NCBI RefSeq assembly: GCF_018860635.1
Contig: NZ_JAHKPT010000030.1
Coordinates: 1 to 64,000, forward strand
Direction of reading: 5' to 3'
Source: Aliiglaciecola lipolytica
Lineage (GTDB): Bacteria > Pseudomonadota > Gammaproteobacteria > Enterobacterales > Alteromonadaceae
DNA: 64,000 nt
Shown: one piece after another, positions 1 to 64,000 of the stretch
How the letters are laid out: the number at the start of each line of letters is the position of its first letter
Numbering within the stretch: position 1 is the stretch's first letter
Notes under the pieces: model-generated
What the model saw: only the letters and a program-made list of their open reading frames with translations
Database searches by the model: none
Told to the model about the DNA's origin: nothing
Program-made: the position numbers and the translations under genes

Positions 1-514
1 TGCCATGGCCTAAAGGCCATGCTACAGGTTGGTTTTTTTGTGCCTGCGATTTGAGGTTTTACCCCATTAATGAATAGTTCACATTTGTAGGCGGGTGCTT
101 TAGCCCCGTGATTGTGTTTTATGCCATGGCCTAAAGGCCATGCTACAGGTGTTTTTTTGTGTCTGAAATTTAAGGTTTTACCCCATTAATGAATAGCTCA
201 CATTTGTAGGCGGGTGCTTTAGCCCCGTGATTGTGTTTAATGCCATGGCCTAAAGACCATGCTACAGGTTGTTTTTTTGTGCCTAACATTTGAGGTTGCC
301 ATCGCTAATGATGAATAGCCCACTTTTGTAGGCGGGTGCTTTAGCCCCGTGATTGTTTATTGGTGCCATGGCCTAAAGGCCATGCTACAGGTTGGTTATT
401 TTGTGCCTGCGATTTGAGGTTTTACCCCATTAATGAATAGTTCACATTTGTAGGCGGGTGCTTTAGCCCCGTGATTGTGTTTAATGCCATGGCCTAAAGG
501 CCATGCTACAGGCG
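1..514. repeat. REP/BIME array 1 (about 120-bp units)
   Basis: About four tandem units of roughly 120 bp plus a terminal half unit. Each unit holds two different hairpin modules in opposite orientation. Module A is ATGGCCTAAAGGCCAT followed by GCTACAGG; on the minus strand it reads GTAG-C-ATGGCC-TTT-AGGCCAT. Module B on the plus strand is GTAG followed by GCGGGTGCTTTAGCCCCG. A copies begin near 2, 122, 242, 366 and 485; B copies begin near 87, 207, 328 and 450. The spacers between modules are also conserved, which argues for tandem amplification of a composite unit. A GTAG tetranucleotide followed by an imperfect palindrome is the known signature of REP elements mobilised by REP-associated tyrosine transposases (RAYTs). 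No RAYT gene is in the window. Assignment to that class is inferred. Confidence 0.85.
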
Positions 515-645
515 GGGTTGTATCTTCGAGGCTGGGCGCTGCTGCGCAGGTATAGAAACGGTGTTATTCGCTACTATTATAATTAAGGTATGTAAACAGC
601 GATTAACCCAATGCAAATCAAGCTATCTTGGAGCAATCGTTTAAT

Positions 646-1818
646 TCAAAGTGTTGCTTGAAAAGTAAAAACAGTTCTACTTTTATTGGAACTCACTGCT
701 AATGTTCCATTGTGTGCGGAGGTAATTTGCGATGCGATGAACAAGCCTAAACCTAAGCCTCCAGTTTGCTTATTACTTTCATTTCGCCAAAAGGGCTGAA
801 ATAGTTTGTCGATGGTCTCAGGATTTATTGGTGCGCCCCCATTACTTACACTCAGTGAGAATATACCGTTTTCAATAATTGATTTAACTTCAATTATTTG
901 TGTCGGATCGCCATGTACGATGGCATTTATTAACAGGTTGGACAGCAATTGAGAAATTCGTTCAGGATCACATTCAACCGAACCTACCATCTTAATATCG
1001 GTTCGAATCGTTCGCTGGGGATGTAAATCAGTCAGTTCAGAAATTGTATGCGCTAGAATATCTTGCAAGTTATTAACCGTCTTTACATTCAATTCTATGC
1101 CGTTGCCCATTTTTCCATGGGTTAAATCCATCACATCACTAATTAAACGCTTCATTCTAGTTGCACTATTGTCCATTCGCGCAAGTATTTTTTGAGAGGT
1201 ATCATCTTTTATTTGCTCAATTAAAAAACTAATACCCATGGTTAGTGCGGATAATGGGGTCCTTAAATCGTGACCTAAAATAGCAATATATTGCTCTCGC
1301 AGTTTGGCGGCTGTCTGCTCATCAAATAAATTAGATTCGGCGTTGCTTAGTTTTTGGTTAACTTCAATCTGCCTAGAAATCAATTCAGCGAATGACTTAA
1401 TTTGATGTTCAATTTCAATTGTTTTTAACTTTGCTGGTAAGGGGTCTAAACCGCATAGTGTGCCGAAAAAATTACCATCTTGACTGTAAATAGGAAAAGA
1501 AAAGTAACTTTCAAACCCATACATAATGGGAATTTCACTTTTGCTATAAATCGCATCGTTTTGAGCGTGCTCAATGACTATTGGTTGAGTTGACTTTCTA
1601 ACCTGACTACAAAAGGTCGTACTTATCTCAAGCTCGTCACCAGGGTTGATATTAAAGTTAACTAGATCATGTACCGCGCATGTAGTCCATTTTTTATCTG
1701 TTACTCGCGCAATACAGATGAAGCGCAACCCTGTGGCTTCTGAGAGCATATTCATTATATATGGGACAGCATCGATAGACTGAATGATCTGAATATCTTT
1801 TTCAATTGACGAGTTCAT
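646..1818 (-). CDS. GAF-domain sensor histidine kinase
   Basis: A 390-residue cytoplasmic histidine kinase with no membrane segment or signal peptide. A GAF-like sensory domain fills about residues 15-150 (FSFPIYSQDGNFFGTLCG is typical GAF core). It is followed by a dimerisation/phosphoacceptor domain with the H-box ILGHDLRTPLS (His183) and a catalytic ATPase domain with an N-box (NLLINAIVHGD) and a G-box (GGLGLGLFIAS). It should autophosphorylate on His183 in response to a small ligand or a redox/light state bound by GAF; which one cannot be read from the sequence. There is no adjacent response regulator, so it is an orphan kinase. The ATG at 1818 is the first in frame. It lies between two repeat clusters and shows no link to the amine dehydrogenase operon downstream. 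Confidence 0.88.
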   Translation of the reverse strand: MNSSIEKDIQIIQSIDAVPYIMNMLSEATGLRFICIARVTDKKWTTCAVHDLVNFNINPGDELEISTTFCSQVRKSTQPIVIEHAQNDAIYSKSEIPIMYGFESYFSFPIYSQDGNFFGTLCGLDPLPAKLKTIEIEHQIKSFAELISRQIEVNQKLSNAESNLFDEQTAAKLREQYIAILGHDLRTPLSALTMGISFLIEQIKDDTSQKILARMDNSATRMKRLISDVMDLTHGKMGNGIELNVKTVNNLQDILAHTISELTDLHPQRTIRTDIKMVGSVECDPERISQLLSNLLINAIVHGDPTQIIEVKSIIENGIFSLSVSNGGAPINPETIDKLFQPFWRNESNKQTGGLGLGLFIASQITSAHNGTLAVSSNKSRTVFTFQATL

Positions 1819-2282
1819 TAAATACTCTTTACTTTGTGCTTTTGTGCGCGATAACTTTTCGCGACTAGCATCTTTTATTTAATTTGCCACGAGTGTGTCT
1901 TCACATTTTTATATGCAAATTACTTTAGCCTAGACACGCCATAGATTGTATACAAATAAGGCTCAATGTCGAGTTACTTCAGTACTGAGAAAATCTCTGG
2001 TTTTACTTATGATTTTGGTTCGGGTTAGCACCTAGCTATAAAAAAGGGCAACGGGTTTATAGATATTGTTTTACTAGCTTTTAGTCTACGTTCTCACTCA
2101 TTCAAAAACAGAGAGTTCATTAAGTGATTTTTAAATAATATCTATACCCATGATTTTTTCAAAATCATCAAAATTCACGCCAGTAATGTAGTGCTTGAGC
2201 TTTGTGGTTATAAGAAGTGCGAAATAGTGTGAAAACAAAGTAATTGTGGTGATGTGCGGTAAGCTGCCTTATAAACGCTCGG
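1819..2282. other. intergenic region, no gene seen
   Basis: AT-rich spacer upstream of the GAF kinase (minus strand), so the kinase promoter should lie in its left part. The only clear structure is a perfect short hairpin at 2150-2168 (ATGATTTT, loop TTC, AAAATCAT). It has A/T tracts on both sides and could act as a weak terminator or simply be an AT-rich dyad. No reading frame with coding character was found. Confidence 0.5.
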
Positions 2283-2427
2283 TAATGCCCTTGGCCTAGC
2301 CGAATATGCTACAGGTAATAAAGGCTGTAGACGGGGCTTTAGCCCCGCGGTGGTGGTTTTTGTGTCTATGGCCTAAAGACCATGCTACAGGGGTGATTGT
2401 AGGTGGGTGCTTTAGCCCCGCGATTTT
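2283..2427. repeat. REP/BIME cluster 2
   Basis: Two A/B module pairs of the family seen at 1-514 and 9109-9741. A decayed A module is at about 2287-2313, a B module at 2325-2350 (GTAGACGGGGCTTTAGCCCCG, whose stem GGGGCT/AGCCCC is perfect), an A module at 2365-2391 and a B module at 2399-2424. The spacer wording (GGTGGTTTTTGTGTCTATGG) matches the first half of the array at 9109-9741 rather than array 1, so the sub-families are shared between loci. The cluster sits immediately 3' of the cytochrome gene that ends the amine dehydrogenase operon, a typical place for REP elements. Confidence 0.8.
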
Positions 2428-2430
2428 AAT

Positions 2431-3015
2431 TTATTGTACTGTACCTATTTGTTCATAATACTCGGCGACATCTTTCATTTGTTGTTCGGTCAACTCGCTA
2501 GCAATGACGTTCATAATGATTGAATGTCTTTTGTTGCTACTGAAGTCTTTAAGTTGTTGTAAAAGATAACCTTTATTTTGACCGGCTAAATTAGGCCAGG
2601 TATCGTTAATGGTTTGGCCGGTCATGCCATGGCATGAAATGCAATTGGCGCGGACATTTTCGCCGGCCTGATTAATTGATGAAGCCGCTGCTTTTTCGAA
2701 GGGCAAGTCTGAATAATATTCTGCAATGTTGGCCAAGTCTTGCTCCGACATACTATCTAACAGGCCAGTCATTAACATATTCTCTCGGTTACCGTCTTGA
2801 AATGCGTTTAATTGAGCTAACAGGTAACCTTGTTTCTGGCCTGCTAAACTTGGCCATTCGTTGGCACTAGCAATGCCGTTTTCACCATGACAAGCAACAC
2901 AGTTGGCGGTTAAGGTTTCGATATTATCGGCGGCAGAAGTTTGTGCAGTTAATAAACAAAAACTGACTAATAAAAATATATTAAGAGACACGTTTTTTAA
3001 GGAGATTTTCATCAT
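2431..3015 (-). CDS. dihaem cytochrome c4-like protein
   Basis: A 194-residue exported dihaem c-type cytochrome. A signal peptide (about residues 1-29, ending TSAAD) precedes two similar haem domains with motifs CVACH (Cys39, Cys42, His43) and CISCH (Cys125, Cys128, His129). Each is followed by the PSLAGQKQGYLLAQL / PNLAGQNKGYLLQQL segment typical of cytochrome c4/c553 and by a downstream methionine-containing segment that may supply the sixth ligand. This is the last gene of the operon that includes the amine dehydrogenase, 21 bp after the monohaem cytochrome gene. By position it probably carries electrons from the TTQ enzyme towards a terminal oxidase; that role is inferred. At 194 residues it is much shorter than the dihaem MauG enzyme and resembles c4, so it is not called mauG. 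Confidence 0.87.
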   Translation of the reverse strand: MMKISLKNVSLNIFLLVSFCLLTAQTSAADNIETLTANCVACHGENGIASANEWPSLAGQKQGYLLAQLNAFQDGNRENMLMTGLLDSMSEQDLANIAEYYSDLPFEKAAASSINQAGENVRANCISCHGMTGQTINDTWPNLAGQNKGYLLQQLKDFSSNKRHSIIMNVIASELTEQQMKDVAEYYEQIGTVQ

Positions 3016-3036
3016 TATTTTTTTCTCAAAAAGTGT

Positions 3037-3486
3037 TTAATTTATTGTGGTTGCTGATGTGCTGTTGGTTAAAATCTGGTTCAGCACCTTAGCTCTATGT
3101 TCAACAACTTCCATTAATGGTTCTTGTCGTAATGTTTCGACTTCTTGTTCGGTGTAGGGCACAAAGTCATCTGGAACACTGTCTTTTCCCATGACGGGTA
3201 TCATCCAGTTCATCAACTCAGCAAGATCTTTGCTATTTAATGCACTGTTAGCCGCACCGGGCACTTTAATTAAGTATTCACGTCCAGCAGTGCTATTTAA
3301 AAACACGCCTACTGCACCCTGTAAATTCGGTACGTCCTTGCCGCCAGTGCCATCGCCTACATGGCAGCCCTGGCATAACATTTGGTAGTTAAACAATGCT
3401 CTAGCTTCATTAATGGCTTCTTCGGCATTGCAACTAAAGCCAAATAAACAACATAACCACAGCAGACGACTAAGATGTTTTTTCAT
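3037..3486 (-). CDS. monohaem c-type cytochrome of the amine dehydrogenase operon
   Basis: A 149-residue exported protein: signal peptide (about 1-20), then one haem-binding motif CQGCH (Cys38, Cys41, His42) followed by GDGTGGKDVPNL, a common class I cytochrome start. Methionines in NWMIPVMGKD may provide the distal ligand. The C-terminal third (PYTEQEVETLRQEPLMEV onward) is acidic and probably helical. The gene begins 6 bp after the catalytic small-subunit gene, so the two are almost certainly co-transcribed. Physiological electron acceptors of such enzymes include cytochromes and cupredoxins. No azurin or amicyanin gene is present here, so this cytochrome is a reasonable candidate for direct acceptor. 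A part in TTQ maturation is also possible and untested. Confidence 0.82.
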   Translation of the reverse strand: MKKHLSRLLWLCCLFGFSCNAEEAINEARALFNYQMLCQGCHVGDGTGGKDVPNLQGAVGVFLNSTAGREYLIKVPGAANSALNSKDLAELMNWMIPVMGKDSVPDDFVPYTEQEVETLRQEPLMEVVEHRAKVLNQILTNSTSATTIN

Positions 3487-3492
3487 CTACAT

Positions 3493-4005
3493 TTACTTAT
3501 CAAACGCGATACCAACCACGATTGCGGTTGAACAGTGATACACAGAACTGCTAGCACCTAAACACCAGTTCACGTCGTTAGATTTGTCTGAACGATATAA
3601 TGGGCGGTCACCTTCGTCTCGTTGACATAAGCAGGTATTGCACTGAGTTTTGCCACAGCAATCGTTGTAAGAAATAACGTAATTACGGCCATCCACTGGG
3701 TTAGTACAAGTACCAATCCAGGTAATAGGTGACATTTCAGTACCCGGAGGGCAAGAATTAGTTGAGCCACCACAACATTCACACAAAAATCCGTCTACTG
3801 CACAGTAGCGCCAATAGTCACAACTTCCTGGATCACCGACTTCTTGCGGTAGTCCTTTGGGTTCGGCTGCTCTGGCAACGGGAAGCAATGGAATCGCACT
3901 TGCGCCTACTAAAGTAGCGCCAAGCTTTTTAAGCAATCCTCGTCTTCCGTTGGTTTGTGCTAACTCACGAGCCTTTTTTTCAAACATTCGGTCTAAAAAT
4001 TTCAT
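3493..4005 (-). CDS. aauA: aromatic amine dehydrogenase-type small (TTQ) subunit
   Basis: A 170-residue precursor of the catalytic beta subunit of a TTQ-dependent amine dehydrogenase, which oxidatively deaminates primary amines in the periplasm. The N-terminus carries a twin-arginine-like signal (RRGLLKKLG, residues 21-29, ending about Ala46-Ala47). The mature part is very cysteine-rich (disulfide-laced). Trp96 (in ITWIGTC) and Trp147 (in VNWCLG) are 51 residues apart, exactly the spacing of the two TTQ-forming tryptophans in known methylamine and aromatic amine dehydrogenases. Asp71 (CAVDG) and Asp115 (YNDCCG) fall at the positions of the two conserved aspartates. The segments AVDGFLCECCGG and SPITWIGTC are closer, from memory, to the Alcaligenes aromatic enzyme than to methylamine dehydrogenase. 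The substrate is therefore probably an aromatic or phenylethyl-type amine, though this is inference. Confidence 0.9.
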   Translation of the reverse strand: MKFLDRMFEKKARELAQTNGRRGLLKKLGATLVGASAIPLLPVARAAEPKGLPQEVGDPGSCDYWRYCAVDGFLCECCGGSTNSCPPGTEMSPITWIGTCTNPVDGRNYVISYNDCCGKTQCNTCLCQRDEGDRPLYRSDKSNDVNWCLGASSSVYHCSTAIVVGIAFDK

Positions 4006-4006
4006 T

Positions 4007-4627
4007 TTATTTAACCTCCACGAACTGTTCTTCGGCTTGTTGGCCTTGCATGAAATCTTGGATTGACGCTATTTTTCGCTCTTTAGCTTCAAATAAGCTA
4101 TCTAAATGCTCTCTGGAATTGATGATCCCCATAGATGCAACATTGCCTAATTCATCGATAACCACCGCATAGGGTAGTTTAGCTACACCGTATGATTTCC
4201 CTAACAACTCAGACACTATGTAGGGGTAATTAGAAAGTCCATATTGCTTCACAAAACCGGCGTGATCTTGTGTTTTTCCGTCACTCGCTAGGATTAAATC
4301 AATCCAGGCACTTTCAGATTTAGCGGCAGATTTCAGTGCGGGTAATAAGCTCTTACATACAGGACAATCGGGTGAAACGAAGAAGACTAATTGAGATTTG
4401 TTAGTCTTCGATTTTCCGCCCACATCTACCAAGGTAGAGGCTAATGTCTGAAGACTTAAATTAGGTGCAGGTTCTCCCACTTTTAAAGTCTGATTCATGG
4501 CTAAAGCACCAGCAGGAGCAACTCGCTCAAACAGCACACCTACTTGGCGAGTTAATGCGAATATTACAATCGATTGTAGAATAACAATTATCCACAACAC
4601 GCTATTTGAAACAGTAATAAAGTCCAT
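4007..4627 (-). CDS. mauD: MauD-type thioredoxin-fold maturation protein
   Basis: A 206-residue membrane-anchored thioredoxin-like protein. One N-terminal transmembrane segment (about residues 7-25) is followed by a periplasmic thioredoxin fold with the active-site motif SPDCPVCKS (Cys88, Cys91). MauD/AauD is known to be needed for stable beta-subunit formation, probably by arranging its many disulfides. The stop codon lies 1 bp from the start of the small-subunit gene. The ATG at 4627 shares one base with the preceding TAA (TAATG), a strong sign of translational coupling with mauE. Conserved position in the B-E-D-A gene order supports the call. Confidence 0.88.
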   Translation of the reverse strand: MDFITVSNSVLWIIVILQSIVIFALTRQVGVLFERVAPAGALAMNQTLKVGEPAPNLSLQTLASTLVDVGGKSKTNKSQLVFFVSPDCPVCKSLLPALKSAAKSESAWIDLILASDGKTQDHAGFVKQYGLSNYPYIVSELLGKSYGVAKLPYAVVIDELGNVASMGIINSREHLDSLFEAKERKIASIQDFMQGQQAEEQFVEVK

Positions 4628-5166
4628 TAGTTGGTCCTCAGTATGGAGATTTTTTGTGCGTTAGCGACTAAATTCTCAATGCAAGAATAAGTTAAAATCA
4701 GAAATGCCCCTGTCATGAGTACGGCGAACCACAGGGAAGATGCAAAACCGGCAGAGGGCATTGTGCAGGTTAATACCAACGGCACTAATAGCGCATTTCT
4801 TATTATCAAAGACCAACTGACTTTTATGTGAGAATTCGGGCCACTGCATCCACAACTGATATCTCGTTTACCTTGAATTAGCTGAATAGTCATGCCAATA
4901 AGGTAAGCACTTAACAGTAAGGCAGCAACAATTGAGGCACTAGTGCGGCTCCCATCAAAGATTAGAGCCACTGCAATAACTAATTCTAACGAGCCCAGAG
5001 TGTAACGTAATGCAGATGCTAACTTTGTTTGAGTAACACCATAATCGGCAAAGGTCTGTTGGTAATATTCGCCATTATCGGTTTGTAATTTATGTATGGC
5101 GGCACGTATAAACAGCCACATAAAGAACAATGCAATAGCATCGGATAAAAAGTTTAACAGGTTCAT
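4627..5166 (-). CDS. mauE: MauE-type membrane protein
   Basis: A 179-residue integral membrane protein with about four hydrophobic helices, related to the MauE/DoxX-like family required for amine dehydrogenase small-subunit production. The loop motif ISCGCSGPNS (around residue 105) matches the CGC-containing loop common in MauE and suggests redox exchange with MauD. It overlaps aauB upstream and mauD downstream by one base each (TAATG junctions), so all three are coupled. The likely role is to relay reducing or oxidising equivalents across the inner membrane for disulfide formation in AauA; that mechanism is inferred from the family. Confidence 0.85.
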   Translation of the reverse strand: MNLLNFLSDAIALFFMWLFIRAAIHKLQTDNGEYYQQTFADYGVTQTKLASALRYTLGSLELVIAVALIFDGSRTSASIVAALLLSAYLIGMTIQLIQGKRDISCGCSGPNSHIKVSWSLIIRNALLVPLVLTCTMPSAGFASSLWFAVLMTGAFLILTYSCIENLVANAQKISILRTN

Positions 5167-6428
5167 TAGTAAGCCTTATGAATGACAAGTGGGGTGATGT
5201 TGCCAAAGTCACTTATGGTTTTAATAAGCTTACCAGTTCTTGGGTTAATAATGTCTAGATTCATTTCACCGTTAGAGACCACCAACATAGGTTCTTTACC
5301 GCGAGTCGCAGCGACGGATACCGCCCAGTTTGGTGCGTCGATTGTGGCAATGCGAGATTGGGTTTTAACGTCAAATACCCATATTTGCTCGCCGCCGTGA
5401 GTTTGCGATCCATCAAAACCGTTTGGATTCATTACCACATACATTAAACCTTGTTCATCAGTGTCGACTAGCGCCAATCCGCCAGGTCTCCATCCAGCTG
5501 CTTTTTCTTGCTCAGTAACAAGGCTCCATTTTCCTTGGTAAGTTGCTATCTCAGAAGATAAATCGATAGCATGTACATCCCCTTCAAAACTTGGGAAATA
5601 GGCAATGTTATCTATATGAGCAGGACGTTCAAAAATCGGTGTTTTATCAGTATCAAAAAATGGTGCTACGCGCTGTTGCGAAGCTTTGATGCCATTTTCA
5701 TCTAGCACTGTGGTCAGCAAACTGCCATTACTACACAGTGATGTCACACTATATTTACCTGTGGGGAAGGGTAGAACACAACCAGGTGTGCCAACTGTAT
5801 CAACCACTTCATGGGTGTCTAGATTAACCACTGTGAAAGATGCTGCAGGGCTAAAATTAGCGATATAGAGAAATTTCTCGTCAGCTGACAATGTGACAGC
5901 ATCTCGTCTTGGCAGAGACTGCAGTCGAGTATGTTCTAAAGTGATTTCTTTGATAGGTGCTAAGGTCACTTTATCGTAGATGGCCAACACATCTATTTTG
6001 GGGCCTCGACTACCGCGACTGTGGAATGATTCAACAATATAGAATTCAGGTCGTGTTTTTGCCGCAGCAAAATTACCGAGCAAATTCTTATCCGCAGTAC
6101 CTTTTATTCGTTTGGATTGTTTCGGCTCGTTTATGTCTAAAATGATGACTTTTCCGCCGAACATACTGGTAAAGCTTGCTTCGTCCACGAACATCCAGCT
6201 TTCGGGATATTGAGCGGGTAAAACTTCTACATTACCGGTTTTTTCAATTGGTAAGGGAGGTAAGCTGGGATCTATCTGTGTGCTAATTGCAGCATTTTCT
6301 TGGTGTGTATTTGATCCTTGAGCTGGCGCTTCTTGTGTTATTTCTGGACTTGTTGAACAGCCAGCCACAAGTACTGAAATTATGACGCTAGTGAGTAGTT
6401 TTGTAGGGGGCTTGATTTTCATAAACAT
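5166..6428 (-). CDS. aauB: amine dehydrogenase heavy (propeller) subunit, predicted lipoprotein
   Basis: A 420-residue large subunit of the TTQ amine dehydrogenase, a seven-bladed beta-propeller that holds the small subunits. Blade-like strands run from about residue 75 to the end (for example VTLSADEKFLYIANFSPAAS, QIWVFDVKTQSRIATIDAPN, DIINPRTGKLIKTI). The signal region ends in a lipobox, LVAGC, with Cys24 followed by Ser, so the protein should be lipidated and, by the usual +2 rule, sent to the outer membrane. A lipid anchor would be unusual, because the well-studied heavy chains are soluble periplasmic proteins. An ATG at 6428 with upstream AGGAT is preferred; the ATG two codons later is equally possible. 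It is the first gene of the B-E-D-A block, 125 bp downstream of the TonB receptor gene. Confidence 0.86.
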   Translation of the reverse strand: MFMKIKPPTKLLTSVIISVLVAGCSTSPEITQEAPAQGSNTHQENAAISTQIDPSLPPLPIEKTGNVEVLPAQYPESWMFVDEASFTSMFGGKVIILDINEPKQSKRIKGTADKNLLGNFAAAKTRPEFYIVESFHSRGSRGPKIDVLAIYDKVTLAPIKEITLEHTRLQSLPRRDAVTLSADEKFLYIANFSPAASFTVVNLDTHEVVDTVGTPGCVLPFPTGKYSVTSLCSNGSLLTTVLDENGIKASQQRVAPFFDTDKTPIFERPAHIDNIAYFPSFEGDVHAIDLSSEIATYQGKWSLVTEQEKAAGWRPGGLALVDTDEQGLMYVVMNPNGFDGSQTHGGEQIWVFDVKTQSRIATIDAPNWAVSVAATRGKEPMLVVSNGEMNLDIINPRTGKLIKTISDFGNITPLVIHKAY

Positions 6429-6553
6429 ATCGTTTTAATCCTAACCGCAGCAATGTTTGACTATTTACAATTTAACGGATGACCTCATTTTGCGTGAACG
6501 CTAATAAGGAACATCCGTTACTATGGTTTGTTACATCTACTTTTGGTGCCGTT

Positions 6554-8845
6554 TTAGTAGTAGTTGTATTGAATGTTAACACCTACCCATCTTGGTCTTG
6601 CGTAGAATTCTTGGATGAAACCGGCGCTTTGGGTGAAGTCAAAACTATACACTCTATATTCTTCGTCTGTGATATTTTTCACAAAAGCAGACACTTTCCA
6701 GTTATCATTTAGTTGATAGCCAACACGTGCATTGAATACGGTGTAAGAGTCCTCATTTGATATTTCACTATTGGTGATGTCGAAGAATTGTTCACCTTGA
6801 TGATTGAAATCCAATTGCGCAGAAATCTCGTCTGTTGCTTGGTACCTAACGATACCATTCACAGTATATTTCGGTGCAAGTACCATTTCGCGATCTTCTA
6901 CCGTTCCAACGCCGCGCACAACCACACTTTCAATTTCGGTATCGAGTAAACTAGCTCCTAGTTTAATATCCCAGTTGTCGCCTGGCACCCAAGTAACTTC
7001 AACATCAAGGCCCTGCAAAGTTGCATCAGAATTATTGATAAATTGACTTAATCCAGCAAATGTTAGAGCTTGATAATTCTTATAATCATAATAGAAAACA
7101 CTGCTGTTTATTCTCACATCACCACTGGCTAAGGTGGTTTTTATGCCAGCTTCGTAGCTTGTCAGTTCTTCTGAGTCAAACGCTACGTCTTCTTCTGTTA
7201 CGCCGTCGGTGAAGTCAAGAAATCCACCGTTGAAACCGCCACTTTTAAAACCATTGGCAATATTGAAGAATACCAAAGTATCTTTGCTTACTTTGTAATC
7301 AAGTCCAATTTGCCCTGAAATGTTATCATCATCAATGGTTGTCAGGCCTGCTGCAGCTGGGTTTTGATCAGTAAAGTTAAAATAGTAGTCGGTTCCAGGA
7401 TAGCTTGTGTCACCAACTAAACCGCACACATCACCGGCCGGTATAAGACATGAGTTCACCACGGCATCAGGGTTTGACGTTGCCAGGTTTTGATAGTCCA
7501 TGCTGCGTTCTTCAGACGTGTAACGTAGGCCAAGGGTCAAGGTTAGTTTATCGGTTAGCGGTTTCTCTATTTGACCGAATAAACCGTAGGACTCTGTGTC
7601 TTGATCATAGTCGATATCGTAGCTCACGAACGGCACTAAATCTGGACCAAATGTGCCTTCCGGCGCGCCAGTAATGGCATCGATAAGTGGCCCTGGATAG
7701 TTAATATCTAAATCAAGCGCACCTTTAACTTCATTTTCAAAATAGTAAGCACCTACAATCCAGTCAAATGATTCGGCTGAGCCACTTAATCTTAACTCTT
7801 GACTGAACTGTTCATTTTTAGATCCAAATTGCGGAAGTAGCCCACTATATGGGCCAACATCAGTATCTTCTTGATGGAGTTTTTCTACGTTCTCAACAGC
7901 TGTGATTGACGTAAATGTATAGTTAGCGTTTTCCCAATTTAGTTTTAAAGATAGGCCATCTGAATCTATATCCAACAGTCCTTGTCGATTGTATTCACCG
8001 GCGAAATTATCTCCATCTGTGTCAGCGTAACCATAAAAGTCGGAGGTAGCATTTCCTGCACCATCATCAGAAGCTAAATGCTGGTATTGAGGAGCATTGG
8101 TTTTTGATTTACCACCATGAACATTAAGTAGTGCTGTAAAGTCATCGGTAATATCAAAGTTGACCTGCAAGCGATAAGCGCGGCTGTCAGCTTCATTTGC
8201 ATCTTCGCCTATTCTATTTTCAACGTATCCATCGTGATTATTTGAAGCTATTGCTAAACGGGCTTGAATGGAATCGGTTAAACTACCGCCTACTGCAGCT
8301 TCAGTTTTAATTTGATTGTATTCCGCCAAGGTTAAATCAAAAAGTACTTCAGTATCTTCAGTTGGCGGCGCAGAAATAAAGTGTACTAATCCGCCTGTGG
8401 CGTTTCTGCCATATAAGGTCCCTTGTGGTCCTCTTAATACTTCTACTCGTTCTAAGTCGAATAGTTGAAAGGTCAAACCTGGCATCGCTGATTGATATAC
8501 ATCATCACGATATACAGCAATTGGGCCTTCGTTGTTGTCATTAAAATCGTTAAGACCAACTCCGCGTAAGGATATAGAAGGGTTATTACCTTCACCCACA
8601 GGTGTACCTATATTCAAGCCAGGTGTTTGCGCAGCGATATCAACGCTGTCGGTCATATTAAGTTCTCGAAGAGCATTACCAGAAAAAGCGGTAACAGAAA
8701 CACTGACATCTTGTAAATCTTGGGATTTTTTCTTTGCCGTAATTTGAATCGTTTCAAAAACGCTTTCGTCTTGCGCATAAGAAAATGAGGAGGTACCCAT
8801 GCTTAACGTTGTGGCTATTGCGAGTGCTAGTTTATGCTGTCTCAT
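6554..8845 (-). CDS. TonB-dependent outer-membrane receptor
   Basis: A 763-residue TonB-dependent receptor. It has a signal peptide (cleavage near SYAQD, residue 25), a TonB-box-like segment (ETIQITAKKK), a plug domain with the classic ERVEVLRGPQGTLYGRNATGG (about 135-152), then a beta-barrel ending in an aromatic C-terminus (NIQYNYY) as needed for BAM insertion. The plug wording is that of the iron-complex/xenobiotic receptor subfamily of Alteromonadales and sphingomonads, whose ligands are varied. It lies 125 bp upstream of aauB on the same strand, so it may bring amines or amine-bearing compounds across the outer membrane for the periplasmic dehydrogenase. The ligand is not determinable from sequence. 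Confidence 0.9.
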   Translation of the reverse strand: MRQHKLALAIATTLSMGTSSFSYAQDESVFETIQITAKKKSQDLQDVSVSVTAFSGNALRELNMTDSVDIAAQTPGLNIGTPVGEGNNPSISLRGVGLNDFNDNNEGPIAVYRDDVYQSAMPGLTFQLFDLERVEVLRGPQGTLYGRNATGGLVHFISAPPTEDTEVLFDLTLAEYNQIKTEAAVGGSLTDSIQARLAIASNNHDGYVENRIGEDANEADSRAYRLQVNFDITDDFTALLNVHGGKSKTNAPQYQHLASDDGAGNATSDFYGYADTDGDNFAGEYNRQGLLDIDSDGLSLKLNWENANYTFTSITAVENVEKLHQEDTDVGPYSGLLPQFGSKNEQFSQELRLSGSAESFDWIVGAYYFENEVKGALDLDINYPGPLIDAITGAPEGTFGPDLVPFVSYDIDYDQDTESYGLFGQIEKPLTDKLTLTLGLRYTSEERSMDYQNLATSNPDAVVNSCLIPAGDVCGLVGDTSYPGTDYYFNFTDQNPAAAGLTTIDDDNISGQIGLDYKVSKDTLVFFNIANGFKSGGFNGGFLDFTDGVTEEDVAFDSEELTSYEAGIKTTLASGDVRINSSVFYYDYKNYQALTFAGLSQFINNSDATLQGLDVEVTWVPGDNWDIKLGASLLDTEIESVVVRGVGTVEDREMVLAPKYTVNGIVRYQATDEISAQLDFNHQGEQFFDITNSEISNEDSYTVFNARVGYQLNDNWKVSAFVKNITDEEYRVYSFDFTQSAGFIQEFYARPRWVGVNIQYNYY

Positions 8846-9108
8846 GTTTCAATACCTTCCTAATTATTAATGTTTTTATATATGAACGGTAAGAACTCAT
8901 CGCTGGGTGAGTTTCAATAAATTAATGTGTGTGTTTTCATTATTGGATAAAATACGTTATTTATTACTTGAATACTCACGTATAAGTTTAATATTTATAC
9001 ACAATAGCTATGGCGTTGTCAAAATAAAAGCTGATATAGAATGGAGCATAAAATTAACAATTCAGAAAAAATTCGATTAAGAATTGCAAAAAATAATGCA
9101 TTAACAAT
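8846..9108. promoter_or_regulatory. upstream region of the TonB receptor and amine dehydrogenase operon
   Basis: A 263-bp, very AT-rich stretch between the receptor start and the third REP array. It must contain the promoter for the receptor and perhaps for the whole minus-strand amine operon. No regulator gene, sigma-54 signature or clear operator dyad was seen. Confidence 0.4.
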
Positions 9109-9741
9109 CCATGGCCTAAAGGCCATGCTACAGGGTTGGGATTGTAGGCGGGTGCTTTAGCCCCGCGATGATGGTTTTTTGTGTCTATGGCCTAAAGACC
9201 ATGCTACAGGGGGGATTGTAGGTGGGGGCTTTAGCCCCGCGATGGTGGTTTTTTTGTGTCTATGGCCTAAAGACCATGCTTCAGGGGTGATTGTAGGTGG
9301 GTGCTTTAGCCCCGCGATGGTGGTTTTTTGTGTCTATGGCCTAAAGACCATGCTACAGGGGTGATTGTAGGCGGGTGCTTTAGCCCCGCGCAGTTGCGCG
9401 ACCTTCCATGGGCCTAAAGACCATGTTACGGGAAGAATGGCTCTTGTAGGTGGGTGCTTTAGCCCCGCGCAGTTGCGCGACCTTCCATGGGCCTAAAGAC
9501 CATGTTACGGGAAGAATGGCTCTTGTAGGCGGGTGTTTTAACCCCGCGCAGTTGCGCGACCTTCCATGGGCCTAAAGGCAATGCTACGGGAAGAATGGCT
9601 CTTGTAGGTGGGGGTTTTAACCCCGCGCGGCGACCTTCCATGGCCTAAAGGCCATGCTACGGGAAGAATGGCTCTTGTAGGCGGGTGTTTTAACCCCGCG
9701 CAGTTGCGCGACCTTCCATGGCCTAAAGACCATGCTACAGG
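9109..9741. repeat. REP/BIME array 3 (two unit types, about 75 and 79 bp)
   Basis: About nine A modules (near 9110, 9185, 9261, 9336, 9406, 9486, 9565, 9638 and 9717) alternate with eight B modules (near 9143, 9219, 9293, 9368, 9446, 9526, 9605 and 9676). The first half uses short spacers containing GATGGTGGTTTTTTGTGTC. The second half uses spacers with CAGTTGCGCGACCTTCC and GGGAAGAATGGCTC. In several second-half units the B stem GCT/AGC has become GTT/AAC, a paired change that keeps the hairpin. No protein is encoded: short open frames here are by-products of the repetition. It separates the amine operon from the DUF2780-like gene. Confidence 0.87.
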
Positions 9742-10001
9742 TGAGGGTTTTTATTTAGTATAAGCACCTCGGCGGTTAACCATGAATTTATGAGTGGAAA
9801 ATAGACTGTTTTGTAAAGACAATCTTTACACTTCTGGTAAAGAATCAGCCGTCAAATCATGTTAAAATTTGCGCTAGAAATATCCATACATTAAGAAACT
9901 AAATTAACTTAAATTCTCAGGACATAACATGCATAAAAAGCAAGTTGTGTTTTTTTACATGTTTGAACGTAAAAAATGGGCTTGAATTAAAGGAATATTA
10001 A
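9742..10001 (+). promoter_or_regulatory. upstream region of the DUF2780-like gene
   Basis: A 260-bp spacer after the REP array. It contains AT-rich promoter-like sequence and ends in TTAAAGGAATATTAA before the ATG at 10002, a good Shine-Dalgarno (AAAGGA). A short direct repeat, GTAAAGACAATCTTTACAC, forms a dyad (GTAAAGA..TCTTTAC) near 9813-9830 and could be an operator. No further gene was seen. Confidence 0.4.
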
Positions 10002-10574
10002 ATGAAAACTTTATTAGCTTTACTCATCACGACACTGACTATTTCTACTAACGTATCAGCCAACGATACTGTGGATAAATTAAAGGGGTTATTAGGTAAC
10101 ACTGCGACTATCAATAACGAGTCTACCCTGTCTGAGTCGTCAGAGCAGACTCAATCACTTGATGTTTCAAGTTTAGTTAGTTTAGTCTCTGATAACCTAG
10201 GAGTATCTGAAACACAGTCGGAAGGTGGCTTAGCTTCAATTTTTGATTATGCTAAAAACAACCTTTCAGGAACTGATTACACTCAACTTGCGCAATCTAT
10301 TCCTGGTTTGGATTCGTTGTTAGAAAACGTTCCCACATTAACTTCGGATTCATCTTCTAACAGTTCATCAGTTTCTGGTTTACTTAACAAAGCTTCTGAA
10401 TACAGTTCATCTTTGAGTGCAATTAATGAATTAAAACAGCAATTTGAAGCGCTTGGTTTAGATACTGATATGATTGCCAACTTTATTGCGCAAATTAATA
10501 GCTACTTTAGTGAAGAAGAAGATACGCTATCTTTGTTGCAGTCTGGTTTAGGCAACATAATGACCGCACTCTAA
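10002..10574 (+). CDS. exported DUF2780-like protein
   Basis: A 190-residue protein with a clear signal peptide (cleavage near VSANDT, residue 21). The middle part (SLVSDNLGVSETQSEGGLASI, then QLAQSIPGLDSLL, about residues 57-110) matches from memory the DUF2780 (VcgC/VcgE-like) family of small secreted or periplasmic alpha-helical proteins of unknown function. Serine-rich linkers at about 40-52 and 113-125 break the helical segments. The start is well supported by AAAGGA eight bases upstream. The DUF748 gene follows after 165 bp on the same strand. There is no functional clue beyond export. Confidence 0.7.
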   Translation: MKTLLALLITTLTISTNVSANDTVDKLKGLLGNTATINNESTLSESSEQTQSLDVSSLVSLVSDNLGVSETQSEGGLASIFDYAKNNLSGTDYTQLAQSIPGLDSLLENVPTLTSDSSSNSSSVSGLLNKASEYSSSLSAINELKQQFEALGLDTDMIANFIAQINSYFSEEEDTLSLLQSGLGNIMTAL

Positions 10575-10739
10575 TCATTTTATTTGTGGGTAACGTCTAG
10601 CGGGCAACACTTTCGCGTAAGGTCCTAGTGGATATTGTTGTAATCCAAGATGTTACACGCTGTTTATAAGTTTAGGTTTTTACTACTCTCAGGCTATTTG
10701 TAACGCGCAATTTGTTTACAGTGCTCACGCAACTTTAAA

Positions 10740-13700
10740 ATGCTAAGGCTATCTAAAAGGCTTTGGCAATATTATGAAATCATTATTATGTCCCTTAGAA
10801 ATTTACCATCAGCATTTCGTAAACAGCCCAAGTGGTTGCGAATAACCACTTATTTGCTTTGCGCATATCTCACTTATGCTCTTATTTTGGGTGTGCTAAC
10901 GCCATGGATTCTGCAATCCCAATTGTCGCAATTATTAAGTGACAAATTGCATCGTGTTGTCAGTATTGAAAAAGTGAGAATAAACCCTTTTTTACTGCGT
11001 ATTCGCGTTTCCAATTTGGTTATTGAAGAAAATAAAAGTCACCAACCTTTTGTTAACGTTTCGCTATTTGAAGTGGATGCTAGCTTTTGGCAAACCTTGC
11101 TACATTTCACACCGACTTTGGAACACTTATCTATCATCGAGCCTTATGGGCATATAGCTAGACTCGCCGAAGGTGAACAGGCTCAATTTAACTTTTCTGA
11201 CATTATTGATAGTCTAAATGAAGCCAATGCTGAAAAAGAACCCGTCGAAAAAGAACAGACTGAAATTCCTCCTCTTCGTGTGAATAGAGTGAATCTTGAA
11301 GGCGGACAGATTCGATTTTCTGATGATGTATCCAATACCAATATTATTTTTCCGAATCTGGCTTTTGAGGTAACCGATTTCGACACTCGCGCAGCGACAT
11401 TTAAACTAACTGAACAACAAAATACCGCAACCGAAGACAATCATTATAACGTTAAGATTGAAACCTCTGAAGGCGGCTCCATTGGGTTCGCTGGTCAAGT
11501 TCAATTGGCACCTTTTGAGATCAAAGGCAATATAGCACTGTCGGCGATAGCCCTTGCACCTTTGTGGCCTTTATCAAATGACGTCATTGAAGCAAGGCTG
11601 ACAAATGGATTATTAGATTTCTACGGGGATTATCATTTATCAGAAGGACAAGAAAGTCTTCGCTTTCAGGCTAATAATACGCAGCTTACTTTATCTGAAC
11701 TGACAATATCCGATTTAACTCAGCCAAGAATTACAGTGGCCGAAATCAACATACACGACCTTAGTTTGGACACAGACACAGAACAAATTGATGTGGCTGA
11801 AGTTATTATTAGTAAACCCTGGATTGACGGAAACCTTGATGAGCAAGGCTTGGATTTACAAGCTATGTTTATGCCATCATCAATCGCAACGACAAAACAA
11901 ACCTCTTCTTTAGCTGAGCAGCAAGTCAATACTCAAACGAGTCAAATTGACGAATCCAACTGGCGAGTCATTTTGCAATCTTTCGCGCTAAATAATGGGG
12001 ATATTCAGATCAATGAAAGTCATGTTTCTAAGGGCATGCATTGGCGAGTTTTTGATTTAAATGCCACCACTGGTGTTGTTGATACAAGTTTTCAGCTACC
12101 TATCGAGTATAGCCTAGATTTAGGAGTCGGTGGCGAGGTTAGGGGGTATCCTGAACAAGCTTCTGGTTACCTTAGTAGCGATGGGAAAGTCAACGTATCT
12201 TCTGAGCAAGTTTCTGGTTCTTTTGAGATTAACCAGTTTGCGTTAAGCCAACTTCAATCCTATTTGCTTCCCTATGTAAACGCGATCTTGCAAGATGGCG
12301 CCGTGGGGATCTCAGGGACATTTGAGGCGGGAACTGCGAGTCCAATCACCTTCACAGGCGATGCCAATATCGCCAACCTGACGGTGATTGACGGACTACA
12401 ACAACAACCCTTACTTAAATGGCAGGATATGAATATCCAAGGTATTCAATATCAGTCACTGGAAAATCAACTTTCAGTACAAGCTGTCATGTTCGATAAA
12501 CCCTACACCAAGTTCATTATTCACAAAGGCAAACAAACGAATATTGGCGACCTTCTGGTGCAAAATGCTTCAACCGAGGCTGATTCCGCGCTGGTTGCAG
12601 ATGATGCTTCACCACCAGAGTCAGCGGCGCAAGCAGGGACTGAAGATACTCAATCTGCCTCTAATAACATCGCCATTAGGATTGACGATATTAGTATCAA
12701 TGATGGCAGTGCTTATTTCGAAGATAATTCTTTAAGAGCCCCTTTTGCTTCAGGTATCGAGGCATTGAACGGAAACATAAAGTCACTTTCCTCCACGCCA
12801 GATACCACTGCAAATGTTAACTTAATGGGTAAAATTGATGGTTACGCACCAGTGATTTTAAAAGGGGAAGTTAACCCTCTTATTGAACAGATTTATCTGG
12901 ATTTAAATTTCTCTGTTGACGGTGCAGAACTGACCTCAGTTAATCCCTATTCAGGTACTTATATGGGGCACTTTATTGATAAAGGATTACTGTCACTAAA
13001 TGTGGAATATAAGCTCGAAAATAACCAGCTAGTGGGTGACAACAAGATCGTTATCGACCAACTCACCTTGGGGCGCAAAACTAATTCGGAGCAGGCGGTT
13101 AATCTGCCCCTATCCTTAGCCATTGCATTATTACAGGACTCTAACGGCGTGATTGATCTGGGAATGGAAGTATCTGGAGACTTAAATAACCCGAGCTTCG
13201 GTTTTGGTTCAATCATATTCAAAGCCCTTGGCAATATCATCACTAAAGCGGTGACAGCCCCTTTTTCCTTATTGGCAAATTTAGTCGGTAGTGAAGATGA
13301 GCTGAATAAAGTGACCTTTGCCGATGGCTCTGCTGAGCTCAACGAAGCGGCTTCACAAACCCTTCAAACCTTAGCCGCAGCCTTGGCAAAACGTCCGGGG
13401 CTGAAAGTCGATATTGAAGGCTCGGTGAACGAAGTGACGGATGCTTATGAGTTGGCTGAGCAAAAGTTACAAGCCAACCTTCTGGAAATTTCCAAAAAAA
13501 CATCTCTTCCTGAAGGTTTTAGTCCATCTACAGTGCCACTTTCAGGTCCAATTGCAGATGCCTTAAGAACCCTGTTCACTACAGCTACAAATAAAGAGAT
13601 TGAAGAACAAAGAAAGCTGATAAAGGCGAGATTGCAAGAAGGAGATAGCGAGAAAATCGTTCCAGAGGAGCAATTAGAGCAAGCGTTAATGATTACGATG

Positions 13701-13895
13701 TACAATCAAGTTCGAAGCACTATCAACGTTCCTCGCCATGAATTAGCTAAACTTGCTGAAGATAGGGCCAAATCGGTAAAAATGTTTTTAAGTGAAAACG
13801 GAAGTATTGATCCCAACCGACTGTTTTTACTCAACAGTCGCCAACATTTAGCCAGTGCTGAAAGTGGTGTAACACTTACGCTGAAAGCCAACTAA
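10740..13895 (+). CDS. DUF748 (AsmA-like) envelope protein
   Basis: A 1051-residue protein with one N-terminal transmembrane segment (about residues 36-58, YLLCAYLTYALILGVLTPWI) followed by a very long, strand-rich periplasmic region typical of DUF748/AsmA-like proteins. These are now viewed as bridge-like lipid transporters or envelope-integrity factors. The end of the repeated domain (ITKAVTAPFSLLANLVG, about 835-855) and the following FADGSAELNEAASQTLQTLAAAL, reminiscent of OmpA-type peptidoglycan-binding starts, fit DUF748 well. A second ATG at 10788 (residue 17) is a plausible alternative start, since neither has a strong ribosome-binding site. An imperfect hairpin follows the stop. Confidence 0.85.
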   Translation: MLRLSKRLWQYYEIIIMSLRNLPSAFRKQPKWLRITTYLLCAYLTYALILGVLTPWILQSQLSQLLSDKLHRVVSIEKVRINPFLLRIRVSNLVIEENKSHQPFVNVSLFEVDASFWQTLLHFTPTLEHLSIIEPYGHIARLAEGEQAQFNFSDIIDSLNEANAEKEPVEKEQTEIPPLRVNRVNLEGGQIRFSDDVSNTNIIFPNLAFEVTDFDTRAATFKLTEQQNTATEDNHYNVKIETSEGGSIGFAGQVQLAPFEIKGNIALSAIALAPLWPLSNDVIEARLTNGLLDFYGDYHLSEGQESLRFQANNTQLTLSELTISDLTQPRITVAEINIHDLSLDTDTEQIDVAEVIISKPWIDGNLDEQGLDLQAMFMPSSIATTKQTSSLAEQQVNTQTSQIDESNWRVILQSFALNNGDIQINESHVSKGMHWRVFDLNATTGVVDTSFQLPIEYSLDLGVGGEVRGYPEQASGYLSSDGKVNVSSEQVSGSFEINQFALSQLQSYLLPYVNAILQDGAVGISGTFEAGTASPITFTGDANIANLTVIDGLQQQPLLKWQDMNIQGIQYQSLENQLSVQAVMFDKPYTKFIIHKGKQTNIGDLLVQNASTEADSALVADDASPPESAAQAGTEDTQSASNNIAIRIDDISINDGSAYFEDNSLRAPFASGIEALNGNIKSLSSTPDTTANVNLMGKIDGYAPVILKGEVNPLIEQIYLDLNFSVDGAELTSVNPYSGTYMGHFIDKGLLSLNVEYKLENNQLVGDNKIVIDQLTLGRKTNSEQAVNLPLSLAIALLQDSNGVIDLGMEVSGDLNNPSFGFGSIIFKALGNIITKAVTAPFSLLANLVGSEDELNKVTFADGSAELNEAASQTLQTLAAALAKRPGLKVDIEGSVNEVTDAYELAEQKLQANLLEISKKTSLPEGFSPSTVPLSGPIADALRTLFTTATNKEIEEQRKLIKARLQEGDSEKIVPEEQLEQALMITMYNQVRSTINVPRHELAKLAEDRAKSVKMFLSENGSIDPNRLFLLNSRQHLASAESGVTLTLKAN

Positions 13896-13915
13896 GCAGT
13901 TAATCTCTTGAAATT

Positions 13916-13954
13916 TATCAAACTTGCTCCTTATCTGCATGGGCAAGCTTGATA
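13916..13954. terminator. possible intrinsic terminator or hairpin after the DUF748 gene
   Basis: TATCAAACTTGC at 13916-13927 pairs with GCAAGCTTGATA at 13943-13954 (one G-U pair) with a 15-base loop, lying between two convergent genes. There is no long T tract on either side, so termination activity is uncertain. Confidence 0.45.
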
Positions 13955-13992
13955 GTATCCAGTGTAAAAACAGTATTATTCGCCTAGCGCCT

Positions 13993-15237
13993 TTAATCGC
14001 CAACAAACCCAGTGAGCACAAACTTCTGCACCCGTCTGCCTGTGCTTACTTCTGAGGTATATAAATTACCATCGCTGTCTACAACTACGCTGTGAAGCCA
14101 GGTAAATTGGCCAGGATAGCGTCCGGGACGTCCAAAGCTGCCTAACACTTCATAGGTGTCGTGCCACAAAATCCATATGCGTCCATTCATCATATCGGCG
14201 ACGTACATGTACTTGTTGTCAGGTGAAAAGTCGATATCTGACGCGGTTCCTAAGCCACCAGTATCGCCAGCGATAATAACATCTTGAATGAACTGAACTT
14301 TTCCTTCTTCATCAGCTTCGAATACTTGAATACGATTATTTCGTCGGTCACAAACATAAATTTTGCCGTCAGTTGACTGTGTTACACAATGCACAATGTC
14401 GCCAAAACTTTTTGCTTTAGTGCTGGTGTTTTCACTGTTGCTGGTGGCTTGTGAAACGTCGAATGCCCCTTGTCTTGTTCCGCCTCCAGGTTCGCCACCA
14501 TAAGCTCCCCATAATTGATCAAAACTGTTGTCATTCGTGTCAAAAGCAGTAATTCGTTTGTTGATATAACCGTCGGCAATAAATACTTGATCATTGATGC
14601 TGTTATGGAAAATATCAGCTGGATTCCCCAAGGCATCTTGGCTCAAATTTCCATCGGTTTTACCACGTTGGCCATACTGACGAATAAATTCCCCTTGCGC
14701 GGTAAAATTCAATACAACGTGGTCATCTTTGCCATTTCCACCAAGCCAAACTGTATTATCTTCATCAACGTAAAGGCCGTGAACGGTAGCGGGCCATTGA
14801 TTAGTTCCGGCTAAACTCGGCGCTAGTTCTGGACCCCCCCAAGCCTGAAGTAATTCTCCATCTGGTGAAAATTGCATAACATGTGGGGCAGCTTCACAAC
14901 ATAAGCCTGTGTTGTTGGTTAAACCTAAATCTAAGCCACTAAGTGAGTTAGGGCGATGTAAAATCCACACGTTATTCTGTTTATCTACGGCTAGACCTGG
15001 TACTTGTCCCATTAACCAAGTTGCTGGCATCTTGGGCCAGCTCGCATCGACACTGAATTGCGGAACTTTATGATTTGGGCTAGTTGCTGGGTAGCGTTCA
15101 ACCGACACCAAACTATTTTCAGTCGTTTTAGTAAGCTTGGATGGTTCAGCTTCAGATACGCCACAAAAAAGAGAAAAAAGGCTTAACCCAAGTGCTTTTA
15201 ATCCCAGTTTGTTAGATGGTAAATATGATTGAATCAT
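13993..15237 (-). CDS. exported NHL-repeat six-bladed propeller protein
   Basis: A 414-residue beta-propeller protein with a signal peptide (cleavage near VSEAEPS). It contains several NHL-type repeats, e.g. VHGLYVDEDNTVWLGGNG, GKIYVCDRRNNRIQVFEAD, ASDIDFSPDNKYMYVADMMNGRIWIL, LHSVVVDSDGNLYTSEVSTGRRVQKF. The arrangement resembles peptidyl-alpha-hydroxyglycine alpha-amidating lyase-like propellers, but no enzyme activity can be claimed. The frame continues upstream to a TTG at 15279. The ATG at 15237 is preferred because it places a normal signal peptide at the N-terminus. It lies downstream of the alcohol-oxidation operon on the same strand but after a terminator, so it is probably separately transcribed. 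Confidence 0.72.
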   Translation of the reverse strand: MIQSYLPSNKLGLKALGLSLFSLFCGVSEAEPSKLTKTTENSLVSVERYPATSPNHKVPQFSVDASWPKMPATWLMGQVPGLAVDKQNNVWILHRPNSLSGLDLGLTNNTGLCCEAAPHVMQFSPDGELLQAWGGPELAPSLAGTNQWPATVHGLYVDEDNTVWLGGNGKDDHVVLNFTAQGEFIRQYGQRGKTDGNLSQDALGNPADIFHNSINDQVFIADGYINKRITAFDTNDNSFDQLWGAYGGEPGGGTRQGAFDVSQATSNSENTSTKAKSFGDIVHCVTQSTDGKIYVCDRRNNRIQVFEADEEGKVQFIQDVIIAGDTGGLGTASDIDFSPDNKYMYVADMMNGRIWILWHDTYEVLGSFGRPGRYPGQFTWLHSVVVDSDGNLYTSEVSTGRRVQKFVLTGFVGD

Positions 15238-15548
15238 CTCTGCGCCTATTAATTCTATGGTTGATTTAAATGCAAGCAAACTACAGCATATTACTTAGTG
15301 ACTGCTTAAATAACGGTCAGCTTGCTACCTGACATCATCCTAGGTAAAAACTTATGCTAATAAAATTACTTTACGTCGAAATGCAGATAATAGAAGACCT
15401 AATTCTAATCGATACTGGTCAATGGCTGAATTAGATCATCGAGCCTTTTTAAGCTAGGCTCTTTTTGCGGTTCTGAAATCGCCATATTGTAGGAACAGAT
15501 GCAAATATTCTTAGTTAGCCTTTGACCGAATCTACATTCTCAGGCAAT
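15238..15548. other. intergenic region, no gene seen
   Basis: AT-rich spacer between the aldehyde dehydrogenase terminator and the NHL gene. It should hold the NHL promoter (minus strand). No repeat, dyad or coding frame of note was recognised. Confidence 0.4.
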
Positions 15549-15572
15549 AAAAAAGCGCCCTGAACGGGCGCT
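15549..15572 (-). terminator. Rho-independent terminator of the aldehyde dehydrogenase operon
   Basis: On the minus strand AGCGCCC, loop GTTCA, GGGCGCT is followed by a run of T (AAAAAA on the plus strand at 15549-15554). It lies 20 bp after the aldehyde dehydrogenase stop codon. A textbook intrinsic terminator. Confidence 0.88.
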
Positions 15573-15591
15573 GTTTACAGGTAATTAGGAG

Positions 15592-17331
15592 CTAACCGAG
15601 TAACGCATTGAAGAATATACGCGGTAGTTTTAGCCAGCTTGGAGTGTGTTGGAAACGAGTAAGTAGCATAGCGGTTTTATGTTGTTTCTTGTTGCTTACA
15701 AACCAAGGTGGTTTGGGCAACAGGGTCATGTCTCCTGATAGCAGATTGCGTGGGAAGGGACGCCAAGGTGCCTGCACAACAACTCGCTCAGAACTATCAA
15801 ACATATAAGTATTGTGGGCAAAGCCAATTCCACTTTGTACATCTTCTAATGTGTGACCCGGGAATGCACCCCAAGGGCAAGCGGGTGTTAGAAAACCAAG
15901 ACCACTCCATGTATTAATCGCGATGGTACCGTAGTGCAAATCAGCTAGAATTTGTTCAAAACGTTTTTTACCAATCTGCTTGATCGTTTTTGGATGAATA
16001 ACAATGTTGGCGCCTAAAGTACCGTAAAGTTTTTGGTTGGCAAACTTAACTGCGGCTATTAAGTAGGCTTCTGGATCTGTATCTGCAAGTTCATGGGTAG
16101 ATAATGCCGGTGCAAACACTTCAGTCATCCGATACTTATCATCAATAGCGTCTTCATCGACACTCACCAAACAGGCTGGCGCCGAGCCGCGATCGAACTT
16201 CAACACGTTACTTGAGTGTTTTTCAAATTCGGCAAGTCGTTCTGCTGCGCCGGGATAATATGGCTTACGTGGGTCGAGATTAGCAACCGTGTTCTTTATA
16301 CTATTAAGTAATGTTTGTTTTTTGTCCCAGTGTTTGGGCAATATAAGCATTTGGCAAGCAACACAATTAAATCCTGAGTTATGTAATTTTTGGGTGGCAA
16401 TATTTTCAGCTTGAAATTGTATGTCTGCTGCGCTCCAAGGACCCGGCACTACTATGGTTGGGCAAACTGCACCTAACTCAGAAGTGATAGGTTTGTTGAG
16501 TTTAGGGGTTCCTGCTGCTTTATTGCGAATTCCTTCTTCGCCAAACCCCCAAACGATAATATCATGGGATGCTCCTGAACCTGTGATATGAATCTCTTCT
16601 ACTTGTGGGTGTTCACACAAATATCCCCCTACATCAGCGCCACCTTTAACAATGCGTAAAACGTTTAAATCAATCAGTGGTTTTAGTGCTTTGTTTAAGA
16701 ATTCCGTCAAATATTCATTCACTGGATTCATCTTTAGAATGACAACTTGATGTTCATTAAACAGCTTATGGAATACATCCAGTGGTGCGATAGAGGCAAT
16801 ATTCCCTGCGCCTAACACTAATGCGACTTTGCCTTCACGTAAACGCTCTGGGGAGTCGTAAGATGTTGCCGTATGACTTGCCAAATTGTCGGCAGTGATA
16901 CCTTCTTTCATCCAAACTTCGGCCGTCACACCAGATAAAATCAAGTGATCCCAAATGGAGTGGGGAAGTACTTGAACAGCAGTTTGTCTGCTTTGCGTTT
17001 TGCGTTTTTTGAGAGAATTGAGAAAGCTCTTTCCTTGCATTTCAGACAGCGTTTGCAACAAACCATTACATGCTGACATAACAGTGTAAGGGCCTGATAT
17101 CCATTCTTCACCAACCAGTGCTGAGTCTTCAGGGATTCCCTTCATTCGACCTGCTGTTTCGGCCCAATCTTTAGCTATGGGTAACAGGCAATCTTTGATT
17201 GCTTGTAATACGGCAATTCGTTTTTCAATGCTCGTTTGTGCCCAGTCGTCTTTTGCAGCAGTTAACTCGTCTAGTGCCAAGTCTAATGCAGAGTTCACTG
17301 GAAGCTCGTTCAGTACAGAGGTATTAAGCAT
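15592..17331 (-). CDS. aldehyde dehydrogenase family protein (atypical, large)
   Basis: A 579-residue member of the aldehyde dehydrogenase superfamily, likely oxidising a fatty or branched aldehyde to the acid with NAD(P). Recognisable parts are a nucleotide-binding segment (ALVLGAGNIASIAPLDVFHKL), IHITGSGASHD, a general-base region TSELGAVCP (Glu near 288) and a catalytic cysteine in NSGFNCVACQM (near residue 320). The Glu-to-Cys spacing is 38, close to the family norm. It is longer than typical ALDHs (about 480-500), and the C-terminal extension (TPSWLKLPRIFFNALLG) is amphipathic and may sit at the membrane. A frame extension to 17409 lies inside the upstream ligase gene. The ATG at 17331, preceded by AAGGAAAAAACG, is the better start and overlaps the ligase stop by 8 bp, so the two are coupled. 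Confidence 0.83.
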   Translation of the reverse strand: MLNTSVLNELPVNSALDLALDELTAAKDDWAQTSIEKRIAVLQAIKDCLLPIAKDWAETAGRMKGIPEDSALVGEEWISGPYTVMSACNGLLQTLSEMQGKSFLNSLKKRKTQSRQTAVQVLPHSIWDHLILSGVTAEVWMKEGITADNLASHTATSYDSPERLREGKVALVLGAGNIASIAPLDVFHKLFNEHQVVILKMNPVNEYLTEFLNKALKPLIDLNVLRIVKGGADVGGYLCEHPQVEEIHITGSGASHDIIVWGFGEEGIRNKAAGTPKLNKPITSELGAVCPTIVVPGPWSAADIQFQAENIATQKLHNSGFNCVACQMLILPKHWDKKQTLLNSIKNTVANLDPRKPYYPGAAERLAEFEKHSSNVLKFDRGSAPACLVSVDEDAIDDKYRMTEVFAPALSTHELADTDPEAYLIAAVKFANQKLYGTLGANIVIHPKTIKQIGKKRFEQILADLHYGTIAINTWSGLGFLTPACPWGAFPGHTLEDVQSGIGFAHNTYMFDSSERVVVQAPWRPFPRNLLSGDMTLLPKPPWFVSNKKQHKTAMLLTRFQHTPSWLKLPRIFFNALLG

Positions 17332-18958
17332 CGTTTTTTCCTTGTTTAATAAGGTGTTCGCCAAACTGTTTGCGCAATTCAACTTTTTGGACTTTTCCTG
17401 TGGCGCCAATAGGTAAGGTATCTACAAAAATGATTGCATCGGGAATTTGCCATGACTGGATTTTGTCTTTATAAAAAGCGAGAACCTCATCTTCAGTCGC
17501 TGTTGAATTGGCTGCTTTTACGGCAATAACAATGGGACGTTCATCCCATTTATCGTGCTTGGCTGCGATAGCCGCTGCGTTCGTGATATCAGGGTGGGCG
17601 ATAGCAATATTTTCTAACTCAACGGTAGAAATCCATTTTCCTCCAGATTTAATGATATCCTTAGAACGATCGCGGATAACCATATAGCCATCTTCATCTA
17701 TGGTCGAAACGTCACCGGTATCAAACCAGCCATCTTCGGTAAGTGCATCAGTATCTTTGCCGTAGTAGCGTTTCGCTATCCAGTGACCACGCACCTGCAA
17801 ATCGCCTTGGGTTTTACCATCATGGGGAAGTATTTCGCCATTTTCGTCTAGTAAGCGCAATTCAACACCGTAAAGTGGTCTGCCTTGGCCGGTACGAAGG
17901 GCGGTTTTTTCTGCATCCGATAATGTTGAGTGTCGTTGTAAAAACTGGTTAAGGGTGGCAACGGGGGAGGTTTCCGTCATTCCCCAAGCATGCAGTAGCT
18001 CAACGCCATAGTCGGCAAAGATTGGGATCATCGAAGGTGGTAGTGGCGCGCCACCCACTACGGTTCGCGTTAAACTTGGTAATTTAGAGTCTGAAGCTTG
18101 CAAAGCTTCAACTAAATTCATCCAGATTGTTGGTACACCTAGCGCGATGGTTGTTTCGGTATCATCAATCAGTTTTAAAATACTTTGACCATCAAGGTTT
18201 GGACCTGGCAGCACCAATTTACAACCGTTCGCTGCGGCAATATAAGGAACCCCCCAGGCATTTACATGGAACATTGGCACTACAGGAAGAACGGTATCTT
18301 GTGCTGAAAGAGCAATACCATCAGGCTGGTTACCCACTAAGGTATGTAATAGAGTTGATCTATGGGAATACAGCACACCTTTTGGATTACCCGTGGTGCC
18401 TGAGGTGTAACATAAGCTAGAAGCCGCTCTTTCATCCACTTCTGGCCAAACTGCATCTGCATCGCCGGTAGCGATGAGTTCATCATAAAATAATAAGCCT
18501 TCAATCGCGTGAGTGGCAACTTCGTCTCTGGGGCCCAAGACAACAAAATGTTGAACGTTTTTAAGTGTTGGCAGTATTTTCGCCACTAAAGGCAAAAACG
18601 TTGGCTCGAAAAATAACACTTTGTCTTCGGCATCGTTGGCTACAAAACTAAGTTGCTCGGGCGCTAAACGAGGGTTGATTGTATGGCAAACCATACCACC
18701 ACCAGATACGCCAAAATAACATTCAAGATGGCGACGATTGTTCCAAGCAATTGTCGCGCAGCGATCACCTAAAGCAACGCCAAGCTTGTCTAATGCTGAC
18801 GCTAATCTACGAGCATTTTTACCGACGTTGCCCCAATTAGTGGTAGTTCGTTCGCCAGTTGTTTCTACGGAAATAATCTCAGTGGCACTGTGATAACGCT
18901 CTGCGTGTGCAATGAGACTGCTAATCGTGAGCGGCATCTCCATCATTTGTCCTAACAT
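17324..18958 (-). CDS. acyl-CoA ligase (AMP-binding, AlkK-like)
   Basis: A 544-residue ANL-superfamily enzyme that activates a carboxylic acid to its CoA thioester via an acyl-adenylate. The P-loop-like motif SLCYTSGTTGNPKG is at about residue 180, HAWGMTETSP is the A5 region, and DGWFDTGDVSTIDEDG plus DRSKDIIKSGGKWIS form the A7-A8 hinge. The catalytic lysine is in PIGATGKVQK near the C-terminus. The sequence resembles medium/long-chain fatty acyl-CoA synthetases of the AlkK type. The start at 18958 is chosen over upstream codons because TAGGAGAGTCCCG precedes it, an excellent Shine-Dalgarno. It is followed, with an 8-bp overlap, by the aldehyde dehydrogenase, so acid produced by one enzyme would be the substrate of the other. 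Confidence 0.88.
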   Translation of the reverse strand: MLGQMMEMPLTISSLIAHAERYHSATEIISVETTGERTTTNWGNVGKNARRLASALDKLGVALGDRCATIAWNNRRHLECYFGVSGGGMVCHTINPRLAPEQLSFVANDAEDKVLFFEPTFLPLVAKILPTLKNVQHFVVLGPRDEVATHAIEGLLFYDELIATGDADAVWPEVDERAASSLCYTSGTTGNPKGVLYSHRSTLLHTLVGNQPDGIALSAQDTVLPVVPMFHVNAWGVPYIAAANGCKLVLPGPNLDGQSILKLIDDTETTIALGVPTIWMNLVEALQASDSKLPSLTRTVVGGAPLPPSMIPIFADYGVELLHAWGMTETSPVATLNQFLQRHSTLSDAEKTALRTGQGRPLYGVELRLLDENGEILPHDGKTQGDLQVRGHWIAKRYYGKDTDALTEDGWFDTGDVSTIDEDGYMVIRDRSKDIIKSGGKWISTVELENIAIAHPDITNAAAIAAKHDKWDERPIVIAVKAANSTATEDEVLAFYKDKIQSWQIPDAIIFVDTLPIGATGKVQKVELRKQFGEHLIKQGKNDA

Positions 18959-19076
18959 CGGGACTCTCCTATATATTTGTCTTTTGCACAATATTTGATG
19001 TGTCAAATCACGTTGTACGCATTTGAAAAGTTATATTTTGTGGCAAAGACCACGTTAATTTAAAAATTTAATGGAT

Positions 19077-19104
19077 AGCAAAGCCCTTTCAAAAGGGCAT
19101 TGCT
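19077..19104 (-). other. intergenic hairpin between GMC oxidoreductase and acyl-CoA ligase genes
   Basis: AGCAA-A-GCCCTTT-CA-AAAGGGC-A-TTGCT forms a long stem with two symmetric internal A positions. It lies just after the GMC stop codon on the minus strand. Only a short T stretch follows, so it may be an attenuator, an mRNA-stabilising 3' hairpin or a weak terminator. Confidence 0.55.
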
Positions 19105-19119
19105 GCGGTCTTCCTGAAC

Positions 19120-20877
19120 TTATGCTGTGCGGATAAGATCCGCACATTTTTCACCAATCATAATGCTGGGGGCATTGGTATTAGCATTGATTATGGTTGG
19201 CATAATTGACGCATCAGCGACACGTAATCCGCGAATGCCATGAACACGTAATTTGTGATCCACAACCGCCATATCATCATTCCCCATTTTGCAGGTTCCA
19301 ACTGGGTGATATATGGTTTGAATATATTTCTTGATATAGGCTTTAAGTTCTTCATCTGTTTGAACATCAGCACCGGGTAAGAATTCGTTACCACGGTATT
19401 CGTCCAAGGCTGATTCTGCTATGATTTTTCGCGCAATCCTGATGCCCTTAATCAGCACATCGTAATCACTTTCGTGTTCAAAAATATTAGGATCAACTAG
19501 AGGTTTGGTTAAGGGATCTGCCGAGGCTAATTTCACAGTGCCTTTTCCTTTGCTTTGCACTAAAGAAGGTAGAATTGTGAATGCATCAGTTCCATCTGTT
19601 GGATTGCCCGCGCCGTCTAAAATAAAGTAGCCTGGAACATAGTGGAATTGTAATTCAGGAGTTTTCGATTTAGGGTCTAGCTTCAAAAAACCACCGGCTT
19701 CACCAATGTTTGATGTTAATAAGCCTTTACCTTCTGCAAAAAGTGCGGCTTGTTCTTTATTCCCTGCTTGCGACAAGCTGATTGGCTTAGGGCAATTATA
19801 AACGACTGGTAGCATATAGTGATCTTGCAGATTCTCGCCTACTCCAGGAAGATCATGAACCACTTTAATACCGTGTTCTTGAAGGTGTTCTTTAGGACCG
19901 ATTCCCGACATCATCAATAGATGGGGGGAGTTATAAGAACCGCCAGACAAGATAATCTCTTTGCGCGCTTTAACAATATGTTCTTTGCCATCAACTAGGA
20001 ACTTAACCGCTGTTGCTCGTCCATCGGTTACAATAATTTTTTGGACCATGGCTTCAGCTTGGGCGGTTAAGCGGCCAGAATTAATTGCAGGGTGAAGATA
20101 ACTGACAGCAGCTGAGGCTCGGTGACCATTTTTCTGTGTCACCTGAAACATCCCAATACCTTCTTGGTCACCATCATTGAAGTCGTTATTTATGGTGTAA
20201 CCAGCTTGTTTAGATGCTTCGACCATGGCAAGAGTAATCGGATTAGGAGCGTTTAGATCGGTTACGCTTAATGGACCGTCACCGCCGTGCGCCGCAGATG
20301 CACCGCGAGAATTAGTTTCAGCCTTTTTGAAAAATGGCAGTACATCAGCGTAGCTCCACCCAGGGTTAGTTTCTCCCCAGTTGTCATATGTTGAAGAATG
20401 TCCCCGTTGATAAATCATTGCATTTATTGACGAGCAACCACCAAACACCTTGCCTCTGGGCATATAGAGTTTTCCACCGTTTAGTGATGATTGAGGTTGC
20501 GACTGATAATTCCAATCTAACGGGGTTTTGAATAAGAGTGGGAAGGTCGCTGGAATGTGGATAAAGTCATTCGTATCGGCTGGACCTGCCTCTAGAACTA
20601 ACACTTTGTTAGCTGGATCTTCTGATAGGCGAGCTGCCACTGCACAACCTGCAGAGCCTGCGCCCAAAACAATATAATCATACTCTTCAGATGATGTGTT
20701 TTTGGCATGAGCTGCACCCAAAAAAAGCGGGGCTTGGGCAACAATGCCAAAAGCTGCTGCCATGCGTAAAAATTCTCGTCGAGAGACTTTCCCTGTTTTA
20801 AAATCATCAACAAGAGATGCCTCATCTGAAGCGTTAATATTTAACATTTTTTTAGACTTAAGATCTTTATCTGACAT
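19120..20877 (-). CDS. Tat-exported GMC oxidoreductase (choline/alcohol dehydrogenase-like)
   Basis: A 585-residue FAD-dependent GMC-family alcohol dehydrogenase. The N-terminus carries a twin-arginine signal, SRREFLRMAAAFG (about residues 33-45), followed by a hydrophobic stretch ending in AHA, so the enzyme should be exported folded to the periplasm or inner-membrane face. Then come the FAD dinucleotide fold YIVLGAGSAGCAVAARL, the GMC signatures MPRGKVFGGCSSINAMIYQRG and SGGSYNSPHLLMMSGIGP, and the catalytic histidine in HPVGTCKMG with the partner Asn in NTNAPSIMIGEK. It resembles AlkJ-type dehydrogenases that oxidise aliphatic or terpenoid alcohols to aldehydes and feed electrons to the respiratory chain. 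A sigma-54 promoter match lies about 40 bp upstream of the ATG. Confidence 0.88.
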   Translation of the reverse strand: MSDKDLKSKKMLNINASDEASLVDDFKTGKVSRREFLRMAAAFGIVAQAPLFLGAAHAKNTSSEEYDYIVLGAGSAGCAVAARLSEDPANKVLVLEAGPADTNDFIHIPATFPLLFKTPLDWNYQSQPQSSLNGGKLYMPRGKVFGGCSSINAMIYQRGHSSTYDNWGETNPGWSYADVLPFFKKAETNSRGASAAHGGDGPLSVTDLNAPNPITLAMVEASKQAGYTINNDFNDGDQEGIGMFQVTQKNGHRASAAVSYLHPAINSGRLTAQAEAMVQKIIVTDGRATAVKFLVDGKEHIVKARKEIILSGGSYNSPHLLMMSGIGPKEHLQEHGIKVVHDLPGVGENLQDHYMLPVVYNCPKPISLSQAGNKEQAALFAEGKGLLTSNIGEAGGFLKLDPKSKTPELQFHYVPGYFILDGAGNPTDGTDAFTILPSLVQSKGKGTVKLASADPLTKPLVDPNIFEHESDYDVLIKGIRIARKIIAESALDEYRGNEFLPGADVQTDEELKAYIKKYIQTIYHPVGTCKMGNDDMAVVDHKLRVHGIRGLRVADASIMPTIINANTNAPSIMIGEKCADLIRTA

Positions 20878-20916
20878 AAGTAGTTATCCTAATTATATTT
20901 TTTGTTTGCTTTAGAA

Positions 20917-20934
20917 AGGCAGGATGTATGCCAA
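20917..20934 (-). promoter_or_regulatory. predicted sigma-54 promoter of the GMC oxidoreductase gene
   Basis: On the minus strand TTGGCATACATCCTGCC has GG (-24) and GC (-12) separated by exactly ten bases, and TGGCA agrees with the consensus. The expected start site is about 30 bases before the GMC ATG. An AcoR-like sigma-54 activator is encoded immediately upstream, which strengthens the call. Confidence 0.7.
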
Positions 20935-21040
20935 AAGTAAAATGATTGTTAATTTATTGATATTAAAAGGTTTGTTTGTGGAGTTAGGATAATTTGGAAG
21001 AGAGAAAATCAACTTGAGACAAATTGAAATTAAAAGTGTA

Positions 21041-22942
21041 TCAAGATGACACACTTTTAAGATAATTAGCTGGCAGCTTTCTATACAAGGTCGCTCTAGA
21101 TACGCCTAACCATTTGGCGGCTTCGCTAATATTACCATTGCATTCATGTAGCGCCGTAGAGATTAATTTTTGCATTTCAATATCTACTTTACCTAAGGAT
21201 TTATTGTTTTCACCAATCGTCAGTGGGTCAGTCTTTGGCGTAACAAGAGCATGATACTCATCAGGGAGTTCTTGCAATATTATGCTGTCATCTCCTTCAT
21301 CAATGGTGTCTGCATAAAGCAGTGCATTTCGGAGCTCTCGAATATTACCAGGCCAATCGTAGCATTCTAGTAGCTGTTTCACTTCGTCTGACAATGACGT
21401 TTTATTTTGGCAAGTTTTTTGTAATATCACCTCAGCAATGCCAACTTTGTCTTCGCGCATACGCAAGGGCAGTAAATTTATCGCATAACCTTTTATTCGA
21501 TAATAAAGGTCTTTTCTGAAACCTCCCGATTCGACTAATTTCGCCAGATCAACATTGGTGGCGCATATTAGTTGAAAGCTGACTTCTTTTTCGATATTTG
21601 AACCTAATGGATTGACCTTTCTGGTTTCCAATACCCTTAGTAAACGACTTTGCATAGCAACAGGCATATCGCCAATTTCATCTAAGAATAGCGTCCCGTT
21701 ATGAGCTTCAGCTATACGACCTTTGTAGCCTTTCTTATCAGCACCGGTAAAAGCGCCTCCTTGATAACCAAATAACTCACTCTCAATTAATGTTTCAGGA
21801 ATCGACGCACAATTGATGGATACAAATTTACCTGAACATTGGCTTGCATCATGTAAATGTTGAGCCGTCACTTCTTTACCTACACCTGATTCACCTAACA
21901 AAATGACGGGGAGGCGTTCAATTACTTTTGTTCCACGCTCTATGCTTTTGCTGATCGATTGGTCACCAAAATATGTCTTACTATGTTGCGACTTTGTCTG
22001 AGTACTTGGTGGATGTATATAGGCTTTACGTGACGTTTTGGGTGTGGAGAGAGGTTGAATAACTCGGGCAGTGAGAAGTACTCCCGAGATTGCTCTGAGA
22101 TTAAACGACTTTTTTTGAGATACTCCAATATCTAATACATCTGAAAAAGGAGTATCAAAAATGGAATGAAATGTCTGACCGTTCAATAGCCGATTACTAA
22201 ATAGAAAGCGCTGAGCTGCTTCATTGCAGCCAACAATAGTGCTATCTGGTGCTACTGCAATGATCAAATTGGTAAGCTCACCAAATTGACCCGACAATAC
22301 GGTTAGCTCAATCACCAAAGTCTCAGGCATTGAACATAAAAGTTGTCTTTGGATATTTTTAGCACAGGTCTTTAGCATGTAAAAGACCTGCGAATCGTTT
22401 AGCGGGTTTTCATTGGTTAAATTGATTGATCCTATGGCGACGCCCTTGGGATTAAGGATTGGCAGCGCTGCGCAATTTAAACCTGCAAGTGACTCTTTAT
22501 AATGTTCACCGCCAAACACGCGGGTAAACTGTTTGCTTTGAATGGAACAAGACATTGCTGTTGTACCCACACTATGCTCGTTGAGGGCAACGCCGCTTTT
22601 AAAGGCGGAAAATAAATTGTCATTGATAATTCTTTTAGAACGCATAACTTGTAGGGTATTACAGTTTGCGTCTGTTAATAATATCGACCAGCCAGCATCG
22701 GAAACTGACTCATGTAAATGTTGAAGGTGGCTTTGGGAGCTTTCGATAAGCAGCTTAGAATTGTACTTGAGCTCATCAAAACGGTGTTTTCTGTAGTGTT
22801 CGTATTCGAGTTCACCCTTCATATCAAGAGCGTTATTTTTACATCGTAACCAGGATTCTCTAATGGAGCATGGCAAATATTCGCCAATATTTAGTTCTCC
22901 CTCATAAAAGCGTTGTTTCAATACTGCTAATTCAGAATTCAT
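21041..22942 (-). CDS. AcoR-like sigma-54-dependent transcriptional activator
   Basis: A 633-residue enhancer-binding protein. The N-terminal part (about 1-320) holds a GAF-like domain (GVALNEHSVGTTAMSCSIQ, LAGLNCAALPILNPKG) and a PAS-like segment, as in AcoR-type regulators of acetoin, alcohol and aldehyde operons. The AAA+ domain has Walker A GESGVGKE (about 346), the sigma-54-contacting loop GAFTGA (about 397) and LFLDEIGDMP as Walker B; all are intact, so it should be an active sigma-54 remodeller. A Fis-type helix-turn-helix (GNISEAAKWLGVSRATLYRKL) ends the protein. It lies upstream of the GMC gene, and sigma-54 promoters precede both the GMC and the outer-membrane protein genes, so it most likely switches on this pathway when it senses the alcohol or aldehyde. 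Confidence 0.9.
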   Translation of the reverse strand: MNSELAVLKQRFYEGELNIGEYLPCSIRESWLRCKNNALDMKGELEYEHYRKHRFDELKYNSKLLIESSQSHLQHLHESVSDAGWSILLTDANCNTLQVMRSKRIINDNLFSAFKSGVALNEHSVGTTAMSCSIQSKQFTRVFGGEHYKESLAGLNCAALPILNPKGVAIGSINLTNENPLNDSQVFYMLKTCAKNIQRQLLCSMPETLVIELTVLSGQFGELTNLIIAVAPDSTIVGCNEAAQRFLFSNRLLNGQTFHSIFDTPFSDVLDIGVSQKKSFNLRAISGVLLTARVIQPLSTPKTSRKAYIHPPSTQTKSQHSKTYFGDQSISKSIERGTKVIERLPVILLGESGVGKEVTAQHLHDASQCSGKFVSINCASIPETLIESELFGYQGGAFTGADKKGYKGRIAEAHNGTLFLDEIGDMPVAMQSRLLRVLETRKVNPLGSNIEKEVSFQLICATNVDLAKLVESGGFRKDLYYRIKGYAINLLPLRMREDKVGIAEVILQKTCQNKTSLSDEVKQLLECYDWPGNIRELRNALLYADTIDEGDDSIILQELPDEYHALVTPKTDPLTIGENNKSLGKVDIEMQKLISTALHECNGNISEAAKWLGVSRATLYRKLPANYLKSVSS

Positions 22943-23256
22943 AATTTAACATACTTAGTTTATCTAAATTAATTGCGCTACAAAGCTGTAGATGGCGAAC
23001 GCTTCCAAACTACAGCTTTATAAATGATCCTTGAAATCTAAATGGCGCTCCTTGTCAGCATACTTAAAAAATGCTTATCCCATTAATTACTCAACTTGTT
23101 ACAAGTAAAACCCTATACACGACTAAGTGTCTATATACGCACTGAGTGGGCAGGCAAATTTTGAGTATATGATTAAAAAAAGGTTCATTCAATACAATTA
23201 AAACTAAATGTTAATTTTGTAAAATTTATTAACTTTTGACTCGTGAGTCACTTAAA
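22943..23256. other. intergenic region between the sigma-54 activator and the outer-membrane protein gene
   Basis: A 314-bp AT-rich spacer upstream of the activator gene, so it should contain its promoter (minus strand). A dyad TGACTC-GT-GAGTCA at 23237-23250 lies just after the outer-membrane protein stop and may be an operator or a weak 3' hairpin. No gene was seen. Confidence 0.4.
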
Positions 23257-24144
23257 TCAGAAGACTTTAAGTAATCGCAAATTTACGAATGAGTCTTCGT
23301 AAAAGCCATTTTCCACAGAAATACTGCGTCCATATTGCACTTGTGCTTGCCAGTCTGGAGCAAGGAAATGCTGAACTGAAATTTGGAAACGGCTACTATT
23401 TAGCTCGTCGTTTTGTTTGACGCCAGCAACTTCGGTTTCAGCACCGAAATCATGATAGTAACTAAATGCTAATTTAGTCGCGTCCGACATGTGATAACTT
23501 AAGTGAGTTTGCACACCGTATTGGGCGTCTTGTTGTTTGGTTATCCCGCTGCTACCAAAGTCGTCATTGTCTCCGAAGAAAGTATACTCAGCTATAATCT
23601 CGAAGGAAAACTTATTATAAATTGGTGAAACATACGCGGCTTGGGTAATTAGTTTATAGCGATTTTCACCAACATTAATTGCGCCTTGCTCTTCGTGGTA
23701 ACTGCCTAAGGGAAAAGAGACCCAACCGGTTACCCCAAATGCAGCTTGGGATTTAGTATCGTTAAAAAGCCAAATTGTTGCCCCCATTAATGGATCGCCA
23801 ATGCCCGACGCGGATAATTCAGTTTCGCCAGCATTGAGTTTAATATCGGCGAAAGGAAGTACCACTTGCGGGTCAATTACGAAACCGCCAACTTCCATAT
23901 AATGAACGAATCTGGCTAGCCCAACATTGGTTGAAAGTGTGGGGCCATCGGCGATCTCATTCCCGTCTACATAGAATGTGTCGAGACTCGTATCCTGATA
24001 GTACAGAACACCTAAATTGTAGCCATCTGGGAGTGGACGGTAATCACCAGGATCGGTATTCACTTGCGCGGCAAATAAGTTTGATGCAGATAACGATAAG
24101 GCCATAGTGGTGGCTAAATATGATTTTTTAATCTGGAATGTCAT
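23257..24144 (-). CDS. outer-membrane channel-like protein (phenol meta-pathway transporter family)
   Basis: A 295-residue exported protein with a signal peptide (cleavage near NLFAAQ, residue 26) and alternating strands ending in an outer-membrane-type C-terminus (FVNLRLLKVF). DPGDYRPLPDGYNLGVLYYQ at the mature start and the repeated amphipathic strands match the SphA/MetA-pathway-of-phenol-degradation family, thought to be small beta-barrels that admit hydrophobic substrates, much as AlkL does in alkane operons. It has its own sigma-54 promoter match, and the sigma-54 activator is the next gene, so it is probably co-induced with the alcohol oxidation enzymes to let the substrate in. Confidence 0.8.
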   Translation of the reverse strand: MTFQIKKSYLATTMALSLSASNLFAAQVNTDPGDYRPLPDGYNLGVLYYQDTSLDTFYVDGNEIADGPTLSTNVGLARFVHYMEVGGFVIDPQVVLPFADIKLNAGETELSASGIGDPLMGATIWLFNDTKSQAAFGVTGWVSFPLGSYHEEQGAINVGENRYKLITQAAYVSPIYNKFSFEIIAEYTFFGDNDDFGSSGITKQQDAQYGVQTHLSYHMSDATKLAFSYYHDFGAETEVAGVKQNDELNSSRFQISVQHFLAPDWQAQVQYGRSISVENGFYEDSFVNLRLLKVF

Positions 24145-24608
24145 TACTTTACTTCCTTAGTATTTGTTTTTCTCATCCCTCACTCAGCAATTAACATTCC
24201 ATTAACAATAAGTGTATTAAAAACAATGTATTAACATCATTTGTAGTAATCCAAACTTATAAAGCGTCTTAAAAGAAAACGCATTGGTTTGTTATGATTC
24301 TCAAATTGATACAAATTAAAACAGCAAAGCAGACTAATCTTCCTGCTTAATAATAAATGTTCATATTTGAAATATTCAGCAATATGTTAAGCACAAACAT
24401 TTGCCTCTTTTTATTGCCTGCTCATAACTAAATTAAGCGGCTAAATAATGATATAATCGAGAACCACTATGGCCCTTAGTATCAACAGAGTTTTTGTACT
24501 CTAGTGACTGCATTGACCGCACTAAGCGATGGGATTCGCGTTCCAGTAAAGAACAGCTATAGCAAAGCAGCTTACTGCTCATCTTTTAATTTTGTCGGAA
24601 TAATATTT
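24145..24608. other. divergent intergenic region upstream of the outer-membrane protein and M28 peptidase genes
   Basis: Strongly AT-rich spacer of 464 bp between divergent genes. Besides the sigma-54 promoter at 24184-24202 it should hold the sigma-70 promoter for the M28 peptidase. No further coding frame or repeat was recognised. Confidence 0.4.
24184..24202 (-). promoter_or_regulatory. predicted sigma-54 promoter of the outer-membrane protein gene
   Basis: On the minus strand TGGAATGTTAATTGCT has GG and GC separated by ten bases and a full TTGC at -12. The predicted start site is about 30 bases before the ATG at 24144, the same spacing as at the GMC promoter. Confidence 0.68.
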
Positions 24609-26333
24609 ATGAAGCTCGTTACCCAATTGTTTTTCAGCTTAACCTTAATCGTCGGAATCAGTGCTTGTTCCGATTCAACTGAGCCTAAATCAGTTCAAGA
24701 TAGCGCTAATGAAACTGCCTCACAAAAGCCCTCTAATTCGATTGATAGCCAACGTCTTTCTGACATTGTCAAAGTACTAGCGTCAGAGGAGTTTGAAGGT
24801 CGCGCTCCTGGTGGACCGGGTGAGGCAAAAACTGTTGCCTATTTAATTGAGCAATTTCAATCTCTGGGTTTGGAACCCGGCGGCATTGATGGTGGCTGGA
24901 CGCAGTCGGTACCGCTGGTGCATACACAGTTAGACTCCAGCGCTTCACTGAATATAAAAGTAGCAAACACTGATCAAACATGGCAGCAGGGAAGTGATGT
25001 GGCTATTAGCACTGCTCGTGCGGTCGACAAAGCAAGTATTAAAGATGCCCCTTTGGTATTTGTGGGATATGGGGTGAATGCACCTGAACGTAACTGGGAT
25101 GATTTTGCTGATATTGACCTAACCGGCAAAGTGGCGGTCTTTTTAGTCAATGATCCCGACTTTTCAGCTGCACCAAATGAAGCCGTTGCTGGCCGGTTTG
25201 GCAATAAACGCATGACATATTATGGTCGTTGGACATACAAATATGAAGAAGCTGCGAGACGAGGTGCATTAGCTGCGTTAGTTATTCATGAAGACAAGGC
25301 TGCGGGTTACGGTTGGAATGTGGCATCGTCTTCCGCCGGTGAACAGTTTACCTTGGCTGAAACCAATGGCCCTTTGCCTCCTTTGCTGCAAGGTTGGCTG
25401 CATTACGACGCTGCAACAGCATTGTTTAACGCTGTTGGCTTAGATTTAGACGAACAGCGCAAACTAGCTCGTTCAGATGACTTTCGTGCTTTTGAACTGC
25501 CAAAAGCGAGATTATCAGCTGACTTTACGGTCTCAATGGATAATATTGATTCACAAAACGTGTTGGCGCGATTGCCAGGAACCACTCAACAAGATGAAAC
25601 CTTAATGGTATCTGCTCATTGGGATGCTTATGGTCAAGGAGAGCCGGATGAATTGGGCCGCACTGTTCGTCCAGGAGCTAATGATGATGCACTTGGCACC
25701 GCTGGTATAATTGAATTGGCTCGCGTGCTTAAAGCTGGACCGCCTATGGCGCGAAGTGTGGTGTTTGCAGTTTGGACTGCTGAGGAGAGTGGATTATTAG
25801 GTTCTGCCGCTTATGCCTCGAACCCCATTTATCCTCTATATTCTACCGTCGCCAACTTTACCTTAGACATTTTACAAACAGCGGGTCCGGCTAGAGATGT
25901 TATTTTGGTTGGTGAAGGTCAAAGTGATCTTGAAGATGATCTTGCTCGCGCAGCGGCATTGCAGTCTCGCGTGGTTACGCCGGAAAATTTGCCTGAAAAT
26001 GGTTTGTTTTTCCGTGCAGACCACTTCTCATTGGCCCGTCAAGGCGTACCTGTTTTGTTGATAATGGGCATAGCCGGTGGAGCTGATTTGATAGATGGAG
26101 GACGTGCTGCGGGCGATCAATGGATTGCCGACTATACCGGAAATTGTTATCACCAAACCTGTGATGCTTGGAGTGACGATTGGGATTTACGCGGTGCGGT
26201 TGAAGACATCGAATTATTCCACTCGATTATACGAGATCTAGGCGATTCGAATCGCTGGCCACAGTGGAAAGAAAGCTCTGAGTTTCGCAAAATTCGAATG
26301 GAAACTGAGAATATGAGAATGAGATCTCAGTAG
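24609..26333 (+). CDS. M28-family metallopeptidase, predicted lipoprotein
   Basis: A 574-residue zinc aminopeptidase-like protein of family M28. Using the ATG at 24609 the N-terminus is a lipoprotein signal with lipobox GISAC (Cys near residue 20). A protease-associated domain occupies about 120-300 (VGYGVNAPERNWDDFADIDLTGKVAVFLVND). The peptidase core contains the expected di-zinc ligands: His in VSAHWDAYG (about 337), Asp in GANDDALG (about 359), the Glu pair in WTAEESGLLGS (about 393), Asp in FTLDIL (about 420) and a final His in GNCYHQTCD (about 515). It probably trims peptides in the periplasm. Frame extension upstream to 24504 lacks signal features and is rejected. A bidirectional terminator follows. 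Confidence 0.9.
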   Translation: MKLVTQLFFSLTLIVGISACSDSTEPKSVQDSANETASQKPSNSIDSQRLSDIVKVLASEEFEGRAPGGPGEAKTVAYLIEQFQSLGLEPGGIDGGWTQSVPLVHTQLDSSASLNIKVANTDQTWQQGSDVAISTARAVDKASIKDAPLVFVGYGVNAPERNWDDFADIDLTGKVAVFLVNDPDFSAAPNEAVAGRFGNKRMTYYGRWTYKYEEAARRGALAALVIHEDKAAGYGWNVASSSAGEQFTLAETNGPLPPLLQGWLHYDAATALFNAVGLDLDEQRKLARSDDFRAFELPKARLSADFTVSMDNIDSQNVLARLPGTTQQDETLMVSAHWDAYGQGEPDELGRTVRPGANDDALGTAGIIELARVLKAGPPMARSVVFAVWTAEESGLLGSAAYASNPIYPLYSTVANFTLDILQTAGPARDVILVGEGQSDLEDDLARAAALQSRVVTPENLPENGLFFRADHFSLARQGVPVLLIMGIAGGADLIDGGRAAGDQWIADYTGNCYHQTCDAWSDDWDLRGAVEDIELFHSIIRDLGDSNRWPQWKESSEFRKIRMETENMRMRSQ

Positions 26334-26345
26334 CTTGCAATTTAC

Positions 26346-26375
26346 AAAAAAAGCCAACTAACTAGTTGGCTTTTT
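26346..26375. terminator. bidirectional Rho-independent terminator
   Basis: GCCAACT, loop AACT, AGTTGGC, flanked by an A run on the left and a T run on the right, so it works on both strands. It lies between the convergent M28 peptidase and Nramp-like genes. Confidence 0.88.
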
Positions 26376-26398
26376 AAGGCAAATATAACGGTTCGGTT

Positions 26399-27688
26399 TT
26401 AAGCAACCACTAATTGCCAAACTCCTTTTATGCCAATTGCCGACGTGAAGATTGAAAACAGTAAAATCGCGGCAAGAATGACATTGGCTATCCAACTGTT
26501 AGCATGCTCTTTCATTAAATCCTTGCGATTACCCAAATAGAAAATACAAGCTACGGTAACTGGCAAGATAACGGCATTAAACGCTTGGGAAATAATCATC
26601 ACAAACACCGGGCGTGCATCAAAAATCGGTACAACTAAGCCAAGCAGTGAAATAACAAATACCATGATACGGAATTTAGCTAGGGTCATATCGCGTTCTG
26701 CGCCGGTGTAGTCACACAACAGCCAAGGTAGCATTAATATATTAGGAAATTGTGAGGACACGCCAGCTGCTATCAATCCAAACGCAAATATTGAGGTCGC
26801 TAAGGTTCCCGCTAGTGGTTCTAAAATACCTATCATTTGAGATGCTTTGGATAAACCAATACCTTCAACGAATAAGGTGCCCGCGGCTGCAGCCATAATG
26901 GATGCACTAATGATGAACATCAGAAATACCGAGAAAATAGCGTCATTACGTTGTTTGTTATAATCAGCCAAGGTCCAGCCCGCTTCCTTTACCAAGGTGG
27001 TGCGGATAATAAATAAACCGGAAAAAACAGTGGTGCCAATCATTGAGGCGATGACTAAAAATGGCCCCTTGTCGGTAGCTGATGTCACTTCTGGAATACT
27101 GGGTATTAAGCCTTTTAGAATCTCCATTGGAGGCGGCATCATGATAAAGAAGTTTATTAAAAAACACGCCGACATTATGGCGACAATAACCGCGAGGCTA
27201 CGCTCGAAAAACTCGGTTTTACCATTCCAAAATATGAAATAAACCAAGCTTAGAAAAAATCCGGCAAAGTAAATAGGCGCAATACCTCCATCGATAGCAG
27301 ATTTTGACCATTCATAACAGATATCAGCCACTATACCCATTACACCCATTACACTGCCACATACACCAAAGGTTAGTGCTACTAAGAAGAAAATGCCGAC
27401 ACCTGGGTGGATGTGCTTCCTAAATGCTTGAAGAGCCGTTTCGCCAGTGATGAGCGTATAACGACCATACAAGTTAATCATGAAAAAAGTACATAAACAG
27501 GAGGCTATGATGGTCCACAATAAAGACATGCCATATTCAGCGCCTGCCTTTGCCATTGCGGTAACACTGCCGGTGCCAATGTTGAATCCCAGTAAGAAAA
27601 TACCGGGTAGAAAAAGAGCCAGTCCTTGGGCAAACTTTTGTTTAAAAGACTTTTTGTTCGGATGATCCATTTGTGGTACCTCTGTCAT
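26399..27688 (-). CDS. Nramp-related membrane transporter lacking canonical metal-site motifs
   Basis: A 429-residue polytopic membrane protein with about 11 hydrophobic helices and the general look of the Nramp (divalent metal) family: GIFLLGFNIGTGSVTAMAKAGAEYGMSLLWTI for helix 1 and FLVIASMIGTTVFSGLFIIRTTLVKEAGW for helix 6. In true Nramp metal transporters helix 1 carries DPGN and helix 6 carries MPHN-type motifs. Here these are replaced by NIGTG and IGTTVF, so classical Mn/Fe transport is unlikely. It sits downstream of uxuA and the phosphomannose isomerase-like gene on the same strand (190-bp gap), so an organic substrate such as a sugar acid is a possibility. That idea rests only on context. 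An ATG six codons downstream is an alternative start. Confidence 0.72.
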   Translation of the reverse strand: MTEVPQMDHPNKKSFKQKFAQGLALFLPGIFLLGFNIGTGSVTAMAKAGAEYGMSLLWTIIASCLCTFFMINLYGRYTLITGETALQAFRKHIHPGVGIFFLVALTFGVCGSVMGVMGIVADICYEWSKSAIDGGIAPIYFAGFFLSLVYFIFWNGKTEFFERSLAVIVAIMSACFLINFFIMMPPPMEILKGLIPSIPEVTSATDKGPFLVIASMIGTTVFSGLFIIRTTLVKEAGWTLADYNKQRNDAIFSVFLMFIISASIMAAAAGTLFVEGIGLSKASQMIGILEPLAGTLATSIFAFGLIAAGVSSQFPNILMLPWLLCDYTGAERDMTLAKFRIMVFVISLLGLVVPIFDARPVFVMIISQAFNAVILPVTVACIFYLGNRKDLMKEHANSWIANVILAAILLFSIFTSAIGIKGVWQLVVA

Positions 27689-27877
27689 TATGATGACTCC
27701 GGTTGTTGCGCAATGGGCGCTGCTTTATTACCCCGCAACTCTCGCTAGGATTTATGCTTCCCAGATATTCGAGTAACCCGGTATAGTAAAGTCGATTTTA
27801 GCTATGATCTCGCTGCCTAATCGCAACTTATTTACTTACTTTCGCAACATAGCTAATTCAACTTTTTTATTTTATTG

Positions 27878-28960
27878 TTATTTTTTGTCACTTCCTGGAT
27901 AGCATTCCAGTACAGTCATTCCCGATTCAGATTCGTATTGGAAATCTTCAACGTTTGCTGGACAAAAGAAGCGATCCCACTGATTTAATTGGGTAACTTC
28001 ATTTCCTGCTCGCAAAACACCACTTCCTTGGGTTACTACCCCTATGAAAAAAGCATCTTGTTTACGCAGGAAATTGCCTTGAACGGCAGCACGTCTGACG
28101 GTAAAGCAAGGGGTTTTATCAGGACCGATTAGCTCTTCGAGGGTGTTACCCGCGTTGTCGTCAATCAGTACTTCTGGGATGCAACGAAATTCATCATCTA
28201 TCTGTTCAGGCGGAACAGGGGAGAAGTTGAACGCATCTAATGCGGTCTCTATGCCGCGGTCCATAAAGCGTGCTTTTTCAGGAATCACATAACCACATCT
28301 TTCGAATTCAAATCTGACTGCTAAATCAGATGGTTCCATGATCTCCAACATCAAAATGCCTTCTCCTAACGCATGGGGACGTCCGCCTGGCAGCAAAAAT
28401 ACGTCACCTGGTTTTACAGGTATGCGATCGAAACACTTTTCAATGGAAGCAATATCTTGTTCTTCTATCCATTTTTTGAGCTGTTCACGACTGGGTGATC
28501 TTTGAAAGCCGGCGTAAATGTAGGGATCAGTTACATCTTCGCGGATCTCCAAAATAACATATGCTTCGGTTTTCCCACGAGGATAACCTAGTCTTTGTTG
28601 TGCGAATTCCCGGGTAGGATGCGCTTGGAAATGCAACCGTGTGGCACTGTCCAGGTATTTTACTAGCGGAATGTCATCTAACGAGCGAGCAGAGTTATTA
28701 ACAGAACCTAAAAAGTGTTGTTGATCTTGATTCAACAAGTCACGAAACGTCACTGATTTGCCATCTTCAAGCTTGACGGTTGCTAATCCTTCAGAGATCT
28801 CTTCGCGGCCAATGTTACGGGCTTCTACCGTTGAACCAATCCAATCTTCTGGAAAACTGGAATCTTGTGGATTCTCTTTGCCTTCGATTAGATCGAGCAA
28901 TTTTCCACCTTGATAGGTTCGCCAAACACGGTTTGCCGAAAACTTAATGATATTATTCAT
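27878..28960 (-). CDS. class I phosphomannose isomerase-like cupin enzyme
   Basis: A 360-residue protein of the type I mannose-6-phosphate isomerase family (zinc-dependent cupin fold). Metal-site segments are LHFQAHPTREFA (Gln and His ligands), GKTEAYVIL (Glu ligand) and LPGGRPHALGEGILMLEIMEPSD (His ligand). It overlaps the uxuA stop by 4 bp (ATGA), so the two are translationally coupled. A housekeeping manA would rarely sit with mannonate dehydratase. It may instead isomerise a sugar or sugar phosphate feeding into or out of the hexuronate/mannonate route. The fold assignment is firm; the exact substrate is inference. Confidence 0.83.
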   Translation of the reverse strand: MNNIIKFSANRVWRTYQGGKLLDLIEGKENPQDSSFPEDWIGSTVEARNIGREEISEGLATVKLEDGKSVTFRDLLNQDQQHFLGSVNNSARSLDDIPLVKYLDSATRLHFQAHPTREFAQQRLGYPRGKTEAYVILEIREDVTDPYIYAGFQRSPSREQLKKWIEEQDIASIEKCFDRIPVKPGDVFLLPGGRPHALGEGILMLEIMEPSDLAVRFEFERCGYVIPEKARFMDRGIETALDAFNFSPVPPEQIDDEFRCIPEVLIDDNAGNTLEELIGPDKTPCFTVRRAAVQGNFLRKQDAFFIGVVTQGSGVLRAGNEVTQLNQWDRFFCPANVEDFQYESESGMTVLECYPGSDKK

Positions 28961-30171
28961 GATGATTGCTCTTCGAACTGGGCAGAGAGGGCTCTTATTA
29001 CCCCTCTAACTTCGGCAAGACCTTTCAAACGACCAATACCGGAATAGCCTGGGTTGACGGTTTTACCGATGTCATCCATCATCTGATGACCATGATCGGG
29101 ACGAATAAATATGTCTTGATCTAGCGAGTTGGCTTGTCGACGTCGGTTTTCTTCATTCAACAATTCTTTCACCACATGAATCATGTCTATGTCACTATCG
29201 AGATGGCTAGCTTCGTAAAAAGTGCGCTGTTCATTGGGGTCACGGGTGACACCGCGAAGATGAGAGAAATGAATACGCGGTCCAAATTGCTTAGCCATAG
29301 CCGGTAAGTTGTTGTCTGGACGACTGCTATATGTGCCTACGCAAAGGGTAATACCGTTTGACGGGCTAGGTAGTGCATTAAACAGAATATCCAAGTCGTC
29401 TGCGGTACAAATAATACGCGGTAGTCCAAGCATGTCTCGAGGTGGATCATCAGGATGAATGGCCAGTTTAACGCCCATAGCTTCTGCGCGAGGAAGAACT
29501 TGTGCTAGAAATGCAAACAAACTTTCACGTAAAGTATCACTTGTTACATCTTTGTAATTGCTTAGCATGGCGCGAAAATCGTCCAGTCCATAAGCGTCAG
29601 TCATTTTACCAGGTAGACCAGCAATTATATTGTTGGTCAGTTGTTCTTTATCGGCCTCAGACATAGCTTCAAAGACCTGTTTTGCTTCTTCTATTTCAGC
29701 TGCACTGTATTCTGCTTCAGCGTTATCACGTTTCAAAATAAAAAGATCGAAGGCGGCAAACTTTTTCTGATCAAAACGCAGCGCATATGCACCGTTGGGA
29801 AGTTTGAATTTGAGATCGGTACGCGTCCAATCAATCACCGGCATGAAGTTGTAGCAAATTGTTTTTATTCCGCATTTGGCTAGGTTTTCCATCGATTCGA
29901 TCCAATTATCGATGTACTTTTGATGGCCAGGTCGTCTCAGTTTTATATCTTCATGGACAGGAATACTTTCTACTACACTCCATCTAAGGGGCATAAGATC
30001 ATCTTCACAGTTTTCTATTAGAGCCTGATATTGACGAATCGCTTCAATTGACCAAACGTCACCGGTAGGAATAGTATGCAGCGCACTGACAACATCAGTT
30101 GCACCTGTTTGTCTTATATCATTTATGGTTACGGGGTCGTTGGGACCGAACCATCTCCAAGATTCACGCAT
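28957..30171 (-). CDS. uxuA: D-mannonate dehydratase
   Basis: A 404-residue UxuA-family enzyme (xylose isomerase-like TIM barrel, Mn/Fe-dependent) that dehydrates D-mannonate to 2-keto-3-deoxy-D-gluconate in hexuronate breakdown. The N-terminus MRESWRWFGPNDPVTINDIRQTGATDVVSALH is diagnostic. Metal and substrate motifs include LAIHPDDPPRDMLGLPRI, LCVGTYSSRPDNN, IHFSHLRGVTRDP, EASHLDSDIDMI and IRPDHGHQM. Length matches E. coli UxuA. It is the first gene of the minus-strand unit uxuA, pmi-like, Nramp-like, and is divergent from a large TonB receptor. A UxuR/ExuR-like dyad lies 230 bp upstream in the shared regulatory region. A second, unrelated mannonate dehydratase-family gene is 10 kb away. 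Confidence 0.93.
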   Translation of the reverse strand: MRESWRWFGPNDPVTINDIRQTGATDVVSALHTIPTGDVWSIEAIRQYQALIENCEDDLMPLRWSVVESIPVHEDIKLRRPGHQKYIDNWIESMENLAKCGIKTICYNFMPVIDWTRTDLKFKLPNGAYALRFDQKKFAAFDLFILKRDNAEAEYSAAEIEEAKQVFEAMSEADKEQLTNNIIAGLPGKMTDAYGLDDFRAMLSNYKDVTSDTLRESLFAFLAQVLPRAEAMGVKLAIHPDDPPRDMLGLPRIICTADDLDILFNALPSPSNGITLCVGTYSSRPDNNLPAMAKQFGPRIHFSHLRGVTRDPNEQRTFYEASHLDSDIDMIHVVKELLNEENRRRQANSLDQDIFIRPDHGHQMMDDIGKTVNPGYSGIGRLKGLAEVRGVIRALSAQFEEQSS

Positions 30172-30836
30172 TTTAAGTTTCTCTAATTAAAATAAAAAAG
30201 TAAGCTTTTCACCTTCACTTCATCAGCAACGCCATAATGTGTTTACAATCCGTCTTTGCTCATTTGAAGTAAGTGTCTACTATCAACAGATTATTAGAGT
30301 AACCTTCCGGTGGCAGCTTTACACATTGAAATTAGTACCCGCTCCCATTGAGGGATATGCGTGATTGTGAAAATGACAAATTAAAGTATCCAATAATACC
30401 AAATTGGTCAACCAATATATTCTGTCTATCGTGCCACTCACCCCCTGTTTCGTTTCTTTTTCACACTATTTAGTTACATGAAAATCTATAGCATCTATAC
30501 ATAATCTTTACTCAACGCTATATCATGGGTTGTCTTTAACATGTTGATATATATTGTTATTTTAAGGTTTTTATTGGTTTTTACATGCTTTGGTTATTAG
30601 AATGTAAGCATTGGTTAGACCAATACTTTAAATTTTTGTTAAAAAATATATTACCAAAAGGTTGACCTTTACAGGATAAATTGTAAGTATTACGTAAATT
30701 ATTTGTAAGTCTTGAGCCTTTATCTTGTGAAGTAATAAGTTTGTGTAAATTTTTATCTAAACTATATTCCATAAAGATGATGTTCAATTACTGAAAAATA
30801 AGCTTAAAACACACATAAAACTCACAGGAACAATAT
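30172..30836. other. divergent regulatory region between uxuA and the TonB receptor
   Basis: A 665-bp AT-rich non-coding region that should contain promoters for both divergent units. The clearest element is the ATTGGT-CA-ACCAAT dyad at 30403-30416. The right part (30540-30780) is especially AT-rich and probably forms a long leader for the receptor mRNA. No coding frame was supported. Confidence 0.5.
30403..30416. promoter_or_regulatory. UxuR/ExuR-like operator dyad
   Basis: ATTGGT-CA-ACCAAT is a perfect 6-bp inverted repeat. It closely resembles the known E. coli UxuR/ExuR site (ATTGGTATACCAAT). It lies between divergent uxuA and the TonB receptor gene, as expected for hexuronate control. 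No GntR-type UxuR gene is in the window. Confidence 0.6.
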
Positions 30837-33800
30837 ATGCAACACAGATTATCGAAAATTACTTTAGCGATGCTTTCAGCAACCGCGCTAAATATGTCCG
30901 CATCTGCTTTTGCACAAGATGCGCAGCCAAGTGCAGATGACGATTACGAGGTTATTCAAGTAACAGGTATTCGTAGCTCACTAACCAACGCCCTTGCCGA
31001 AAAGCGGGAATCGAATAACTTGGTTGAAGTCATTGAAGCGGTTGATATTGGTAAGCTACCAGATCAAAACCTTGCGGAAGTACTAGAGAACGTTACTGGT
31101 ATTCAGATTACAAGAACAGCTGGTGTTGGTACCGGTGTTCAAATCCGTGGTACTAACTCTAACCGAACGGAAATCAACGGTGTATCTACTGTGGGTTCTG
31201 GCGCTGGACGCAGCGGTATTAGTTTTGAAGATGTTTCAGCAGGAATTATATCTGGCGTTGAGGTGACGAAGTCTCCTGAAGCTAAAACAATTGAAGGATC
31301 TGTGGGTGGAACTGTAAACCTGAAAACAATACGTCCACTTCAGCTTAATGACACCCTAATCTCCGTTCGTGTACAAGGTGAAAATAGTAGCTTATCTACA
31401 GACAGTACTTTTACTCCTAGACTATCAGGTACTTTTGGCGACAATTGGGATACTGATAACGGCGAATTCGGTGTAGTAGTAAGTCTTAACTATGCTGAGC
31501 AAGATGTTACTGCTTTCCGTCCTCGTGCTGATAGAGATAACTCTGTAGCTGCAGATAGTGGCGCGGCAAGTGCACAAGATTTTGATTACTTACCAATTCA
31601 ATTCTTCGTACAAGATTATGACAACTACGAATATGAATCTACTAACATTGCCGCTACTTTTGAATGGGCGCCAAGAGAAGAGTTGAAGTTGTTTTTTGAT
31701 GCCGTTATTAACGATCAAGAACGCAGACAAGAAAGTTCAAGAATTCAAGCATCAGGTATTAGTGGACTTAAAGACATTGCCGCTCCTAGTGAATTCGAAA
31801 CGGTTAACTTTGGTTCTTTAGGTGGCCAAGATCTTGGTAGCATCCAAGCAGCTGTACGTGGTGTCATTCCAATTGATGGAGATGGTTCTGACGGTAACTT
31901 ACGTTTCTCAGGTGATACAAATTCTCGTATAACCAAAAGTGAAATTTACAGACTTGGTGGTGAGTGGACCGGTGATAACTTTAAAGTGAGTGCTGAGCTG
32001 TCTTCTTCAAGCTCTGATACTACTACTCCTAGCTTCAATACTACATTGAACTTTATCAACCCTAACTCTCCATTGAATGCTGAAGCTCTTCTAGCCAATC
32101 ACTTTGCCAATGAAGCAAACGGTAATGAAGACCTATACGATTCAAACGAAAATGGTACGCCATTTATTTACGATTTAACCGGCAACGCACTAACCTTTGG
32201 TGTTGCTACAGGTGAAGTAACTGGCCCTAGCTCTGAACAACTACTTGACCCAGCTAACGTGGTATTGCGTGATGTGGCGATTGGCCAAGATGTCGCGGAA
32301 AACAGTGAAGATGCTTTCCGTACTGATTTCACTTATTACCTAGACGGTGTTGTGACTTCGGTTGATGTTGGTTTCCGTTACAGTAAAGTAAACAGTCTTC
32401 GTGACGAGATTACGACCAGCGTAGGTTTAAGAGAATTCGCAGATAGCCCTACTGGTGATTTGTTCGCAGAACTACTGGTACCTGGGCCGACTAACTTTAA
32501 TGATGCTGATGGTAGAGAATTATACGTACGTGATTTTCTTCTTATTGACGCAGAAAGAGTTGCTTCAGATCCAGATGGCGTGTTAGCTATTTTAAATGAT
32601 GCCATTGTTGCTAATAATGCTATTACTGGTTCAACTCGTGGACCTATTAGTTCACCAACTTCAAGCTCAGCTGCTTTCTTTGATATTGAAGAGAAAACGA
32701 CTGCTTTGTATGCGCAAGGTAACTTCTCTTATGAAATGCTCCGCGGTAACTTTGGTGTGCGTTATTTAAAAACTGACGTGACTTCAAGAGGTAACTCTGT
32801 AACTAACGATGTGGTTACTGCTGTTACAACTGAAAGTGATTACGACTTCGTATTACCACGTATTAACGTAGTAGCCGATGTACACGATGATGTTGTTGTT
32901 CGTGCAGGTTGGGGAAAAGATATTAGACGTCCTGATTTTGATGACCTTTCAACGTCGTATACATTCTCTACTAGTCCAAACCCAGCAGTACAACTAGGTA
33001 ACCCTGGTTTGGCTCCTGAAGAAGTGACTTCATTCGATTTGTCTGCTGAATGGTATTTTGCTGAAGCAAGTATGGTTAGTCTTGGTATTTTCCACAAGAA
33101 ACGTTCTGAATTGCACGTAACTCAACAAGATGACCCATATGAAGATCCTGTAACTGGTTTCCGTGATATCACAGATCCTTGTGAAGGCGGCGGTATCTTT
33201 AACCCAATTGCAGACATCAACGTATTTGGTCCAATTGGTACCGGCGTATGTGTTCCTACATCGCAAAAAATTAATGACACTGGTGAAACGACTCAGAAAG
33301 GGATTGAATTTGCTGTTCAATATGACCTTGCTGGTTTCGAAGATGACCTAGGTTGGGCTTCTGGTTTCGGTGTGATTTTCAACTATACCATTCAAGAGTT
33401 CTCAGGTGGTGAGGCAGAAGATTCAGCAACTAGCCGTGCTAACGCTGTGTTTGCATTAACAACGGGTATTGACGATATCAGTGTTTCTGCAGTTCAGGGC
33501 TTACTTGACTTGTCTGAAAACTCTTACAACTTTACGTTGTACTATGAAAAGTATGGTTTGTCGGCTCGTATGCGTTACACATGGCGTGAAGCGTACCGTT
33601 CAACTGACTTCGGTAGTACTTCTAGCTTACCTTGGGGATTCCCAGTGGTACAAGAAGACAGAGGACAACTTAACGCTAGCGTAAGTTATGATATCAATGA
33701 GCAATTCAACGTTGGTATTGAAGCTGTTAACCTCACAGAGTCTGAAGTTGAGCAAAGTTGTATCAACGAAGGTGGTTTGCTTTGTTACCAAGGTTTAACT

Positions 33801-33839
33801 GACCGTAGAATCACCATTGGTGGTAGCTACCGCTTCTAA
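30837..33839 (+). CDS. large TonB-dependent receptor, probable carbohydrate uptake
   Basis: A 1000-residue TonB-dependent receptor with signal peptide (ends ASAFAQD, residue 28). It has a TonB-box-like EVIQVTGIRSSL, a plug domain (ESNNLVEVIEAVDIGKLPDQNLAEVLENVTGIQI, about 57-92; GVEVTKSPEAKTIEGSVGGTVNLKT, about 140-165) and a beta-barrel ending in ITIGGSYRF. The IRSSL plus SNNLVEVI..DIGKLPD wording marks the subfamily that Alteromonadales use for oligosaccharides. Sitting divergently from uxuA with a shared UxuR-like site, it is a good candidate for uptake of uronate-containing oligosaccharides such as alginate or glucuronan fragments. The ligand is inferred from context. Confidence 0.9.
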   Translation: MQHRLSKITLAMLSATALNMSASAFAQDAQPSADDDYEVIQVTGIRSSLTNALAEKRESNNLVEVIEAVDIGKLPDQNLAEVLENVTGIQITRTAGVGTGVQIRGTNSNRTEINGVSTVGSGAGRSGISFEDVSAGIISGVEVTKSPEAKTIEGSVGGTVNLKTIRPLQLNDTLISVRVQGENSSLSTDSTFTPRLSGTFGDNWDTDNGEFGVVVSLNYAEQDVTAFRPRADRDNSVAADSGAASAQDFDYLPIQFFVQDYDNYEYESTNIAATFEWAPREELKLFFDAVINDQERRQESSRIQASGISGLKDIAAPSEFETVNFGSLGGQDLGSIQAAVRGVIPIDGDGSDGNLRFSGDTNSRITKSEIYRLGGEWTGDNFKVSAELSSSSSDTTTPSFNTTLNFINPNSPLNAEALLANHFANEANGNEDLYDSNENGTPFIYDLTGNALTFGVATGEVTGPSSEQLLDPANVVLRDVAIGQDVAENSEDAFRTDFTYYLDGVVTSVDVGFRYSKVNSLRDEITTSVGLREFADSPTGDLFAELLVPGPTNFNDADGRELYVRDFLLIDAERVASDPDGVLAILNDAIVANNAITGSTRGPISSPTSSSAAFFDIEEKTTALYAQGNFSYEMLRGNFGVRYLKTDVTSRGNSVTNDVVTAVTTESDYDFVLPRINVVADVHDDVVVRAGWGKDIRRPDFDDLSTSYTFSTSPNPAVQLGNPGLAPEEVTSFDLSAEWYFAEASMVSLGIFHKKRSELHVTQQDDPYEDPVTGFRDITDPCEGGGIFNPIADINVFGPIGTGVCVPTSQKINDTGETTQKGIEFAVQYDLAGFEDDLGWASGFGVIFNYTIQEFSGGEAEDSATSRANAVFALTTGIDDISVSAVQGLLDLSENSYNFTLYYEKYGLSARMRYTWREAYRSTDFGSTSSLPWGFPVVQEDRGQLNASVSYDINEQFNVGIEAVNLTESEVEQSCINEGGLLCYQGLTDRRITIGGSYRF

Positions 33840-33865
33840 GAGTTGTAAATATACCTAACTAAGAT

Positions 33866-33888
33866 TGCCATTATTGATGGCAATCATT
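33866..33888 (+). other. hairpin downstream of the TonB receptor gene
   Basis: GATTGCCA, seven-base loop, TGGCAATC, about 30 bp after the receptor stop, followed by a short ATTTT. It may be a first weak terminator or an mRNA-stabilising hairpin before the stronger terminator at 33932. Confidence 0.5.
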
Positions 33889-33931
33889 TTCCAAACAGAT
33901 ATTAGGGTTAGGTATTTATATTACTAAATTG

Positions 33932-33958
33932 AAAGCAAGCCCTATGGCTTGCTTTTTT
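33932..33958 (+). terminator. Rho-independent terminator of the TonB receptor gene
   Basis: AGCAAGCC, loop CTAT, GGCTTGCT followed by TTTTTT. Strong stem with a T tract, about 95 bp after the receptor stop. Confidence 0.85.
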
Positions 33959-34067
33959 ATTTGCTGCAAATAACACCTTCTATTCTGTATCACTTTGCAT
34001 TTCTCAATACTTTCTGTTTCGGAATCCTGTCCGTTTAGCAACACCAACTTATGTTAAACCTTGAAAA

Positions 34068-34203
34068 CCTGCGGGGTCAGAGCCATAGATTTAGAACTGC
34101 GGGGGCAGAGCCAATGATTTGAACCTGCGGGGTCAGAGCCATTGATTTAAACTTGCGGGATCAAAACCATTGATTTTATTTCAACGGCTCTGACCCCTTT
34201 GAT
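34068..34203. repeat. GGGGTCAGAGCC repeat cluster
   Basis: Four direct copies of about 28 bp built on CTGCGGGGTCAGAGCCATTG (starting near 34069, 34098, 34125 and 34153, the last one decayed), then one inverted copy GGCTCTGACCCC at 34185-34196. First and last copies can pair into a long hairpin. It lies between the TonB receptor terminator and the stop of the DUF885 gene. It differs from the GTAG-headed REP modules elsewhere in the window. The GGGGTCAGAGCC/GGCTCTGACCCC motif recurs, to my knowledge, in many gammaproteobacterial intergenic regions near REP-type transposases, but no transposase is present here. Confidence 0.75.
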
Positions 34204-34217
34204 TTCTATCTTTTGGA

Positions 34218-36020
34218 CTATTTGGCAGATTTTACCGATGCTATCCAGTTTTCAATATTCGTCTCTAATACCGATAGTGGAATTGAACCGCTACCTAACA
34301 AAGTATCGTGGAAATCTTTTATGTTGAATTTATCACCTAACTCATTTTGGGCTCGTTCGCGCAGCTCCAACATTTTTAATTGTCCAATTTTGTAAGCAAG
34401 GGCTTGACCAGGCCAAGATATATAGCGATCGATTTCGTTAATAATATCTTCCTCACTTTTAGCCGCATTTGCTTTAAAGTAGTCAATAGCTTGCTGTCGA
34501 GTCCAACCTTTGTAATGTATGCCCGTATCTACTACTAAACGCACTGAGCGCCACATATCATAGGTTAATTGACCAAAGCGGGAGTATGGGTCTTTGTACA
34601 AGCCCAAATCGTATCCCAAGCGTTCACTGTACAATCCCCAACCTTCTACAAACACGGTAAAGCTTAAGAAACGACGGAAGTAGGGCATATCATCCAATTC
34701 CATTTGTAACGCCAATTGCAAATGGTGTCCTGGTACCGCTTCGTGAACACTCAGCACTTCCATTTCATATTTAGGACGGGTTTCTGGTTGATATAAGTTC
34801 ACATAATAATAACCCGCACGGGAACCATCTGCGGCGGGCGGATTGTAATATGCCGTAGTCGAATCAGGGGCAACCGCATCAGGGATAGCTTTTAAGCCAT
34901 AGGGTATGCGAGGAAGTTTGCCAAATAATTTGACGATCTCTGGGTCGATACGTTTGCTGATTGCGAGATATGCATCAAATAACTCTTCGGGCGTTTCATA
35001 ATAAAATTGTGGATCTGTACGTAAAAAGTTAACAAATTCCTCAAACGTGCCGTCAAAGCCGGTTTCTTCCATGACTTTATCCATTTCTGCACGATTGCGT
35101 GCTACTTCATCCAAACCAATCTGATGGATTTCATCTGGTGTCAGGTCAGTAGTGGTAAAATAGCGAACCTTCTGCTGATACGATGCTTTACCATCAGGCG
35201 TATCCCACAAACCATGGGTAGAGCGTGTTGCAGGGAGATATTGGTTAATAAAAAATTCATTAAATTCAGCATAGGCTGGAATGATATGGTCAGCAATAAT
35301 CGCTTTCGCTTTTAGCTGTAAGCGCGCCTGTTCAGCAGATGATATATGGTCACTGATATTGATAAAGGGCCGATAAAAAAGACTTTCCTCTGGTGTGTCG
35401 ACAAGCTGTTTTTGAATTTGCGCAGGGATGCGTAGCATAGTATCGCGGGCAGGCATCATGCCTTGCGACATACCGGTTTCCATCAAGGTTTGATTTTGCT
35501 CAAGTAACCTGGGGATTTTTTCCAGTCTTGTTAACCAATTTTCATAGTCTTTGACCGAACTTAGCGACACGAAGTTGGCCATATCGTCCAAGGTTTGCAC
35601 CCCTTGGTTTTGGTCTATCGGCATAAGATAGGACTTATATTTGTGCTCTTCTATGGACATTTCTAGCTGCCATTTAAACAACTGATAGTTAGTCTGCTGA
35701 CTGTCCGTTAATTGTTCGGCATCAATACTAGAAAGCTTTGCAAGGACGTCACGATTATGAGCGTCAATTGCATTGATTGCCGACAAACTCATGTCTTGCC
35801 AACGACTATTTTGCTGATCATTACCTAATCCAAGGTAACTAGCATAAGCAGGGTAAGTATCTAGAAAGTACTGCCACTCCTCATCGAGTATTTGTTGCAG
35901 CTGTTGTTGTGCATCATTAGGCGTTGTTACTGATATGGGTTTTTTAGTTTGTTGTGGAGCGGCACAAGCAGTGAGCAGCATTGCCGCAAATAGCATTTTT
36001 ATAAACAGTTTTATAGGCAT
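34218..36020 (-). CDS. DUF885-family lipoprotein, putative metallopeptidase-like
   Basis: A 600-residue predicted lipoprotein (lipobox LLTAC, Cys19) of the DUF885 family, all-helical proteins distantly resembling metallocarboxypeptidases. The hallmark HEAVPGHHLQLALQ (about residue 429) gives a potential zinc site, with a downstream glutamate in VEGWGLYSERLG. Family members have been suggested to be peptidases, but activity is seldom proven. It is on the same strand as the lipoprotein-symporter-dehydrogenase genes upstream, with a 138-bp gap, so operon membership is uncertain. The GGGGTCAGAGCC repeats begin immediately after its 3' end. Confidence 0.82.
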   Translation of the reverse strand: MPIKLFIKMLFAAMLLTACAAPQQTKKPISVTTPNDAQQQLQQILDEEWQYFLDTYPAYASYLGLGNDQQNSRWQDMSLSAINAIDAHNRDVLAKLSSIDAEQLTDSQQTNYQLFKWQLEMSIEEHKYKSYLMPIDQNQGVQTLDDMANFVSLSSVKDYENWLTRLEKIPRLLEQNQTLMETGMSQGMMPARDTMLRIPAQIQKQLVDTPEESLFYRPFINISDHISSAEQARLQLKAKAIIADHIIPAYAEFNEFFINQYLPATRSTHGLWDTPDGKASYQQKVRYFTTTDLTPDEIHQIGLDEVARNRAEMDKVMEETGFDGTFEEFVNFLRTDPQFYYETPEELFDAYLAISKRIDPEIVKLFGKLPRIPYGLKAIPDAVAPDSTTAYYNPPAADGSRAGYYYVNLYQPETRPKYEMEVLSVHEAVPGHHLQLALQMELDDMPYFRRFLSFTVFVEGWGLYSERLGYDLGLYKDPYSRFGQLTYDMWRSVRLVVDTGIHYKGWTRQQAIDYFKANAAKSEEDIINEIDRYISWPGQALAYKIGQLKMLELRERAQNELGDKFNIKDFHDTLLGSGSIPLSVLETNIENWIASVKSAK

Positions 36021-36158
36021 CTTGATTTCCCTTTCGAGTATGTTTTTTAACCATACTCTTTTATAAAGGGTTCGTACAATTTTAGCAAATCTTTGCTTAG
36101 TTTGGTAAGCGCAGCAAACACTGTTATTTGCGCGCTATGCAAACCATGTGAAGTTCAC

Positions 36159-37004
36159 TTATTTCAGTATATTTCTGATTTGTTGCGCAACTTCAGGATA
36201 GTCAGATGACTCAATAAATCCTAACGAAAATGATTGAGGAGTGCTCAGATATTTGTCTTTTTCATGACGTCCAAAGCCTAATACCGTCATATATGGTCTG
36301 CTTACATAGTCATCCGGATATGCATCATCTTGATGATGTAATAAATAGATCATTCTCGATGTTTTTACATCCCCAAAAGCAAACCATTCAGGTGCGGGAA
36401 GATCACCAATAAAAGCTTCATTTATGGGGTGTTGTTGGTCATCGACAGAGGCATACCAGAAATCAGTTTCGTCCATCTCTCCACCGGGTACGCCTTCATA
36501 TTGCACCCAATATTTATAGCCTTCACTGACTTGTGACATAGTGAAATCGCAGCGATCTGGATAGAAGTCCCATTGTCCCTGCCATTTCCCATTACCTGAA
36601 GTGAAGGTAATTCTGATGTGTTCATCCGTTTCAATATCAATGCTTGAAGTCGACAGCTCGGTTCCCGCGTTTAACGCATGGAAATAATTTCCGTCTTGTT
36701 TGTGTATTGCATTTGGAAAACCACGATACTCGCCTTTCCAACCTGAACCTTTCTCATCGTGGAACCCAATCCAATCCACGCCATCTTTGTCTAACATACT
36801 TGATAGTCCACCACCTTGTTTTTCAAGATAAAAAGTGGCGTTATCGATACTAATTATATAAGCGCTAACACCACCGGCAGACTCATCCACACCATGGCTT
36901 AGCGTGACTGATTTTTGTTCATGTTTTTCTTCAATAGATGGTTTGCAAGCGGCGAGTAGCAGAAGACCACTGGCAATAAAAACAAATTTTAATTTTGAAA
37001 ACAT
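36159..37004 (-). CDS. lipoprotein of unknown function in the ManD operon
   Basis: A 281-residue predicted lipoprotein with lipobox LLAAC (Cys20). The rest is strand-rich and tryptophan/aromatic-rich (WIGFHDEKGSGWKGEYRG, GKWQGQWDFYPDRCDFTM, YWVQYEGVPGGEMDETDFWY), which suggests a beta-sandwich carbohydrate-binding or lyase-like fold. No family could be named with confidence. It follows the sodium:solute symporter gene after 48 bp on the same strand and so probably belongs to the manD, Gfo/Idh/MocA, symporter operon. A role in binding or processing a sugar acid at the cell surface is a guess from context. Confidence 0.7.
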   Translation of the reverse strand: MFSKLKFVFIASGLLLLAACKPSIEEKHEQKSVTLSHGVDESAGGVSAYIISIDNATFYLEKQGGGLSSMLDKDGVDWIGFHDEKGSGWKGEYRGFPNAIHKQDGNYFHALNAGTELSTSSIDIETDEHIRITFTSGNGKWQGQWDFYPDRCDFTMSQVSEGYKYWVQYEGVPGGEMDETDFWYASVDDQQHPINEAFIGDLPAPEWFAFGDVKTSRMIYLLHHQDDAYPDDYVSRPYMTVLGFGRHEKDKYLSTPQSFSLGFIESSDYPEVAQQIRNILK

Positions 37005-37052
37005 CCGATTTACTCGTGTAATAATTCGTTAAAATAGAAGCAATAGCACCGC

Positions 37053-38816
37053 CTATGCGGTGCTTAGTGCTTTTTTCGATGTGGCGCTTCTTTTCAATAA
37101 GAAACCGACAGCGAGTATGGCAAGTGCACAGCATACAAATACCAGGCGTCCCCACATTGGATTCGGAATCAACATCATCGCCAATACCCCAGCTCCCATA
37201 TACATCACCATTGAACCCAATTTGTGACGTTGTTGACGATCGAATTCATCTTGCTCAAAATCGGCAATGAAAGGGGTCTCTAGATCTTCAAAAAACAGCT
37301 CTCTTTCATTGATATGTTGATCTTTTTGTTCTGAATAAAACAAACTGGATATACAGAAGAAACTGGCGGTAATAAGTAAGTGTCCGCCAATAGTGATCAT
37401 CAAGTTGATATCAATCGATTCACGGCGAGTAAATTCTTGTTCCATTCCTATCAAATCGGCCAAAACTTGCGGCGTGAAGATATTTGCTGCAAACCAAGAA
37501 ACAAACAAGCCCACTATTACAGTTGCCCAAGGCGCCCATTGCGGTGTCTTTTTAATGAACAAACCAAAAATCAGTGGAATAAGCAAAGGAACTTGAATCA
37601 TAGTCGACACGTTCATCATCAAGTCAAACAGACTGAGCTCTTTCAATGACTTGAAGAATAGCGCCACTGCGATAACCAAAATCCCACTTATAAAACTGAC
37701 AATTTGACTGATGGTAAGCAGGTGTTTATCACTGACATCTTTGTTTCTTTTAGTCAAAAGAGGTTGGTAAATACTGCGGACGAAAATGCCTGAATTCTTA
37801 TTTAGGGCTGAATCCATTGAGGACATAGTGGCTGCAAACAAACCGGCTAACAATAAGCCGACGGTTCCCACCGGCATAGCGTTGCGGGTAAATACCAAAT
37901 ACACCGCATCAGCAGCTTTGTTGCCTAGCTCCGGGTAAGCTGCCGCCGCGTCAGGGTATAAGGTGGCTGAGGCCCAAGGTGGTATAAACCAAATAATACT
38001 TCCTACACCCATTAGTACCATGGCTAACAACGCGGCTTTACTTGCATTTGCTGAGTCTTTTGCGTTTAAGAAGCGAAATGAATCATGCATGTTCATGATA
38101 GTGATCATTTGTTTAGCTAGGAAAAATACAAATGTGGCCACTAAAATTAAGCCATAATTCATATCTGGTCCCATCACAAAGTCCACTGGGAAGTTATCTA
38201 TCATCGCCGTCGGTCCACCCACTTTGACAAGTGCGATAATGGCGCAGGCTATGGAAATGACGGCAACCACTAAGGTTTGTACAAAGTCAGAGGCGACTAC
38301 GCCCCAAGCACCAGACAATACCGAAACAAATAATACAGTTAGGCCGGTGGCGATGATGGTGGTGCTCACATCAGCGTCAAAAACAACACTGGTGAACACT
38401 CCTAGGGCATTAAGCCATACTCCGGCGTTGATAAAACTGAAAATAATCAGCGCCCATGAGAAAAACTGTTCATTTTGATGACCAAAACGACGCTTAATTC
38501 CTTCGGTAGGAGTATCTACGCGCATTTGACGAAAGCGCGCTGCAAAAAACGCCCAGCCGCAAAAATAGGCAAAGGTATTGGCAAAAAATACTAAACTAAT
38601 CGAGAAACCATCAGTAAAGGCTTTGCCTGCTCCGCCGGTGAATGTCCAAGCGGAGAACTGCGCCATAAACGCAGTTGAACCAACCATCCACCAAAGCATG
38701 CGTCCGCCACCACGGAAGTAATCGCTGGTTGAGTTTGCAGCCATTTTTTTGAACGCAAAACCAATCCCGATAACTAACATAAAATATCCGGCAATAACTA
38801 TATATTCATATAACAT
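37053..38816 (-). CDS. sodium:solute symporter (SSS family)
   Basis: A 587-residue inner-membrane transporter with about 13-14 hydrophobic helices. The N-terminal part (SDYFRGGGRMLWWMVGSTAFMAQFSAWTFTGGAGKAF, about 33-68) is a typical SSS core helix with the sodium-site region. GLLLAGLFAATMSSMDSALNKNSGIFVRSIY (about 318-348) carries the conserved serine-rich helix 8 sodium motif. A cytoplasmic loop (about 480-530) separates the last helices. It is 11 bp downstream of the Gfo/Idh/MocA gene in the manD operon, so it most likely imports the sugar acid that these enzymes degrade. Related symporters carry uronates and related acids in marine alginate degraders. Confidence 0.88.
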   Translation of the reverse strand: MLYEYIVIAGYFMLVIGIGFAFKKMAANSTSDYFRGGGRMLWWMVGSTAFMAQFSAWTFTGGAGKAFTDGFSISLVFFANTFAYFCGWAFFAARFRQMRVDTPTEGIKRRFGHQNEQFFSWALIIFSFINAGVWLNALGVFTSVVFDADVSTTIIATGLTVLFVSVLSGAWGVVASDFVQTLVVAVISIACAIIALVKVGGPTAMIDNFPVDFVMGPDMNYGLILVATFVFFLAKQMITIMNMHDSFRFLNAKDSANASKAALLAMVLMGVGSIIWFIPPWASATLYPDAAAAYPELGNKAADAVYLVFTRNAMPVGTVGLLLAGLFAATMSSMDSALNKNSGIFVRSIYQPLLTKRNKDVSDKHLLTISQIVSFISGILVIAVALFFKSLKELSLFDLMMNVSTMIQVPLLIPLIFGLFIKKTPQWAPWATVIVGLFVSWFAANIFTPQVLADLIGMEQEFTRRESIDINLMITIGGHLLITASFFCISSLFYSEQKDQHINERELFFEDLETPFIADFEQDEFDRQQRHKLGSMVMYMGAGVLAMMLIPNPMWGRLVFVCCALAILAVGFLLKRSATSKKALSTA

Positions 38817-38827
38817 GAGTAGGCCTT

Positions 38828-39967
38828 TTATTGCAGATGACTAACGTCAACCCAATTGTCGTTTTTACGGATTATGTCGATCAGTTGCTGATATTGGCTG
38901 CCTTCTTTAAACGTTTGATAAGGAGCAACGTTTTCGCCTTTAATATCGTTTAGTAGTTCTCTGATAAGGTAGCGCCAATTCTTTTCGGTATCGCCTTCTG
39001 CTTCAGGAACGTTATTAGCAATGTCCTCTGGTAATGCAAGCTCTTGCCATCCTTTGGTTTTGTCATGCACATACAATGGCCCACTAGCATAGTGTCCTTT
39101 AATGTAGATCGCGCCTTCACTACCATAAATCACCACATGGTCTTCATGGAAGCGAGGGTGTAATCCACCGTGTTTAAATAACACTGAAACTGGATTTTTA
39201 GCCATTTCACTTTCAATTTGAGCTAAAACCGTATAGGTCCATTCGACGTTCGATTCGCCCCATTTAAGAGCAGGATCATTTAGATCACTAGGAATGAAAT
39301 CGCGACGTTTTTTAAAGTTATGCACACCTTCAACGATTGGCGCTTTGCCTAGATCGTCCCGCACCTCTCCCATAATCGATAGGATTTTTTCACCAACGAT
39401 GGAAGTGACAATAGACAATTTGTGAGTAAAGTTATTATTTAGTCGGCCACCGCCATGTTCTTTTCTGTGTGACCAGCCAAACGGAATATCGCGTTCTAAA
39501 TTGAAGTGAGAAATACACTCAACTTCTAATGGTTCACCGATAGCGCCGGCTTCAACTAAACGCTTGGCGTGAATCACATCAGGCATGTAGCGAAAGCTTG
39601 CGGCAAATGCAGTTTTGACATTTTTTGCAACCGCCAACTCATAAAGTTGTTTTGAGGTTTCACCACTTTCAGTTAACGGCTTATCACAGAAAACGTGACA
39701 ACCACTTTCAATCGCCGCGGTAATTGCTTCAACATGAGCACCACCTGGTGTTGCAATTGAAACGACATCTGGCTGACAATCTTGCAATGCTTTTTGCCAA
39801 TCTGTGCCGGCATAGGGGATATTCATGTCTTTAGCTACTTGCTCTACAACACTTTGAGTTCTGCCTACGATGCCGATGACTTCGGCACCCATATCTCGAA
39901 ATGCTTCAGCATGTCCTTGGCCCGCAAATCCGGTGCCGAATATTAATACACTTATCTTTTTGCTCAT
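38828..39967 (-). CDS. Gfo/Idh/MocA-family NAD(P)-dependent oxidoreductase
   Basis: A 379-residue oxidoreductase. The N-terminal Rossmann fold begins VLIFGTGFAGQGHAEAF, a GxGxxG-type nucleotide site. HVFCDKPLTESG contains the family's conserved Lys, and the C-terminal alpha/beta domain follows (HGGGRLNNNFTHKLSIV supplies a substrate-site His region). The start at 39967 is chosen because TTGGAGAAACAAC precedes it; the frame extends seven codons upstream without a ribosome-binding site. It lies 49 bp after the manD-like gene and 11 bp before the symporter. It probably oxidises or reduces a sugar or sugar acid that becomes the dehydratase substrate; which one is open. Confidence 0.87.
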   Translation of the reverse strand: MSKKISVLIFGTGFAGQGHAEAFRDMGAEVIGIVGRTQSVVEQVAKDMNIPYAGTDWQKALQDCQPDVVSIATPGGAHVEAITAAIESGCHVFCDKPLTESGETSKQLYELAVAKNVKTAFAASFRYMPDVIHAKRLVEAGAIGEPLEVECISHFNLERDIPFGWSHRKEHGGGRLNNNFTHKLSIVTSIVGEKILSIMGEVRDDLGKAPIVEGVHNFKKRRDFIPSDLNDPALKWGESNVEWTYTVLAQIESEMAKNPVSVLFKHGGLHPRFHEDHVVIYGSEGAIYIKGHYASGPLYVHDKTKGWQELALPEDIANNVPEAEGDTEKNWRYLIRELLNDIKGENVAPYQTFKEGSQYQQLIDIIRKNDNWVDVSHLQ

Positions 39968-40016
39968 GTTGTTTCTCCAACTTAACAAAGCTTAAATTCA
40001 AAAAAGTAGAACTGGA

Positions 40017-41234
40017 TTACCAATTCCAAACGGTTCCATCTTCTAGTCGACTGACAGGCAGATAAGAACGTTTATAGGGATATTTACTTGCTTCTGTTTC
40101 ATCAAACTCAATCCCTAGACCAGGGGCGTCACTGACGTATGCCATGCCTTGCTCTACTTTAATTTGATGTTTGAAAATTTGTTTGGACTGCTCGTTACCA
40201 AAACCAACAAATTCTTGAATGCCAAAGTTAGGAGCCCATATATTTAAATGCATATGCGCAGCAAAACAAATTGGTGACAAATCAGGAGCGCCATGTGGAG
40301 CAGTTTTAACGTTATATATACTGGCAAAATCTGCCATACGTCTTAATGCTGTAATTCCGCCAGCGTGAGTTGCGGCCGCTCTAAGGTAATCAATCAGTTG
40401 GTTTTGAATCAAATCCTTACAATCCCAAATAGTATTGTAAGTTTCACCAATCGCGAGTGGGGTAGTGGTGTGCTGTCGAATTACTTTATAACTGTCTTGA
40501 TTCTCAGCAATAGAAGCGTCTTCTAAGAACATTAGGTTATAGGGTTCAAGTAATTTACCCAGTTTTGCTGATTCTATTGGGGTTAAGCGGCTATGCACGT
40601 CGTGTAATAGTTGGATGTCATTGCCAAATCGTTCTCTGGCCTTCTGAAACAACTCAACGATCATGTTAAAATATTTTTGCGTCGACCAGGTCTCTTCTGG
40701 CGGTAACGGACGATTACCTTGTAATTCGAAGTAATCTTTTTTGTCTCCAAGTACGCCGTAAGTGACATTCAAACCGGGCACAGCAGACTGCAATCGAATT
40801 GCTTTAAAACCTTGATTGATAAGGTCTTCCGTTTTATTCAAAGTGTCTTCGATGTCTTCACCACTAGCATGGGCATAAAGCGTTACTGCTTGTCTGCTCT
40901 TACCGCCTAGTAACTGATAAACCGGCAAGCCTGCAGCCTTCCCTTTGATGTCCCATAAGGCCATATCAATAGCGGCTATAGCGGCCATATTAACTGCGCC
41001 TTTACGCCAGTAAACGCCTTTATACAAATATTGCCATATGTCTTCGATATCATGGGCATTGCGACCGATAAGGCAAGGGGCTACATGTTCTTCCAAATAG
41101 CTGACAACCGCCATTTCGCGACCGTTGAGTGTAGCATCACCTACACCGTATATGCCTGCATCAGTAGTGATCTTCACCGTGACAAAATTTCTGCCAGGGT
41201 TACAAACAAATACTTTGATTTCTTTAATTTTCAA
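40017..41234 (-). CDS. manD: ManD-type dehydratase (enolase superfamily)
   Basis: A 405-residue enolase-superfamily acid-sugar dehydratase of the ManD (RspA) group. Family catalytic residues can be placed: Tyr159 (VTYGV), Asp212 and His214 (LLHDVHSRL), Glu238 (FLEDA), Glu264 (AIGETYN) and a later His in APHGAPDLSP. Asp212, Glu238 and Glu264 would bind Mg2+. The start codon is TTG at 41234, accepted because the resulting N-terminus MKIKEIKVFVCNPGRNFVTVKI aligns with ManD proteins from residue 1 and GAGAGAA lies upstream. ManD proteins range from efficient mannonate dehydratases to enzymes with weak gluconate/mannonate activity, so the true substrate is uncertain. First gene of the operon and divergent from lacI. 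Confidence 0.87.
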   Translation of the reverse strand: MKIKEIKVFVCNPGRNFVTVKITTDAGIYGVGDATLNGREMAVVSYLEEHVAPCLIGRNAHDIEDIWQYLYKGVYWRKGAVNMAAIAAIDMALWDIKGKAAGLPVYQLLGGKSRQAVTLYAHASGEDIEDTLNKTEDLINQGFKAIRLQSAVPGLNVTYGVLGDKKDYFELQGNRPLPPEETWSTQKYFNMIVELFQKARERFGNDIQLLHDVHSRLTPIESAKLGKLLEPYNLMFLEDASIAENQDSYKVIRQHTTTPLAIGETYNTIWDCKDLIQNQLIDYLRAAATHAGGITALRRMADFASIYNVKTAPHGAPDLSPICFAAHMHLNIWAPNFGIQEFVGFGNEQSKQIFKHQIKVEQGMAYVSDAPGLGIEFDETEASKYPYKRSYLPVSRLEDGTVWNW

Positions 41235-41262
41235 CTGATATTCTCTCTTTGCAGATAAAGTT

Positions 41263-41278
41263 ACTAAACCGGTTTAGT
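41263..41278. promoter_or_regulatory. predicted LacI-family operator
   Basis: ACTAAACCGGTTTAGT is a perfect 16-bp palindrome with the central CG typical of LacI-family operators. It is 29 bp upstream of the manD start and 70 bp upstream of the divergent lacI-type gene, so it could control both. A near match (TAAACCGATTTA) occurs at 42412-42423. Confidence 0.78.
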
Positions 41279-41347
41279 TGAATAATTTAGCATAGTATTG
41301 CAGTATGTCAACTTTCCCATAATAAAATTAACAATAGCGATACATAG

Positions 41348-42352
41348 ATGGCAAAAGTGAAATTAATTGATGTAGCTCGTTTTGCAGGAGTATCAAAAAG
41401 CACAGCTTCACAATACCTAAATGGGCGATTTGACTACATGTCGAAAGAAACCCAAGAACGAATTCGCGCAGCAATTGCTGAATTGGATTATGTTCCCAAT
41501 CCCATCGCGAGAAACCTTAAGGCGACCAAGACTAAAACAATTGGAGTGGTGGTCAGAGATATAACGGGCTTTTATACCAGTCGGGTTATCCGAGGGGTAG
41601 ATGATTACTGTAAAGCGAACGGCTACAACGCACTAATTTATAACACTGATTTTGACCCTGAGATTGAAGCAAAGTCTATTGAGGCGCTCTATCAACTGCG
41701 TGTTGATGGAATTATTATTGCGTCATCAGGTAACAATAATCAGCTCGTTACGGATTACATTGGTAAAGGTATGCCGATAGTGCACTTTCAAATTGAAAAT
41801 GATGGAAGTGAACAAAACATCGTTTTATCTGACTACAAAAAAGCGGCGTTTGATGCCACTGAATACTTAATACAGCTTGGCCACAAGAAAATTTGTTTTG
41901 TCACCCAAGACTTTAAAAATGTTATCTCCAGAACGGAACGCTATCAAGGATATGCAGACGCACTTACTAAGCATGGTATTCCAGTAGAAGATAGTTTAGT
42001 GCAATTCTGGCAACGTGAATCAGGTTTTCAAGTAGAGCCAACGGAAATCATTAAATCTGCGGCTCCAACTGCATTTTTCACGCAACATTTACCTATCACT
42101 ATCGAATTGTTAAGAGACTTAAATCAAGCCAATATATCTGTCCCGGACGATGTTTCATTGCTTGGTTTTGATGAAATCCCAATGGCCGAATTCTTTAAAG
42201 TACCAATTACAGTGGTTAAGCAAGAACCCTACACCATAGGTATGGAAGCAACTCAATTACTGCTTAATAACATTGCTAACGAGAGTAATCTTTCCCACAA
42301 AATTCTAATTCCGTGTTCTTTAGAGTTAAGAGAGTCTTGTAAAGCAATCTGA
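41348..42352 (+). CDS. LacI-family transcriptional regulator
   Basis: A 334-residue repressor. The N-terminal helix-turn-helix (VKLIDVARFAGVSKSTASQYLNG, residues 3-25) and hinge helix (NPIARNLKATKT) are followed by a periplasmic-binding-protein-like effector domain (TIGVVVRDITGFYTSRVIRGVDDY onward, with LLGFDEIPMAEFFKVPITVV near the end). It is transcribed away from the manD operon and a perfect CG-centred palindrome lies between them. It probably represses manD, the dehydrogenase, the symporter and lipoprotein until a sugar-acid intermediate binds. Confidence 0.92.
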   Translation: MAKVKLIDVARFAGVSKSTASQYLNGRFDYMSKETQERIRAAIAELDYVPNPIARNLKATKTKTIGVVVRDITGFYTSRVIRGVDDYCKANGYNALIYNTDFDPEIEAKSIEALYQLRVDGIIIASSGNNNQLVTDYIGKGMPIVHFQIENDGSEQNIVLSDYKKAAFDATEYLIQLGHKKICFVTQDFKNVISRTERYQGYADALTKHGIPVEDSLVQFWQRESGFQVEPTEIIKSAAPTAFFTQHLPITIELLRDLNQANISVPDDVSLLGFDEIPMAEFFKVPITVVKQEPYTIGMEATQLLLNNIANESNLSHKILIPCSLELRESCKAI

Positions 42353-42369
42353 TTTCGCGGATTGCTTTC
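42342..42369 (+). terminator. possible terminator overlapping the lacI-type stop codon
   Basis: AAAGCAATC, ten-base loop, GATTGCTTT: a 9-bp perfect stem that includes the stop codon region. The T tract after it is short, so it is a moderate-confidence terminator. Confidence 0.6.
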
Positions 42370-42673
42370 TACGTTTATGCGTATAAAGATGAATAAATGG
42401 TTATTTTTGATAAACCGATTTACCTGTTGGTTTACTGCTGCAAATTAGATCTCAACATCGCTAATCCAGCCAAAATTGAGTTAACCAATTGGCAACCCCT
42501 AGATTCGCTTAATTTCGCCATGGAAAGAGAGTTTATAAATGTGCTCTGCAGTGGTTTTTTTGATTGTTTAGTCATAACACTTAGCCCTCAGAAAAAGGCT
42601 ACACATATGCCGAATTTACAGTACAGTATATTTCTGGATTTTATACTGAAGAACTTTGTGGGCTTTTTCTTAT
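42370..42673. other. intergenic region before the aminotransferase gene
   Basis: About 300 bp. It holds a near copy of the LacI-type palindrome (42412-42423) and a CAGTATA/TATACTG hairpin at about 42625-42650 just before the aminotransferase start. A 94-codon open frame crosses it but has no ribosome-binding site or recognisable features and is not called. Confidence 0.4.
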
Positions 42674-43537
42674 ATGGCTAATGATAAAACGAACAACTCC
42701 GATAGCGCTGCATATTTTAATGGCCAATACATACCTTTGAGCCAAGTCAGCATTTCTCCTTTAGATCGCGGCTTTCTATTTGGAGATGGGATTTATGAGG
42801 TGGTGCCTGTCTATAACGGTAAATCTTTAGGCGGTGAACAACACTGGCAACGTTTGCTTGAAGGACTAGAGGCCGTAGACATTCCACTGGGCTATAGTGT
42901 GCAGGAGTTAAAGGATATTGCGCAACCGTTGTTACCGAGTAATCAGCCCTCGCAAATGCTTTATGTGCAAATAACCCGTGGCGTTGAAGCGGTTCGCAAG
43001 CATCGATTCCCAGTAGAAGCAAAACCGACAGTACTGATGTTTAGTACCCCATTTACACCCCCTTTCGACAAAACATATCAAGGCTGTGATGCCTATTTTC
43101 AAGAGGATTTGCGCTGGCAGCGCTGCTCTATAAAGTCCATTAGCTTGATGGGGAACGTGATGTCCTATCTACAACTGGCGCAAAATGGTGTGCCCAATAG
43201 TGAGGCATTGCTAGTTAGAGATACGCATGTAGTTGAGGCTCCGAGCAGCAATTTATTTATTGCTAAAGACGATATTATTTTTACACCGCCGGTGGATAAC
43301 ATATTGGCCGGTGTGACCCGCAAACTGATTATTGAAATTGCTGAAAAACAAGGTATCGAAGTACGCCAAGTTTCTCCCACAGTCACAGAGGTCAAACAAG
43401 CCGATGAGGTTTGGGTGAGTAATTCTTATGAAGAGTTAAAGCCGATTACTTATATTGAAGGTGAGAAGGTGGGAAAAGGCAAACCTGGACCCATCTGGCA
43501 GCGTTTATTTTCCAGTTATCAACGACTGAAACAGTAA
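42674..43537 (+). CDS. class IV aminotransferase, D-amino acid aminotransferase-like
   Basis: A 287-residue PLP-dependent fold-type IV aminotransferase. YFNGQYIPLSQVSISPLDRGFLFGDGIYEVVPVYNG at the N-terminus is the classic start of D-alanine/branched-chain aminotransferases. The PLP lysine should be in CSIKSISLMGNVM (about residue 155), and EAPSSNLFIAKDD, LAGVTRKLIIEIAE and VSNSYEELKPIT complete the cofactor and substrate sites. It could interconvert D-alanine and D-glutamate or act on related amino acids; branched-chain aminotransferase or aminodeoxychorismate lyase activity cannot be excluded. The ATG at 42674 is chosen from family alignment, although its ribosome-binding site is weak. A YkvI-like transporter gene follows after 67 bp. 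Confidence 0.83.
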   Translation: MANDKTNNSDSAAYFNGQYIPLSQVSISPLDRGFLFGDGIYEVVPVYNGKSLGGEQHWQRLLEGLEAVDIPLGYSVQELKDIAQPLLPSNQPSQMLYVQITRGVEAVRKHRFPVEAKPTVLMFSTPFTPPFDKTYQGCDAYFQEDLRWQRCSIKSISLMGNVMSYLQLAQNGVPNSEALLVRDTHVVEAPSSNLFIAKDDIIFTPPVDNILAGVTRKLIIEIAEKQGIEVRQVSPTVTEVKQADEVWVSNSYEELKPITYIEGEKVGKGKPGPIWQRLFSSYQRLKQ

Positions 43538-43604
43538 ACTACTTTTGTCTGAATTAATCGCAAAAAGATCAACTTAGTTCGCTACAGCTAAATAAGAGAT
43601 AACT

Positions 43605-44693
43605 ATGCCAACAAGCTTTTTCCAACGGATTTTATTGCCCGGTTTTATTCTACAGTCAGTTTTGATTGGAGGGGGCTATGCGACAGGCCGAGAATTAGTC
43701 CAGTTTTTTCTTAGTTCGGGTCCGTTAGGCGGATTTTTAGGGATTTTAGTGGCAACTGCTGCTTTTAGCTTAATTAGTATGCTGAGTTTTGAATTTGCTC
43801 GATTAACCCAAAGTTATACATACAGAGGTTTTTTCAAAAAGCTATTGGGTAAAGGTTGGATTGTCTATGAGTTGGCATATTTTGCCCTAGGCATTTTAGT
43901 CTTGGCGGTGATTGGTTCTGCTGCGGGGGAAGTGGTTTCTGAACATTTGAATATATCCAGTACCCTTGGCACTGTGTTGTTAATGGTCTCGATTTGCGTA
44001 TTAGTCGCCTGGGGAACTAAGCTGATTGAAAAGGTATTAGCCGGATGGTCGTTTCTTTTATACCTAGTGTACGGAATATTTGTTTATTTGTACTTGCGTG
44101 AATATGGTGGAAATTTAAATGAACAACTATTTTATGGGGAAATTAAAGATGGTTGGTTTATCAGTTCAATCCAATACGTTGGTTACAATATTGCAGCCTT
44201 ACCACTAATTTTGTTTTGTGTTCGCCATATGGCTGATCGCAAAGATTCATTTCTGGCAGGCGCCTTGGCTGGCCCTTTAGCAATGTTGCCAGCATTATTT
44301 TTCTTTGTCGCTATGGTGGCAAATTCTGCACAAATAACAGAAGCAAAGGTGCCATCTGACTTGATGATGCAGCAATTGAACATGCCTTGGCTAAAAGCCA
44401 TTTTTTACGTAGTGTTATTCGGAACCTTTATCGAAACAGGCACTGCGTTTATCCACGGCATGAATGAACGAATCGCTGAAGTGTATGAGGAAAAACAACG
44501 CATAATGCCCAAACTTTTGCGTCCTGCAATTGCTGCTATTGTTTTAGTGTTATCAATTTATTTAGCTTCCTCAGTTGGGCTGGTTAGTTTAATTGGTCGT
44601 GGCTACGGCACTCTTACTTGGGTTTTTGTGGTGGTATTTGTGCTGCCGATTCTCAGTATCGGCAGCTACAAAATTTTTCGCCTCTCAGCATAG
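43605..44693 (+). CDS. YkvI-like membrane transporter
   Basis: A 362-residue inner-membrane protein with about ten hydrophobic helices. LPGFILQSVLIGGGYATGRELVQFFLSSGPLGG at the N-terminus (broken helix 1 with GGGYATGRE) matches the YkvI family, a branch of the LeuT/APC-fold transporters. The substrate is unknown. It follows the D-amino acid aminotransferase-like gene by 67 bp on the same strand, so an amino acid is the natural guess. Length and helix count fit the family (about 350-370 residues). Confidence 0.78.
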   Translation: MPTSFFQRILLPGFILQSVLIGGGYATGRELVQFFLSSGPLGGFLGILVATAAFSLISMLSFEFARLTQSYTYRGFFKKLLGKGWIVYELAYFALGILVLAVIGSAAGEVVSEHLNISSTLGTVLLMVSICVLVAWGTKLIEKVLAGWSFLLYLVYGIFVYLYLREYGGNLNEQLFYGEIKDGWFISSIQYVGYNIAALPLILFCVRHMADRKDSFLAGALAGPLAMLPALFFFVAMVANSAQITEAKVPSDLMMQQLNMPWLKAIFYVVLFGTFIETGTAFIHGMNERIAEVYEEKQRIMPKLLRPAIAAIVLVLSIYLASSVGLVSLIGRGYGTLTWVFVVVFVLPILSIGSYKIFRLSA

Positions 44694-44746
44694 GCAGATT
44701 GATAAATACGTTTAACCTGTTCATATCAATATATGATGGTGTTGCT

Positions 44747-47392
44747 TTATTCTGCTAACCAAGGTTCGTTTTGCACTCTGAGCATAGCTTCAACTCGGTT
44801 TTCCACATTCAGTTTACTTAAAATCGAAGACACGTGATTTTCTATTGTGCGATTTGATCGACAAAGCGTATTCGCTATCTCAAGGTTACTTGCGCCTGTG
44901 ACTAACAGCTTCAAAACTTGTTGTTCTTTATTGGTGAGTCCAATTGGGTGTTTTCGTGTTTTAGAATAAGGACCGCGGCGAAGTTTTGGAAGAATATCGG
45001 CAAACCCTTCTGATGCGGCAATATTTCTCACTTTTTGTTGTAGGGCTTTGGCCTGCATCTTTTCGAATAGTTGCCATGCGTTCACGAATGAAGATTGCCG
45101 ACGCTGCCCCTGAATTGACAGTAGACAAATCGCAGCGTTGAAAGGCATTCCAAGGGTCTGCCATGCAGAATAAGCCGCTTCGTCGTTACCTGCTAATTGA
45201 AGTTGATAAGGTTTTGATATGCTATCTTGCCGAACATTTGGTATTTCATATTGTAAAAGTTTAGACCAAAAAAATAATTCGCCTGACTGCCATTGGTTCA
45301 ATACACCAGGCGGCAATTCATTTAACCAATCTATATGTTTTTTAGCTTCTTCTATACAAGTTGTGTTGTCCGCGTTTAACCATTGGTATTCAATAAGTCC
45401 TAACCTAGCTGGAATGATGTATTGGTTTTCATTGGTTGATTGGGCGTCTTTTAAGGCTTGATTAAGCAACTCATGGCTATTCGCAACTCCCAGACGTAAG
45501 TTGACTCGTGCGAGAACAATTAACGCCGGCAGTTTCATTAATAGGGTTTGGTTTTGAATCGATTGCACGCCGGCAGCAATGGTTTGTGCATCTATTAATC
45601 TTCCTTGTTCCTGACGCAGTTGGGCTTGTAAACCTACTAAATAATAAGTCCACGAATCTAGATCATGAGCGATATCGTATTGAATGCCTTTTTGAGTCAT
45701 AGTTTCAGCTAAATCAAGTTTCTTAAATCGAATACAATAGTCTGAAAAGTTTGTGTAAACCCTTGCCACATCCTCGTGGAAACCATGTTGTTCTGAAATA
45801 GCTAGACTTTGTCTTAGTTTATCTTCGCCCGTGGCATCGCCATGCATCAATAAAGCCGTCCCAATATTATTTAGCGCATGTGCTTTCACCGTAGGATTTG
45901 AAAACTGCTCTGCCAGTTCAAGGGCTTTATTTCCCCAGTGTATGGCGTCGTCCGTTCGGTCGTTGAGCATATCCAATTGTGAGCGTAAAGAGTAGGCCAT
46001 GGCCAGTTCGCTAGAGGCTGGTATCGACTCAAATGTTTTAATCGCCTGGTTAGCGTATTGCTCGGCTTTTTCTGCATGGCCTTGATACCAATAAAGACGT
46101 GACAGCGAACGTAAGTTTTCACCTACTTTATCTTGTCTGTCTAGGGCTCTCCATAGGCTAATGGCGTGGCGTCGTGCGTCGATTACAGTTTGTTGCATGT
46201 GGGTTGTTAAGCTTACTTCATATGCCCAGTTTTCATGCAGGCTTGCAGCAAGTTCAGGTTCAGCATATTCAACAAAACTTAGGGCTTTGCTGTAAAACGA
46301 TGCGGCTTCCTTATGGGCTCCTAGTTCAGCTGCTTTAGTCGCTGCATTAGGTGCGTATTTAAGCACTCTTTCGGCATCTAAAGCCCCCTCAGCATGATGC
46401 ACCAACCAAGCTAAATTAGTGCCTAAAGACAGTGTTTCTAAACACTCAATTATACGCTTATGAGTTAGTTTGATTTGCGGCGGTGATTGATTTTCCAATA
46501 TGGCTAACCGAACTAGTTCATGCTTAAACCGAAATATACTTTGCTGATCACATACCAATAATTTTCTTGCAACACAGGCCATTGCGAACGATTCACCGTT
46601 TTCATCAAATAATTTGCCAATCAAAACGGCTGGAATACTATATGGAATAAGACTCAAAACCTGCAAAAGTTCTCGTTCATTACGGCCTAATAATTGTACT
46701 CTGCTGCTCACCGCCTCTCTAATTGACGCGGGAATTGTGTGATTGTTATAACCGTTATTAGCTAACAATTCTGCAATAAAAAATGGGTTTCCACCGGTGA
46801 TCTTGTGTAAGGCATCTGGATCATAGCCACTGTCTTTACTTAATTTTGCCACCGCGTCTTGGCTTAATTGTTCGAGATGAACGCGCACTGTATGTGCAGA
46901 AGGCACTAATGAAAGTACTGAACTCAAAGGATGATTTTGCGTCACTTCATCGACTCGATAACTTAGACACAGTAAACAGGGCAAAAATGAGATACGTCTT
47001 ACGATATATTTGATTAGGTCTAAGCTGGCATGGTCGGCCCAATGAACATCTTCTATTACCAAAATAGTTGGTTTTCCCAATTGGCTAATTGCCTGAAAAA
47101 AGCTGGAATAAATTAAGTTAGGTACGGCACCATTTTCCAATTGCGTGAGCAAGGTAGGCGATAGCAACTGGGCAAAATCGTATATTGGAGCATATGGGCG
47201 AGGCGTAAATAAGGGATCGCAACCTGACCAATAAATGTCTACTGTGCTATCTGCATGGGAACGGACGTGCTCCAACAAGGTGGTTTTACCGATACCGGCT
47301 TCACCACTTAGCAGCAATATTTTTCCCGATTGAGCTATTTGAGAGATACTGTTTGATATCTTATCAATAGCGGCTTCTCGCTCTAAAAACAT
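44747..47392 (-). CDS. LuxR-type regulator with AAA ATPase sensor (MalT/LAL class)
   Basis: An 881-residue large ATP-binding LuxR-family regulator. An N-terminal STAND/AAA-type ATPase has Walker A SGEAGIGKTTLL (residues 29-40) and Walker B LVIEDVHWAD (111-120). A long middle region (about 350-780) is made of TPR-like helical pairs (EAASFYSKALSFVEYAEPELAASLHENWA, AEQYANQAIKTFESIPASSELAMAYSLRSQL). The C-terminus is a LuxR helix-turn-helix (TNKEQQVLKLLVTGASNLEIANTLCRSNRTIENHVSSIL, about 815-853). Such proteins oligomerise on ATP and a small inducer and then activate nearby operons. Its target is unknown. It converges with the YkvI-like gene and is divergent from a PEP-CTERM protein gene across 204 bp, which could be its target. 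Confidence 0.9.
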   Translation of the reverse strand: MFLEREAAIDKISNSISQIAQSGKILLLSGEAGIGKTTLLEHVRSHADSTVDIYWSGCDPLFTPRPYAPIYDFAQLLSPTLLTQLENGAVPNLIYSSFFQAISQLGKPTILVIEDVHWADHASLDLIKYIVRRISFLPCLLCLSYRVDEVTQNHPLSSVLSLVPSAHTVRVHLEQLSQDAVAKLSKDSGYDPDALHKITGGNPFFIAELLANNGYNNHTIPASIREAVSSRVQLLGRNERELLQVLSLIPYSIPAVLIGKLFDENGESFAMACVARKLLVCDQQSIFRFKHELVRLAILENQSPPQIKLTHKRIIECLETLSLGTNLAWLVHHAEGALDAERVLKYAPNAATKAAELGAHKEAASFYSKALSFVEYAEPELAASLHENWAYEVSLTTHMQQTVIDARRHAISLWRALDRQDKVGENLRSLSRLYWYQGHAEKAEQYANQAIKTFESIPASSELAMAYSLRSQLDMLNDRTDDAIHWGNKALELAEQFSNPTVKAHALNNIGTALLMHGDATGEDKLRQSLAISEQHGFHEDVARVYTNFSDYCIRFKKLDLAETMTQKGIQYDIAHDLDSWTYYLVGLQAQLRQEQGRLIDAQTIAAGVQSIQNQTLLMKLPALIVLARVNLRLGVANSHELLNQALKDAQSTNENQYIIPARLGLIEYQWLNADNTTCIEEAKKHIDWLNELPPGVLNQWQSGELFFWSKLLQYEIPNVRQDSISKPYQLQLAGNDEAAYSAWQTLGMPFNAAICLLSIQGQRRQSSFVNAWQLFEKMQAKALQQKVRNIAASEGFADILPKLRRGPYSKTRKHPIGLTNKEQQVLKLLVTGASNLEIANTLCRSNRTIENHVSSILSKLNVENRVEAMLRVQNEPWLAE

Positions 47393-47596
47393 TCTAATTA
47401 CCTGCTCCGCTGAGCCTCAACTATATATTCTAATTTAAGTTAAATTTCGCCAAATTGCAGGATTTTGCAAAATTTAGGTGGTTGGTTCACAAAAAACAGG
47501 TGTCAGTACTCAGTTTTAGCCACGTGCAAGTATTTATACTTTGATAACTAGGATAGTGGCTTAATTTGGCTTTTAAATGCGTAAAAAGGAGCGACC

Positions 47597-48604
47597 ATGA
47601 AAACGCTTAATTCAATTTTTATAGGTATTATGGCAACAACCTGGTTAGGAACAGGCATGGCTGTCCCCATAAATGCTAATAGTGGTCTGTCATTTTACCA
47701 TGACTTCATTATTGCAGGCGGAGGTCAGTTGCCTATTGGATTAGAGATTAATAGCGATGGCCCGATTTATTCTTACTCAGTGAATACCGAGCTACAAGCG
47801 GCAGATAGTGTTGAATTTGATGACTTTGATGTGGTGATTGCAGGTGACGCTCCTGACAACCCTTCGAGTTTCACAAGCGTTGGCAGTAGCACACGTAATG
47901 CTGGTACCGAAGGTGCTTTCGGCATGAATAATACACAGCTATATCAAATCGTTGAATATGAGTTAGTTCCTGATGGTAATGGTGATGTTTCTGAATATGG
48001 AATATGGGGGAATGGGCAGGCCCAGGCAACCATTAGCTCAGAACTTTTTGATACTCAAGCTAACACTGAAGCGTCTTTTCAGAGAACCTATACTCTTTCC
48101 AATCAAAATACCACAGCATTGACATTTTCAATTGAAGGCGAATTTGAAATGGGGATGTTTGCAATAGCGGACGGAGAAAGTAGTGTCGCAGAAGCCTTCG
48201 CAATGCTAGATATGTTTTTCACCTCTAGTAATGCGTTAGATATCGTTTTTGCCGACACTAGTCCGTATATAAATAATCAAACTGAAAGCGGCGATAATGC
48301 GATTATGTCATTAATACGGGAAACGGACATAACAAATACCGGCCATATGAGTTTTACTGGCAGCGCAAGTGCAACGGGCACTGATATTGGAGGCAGCCAG
48401 CAGGCATTCGGTGATGGCACATTTTCCTATGCATTGGGTATTACTTTGCAACCCGGAGAAGAAATCAGTATGTCCCACCTTGTTACTTATTCAAATTTAG
48501 CGTTAATCGAGCAGCAAATTACACAGGTAAACGAGCCTTCCACACTTTTACTTATATTTTTGACCTCTGCTTATATCCTGTTTGTCCGAAAAAATCCTAC
48601 ATGA
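47597..48604 (+). CDS. PEP-CTERM-anchored exported protein of unknown function
   Basis: A 335-residue secreted protein with a signal peptide (ends near GMAVP, residue 23). Its C-terminal tripartite sorting signal is VNEPSTLLLIFLTSAYILFVRKN: an EPST (PEP-like) motif, a hydrophobic helix, then basic residues. That is the pattern handled by exosortase in Gram-negative biofilm or exopolysaccharide producers. The middle is low in lysine and rich in Ser, Thr, Asn and acidic residues, with no recognised domain. No exosortase gene is in the window. AAAGGAGCGACC precedes the ATG. Divergent from the LAL regulator gene, it may be controlled by it. Confidence 0.72.
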   Translation: MKTLNSIFIGIMATTWLGTGMAVPINANSGLSFYHDFIIAGGGQLPIGLEINSDGPIYSYSVNTELQAADSVEFDDFDVVIAGDAPDNPSSFTSVGSSTRNAGTEGAFGMNNTQLYQIVEYELVPDGNGDVSEYGIWGNGQAQATISSELFDTQANTEASFQRTYTLSNQNTTALTFSIEGEFEMGMFAIADGESSVAEAFAMLDMFFTSSNALDIVFADTSPYINNQTESGDNAIMSLIRETDITNTGHMSFTGSASATGTDIGGSQQAFGDGTFSYALGITLQPGEEISMSHLVTYSNLALIEQQITQVNEPSTLLLIFLTSAYILFVRKNPT

Positions 48605-49046
48605 AGTCATAATATTTTAATATTTTAATAGTTTTAGCCGGGGTTATTCTGGCTTATTAACTTGAAGTGTTTTTAGTTGCGCTAGGGCAATCATTTTGGC
48701 ACAAGAAATCTCACTATTTGAGTTTTTAATTAGCGCCATTTAAAGTAGTTTAAACAATAGTTAATTCGAGCGTACCATGCAGAATTAGGATTATGACCGG
48801 TGTTTTTAGGTGATTTCAACTGGTTGTACTTGTATCAAAATTACTAAAGTTATATTGTTCGCATCTAGTCGTTAACAACTATTAAGGAACTCGAACTTGA
48901 AACTCACGCCGCCCTAGGCTGTCCTCCCTCTATCATCTCGTTGATTCTTGTTGTGCAAATGTCCCACATTGCTCGCGGACTTATTTGTTTTGAAAACTGT
49001 TACTTTCCTTACGTTACAAGGGAAGGTCAAATTTTAGGTTATTTAC
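48605..49046. other. intergenic region upstream of the SulP transporter gene
   Basis: A 442-bp non-coding stretch. It begins with a small imperfect hairpin (AGCCGG..CTGGCT near 48637) after the PEP-CTERM gene, perhaps a weak terminator. It continues as AT-rich sequence that should hold the SulP promoter and a leader. No gene was recognised. Confidence 0.4.
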
Positions 49047-50537
49047 ATGCTCGAAAACATGAAAAGAGAGTGGTTCTCTAATATTCGTGGTGATGTGCTT
49101 GCTGGTATTGTTGTGGCATTAGCCTTGATACCGGAAGCGATTGCTTTTTCAATTATTGCCGGAGTGGATCCTAAAGTGGGTCTCTACGCTTCGTTTTGTA
49201 TCGCCGTCATTATTGCATTTGTGGGTGGCCGACCAGGAATGATTTCCGCTGCTACCGGAGCAATGGCACTGCTCATGGTAACCTTGGTAAAGGAGCATGG
49301 GTTGGAATACTTGCTGGCCGCCACTTTATTTACCGGTGTGCTGCAAATTATTTTTGGTTTCCTCAAACTTGGCAGTCTAATGCGCTTTGTTTCCCGCTCG
49401 GTGGTAACCGGTTTTGTTAATGCATTAGCTATTCTAATTTTCATGGCGCAATTACCTGAATTGACCAATGTAACTTGGCATGTTTATGCTATGACAGCGG
49501 CCGGTTTAGGCATTATCTATCTATTACCTTATGTTCCTACTATTGGTAAAGTTGTTCCGTCACCGTTGGTGTGTATCGTCACCCTTACTATTGTTTCGAT
49601 AGCGTTAGGTTTAGACATTCGAACTGTGGGTGATATGGGCGAACTACCCGATACGTTACCGATATTTCTGTGGCCGGAAGTTCCGCTTAATTTAACTACC
49701 CTTGAAATTATTTTACCTTACTCCCTTGGGTTGGCCGTGGTTGGCTTACTTGAGTCTTTGATGACGGCAACAATAGTTGATGATCTAACCGATACAACCA
49801 GTGACAAGAATAAAGAATGCAAAGGGCAGGGCATGGCGAATATTGGTGCTGGTTTATTTGGTGGTATGGCTGGTTGCGCCATGATAGGCCAGTCAATTAT
49901 CAATGTGAAATCAGGTGGCCGCGGCAGGTTGTCTACCTTTATTGCGGGTCTGTTTTTAATCATTATGGTGGTATTTCTTGACGACTGGGTTGGCCAAATT
50001 CCAATGGCTGCGCTGGTGGCAGTTATGATCATGGTATCAATAGGAACCTTTTCTTGGTCATCTATCACTGATTTACGAAAACATCCCATGTCTTCAAATA
50101 TCGTTATGGTGAGCACTGTTATTGTTGTTGTTGCTACCCACAACTTAGCTATTGGGGTATTTATTGGTGTGCTGTTAGCAACCTTGTTCTTCTCCAATAA
50201 AATCGGCCGTTTTATGGCTGTCAAGTCCCACTATAACGAAGTTGAAAAAGTGCGAACTTACGAGATAATCGGTCAGGTGTTTTTTGCATCAGCAGAACAA
50301 TTTGTCAACGAATTTGATTTTAAAGAAGCTGTCGAAACCGTTGTGATTGATCTTAGCCATGCACATTTTTGGGATATCACTGCGGTGTCATCCTTGGATA
50401 AAGTGGTAATTAAATTCCGGCGCGAAGGAGCGACTGTTAATCTTGTGGGAATGAATGAAGCAACGGAAACAGTGGTTGATAAATTTGGGGTTCACAATGA
50501 TCCTAAAGAAGTCGAAAAGCTGTTTGGCGGACATTAA
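49047..50537 (+). CDS. SulP-family anion transporter with STAS domain
   Basis: A 496-residue SulP/SLC26 inner-membrane transporter. The core begins [35 protein letters not shown], typical of SulP helix 1-3, followed by about 10-12 more helices. The C-terminus (about 395-490, [39 protein letters not shown]) is a compact STAS domain. SulP proteins carry sulfate, bicarbonate or other anions; the small size and short N-terminus fit the bicarbonate-like BicA branch as well as sulfate carriers. A universal stress protein gene follows 10 bp after the stop with its own Shine-Dalgarno, so the two form an operon, a pairing seen for SulP genes elsewhere. Confidence 0.88.
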
Positions 50538-50547
50538 GGAGATAATG

Positions 50548-51399
50548 ATGACGAAAATAGTGACTTGTGTAGATGGTTCTGCAATCACCCCAGCCGTGAC
50601 AGCGGCTGCTGTCTGGGCATCAAAGAAACTCAACAAACCCATTCTGTTTTTACATGCTTTGGAAAAAGAACAGCAGCATGGCGCTGATGATTATACTGGT
50701 GCCATTGGCCTAGGTGCGCGTTCAGCTTTGCTTGAAGAAATGACAAAGTTAGATGAACAACGTGCCAAAGTAGCTCTGCAGTTAGGCCGTGAGTTGCTTG
50801 ACGATGTAGTTCAACATGCACAAACTTCTGGTGTTGCTGAGGTTGAATCATTACAAAGACATGGTGAAGTTGTAGATTCGATAAACGACATCGAAGACAA
50901 AACCAGACTCATTGTTATTGGCCGCAATGGCAAAGGACATGATAATAGCTTTAACGCACTAGGATCGAATATTGAGACCCTACTGCGCAAAGCAGTGCAT
51001 CCTGTTTTGTTAATTCCAGATACTTTCAACCCACCAACTTCGTTTATGATTGCTTATGATGGCAGAGAAACTGCTGACAAAGCATTGCAACGGGTAATTG
51101 ATGGTGGGTTATTACACGGGCTTCATTGTCATTTGGTTTCGGTAAAAAATAACGAAAAAAATCTACAGGATAAATTCGAATCTGCTCAGCAACGATTGCA
51201 ACAAAAAGGCTTTCAAGTGACTGCCTCTTACCTTGAGGGAGATATTTTTGAGTCGCTTATGGAGTACAAAAAATCCCATAATATTGAACTCATTGTTATG
51301 GGCGCATTTGGGCACTCTAAGCTTCGGCAGTTTTTTGTTGGCAGTAATACGATGAAAATGCTTGAACGAGCTGATGTACCTATGATCGTGCTGCGTTAA
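50548..51399 (+). CDS. tandem universal stress protein
   Basis: A 283-residue protein with two UspA domains. The first (about 1-155) ends in IVIGRNGKGHDNSFNALGSNIETLLR; the second (about 160-283) ends in IVMGAFGHSKLRQFFVGSNTMKML. Both carry the G-x2-G-x9-G-S/T ATP-binding pattern, intact in the second. Two ATGs are adjacent (50545 and 50548). The second is preferred because TAAGGAG lies six bases before it, whereas only three separate it from the first. The open frame extends back into the SulP gene but that extension is rejected. It is co-transcribed with SulP and may regulate or protect the transporter under stress. Confidence 0.88.
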   Translation: MTKIVTCVDGSAITPAVTAAAVWASKKLNKPILFLHALEKEQQHGADDYTGAIGLGARSALLEEMTKLDEQRAKVALQLGRELLDDVVQHAQTSGVAEVESLQRHGEVVDSINDIEDKTRLIVIGRNGKGHDNSFNALGSNIETLLRKAVHPVLLIPDTFNPPTSFMIAYDGRETADKALQRVIDGGLLHGLHCHLVSVKNNEKNLQDKFESAQQRLQQKGFQVTASYLEGDIFESLMEYKKSHNIELIVMGAFGHSKLRQFFVGSNTMKMLERADVPMIVLR

Positions 51400-51551
51400 T
51401 ACCTTTATATTGATTGCAAATACAGCCCAACCTTTACGTGCTATTGCTTAAAGTATTGGGCAGTGTTGCACAAGTGGCTTGCAAATGGGCAGGCAGCTTA
51501 GCTAGTAAACTTAAAACTAGTCACTATATCTGGGGTGTCTATATTCTTATT

Positions 51552-52112
51552 TTAATTAACCGCATCATGACTTTTATCTAAAATATTAATGGTCACAAAG
51601 CAATTTTCGTTCAAAGATTGATTATCGTATTGAGCATCCACACATTCACCGCCATCACTAGCGGTTTGTCTGCTACCAGAGTATGCAAACACGGCAGTAC
51701 CATCATCTTGCAATTCAATTAAGCTTTCTAAAAAGTAATCTGAGACAACGGCGATCGCAGTTGGCCGTTGCTCAGTTTGCAAAAAAGCTTCGGTCTCGAA
51801 AACGACAAAATAAGGATGTCCTTCTTCGGCGAAACTCATTACTGAGTACTTTCCTTGTGTCGAAAATCCCCAAAACCAACTTATAGCAACATCTCCTTTA
51901 ATAACCTCAATAAGCACAGGCAGATGGCCCTTTTCTCGTTTGTACAAAATCAAGTCATTCACTGGGAAATGCTCTGCTTGGGTGGAAAGGGAGCATATTT
52001 CAAGGTTTTTTTGCGGAACGATTTGGCACTCCAATGACATTAAATCTGCAGCGGCGATTCCGTTGGTGGGAATAAACAAGGATAATAAAATTAGACCGTA
52101 AAGTGTCTTCAT
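51552..52112 (-). CDS. small exported protein of unknown function
   Basis: A 186-residue protein with a signal peptide (ends GIAAAD, residue 22). The mature part has four or five cysteines (LECQIVPQKNLEICSLS near the start, GECVDAQ and ENCFVTI near the end) that could form disulfides, and it looks strand-rich. No family was recognised. It is convergent with the universal stress protein gene and divergent from the subtilase gene (445-bp gap). Signal peptide, codon use and a full-length ATG frame support it as a real gene. Confidence 0.62.
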   Translation of the reverse strand: MKTLYGLILLSLFIPTNGIAAADLMSLECQIVPQKNLEICSLSTQAEHFPVNDLILYKREKGHLPVLIEVIKGDVAISWFWGFSTQGKYSVMSFAEEGHPYFVVFETEAFLQTEQRPTAIAVVSDYFLESLIELQDDGTAVFAYSGSRQTASDGGECVDAQYDNQSLNENCFVTINILDKSHDAVN

Positions 52113-52557
52113 GGATATCTTTTACTATTAGCGTTCATTTATCAATGCTCATTAATGACCTATTTAATTCCAACAAATAACACTATCTTAGATTACGATT
52201 CTCGGCATTCGTCGTACCTATTTCTTTAAATTACAGGTTAACTTTACAATATTCTAGGTTTGCTTAGGCCAAATCATATTTTCTAATCTTTATTTGCCCC
52301 TTTTAACTTGATATTAAATTTTCCAACGTATGATATTGAAAAAAATGAATGTAAATATTGATCTGTCATTTCATTTTTTGCACTCATATTTTTCTGTTTG
52401 ATTGCATTCATTATTTTCACATTAGACTAAAGGCTAATAAAACCGCGGGGGGTAACTATTGGCATGAGGGTTGCTATATCTGATGGATAAATAGGAAACC
52501 TGTATTTTATGTTTAACGACATTCCATGTACGGTCAAAAATACTAGAGACAAATAAC
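52113..52557. promoter_or_regulatory. divergent upstream region of the subtilase gene
   Basis: A 445-bp AT-rich region between divergent genes; it should hold promoters for both. No clear operator dyad or sigma-54 signature was noticed. A reverse-strand open frame overlapping the subtilase start is a shadow. Confidence 0.4.
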
Positions 52558-54696
52558 ATGAAACTAAACAATAGAAATAAAATTGCAGTTCTCATAAGTG
52601 GGTTGTTGAGCTTTTCTACTCTAAATGCAAGCGCGGCAAGCAGCGGCCTTTTGGGGCTTAATCTTGAAAAAGTCACAGCAATTACAGATGTCTCAGAATT
52701 GACAACATCTTTGGGATTGCCAGAGCTTCCAGTGGTTAATAGCATCTTAGCAATGGATAATGAAATTTTAATCCAAGGCGGTGATATTGCGGTACTCAAC
52801 GATTTAGTTAATTTAGTTGGTGGATTGGTTACCCACGAATTGCCGTTGGTCGGAGGAATTGGTGTACGAGTTTCTGATTTGCAATTGGAGCTGCTTAAAA
52901 GTCTACCTGCTCTGATTACAATTACTGAAAATCAACCTCTTTTTACTGCTGGTGCCCTTGATAATTGCCTAGTGTATGGAAGTCATGTTGTTGACCTAGA
53001 AAAAAATAAGGTGAGCTGGAACTTATATAATGCCCGTGACATGAATACTAATGTCGACGAAATGAGTTTCACTTGGCCTACAAGTTTGGGCAACATCAAA
53101 TCGGTTAAATTCAATGGTACAACTGTGTTTTGGAGCTTGTTTGGCCGTCAAAACGGAGAGTTAACCCTAGATTCTTCTTGGTTAAGTCGTTACGCAAAAA
53201 TGAACGCCTTTGATGATGCAAAAGTTGAATTAACTTTCTCCCGTAATGGTACAGAAAATTATCAACAAAACGACTTTTCAATGGACGTTTCGTTTACCCA
53301 AAATTGTAGTCGTGACCTAGTGAAAGGATACGACACTCAAGCCAATGAAGGCGATAGCAACAGCTACTATGTAAACACCATTGGTGCTGATGAGTTACAT
53401 GACAATGGTATTACCGGTAAAGACATTACCGTTGCGGTTATCGATAGTGGTGTATGGGCGAGTCACAAAGCGCTAAAAAATGACACCTACGATAATCCTA
53501 GAATTACAGCTGCTTTTGATGCAATTGAAAATCAGGAATTACAACCAGAAGATATGACGGATGAAAATAGTCATGGAACACATATTTCTGGGATCATTGC
53601 CAACAGCGACCATGCAGTCGTTGATGGACAGATGCGCAGTTATTATCAAGGGGTTGCTCCAGACGCAAACCTAGTGGTGATTAAAGCGTTCTATGAAGAT
53701 GGCCATAGTACTTATTTAGATGCACTTAGAGCGATTCAATATATTGCTGATAATCACGAAGAACTTAATATTCGAGTTGTGAATTTATCCTTTGGTGCGC
53801 CGCCACGTTCGAATTACTGGGCGGATCCAATCAATCAAGCGATCATGAAATTATGGGAAGAAGACATTGTAGTGGTAACCTCTGCTGGTAACACTGGACC
53901 GGCGGCAATGACTATCGGTGTGCCTGCCAATGTTCCTTATGTTATTAGTGTTGGCGCAATAACTGACAACTACACGCAAGATAATCCTCATGATGATGAG
54001 TTACTTTCATTCTCATCTCAAGGTCCAACGCACGAAGCTTTTGTTAAGCCCGATTTGGTTGCGCCAGGTGGACATATATTTAGCTTAGCTAATGAAGATA
54101 TGTATGTGCCTAATAAATTTCCGCAATATATGGTTGGAAATGATCGCTTTATTATGTCTGGTACGTCACAAGCGTCCGGTGTGGTAAGTGGGATAGTGGC
54201 GTTAATGCTGCAAAACGATCCGAGTTTAAGTGCTAACGATGTGAAGTGCCGCTTAATGAGCAGTACTACCATGGCGCAGTTATCAAATGGGCAACTTGCT
54301 TACAGCCCCTTCCAACAAGGTTCAGGTAGTGTAAATGCTGTTAAAGCGGTTGAATCGACTGCTATGGGATGCGCTAACAATGGCCTGGACATAGCTGCTG
54401 ATCTAAGTGGTGAACAACACTATATGGGCGCTGCTCGTAAAGATGAAAATGGCAACTATTACATCGAAGGTTTTGAATTTGAGGTTTGGGAAGAAGCTTT
54501 CATTTGGGAAGAAGCCTTCATTTGGGAAGAAGCTTTCATCTGGGAAGAGGCTTTCATTTGGGAAGAAGCTTTCATCTGGGAAGAGGCTTTCATTTGGGAA
54601 GAAGCGTTCATCTGGGAAGAAGCTTTCATTTGGGAAGAGGCTTTCATTTGGGAAGAAGCATACGTGAACCAAGAAAACTTTTTGTTGCAAGAATAA
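52558..54696 (+). CDS. secreted S8 (subtilisin-like) serine peptidase with WEEAFI repeat tail
   Basis: A 712-residue exported subtilase. Signal peptide (about 1-27), an N-terminal region of about 250 residues with no family recognised (partly prodomain), then the S8 domain with the intact triad Asp296 (VAVIDSGVW), His339 (NSHGTHISG) and Ser537 (SGTSQASG), plus the oxyanion Asn in SAGNTGPA (about 445). The C-terminus (residues 644-703) is ten tandem hexapeptides, nine WEEAFI and one WEEAYV, followed by NQENFLLQE. The repeat is perfect at the protein level while codons vary, so it is under selection. It may be an adhesive or self-assembling tail or a sorting/autoinhibitory element; no precedent is known to me. 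A terminator follows. Confidence 0.9.
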   Translation: MKLNNRNKIAVLISGLLSFSTLNASAASSGLLGLNLEKVTAITDVSELTTSLGLPELPVVNSILAMDNEILIQGGDIAVLNDLVNLVGGLVTHELPLVGGIGVRVSDLQLELLKSLPALITITENQPLFTAGALDNCLVYGSHVVDLEKNKVSWNLYNARDMNTNVDEMSFTWPTSLGNIKSVKFNGTTVFWSLFGRQNGELTLDSSWLSRYAKMNAFDDAKVELTFSRNGTENYQQNDFSMDVSFTQNCSRDLVKGYDTQANEGDSNSYYVNTIGADELHDNGITGKDITVAVIDSGVWASHKALKNDTYDNPRITAAFDAIENQELQPEDMTDENSHGTHISGIIANSDHAVVDGQMRSYYQGVAPDANLVVIKAFYEDGHSTYLDALRAIQYIADNHEELNIRVVNLSFGAPPRSNYWADPINQAIMKLWEEDIVVVTSAGNTGPAAMTIGVPANVPYVISVGAITDNYTQDNPHDDELLSFSSQGPTHEAFVKPDLVAPGGHIFSLANEDMYVPNKFPQYMVGNDRFIMSGTSQASGVVSGIVALMLQNDPSLSANDVKCRLMSSTTMAQLSNGQLAYSPFQQGSGSVNAVKAVESTAMGCANNGLDIAADLSGEQHYMGAARKDENGNYYIEGFEFEVWEEAFIWEEAFIWEEAFIWEEAFIWEEAFIWEEAFIWEEAFIWEEAFIWEEAFIWEEAYVNQENFLLQE
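54487..54666 (+). repeat. ten 18-bp tandem repeats encoding WEEAFI
   Basis: Ten consecutive 18-bp units in phase with the subtilase reading frame. Units differ only at wobble positions (GAA/GAG, GCT/GCC/GCG, ATT/ATC) apart from the last. All six frames are open across the array, which produces several spurious open frames. Confidence 0.97.
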
Positions 54697-54716
54697 TCCT
54701 ATTTACTTAATACCTT

Positions 54717-54758
54717 CAGCCCCTCAGAGTTTATCTTTGCAGGGGCTGAGTTGTTTTT
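54717..54758 (+). terminator. Rho-independent terminator of the subtilase gene
   Basis: CAGCCCCT, 16-base loop, AGGGGCTG, then GAGTTGTTTTTTAT: an 8-bp GC-rich stem and T tract about 20 bp after the stop codon. Confidence 0.8.
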
Positions 54759-54944
54759 TATCCATGTAATATTTTGTTTATTCATTTCATTTTTAATCAG
54801 TATGCTTAAAGTGGCTTTATATAACCTTGCGTTAGGCTTGAATACTAGGTTAAACGCGCGCTTTTTAGGCTATTTACAGCAATTCATTGGCATACGTATT
54901 TCATTAGGTTAATCTAATTTAAAAACGATGAGCAGTGAAGAAGT

Positions 54945-57900
54945 ATGTTGAAAAGAGGAATATTGGGTTATTTGTTTTTTCTGTTATTAAGTAGCAGTGC
55001 AGTTGCCGCAGATGCTCCTAATTTCAATTTCTCCTCAGACGATTTAACTAAGCAGCTAGCTCAAAAAAGTGTACGACAGATATACCACGATAGTACTGGC
55101 TATATGTGGATAGTTACCCAAGTAGGCGTCAGTCGTTACGATGGGTATCAATTGTTACGTTTCGTTCATGATCCTCGAAATGATACATCTCTTAGTTCGG
55201 ATAACGCCTTTGCAATTATTGAAGATCACCAAAAGCGTTTGTGGATAGCCACTGACGGTGGTGGGCTTAACTTGTTCAACGCTGCCAAACAAACGTTTAC
55301 AGCTTGGACAGAAGCCGATAATTCTGCTTCTGCACCCACATCAAATAGACTTCAAACGTTATTCTTAGACTCCCAAAATTTTATTTGGATTGGTTATCGA
55401 AATGGTAATTTTAGCCGTTTTAATCCTGATGACATGATTTTTGAGCATTTTAATACCCGAGAGCTTCTACCTGAGCTTGAAAAAGATGCCTCTATTACAT
55501 CCATTGTTGAAGATGAAGAGTACATTTGGCTTGCCACCAATGGAAATGGTTTAATTAAATTCCACAAGCAAAAGCAAACCGTAGAGCGATTATTTTCGGG
55601 GCCAAATTCAACATTTTTTAGTAACTCGTTAAAGCAACTATTTGTTGATGCCCAACAAAGGTTGTGGATAGCCAGCCAAGACGCTGGTGTGATAGTTGCC
55701 GATCCTAAAAAATTAAAGTTCTCTAATTGGCAACATCATGAAAATCTAAAACATAGTTTACCTTCCAATCTTGCTTATGCGATTTTTCAGGACCACCGTC
55801 AACGTATCTGGATTGGCACCGATGCTGGCGTTGCGCTTTGGGATGGCAAAGATGGTTTTGACACTTTTACAACCGAAGATGGGGTGACCGATAATATCAT
55901 CTTGTCAATTCAGCAAGATTCTACTGGGTTAATTTGGCTGGGTACCTTTAACGGTATTACCAAAACCATTGAAGTACCCTTTGAGCATATAGCGAAAGGA
56001 TTAGCGAATAACGTTGTTTTAGGATTTGCTGAAACCCATGCAAGTGATGGTGTATCGTCAATTTGGATAGCCAGTTATAGTGGGTTGACACAGCTAGATG
56101 CGAACGGAGAAGTAATTCAAATCATCAATAAAGAAACTCAACCAGCGTTACGGGACGCAAGAGTTACAGCGGTTCTTGGTGAAAATAATATATTGTGGTT
56201 CGGGACTCGGGGGTCGGGGTTGGGAAGACTCAATGTCGATAACAATCAAATAGAGTTCTTTTCCCATGATCCCGCAAATCCTGATAGCCTAAGTTTCAAT
56301 GGTGTCACCAGCGTTTTAGCCGATAATGCGGGCAATATTTGGGTAGGAACCTTTGGTGGTGGCTTAAATTATTTGCCTGCGGGAAGCGATCAATTTGTGC
56401 ATTATCGGCATGATGAAAATGACCCAGAAAGCATAAATAGTGATCGGGTTTTGGCTATTTATCAATTGCTTGATGGCACTATCGCTGTTGGCACTGTGTC
56501 CGGTATCAATTTACTTGATTTGGCTGACAGTAAATTTCAACGTATTGAGCATATTCCTGAGGATATTAATAGTTTGTCCGCTGCGACGGCATGGACCTTT
56601 TATCAAGATTCAAAAGCACAATTGTGGGTTGGCACTCAGGGGGGCGGGTTAAATAAATGGCTGCCTGAAGATATGCAAGCAAACAACAATAACTTTACAC
56701 ACTATGACAGTTTTAGTGGTCTTCCAAGCAGTCATATTTATGCAGTTTTAGATGATAACAATGGCAACCTTTGGTTAAGTAGTACTGCAGGGTTAACTCG
56801 GTTAAATGTCGAATCAGGTAAAACAAGACATTTTGATAGTTCTCAAGGATTAAAAGAAAGCGAATTTAACTATGGTGCGGGCTTTAAAGATAGTAACGGG
56901 TTTATGTATTTTGGTGGTATCACTGGCTTTATTCGTTTTCATCCCGACCAGATAAAAGACAGTTCAGTGGTACCTCCTGTGGTGGTGGTTAGAATCAAAA
57001 AATTGAATGAACAAGTTTGGTTTGATGTGCCTTATCAGCAGTTACAGCAGCTAGAATTAGACTACAAAGATTATTTTATTTCATTTGAATTTGCAGCCCT
57101 TGACTACAATGCGCCGGGGCTCAACGAGTATCGATATAAATTAGACGGACTTGATTCCGATTGGATTGAACTAGAAAATCGACGCATTGCAACATTCACC
57201 AATTTACCGGCTGGAAACTACACACTTAAAGTGCAGGCGAGTAATAACCAAGGATTGTGGAATACAGAAGGTATTGTATTGCCGATAAATGTGCTCCCTC
57301 CACCTTGGAAAACAATGTGGGCTTACAGCTTGTATGCGCTCATTGTGATTCTAATTGTGCTAAATACTATGTGGCGCTACCGACTTAAACGTTTGGCCGA
57401 GATCCAGCAACTGATTGACCTAGAAGAGAAGGTTGAAGAACGTACCAAAGAGTTACGACATGCCAATGCGCAACTTGAAACCAGTATGCAAGAAACAGAA
57501 AAAGCCAGAAAGTTAGCAGAACAAGCCAGTAAAGAGAAAAGTGATTTCTTAGCTATCATGAGTCACGAAATTCGCACTCCAATGAATGGTGTACTGGGCA
57601 TGACAGAAGTATTGTTAAGCTCTGATCTTAAACCTAAACAACAGCATTTTGCCCAATTGGTGTATCGTTCGGGGCGGTTGCTTCTCGATTTACTCAACAA
57701 TATTTTAGATTTTTCCAAGCTTGAAGCCGGTAAAGCGACTCTGGAGTCAGTGCCAGTTGATCTTGAGGCTTTGGTTGAAGAGGTGTGTGATTTGTTTAGT
57801 GAGTCGGCCTATAACAAAGGCTTGTACGTAAACGCTATTCTATCTCCAGATCCTCTCCCTGAAGTTTACGCCGACCCAGCTAGATTACGACAAATCATTG

Positions 57901-59468
57901 CAAACTTAACCAGTAACGCGATTAAGTTTACAGAGCAAGGCGAAGTGAATGTCAGTATTAGGCGTGTTCCTTGTTATACCTCCCATGCAGATTCTTCGGA
58001 AGCGCCCAATAATTACAGTGGTTTTGAAATAAGCATTCAAGATACTGGTATAGGTATGGCACCTGATCGACAACAGAAAGTCTTTGAAATGTTTACCCAA
58101 GCAGATGCCTCTACCACCCGAAAATACGGCGGGACAGGATTAGGCCTAGCGATTTGTCGTCAGCTTACCACGTTAATGGGCGGTAACATTGATGTGCAAT
58201 CTACACTAGGGCAAGGCAGTACATTCAGCCTCGAAGTTGATTTGCCATTAACCCACAACCAGGTTATCGAGTATACGCCAGAGACTCGTTTTCCCACTGT
58301 ACATTTGGTGAATCTTAACGGTGGTTTAGGACTGGCAGTTACTAATATGTTGAGCAAATTAGGTGTTAAAACCTTACATGTGCAACGAGTTAACGGACAA
58401 TTAGCCTCTGCAAAGGATGGTTTATGGATCAGCCTTAGTGAATATGAGGGGGCAATACAAGAAGCGCAAATCCCATTGCAAAAATGGATATGCTTGTTGC
58501 CCTCCTCACAGTGGCAAGAAAACGATAAACGCAATATTTTGCCGCTACCTATTCATTTGAGTGAACTACAGGCAAGTTTACATAAAGCCATAGGTCTTAA
58601 AAGTGCAGATCGTCAGCACAGCAATAACGACTACCCTAATCATCAGAAGTTTAATGCGAATATCTTGGTAGCAGAAGATAGTTTAACCAATCAAGAGGTA
58701 GCGAAAAGCATGTTAGGCATGCTTGGTTGTGAAACATGGTTGGCAGATAATGGCGCAGAAGCGGTTGAACAAATAAATCTACGTCAACCTGATTTAGTGT
58801 TGATGGATTGCCAAATGCCTATTATGGATGGCTACAAGGCCACCATGGAGATCAGGAAAAACTGGCCGGAGATTCCAATTATTGCACTAACTGCTGGTAT
58901 GGGAGATGATTTACGCCAACAATGTTTAGGGGCAGGCATGAATGATGTTATGACTAAGCCCTTTTCATTGCGAGAACTTGAACATACTTTGACGCGCTTT
59001 TTAGGCTCTGTAAAACAACCTCAGGTCAATGATTCACCAGACAGTGAGCACGATAGTCTAAATGCCCCTCATAGTGGGAATAGCGTAGCCAGCGATGAAG
59101 AGCCAGAATCGGAGTTAATCGATATGGCAACGGTGGATACGTTATTGAAAATTAGTCGAGATACCGGAAATCCAGTATTTGTAAAAGTGTTGGATGCATT
59201 TACCCAAGAAGCTGAAAAATTAATCACACAGCTGTTTACACAAGTGAATAGTCCAGACATGGATTTGCATGAGGTTGCAGAAATTGCACATGCCTTAAAA
59301 TCGATGTCAGGAAACTCTGGCGCTAAGGCATTGTATCAAATATGTCAAACCTTAGAGAGCATGTCAAAACAGCAACAATCGGAAGGAATCGATACTTTAG
59401 CACACAGTATACAAGCTACTTTTTTACAAAGTTGCGAGCAGTTGGAGACATTCAGAAATGTCAGTTGA
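54945..59468 (+). CDS. hybrid sensor kinase: periplasmic propeller, HisKA-HATPase, REC and HPt
   Basis: A 1507-residue hybrid two-component protein of the BvgS/HTCS-like propeller type. Signal peptide (about 1-22); about 14 Reg_prop beta-propeller repeats from 35 to 690 (IIEDHQKRLWIATDGGGLNLF, IQQDSTGLIWLGTFNG, VLADNAGNIWVGTFGGGLN, VLDDNNGNLWLSSTAG); a Y_Y_Y domain (about 700-785, EYRYKLDGLDSDW); one transmembrane helix (about 790-810) and a coiled coil. The kinase has its H-box SHEIRTPMNG (His near 873), N-box and G-box (GGTGLGLAI). A C-terminal receiver (phosphoacceptor Asp in VLMDCQMP, about 1286) and an HPt domain (His in AHALKSMSGN, about 1448) allow an internal phosphorelay. The next gene overlaps its end by 11 bp. 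Propeller sensors commonly detect oligosaccharides, but the ligand here is unknown. Confidence 0.9.
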   Translation: MLKRGILGYLFFLLLSSSAVAADAPNFNFSSDDLTKQLAQKSVRQIYHDSTGYMWIVTQVGVSRYDGYQLLRFVHDPRNDTSLSSDNAFAIIEDHQKRLWIATDGGGLNLFNAAKQTFTAWTEADNSASAPTSNRLQTLFLDSQNFIWIGYRNGNFSRFNPDDMIFEHFNTRELLPELEKDASITSIVEDEEYIWLATNGNGLIKFHKQKQTVERLFSGPNSTFFSNSLKQLFVDAQQRLWIASQDAGVIVADPKKLKFSNWQHHENLKHSLPSNLAYAIFQDHRQRIWIGTDAGVALWDGKDGFDTFTTEDGVTDNIILSIQQDSTGLIWLGTFNGITKTIEVPFEHIAKGLANNVVLGFAETHASDGVSSIWIASYSGLTQLDANGEVIQIINKETQPALRDARVTAVLGENNILWFGTRGSGLGRLNVDNNQIEFFSHDPANPDSLSFNGVTSVLADNAGNIWVGTFGGGLNYLPAGSDQFVHYRHDENDPESINSDRVLAIYQLLDGTIAVGTVSGINLLDLADSKFQRIEHIPEDINSLSAATAWTFYQDSKAQLWVGTQGGGLNKWLPEDMQANNNNFTHYDSFSGLPSSHIYAVLDDNNGNLWLSSTAGLTRLNVESGKTRHFDSSQGLKESEFNYGAGFKDSNGFMYFGGITGFIRFHPDQIKDSSVVPPVVVVRIKKLNEQVWFDVPYQQLQQLELDYKDYFISFEFAALDYNAPGLNEYRYKLDGLDSDWIELENRRIATFTNLPAGNYTLKVQASNNQGLWNTEGIVLPINVLPPPWKTMWAYSLYALIVILIVLNTMWRYRLKRLAEIQQLIDLEEKVEERTKELRHANAQLETSMQETEKARKLAEQASKEKSDFLAIMSHEIRTPMNGVLGMTEVLLSSDLKPKQQHFAQLVYRSGRLLLDLLNNILDFSKLEAGKATLESVPVDLEALVEEVCDLFSESAYNKGLYVNAILSPDPLPEVYADPARLRQIIANLTSNAIKFTEQGEVNVSIRRVPCYTSHADSSEAPNNYSGFEISIQDTGIGMAPDRQQKVFEMFTQADASTTRKYGGTGLGLAICRQLTTLMGGNIDVQSTLGQGSTFSLEVDLPLTHNQVIEYTPETRFPTVHLVNLNGGLGLAVTNMLSKLGVKTLHVQRVNGQLASAKDGLWISLSEYEGAIQEAQIPLQKWICLLPSSQWQENDKRNILPLPIHLSELQASLHKAIGLKSADRQHSNNDYPNHQKFNANILVAEDSLTNQEVAKSMLGMLGCETWLADNGAEAVEQINLRQPDLVLMDCQMPIMDGYKATMEIRKNWPEIPIIALTAGMGDDLRQQCLGAGMNDVMTKPFSLRELEHTLTRFLGSVKQPQVNDSPDSEHDSLNAPHSGNSVASDEEPESELIDMATVDTLLKISRDTGNPVFVKVLDAFTQEAEKLITQLFTQVNSPDMDLHEVAEIAHALKSMSGNSGAKALYQICQTLESMSKQQQSEGIDTLAHSIQATFLQSCEQLETFRNVS

Positions 59469-61227
59469 ATCAAAAATTAAAATTCTAGTGAGTGACGATG
59501 ATCTCACCGCGCGAATTTTAATGAAAGAAACACTTAGCAGTGAAACCATTGAAGTGCTTGAAGCCGAAAATGGGAAACGCGCTTTGGAGCAGTTTGAGAA
59601 GCACTCTCCTTCACTGATTTTGCTAGATGTTTCTATGCCAGAAATGAATGGATTTGAAGTATGCGAAAGGATCCGCAGTTTAAAAAGCGGCGAGCATGTT
59701 CCTATCATTATGGTAACAGGTTCAGATGATTTGGAGTCTATTCACCGCTCATATGCGGTAGGGGCAACTGACTTTATTGCCAAACCCATTAGATGGCCAA
59801 TTTTGGGTGAAAGAGTTAAGTACATCCTCCGTGCGAGTCAAGCCTTTGCAGATTTAGTTACGCAGCAAAAAGAACTCCATCAACTGGCTTTCTATGACAC
59901 TTTGACTGGCTTGCCTAATCGCCAATACTTAATGCAAGATTTGCAACGTTTTCTTGCTTTAGCTCAGCGTAAACAACATCAAGCCGCAATGTTATTTATC
60001 GATCTTGATCGGTTCAAGCGGATAAACGACACCATGGGGCACAGTAATGGCGACAAATTACTGCGCAAAGTGGCTCATCGCCTTCAGACTAATTTACGGG
60101 ATAGTGACGTTTTTGCCCGCGTTGGGCAGAGTCTCTCTTTAAATCAACCACAACTTTCCAGTTTTGGTGGGGATGAATTTACTATTTTTTTAAATGGGCT
60201 AAACGATGCGAATGAGGCCACCTTAGTTGCTGAAAGAGTTATTCGTAGCTTCAGTAAGCCGTTTCAACTAGAACAGTTTGAAGTGGTAATTACACCCAGT
60301 ATTGGTATTTCGATGTTCCCTAATGATGGAGAAGACGCCGAGACCTTACTTAAAAATGCAGACACAGCGATGTACTCTGCCAAACAGGCAGGCCGCTGTT
60401 GTTATAAGTTTTACCGTGACTCAATGAATGCTAAAGCTGCCGCTCGATTACAACTCGAGCAAGATCTACGTCAAGCACTCAACGCCGGTGAAATCATACC
60501 TTTTTACCAACCACAAGTTTGTGCGCAAACGGGACACATACTGGGAGTTGAAGCGCTCGTAAGGTGGTTGCCAGCAAATGGAGGAATGATTCCGCCAGAT
60601 GAATTTATCGCTATTGCCGAAGAGACCGGTTTAATTAATGTTTTGGGACAGCTTGTATTAGAGCAAAGTTGCCAGCAAGCCAAAATCTGGATGAACAACA
60701 ATACGCCTGTCAGAGTGGCGGTGAATGTCTCAGGTCATCAATTTAGACAACATAATTTTACCGAAATCGTAGCTGAGGCCCTGCGTAACAGTGGATTACC
60801 AGCAGAGTTACTCGAATTGGAGTTAACTGAATCGGTGATTATGAGTGATGCCGAAGAAAATATTGCACGCTTGATTGAATTAAAAACCTTAGGGGTAACG
60901 TTAGCCGTCGATGATTTTGGAACGGGTTACTCGTCGTTGAGTTACTTGAAAAAATTCCCTATTGATATATTAAAAATTGATCGCTCATTTATGTGTGATT
61001 TGGACTCTGCACCTGATGATGTGGCGATTGTGGAAGCTATTTTAGCCCTTGCTCAAAGCTTGAATCTCGGTGTGATCGCCGAAGGTATCGAAGATGCTGG
61101 GCAAATAGAAATATTAAAGGATAGTAAACATTTATTGTTGCAAGGCTATTTATTCTCACGGCCATTGGCAGCTGAATATATAGCTCCTTTGTTAACTCAG
61201 AACTTTACTCACCTTATGCAAAAATAA
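59458..61227 (+). CDS. response regulator with GGDEF and EAL domains
   Basis: A 589-residue cytoplasmic protein. An N-terminal receiver (about 1-125, phosphoacceptor Asp in LILLDVSMPEMNG) is followed by a GGDEF domain (about 140-320) with intact SSFGGDEFTIF (about 235-240) and an EAL domain (about 330-580) with EALVRW, ELTESVIM, DDFGTGYSSL and IDRSF, the residues needed for phosphodiesterase activity. It is therefore potentially bifunctional, making or breaking c-di-GMP according to its phosphorylation by the adjacent hybrid kinase. The GGDEF domain has a 13-residue insertion between ARVG and GGDEF, where most proteins read RxGGDEF directly. Its start codon lies inside the kinase gene (11-bp overlap), with GGAG upstream, implying translational coupling. 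Confidence 0.92.
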   Translation: MSVESKIKILVSDDDLTARILMKETLSSETIEVLEAENGKRALEQFEKHSPSLILLDVSMPEMNGFEVCERIRSLKSGEHVPIIMVTGSDDLESIHRSYAVGATDFIAKPIRWPILGERVKYILRASQAFADLVTQQKELHQLAFYDTLTGLPNRQYLMQDLQRFLALAQRKQHQAAMLFIDLDRFKRINDTMGHSNGDKLLRKVAHRLQTNLRDSDVFARVGQSLSLNQPQLSSFGGDEFTIFLNGLNDANEATLVAERVIRSFSKPFQLEQFEVVITPSIGISMFPNDGEDAETLLKNADTAMYSAKQAGRCCYKFYRDSMNAKAAARLQLEQDLRQALNAGEIIPFYQPQVCAQTGHILGVEALVRWLPANGGMIPPDEFIAIAEETGLINVLGQLVLEQSCQQAKIWMNNNTPVRVAVNVSGHQFRQHNFTEIVAEALRNSGLPAELLELELTESVIMSDAEENIARLIELKTLGVTLAVDDFGTGYSSLSYLKKFPIDILKIDRSFMCDLDSAPDDVAIVEAILALAQSLNLGVIAEGIEDAGQIEILKDSKHLLLQGYLFSRPLAAEYIAPLLTQNFTHLMQK

Positions 61228-61238
61228 GAATAATAACA

Positions 61239-64000
61239 ATGAAACCTTGCAAGTCTGATGAAGCTGTTGAAGAAAATAAAGAGCAAATAACACTATTTAT
61301 TGATGGTGATTTAGCCGCAGATTCAGCATATTCCGCGGCGATTTCTGCGCTCCAACACACCTTTGCTGCAAAGTACGATTTCGTTATTACAGCACTGGCT
61401 GAGCAGAGTTTGCCAACGACAATGTTATTGCTTTGTCAAAATGAAGAGCACGGGACTTCTTTGAGCAACAGATTTAACTTGCATAGCTTGCAGGTATTTT
61501 GGTTGCCACAAGACCCCTCATATCAACCGTTAAAACCATTAATAAACGGGCACTGGTATTTAGACTGGAAACAACCACCTACAGTCTTGCCAGTACTGTC
61601 GTTAATACAACAGCAGCATCGATTGCTGGCGGATTTCTCCACCACCAAGCAAAAACTATCGATGTTAACTGAGTGTTTAGGGGAAATGTCTTTGACCCTA
61701 AATTCACATGGCCAAATAATTGAAATGAATGCGCCTTTACTAAAGGTTATGGGGGAGTCTGGGAAGTCAGTAATCGGTCAAACATTGCTTTCGTGTCTGA
61801 ACATTCCCTCTTCAATCGCTAAACGTCGAATGACACAAACTTTGGCTGATTTAAGTCGTACTCACTCAATGACTAGGTTGCCACCATTTCCTGTTCAATT
61901 GAAAGATGCAGTGGTTATGCTCGATGGCTTTGTTGGCCCTTTTAATCATGATGACACTTTATTGATTTTACGGCAGATCGCTAGTTGGCAGAATCAGGAG
62001 TGGTTAGAACAGTCGGCCGCAAAAAATACACCGGTAACGCTTTTGCTGGTGAATCCCGACGATTTTGCGGCATTTAATCAACAATATGGCCGCGATATAG
62101 GCGATCAAGTTTTAGCTGAAATTATACAATGTATGTCGGATTTATTGCGTTCCGCTGATTTTGCTAGCCGCTTTAGCGGAGCTGTATTCGCTGCTCATCT
62201 ACCAGAAACGAATGAACAACAAGGTCAGGTTTTAGCATCTCGCATGCGTGAAATGCTGCGTAAAAAACGCTTTTCAGCTAAAAAAGTTAATTTGGATTTT
62301 AGTTTTGGCTTAGCCACTATTGAGTCAGAAGAACAGCTTAACGAACATTCTCCGTTAGAGCTTTTTCGACGAGCAAATGCCGCGCTACAAGCCGCGCGAA
62401 GCATCGGAGGCGGCACATTAGTTTGCTGGCAACCGAAATTCGACGCTAACATATTGGCTAATTTAGATCGCATGAGTGGTAAGTTTTCTGATGCCGCCGA
62501 TGACGACTTCAAACTCATTACGCTGCAATGGGATATTATTCGTATTATCGGCAGTACACACGATTTGCAAAGCTTTTCTGAGCAAGTCTGTCAGCTCATC
62601 AGCAGCGGAATGTCATCGATGTATGCCGGATTATATTTAACCAAAGGCGATGGTTTAATTAATTTATCTTGCGCAAGTGAGCCTAAAGTAGAGGTGAAAA
62701 GTGTCCATCAATGGGTTACCACTAATATCCAGGTCGATAATCTAGATAATTTGACCGCTGTACCTTTACTTGAGCTGAACGCCACTACGCTTCAAGCTTC
62801 TGTACCTTTAGTGACTCGCGGTAAATGCCTAGGGGTTATTGTCTTGCGTTGGCATAGCAACCAGCAACCTGTGGCTAAAAAATACACTGAATTACTACAA
62901 CAAGTCTCGGCGAACTTAGGTACTGCCATTGATCGAATTATATTGTTGGATCAAAGTCATAAACAGGGCAACAGCCCAGCGAAAAGTGAACCTGATAATC
63001 ATCAAACCCACGAGTTGTTATTTGAATCTGCTGCGATGCGCACCTTGATGCAGCAGGTACAATTAGTAGCCCCAACAGATGCATCTGTGTTGCTTATCGG
63101 TGAATCAGGAACTGGTAAAGAAGTGATAGCCAGACAAATCCATAATCACGGATTACAGCCCAATAAACCCTTTATCACCGTCGATTGCAGTACCATAGTT
63201 AAACATCTGATTGAGAGTGAGCTTTTTGGGCATAGAAAAGGAGCCTTCACTGGAGCCACCAGTGATCAACCAGGAATGATTGCGCAAGCTGACGGTGGTA
63301 CCTTGTTTCTAGATGAGGTAGGGGAGTTACCACTGGACATACAATCAAAATTATTGCGCTTCGTACAAGAGAAAACCTTTGTTGCCGTGGGCGATCAAAG
63401 GGTAAGGAAAGTGGATGTTAGACTGGTATTGGCAACCAATCGCAATTTATCAGATGAGGTGGCCGCAGGTCGTTTTCGTGCTGATCTTTACTACCGAATT
63501 AACGTTTTCACGTTAAATTTGCCTCCTTTGAATCAGCGTGGCGAGGACACCTTGCTGTTAGCGCGACATTTTTTGAAGAAGTTTAGTCAGCAATACAATA
63601 AACCAATTCTCGATATTTCGTCATCAGCAGTCGAGACATTACGTCGTTACAGTTGGCCTGGCAACGTAAGAGAACTTCGAAACTGTATTATGCGGGCTGT
63701 TATAACTTGCCCCAGTGACTATTTAGAATCTGAGCACTTGAGTCTACAAGCGCCATCTTTAGAGCTGCAGCCCTCAGCTTCTCATGCCACGCCGAGTTTA
63801 CAGACTGTAGAGCTTACCCAAGATGACGACGAAGAGCTGTTGCCCGCTTTAACCGTGTTGCTAAACAAAGTTGTCTGTCTGGCCATTCAACAACCAACAT
63901 CTTTTCCGGTCACTGTTTGGTTAGAAAAACTATGGATTGAATTGTGTCTACAAAAATGGGGAAGCCTTTATCAAGTCGCACTCAAAGTTGAGCAGTCAGA
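61239..64000 (+). CDS. sigma-54 activator with PAS, degenerate GGDEF and GAF domains (3' end beyond window)
   Basis: An open frame of at least 920 codons starting 11 bp after the c-di-GMP enzyme gene and running off the window edge. I read by translation: an N-terminal segment, a PAS-like region (about 150-200, LNSHGQIIEMNAPLLKVMGE), a GGDEF-fold region (about 265-400) whose signature is SGAVF at about 311-315 instead of GGDEF, a GAF-like region (about 430-570), and a sigma-54 AAA+ domain with Walker A GESGTGKE (about 620), GAFTGA (about 667), LFLDEVGELP (Walker B) and WPGNVREL (about 807). GAFTGA is intact, so it should remodel sigma-54 polymerase. The degenerate GGDEF should not make c-di-GMP but might bind GTP or c-di-GMP. 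The C-terminal DNA-binding domain lies beyond the window. Confidence 0.85.
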   Translation, partial: MKPCKSDEAVEENKEQITLFIDGDLAADSAYSAAISALQHTFAAKYDFVITALAEQSLPTTMLLLCQNEEHGTSLSNRFNLHSLQVFWLPQDPSYQPLKPLINGHWYLDWKQPPTVLPVLSLIQQQHRLLADFSTTKQKLSMLTECLGEMSLTLNSHGQIIEMNAPLLKVMGESGKSVIGQTLLSCLNIPSSIAKRRMTQTLADLSRTHSMTRLPPFPVQLKDAVVMLDGFVGPFNHDDTLLILRQIASWQNQEWLEQSAAKNTPVTLLLVNPDDFAAFNQQYGRDIGDQVLAEIIQCMSDLLRSADFASRFSGAVFAAHLPETNEQQGQVLASRMREMLRKKRFSAKKVNLDFSFGLATIESEEQLNEHSPLELFRRANAALQAARSIGGGTLVCWQPKFDANILANLDRMSGKFSDAADDDFKLITLQWDIIRIIGSTHDLQSFSEQVCQLISSGMSSMYAGLYLTKGDGLINLSCASEPKVEVKSVHQWVTTNIQVDNLDNLTAVPLLELNATTLQASVPLVTRGKCLGVIVLRWHSNQQPVAKKYTELLQQVSANLGTAIDRIILLDQSHKQGNSPAKSEPDNHQTHELLFESAAMRTLMQQVQLVAPTDASVLLIGESGTGKEVIARQIHNHGLQPNKPFITVDCSTIVKHLIESELFGHRKGAFTGATSDQPGMIAQADGGTLFLDEVGELPLDIQSKLLRFVQEKTFVAVGDQRVRKVDVRLVLATNRNLSDEVAAGRFRADLYYRINVFTLNLPPLNQRGEDTLLLARHFLKKFSQQYNKPILDISSSAVETLRRYSWPGNVRELRNCIMRAVITCPSDYLESEHLSLQAPSLELQPSASHATPSLQTVELTQDDDEELLPALTVLLNKVVCLAIQQPTSFPVTVWLEKLWIELCLQKWGSLYQVALKVEQS

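Follow-up and report, generated by a model that had tools for sequence, protein, structure and literature searches.

What does a string of ten near-identical, tryptophan-containing hexapeptides do at the C terminus of a putatively exported subtilase? The question is raised by a peptidase gene in the window, which here means the whole stretch of 64,000 nucleotides that was analyzed. The gene and the parts of its product are as follows.

52558 to 54696, + strand: S8 (subtilase) peptidase gene with a C-terminal Trp array, 712 aa; Pfam PF00082 (E = 4.9e-51) at aa 287 to 590
52558 to 52635, + strand: probable Sec-type signal peptide, aa 1 to 26, read by eye (MKLNNRNK, a hydrophobic stretch, ASA)
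52750 to 52932, + strand: propeptide-like alpha/beta domain, about aa 65 to 125; order E-H-E-E-H-E in the AlphaFold2 model
52972 to 53313, + strand: additional beta-rich domain between the propeptide and the catalytic domain, about aa 139 to 252; AlphaFold2 model
53416 to 54327, + strand: catalytic domain, aa 287 to 590, with the triad D296, H339 and S537; PF00082 and alignment
54370 to 54480, + strand: linker CANxGLDI..GNYYI, aa 605 to 641, starting with the invariant Cys605; invariant columns of the alignment
54487 to 54666, + strand: Trp array of ten hexapeptides (nine WEEAFI, one WEEAYV); Tandem Repeats Finder; predicted disordered
54667 to 54693, + strand: C-terminal cap NQENFLLQE, where many other members have NxWV(D/E)(Q/P)(E/Q)

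The peptidase and its WEEAFI array

The deduced protein is classified by its sequence as an S8 subtilase and is a predicted peptidase. Residues D296, H339, and S537 were invariant in an alignment of 62 sequences, and the Asp-His-Ser triad of the predicted enzyme is intact. The same sequences revealed invariant Cys564 and Cys605, which may form a disulfide. The catalytic domain was modeled confidently by AlphaFold2, and the whole model matched proforms of subtilases, e.g., 3afg and 3whi. The tail blocks were modeled from a shallow alignment with pLDDT values of 22 to 45 and without secondary structure. The regular strand or helix that had been envisaged for the tail in an earlier note on this DNA was therefore not recovered, although this is weak evidence because such repeats are hard for AlphaFold2. 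AlphaFold2 predicted that the tail does not touch the active site, at pLDDT values that still leave room for a contact. A left-handed beta-helix of the hexapeptide-repeat type was considered and rejected; there was no such Pfam match, and the tail has no predicted structure.

The repeat itself is real. Residues 644 to 703 are encoded by ten 18-nt units, nine for WEEAFI and the last for WEEAYV, and the array was found independently by Tandem Repeats Finder (positions 54485 to 54659, period 18, 9.7 copies, score 294). Units 1 to 9 contain eight departures from the consensus, which are of four distinct kinds (GAG, GCC, GCG, and ATC) and are all synonymous, with just 2.67 synonymous sites among the 18 of each unit. 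The probability of this outcome is about 2e-7 if the eight events are independent, a value that is too strong because units duplicate, and about 5e-4 if only the four distinct kinds are counted. Since units 1 to 9 differ synonymously alone, it is the peptide and not the DNA that is conserved, as the earlier note had proposed, and the WEEAFI peptide is, as judged from its codons, under selection.

Ten units were likewise counted in another genome of this species (G002, on one contig) and in a congener (G006, 91% identity). The array is therefore not an assembly accident. Farther relatives (63 to 78% identity to the window protein) carry WEEAFM, WDEAFM, or GFIWRE units instead, and one gene near a contig end (L036) has two units only. 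A second such peptidase encoded in the window genome ends in thirteen 11-residue units (EGSIWDGTTAL and similar).

Trp arrays in other S8 peptidases, fused and separate

A relative was found at E <= 1e-60 in 69 of 196 genomes of the family, which is probably Alteromonadaceae. Comparison of the tails of 104 distinct proteins revealed that most consist of a shared linker (CANxGLDIxxDLxGxxHYxGPAR..GNYYI), a Trp array, and a short cap, e.g., NxWVDQE. Among the best 80 of 513 relatives in a genome collection, arrays were present in Acidobacteriota (VVWGTS, AFVWDD), Chloroflexota (YLWSGG, TYWDQ), Actinomycetota (SSWYA, SQWAG, STWTG, ASRWG), and further Gammaproteobacteria. The earlier note, whose author knew of no such repeat in S8 peptidases, is thus to be corrected in scope; related Trp arrays are present in many of them.

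At least three equal Trp spacings were detected in 115 of 135 distinct S8 tails. This proportion does not estimate how common arrays are among S8 peptidases, because the proteins were collected by their similarity to that of the window and identical tails were counted once, so that array-less Bacillota proteins ending soon after the GTSxA motif mostly collapse; proteins without GTSxA were left out. The unit length among the 115 arrays was 6 in 63, 11 in 34, 12 in 7, and 5 in 4, and it was 10, 14, 16, or 17 in the remaining 7; arrays range from 2 to more than 20 units. Relative to the Trp, the commonest residues were D/E at -4, G/A at -3, and I/L/V/M at -1. Adjacent units showed a pN/pS of 0.46 for all arrays together. 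In period-11 tails (n = 35), positions -3 to +3 differed in 16 to 28% of comparisons between neighboring units and the other positions in 33 to 72%. The arrays are uniform internally and differ from one array to another around a short Trp-centered core, [G/A]-x-[aliphatic or K/R]-W-x. A DNA scan of 369 genomes of the class for TGG every 18 nt picked up mainly low-complexity repeats (matches in 161 genomes), and its reversed control pattern also matched in many genomes; one match, located at the end of a contig (L149/L156), proved to be a true array and has the same C-terminal cap.

A different arrangement was found in Haliea relatives. There, the S8 peptidase has no array, and a small exported-type Trp-array protein is encoded separately downstream. 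Its units have 12 or 13 residues, e.g., AYKWGVRSFSDQ repeated, and follow a start that by eye resembles a signal peptide, in a leader-plus-repeats layout. The Haliea-type S8 was present in 77 of 140 genomes of the family of one such genome, and a class-wide search of 369 genomes with it matched the window's own gene alone. In 50 loci from the 77 genomes, the separate array gene adjoins the S8 gene in 46. The first 30 loci gave an array gene in 28, nine of them cut by the end of the stretch; the cut genes in L271 and L273 show the leader and first Trp units only. In this set the stretch of L259 ends 0.5 kb past the S8 gene, and in L264 an array was not found in the 1.5-kb flank. The other 20 loci gave an array gene in 18, with full flanks in 17; in L274 the array is followed by the contig edge, and in L279 and L291 the contig edge follows the S8 gene. 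The gene order in all 17 loci with full flanks was GGDEF-EAL gene, S8, array protein, propeller kinase. One Luminiphilus record (L176, the same place as L243) has the leader and the array units in different frames.

Period-13 arrays (n = 35, 4 to 21 copies) were compared unit by unit; these are 35 of the 46 separate arrays, the excluded ones being short, cut, or of period 12, with one cut period-13 array. Positions -3 to +3 differed in 2 to 10% of comparisons between neighboring units and the others in 11 to 28%, the Trp offset being invariant by construction. As regards a putative processing site between copies, Q was more frequent than any other residue at offset -5 in each of the 35 arrays, and hexapeptide arrays have no spacer. 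The protein ends three residues past the last Trp in 30 of the 35 cases. One separate array protein was modeled from a shallow alignment with a mean pLDDT of 43.6 and a few low-confidence C-terminal strands, which this model does not raise to evidence of a fold. The Haliea-type S8 tails that were printed keep one Trp motif (..WGVKxHxER..) resembling the units of the separate array.

The split form indicates that the array is its own module and not a fold-stabilizing end of the protease; this separable module is probably unfolded. Homologues commonly lacking the tail with no effect had been named in the earlier note as grounds for refuting its reading. The Haliea-group peptidases do lack the tail, but a separate secreted-type Trp-array protein is encoded just downstream of them. 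A tail with a function rather than noise is likely, and the earlier readings as a binding element or as a substrate-like element are both possible. Calcium binding, adhesion, and self-assembly, which the earlier note had also considered, were not indicated by any of the observations.

Sensor genes beside the array

The main clue to the role of the array is the gene directly downstream of the peptidase, on which the earlier note was silent. The features of this region are given below.

54715 to 54750, + strand: terminator-like hairpin followed by UUGUUUUUU in the peptidase-sensor gap; dG -23.5 kcal/mol, z -6.4
54945 to 59468, + strand: propeller sensor, 1507 aa, with Reg_prop, Y_Y_Y, HisKA, HATPase_c, Response_reg, and Hpt; domain annotation
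59458 to 61227, + strand: response regulator with GGDEF and EAL, 589 aa, overlapping the end of the sensor gene; domain annotation
61239 to 64000, + strand: GGDEF/sigma-54 activator-type regulator, running off the window; domains of two relatives

According to its domains, the downstream gene encodes a Reg_prop/Y_Y_Y hybrid sensor composed of propeller repeats, Y_Y_Y, and an output domain; its solved relatives are 4a2l (E = 3.9e-85) and 3v9f (E = 2.8e-82). The hairpin in the gap was not listed by a terminator consensus scan. Because this strong terminator-like structure separates the two genes, peptidase and sensor need not share one transcript, and equal expression of the two is not implied. 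A GGDEF/EAL neighbor of the same kind is present in other loci, and the cluster of the last regulator comprises 17 loci, the window included.

For 77 array-bearing S8 genes the next gene was visible, and in 51 cases it is a propeller sensor gene on the same strand; array genes at the locus edge (3), S8 open reading frames shorter than 400 aa, and identical ends were left out of this count. Since 23 of the 26 exceptions lie in one genus, which has large genomes and tandem S8 paralogues (up to five array S8 genes clustered), the fraction outside that genus is 51 of 54. Three S8 genes preceding a sensor were scored as array-less, their arrays being irregular, two units long, or masked; directly after the remaining non-edge array-less S8 genes, a sensor was found in 0 of 42. 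The reverse test, performed in 22 chosen genomes, placed 20 of 21 propeller matches (E < 1e-80) directly behind a Trp-array S8 gene. In G003, the S8 gene upstream of the propeller is cut by the contig end with the array tail visible, and the sole exception (G095:C24:20413) is a propeller sensor without an array beside it. Four weaker propeller matches (E of 1e-61 to 1e-75) are, by coordinates, not beside S8 genes of the family. A PF07494 family search at E 1e-8 was uninformative (24-position model), and a protein query was used instead.

The output of these sensors varies while the ectodomain is constant, with GGDEF in two other Pfam-annotated loci versus the hybrid kinase in the window; members of the propeller-sensor cluster have about 1,050 to 1,110 aa or about 1,500 aa. 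Among the gammaproteobacterial array loci listed from the best 80 of 513 relatives, a propeller match was present in the stretch in 11 of 15. No relation was found between the charge of the array and that of the sensor ectodomain (rho = 0.20, p = 0.20, n = 43); simple electrostatic docking is therefore unsupported.

In Acidobacteriota, Chloroflexota, and Actinomycetota, the genes adjoining the array S8 genes encode a membrane domain of the MASE9 or a MASE9-like type, either alone or combined with HD-GYP, GGDEF, EAL, or kinase domains. Of 31 loci, 13 have a MASE9-like domain at most 2.5 kb from the S8 gene, compared to 0 of 26 array-less Bacillota controls (Fisher p = 9e-5); no MASE9-like neighbor passed the test in the other 18. 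Two loci without a regular array (L220 and L226) were scored among the 31. The count was made by leave-one-out scoring with a non-iterated profile from seven neighbor seeds (L200, L201, L229, L204, L207, L217, and L202, the last chosen for its like architecture). The Pfam MASE9 cut-off is passed by some neighbors only: those in L200, L201, and L229 and also those in L217 and L226 pass it, those in L204 and L207 fall just below it, and for those in L202, L203, L205, and L221 no MASE9 is listed. The linkage is support and not proof, because the controls differ from the test loci in phylum too, because 6 of the 26 controls also have kinase or receiver matches in the surrounding stretch, and because no more than 6 of the 49 matches to Pfam MASE9 in the genomes of the test loci adjoin the S8 gene. 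Across the loci compared, gene order shows that the array-sensor linkage is kept while the sensor type and the output domains change, and in cis as well as in trans.

Proposed role of the array and comparison with known systems

The array is a good signal candidate because it adjoins a sensor gene in this protease group. We propose a three-part module of exported subtilase, tandem Trp array, and membrane sensor, in which the array would be the extracytoplasmic signal part, an unfolded string of near-identical short motifs recognized by the adjacent sensor. It would be fused to the subtilase in the window and made separately and secreted in Haliea relatives. The subtilase may trim, release, or present the units; these could bind the Reg_prop/Y_Y_Y propeller in Gammaproteobacteria or the MASE9-like membrane domain in the other phyla, and binding could set a c-di-GMP or phosphorelay output. 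Both the cleavage of the array and its binding to the sensor are thus conjectural steps. Overall, we give about an even chance to the array being a ligand, or the precursor of a subtilase-cut peptide ligand, for the neighboring sensor. Two versions are conceivable, with cleaved units acting as a peptide signal or the intact array acting as a multivalent tether. The uniformity within arrays and the difference between paralogues and species would fit the two alike. A receptor-specific signal would account for the Trp core common to phyla with unrelated sensor domains no better than a motif for general binding, which this sharing favors.

Other explanations do without recognition of the array by the sensor. 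The array may regulate the protease, as a substrate mimic, an autoinhibitory tail, or, in the split form, an inhibitor in trans, and the sensor may control protease production or respond to protease products without contacting the array. Physical attachment of the array to the protease in most members seen, the single unit-like motif kept in split-form S8 tails, and the aromatic and aliphatic residues in many units speak for it; subtilisins accept aromatic and aliphatic residues. A sensor neighbor is not needed by this explanation itself, yet the linkage is strong both ways. The AlphaFold2 model gave no contact of the tail with the active site, albeit at a low pLDDT, and array charge showed no clear relation to catalytic-domain charge (rho = -0.26, p = 0.09). 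We regard regulation of the protease as unlikely, if by no means far-fetched. Retention in the envelope, in which Trp-rich motifs would keep the protease attached to the cell surface, to the outer membrane, or to a matrix, suits an exported-type protein with a multivalent aromatic motif. Because the split form separates array and protease into different proteins, the array cannot simply anchor the protease. Retention also leaves the sensor linkage unexplained, and it has to accommodate the differing envelopes of the Actinomycetota, Chloroflexota, and Acidobacteriota that have arrays; we consider it improbable.

A multi-core precursor of a modified (RiPP-like) peptide with modified Trp would account for near-identical tandem cores, the conserved Trp, and a separate array protein built of leader plus repeats, but no maturase-like family was present among the Pfam-annotated neighbors in the subset scanned, and this origin appears very unlikely. 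Neutral repeat expansion without a function of its own, to which the wide variation in unit length and number would conform, is disfavored and appears scarcely credible in view of the synonymous-only change in window units 1 to 9, the pN/pS of 0.46 between adjacent units, the retention of the array as a separate secreted-type protein in one group, and the presence of the Trp core in almost every array that was seen, whatever the phylum (for arrays outside the family, among the best 80 of 513 relatives).

Domains of the Reg_prop/Y_Y_Y and MASE9 types feed into c-di-GMP and histidine-kinase pathways, and for most of them no ligand is known. The linkage names a concrete candidate ligand that is short enough for synthesis (WEEAFI repeats for the window). 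If the array is a peptide released by the protease, these loci would represent a bacterial peptide-signal family extending over several phyla. Even if the array served only as a tether, the coupling of a protease to a sensor through repeats would be a signaling design that was not found described.

Among the papers listed from the open-access literature, no description of Trp arrays in S8 peptidases or of S8/Reg_prop or S8/MASE9 pairs was recognized; motif words search poorly, and absence in print is not implied. MASE9 was named in one paper on an unrelated subject. Each part belongs to a known family, and it is the combination that was not found described in that literature. The pro-subtilases ProN-Tk-SP (3afg) and pro-subtilisin E (3whi) have the catalytic fold and the propeptide in common with the window peptidase; to our knowledge, neither a Trp array nor a linked sensor has been described for pro-subtilases of this kind.

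By its domains and sequence, the window sensor belongs with the Reg_prop/Y_Y_Y hybrid two-component sensors (4a2l and 3v9f) and the Reg_prop-GGDEF proteins. Bacteroides Reg_prop/Y_Y_Y hybrids sense glycans and sit beside polysaccharide loci. Unlike in that setting, the usual neighbor of the sensor here is a Trp-array subtilase. In a passage on Xanthomonas c-di-GMP proteins, the label "periplasmic sensor domains with unknown function" is given to Reg_prop and Y_Y_Y (PMC6637768). Reg_prop hybrid sensors are named in a paper on Lysobacter, the main text of which contains neither the word protease nor the word subtilisin (PMC8463545). The VtrA/VtrC co-component system resembles the present loci in evolving fast and in drawing the extracytoplasmic input part of its sensor from a neighboring gene. 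It differs from them in being a stable heterodimer with a folded, lipocalin-like sensor, and the abstract mentions no protease or repeat array (PMC9214523).

Myxococcus PopC is a subtilisin-like protease in C-signaling (PMC6434023). The likeness is loose, a secreted subtilase serving intercellular signaling. We know of no tandem array in the PopC substrate and of no propeller sensor adjacent to PopC.

The yeast alpha-factor precursor is processed by the subtilase Kex2, which cuts at dibasic sites. It is alike in having Trp-containing peptide copies in tandem, set apart by spacers, together with a subtilase and a receptor. The yeast system differs in its eukaryotic G protein-coupled receptor and in the dibasic sites, which are not general in these arrays, where processing is putative. 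By this analogy, the loci could represent a widespread bacterial form of peptide signaling, in which the subtilase would cut the array into many lineage-specific signal copies and the neighboring propeller or MASE9-like sensor would read them into c-di-GMP or phosphorelay output. We hold this reading tentatively, as possible though on balance doubtful. If true, it would provide a natural ligand class for Reg_prop and MASE9 sensors and explain why the arrays are uniform within lineages and paralogues and different between them. The layout of a pheromone precursor, an export signal followed by near-identical tandem copies, is also that of the separate array proteins, whose signal was read by eye.

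Window S8 peptidase and tandem DNA repeats

The AlphaFold2 model of the S8 peptidase (712 amino acids) revealed an additional beta-rich domain, which is positioned after the propeptide and before the catalytic domain and spans residues 139 to 252.

52972-53313, forward strand: additional beta-rich domain of the S8 peptidase

Tandem DNA repeats were observed elsewhere in the window, and those at 1-512 and 9111-9738 have stretches in common, e.g., GTAGGCGGGTGCTTTAGCCCCG.

1-512: tandem DNA repeat, unit of about 119 nt
9111-9738: tandem DNA repeat, unit of 74 to 79 nt
34066-34176: tandem DNA repeat, unit of about 28 nt

Trp arrays and possible variants at related loci

At locus L111, a 17-residue repeat of the DGVIWHNDSVKSDNRMT type occurs in more than 20 copies in the tail of a 1,005-aa S8 ORF, forming an array of about 500 residues. 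The hexapeptides in the tail of a 707-aa S8 ORF (L220) lack Trp, with GVILGD repeated; this tail is possibly a Trp-less form of the array. At the Luminiphilus locus L176 (the same place as L243), the leader and the Trp units located between the S8 gene and the propeller kinase gene are in different frames, and the array gene therefore looks broken or misread.

Clustered S8 genes in genus g13

Analysis of three loci of genus g13 (L068, L069, and L071, in genomes G067, G100, and G020) revealed clusters of 3 to 5 Trp-array S8 genes with differing unit types (GSIWNE, GYLWAD, and GYVWAD). Each cluster is followed by a sigma-54 activator-type gene, at which the L069 stretch stops; in L068 and L071, a propeller sensor gene comes next.
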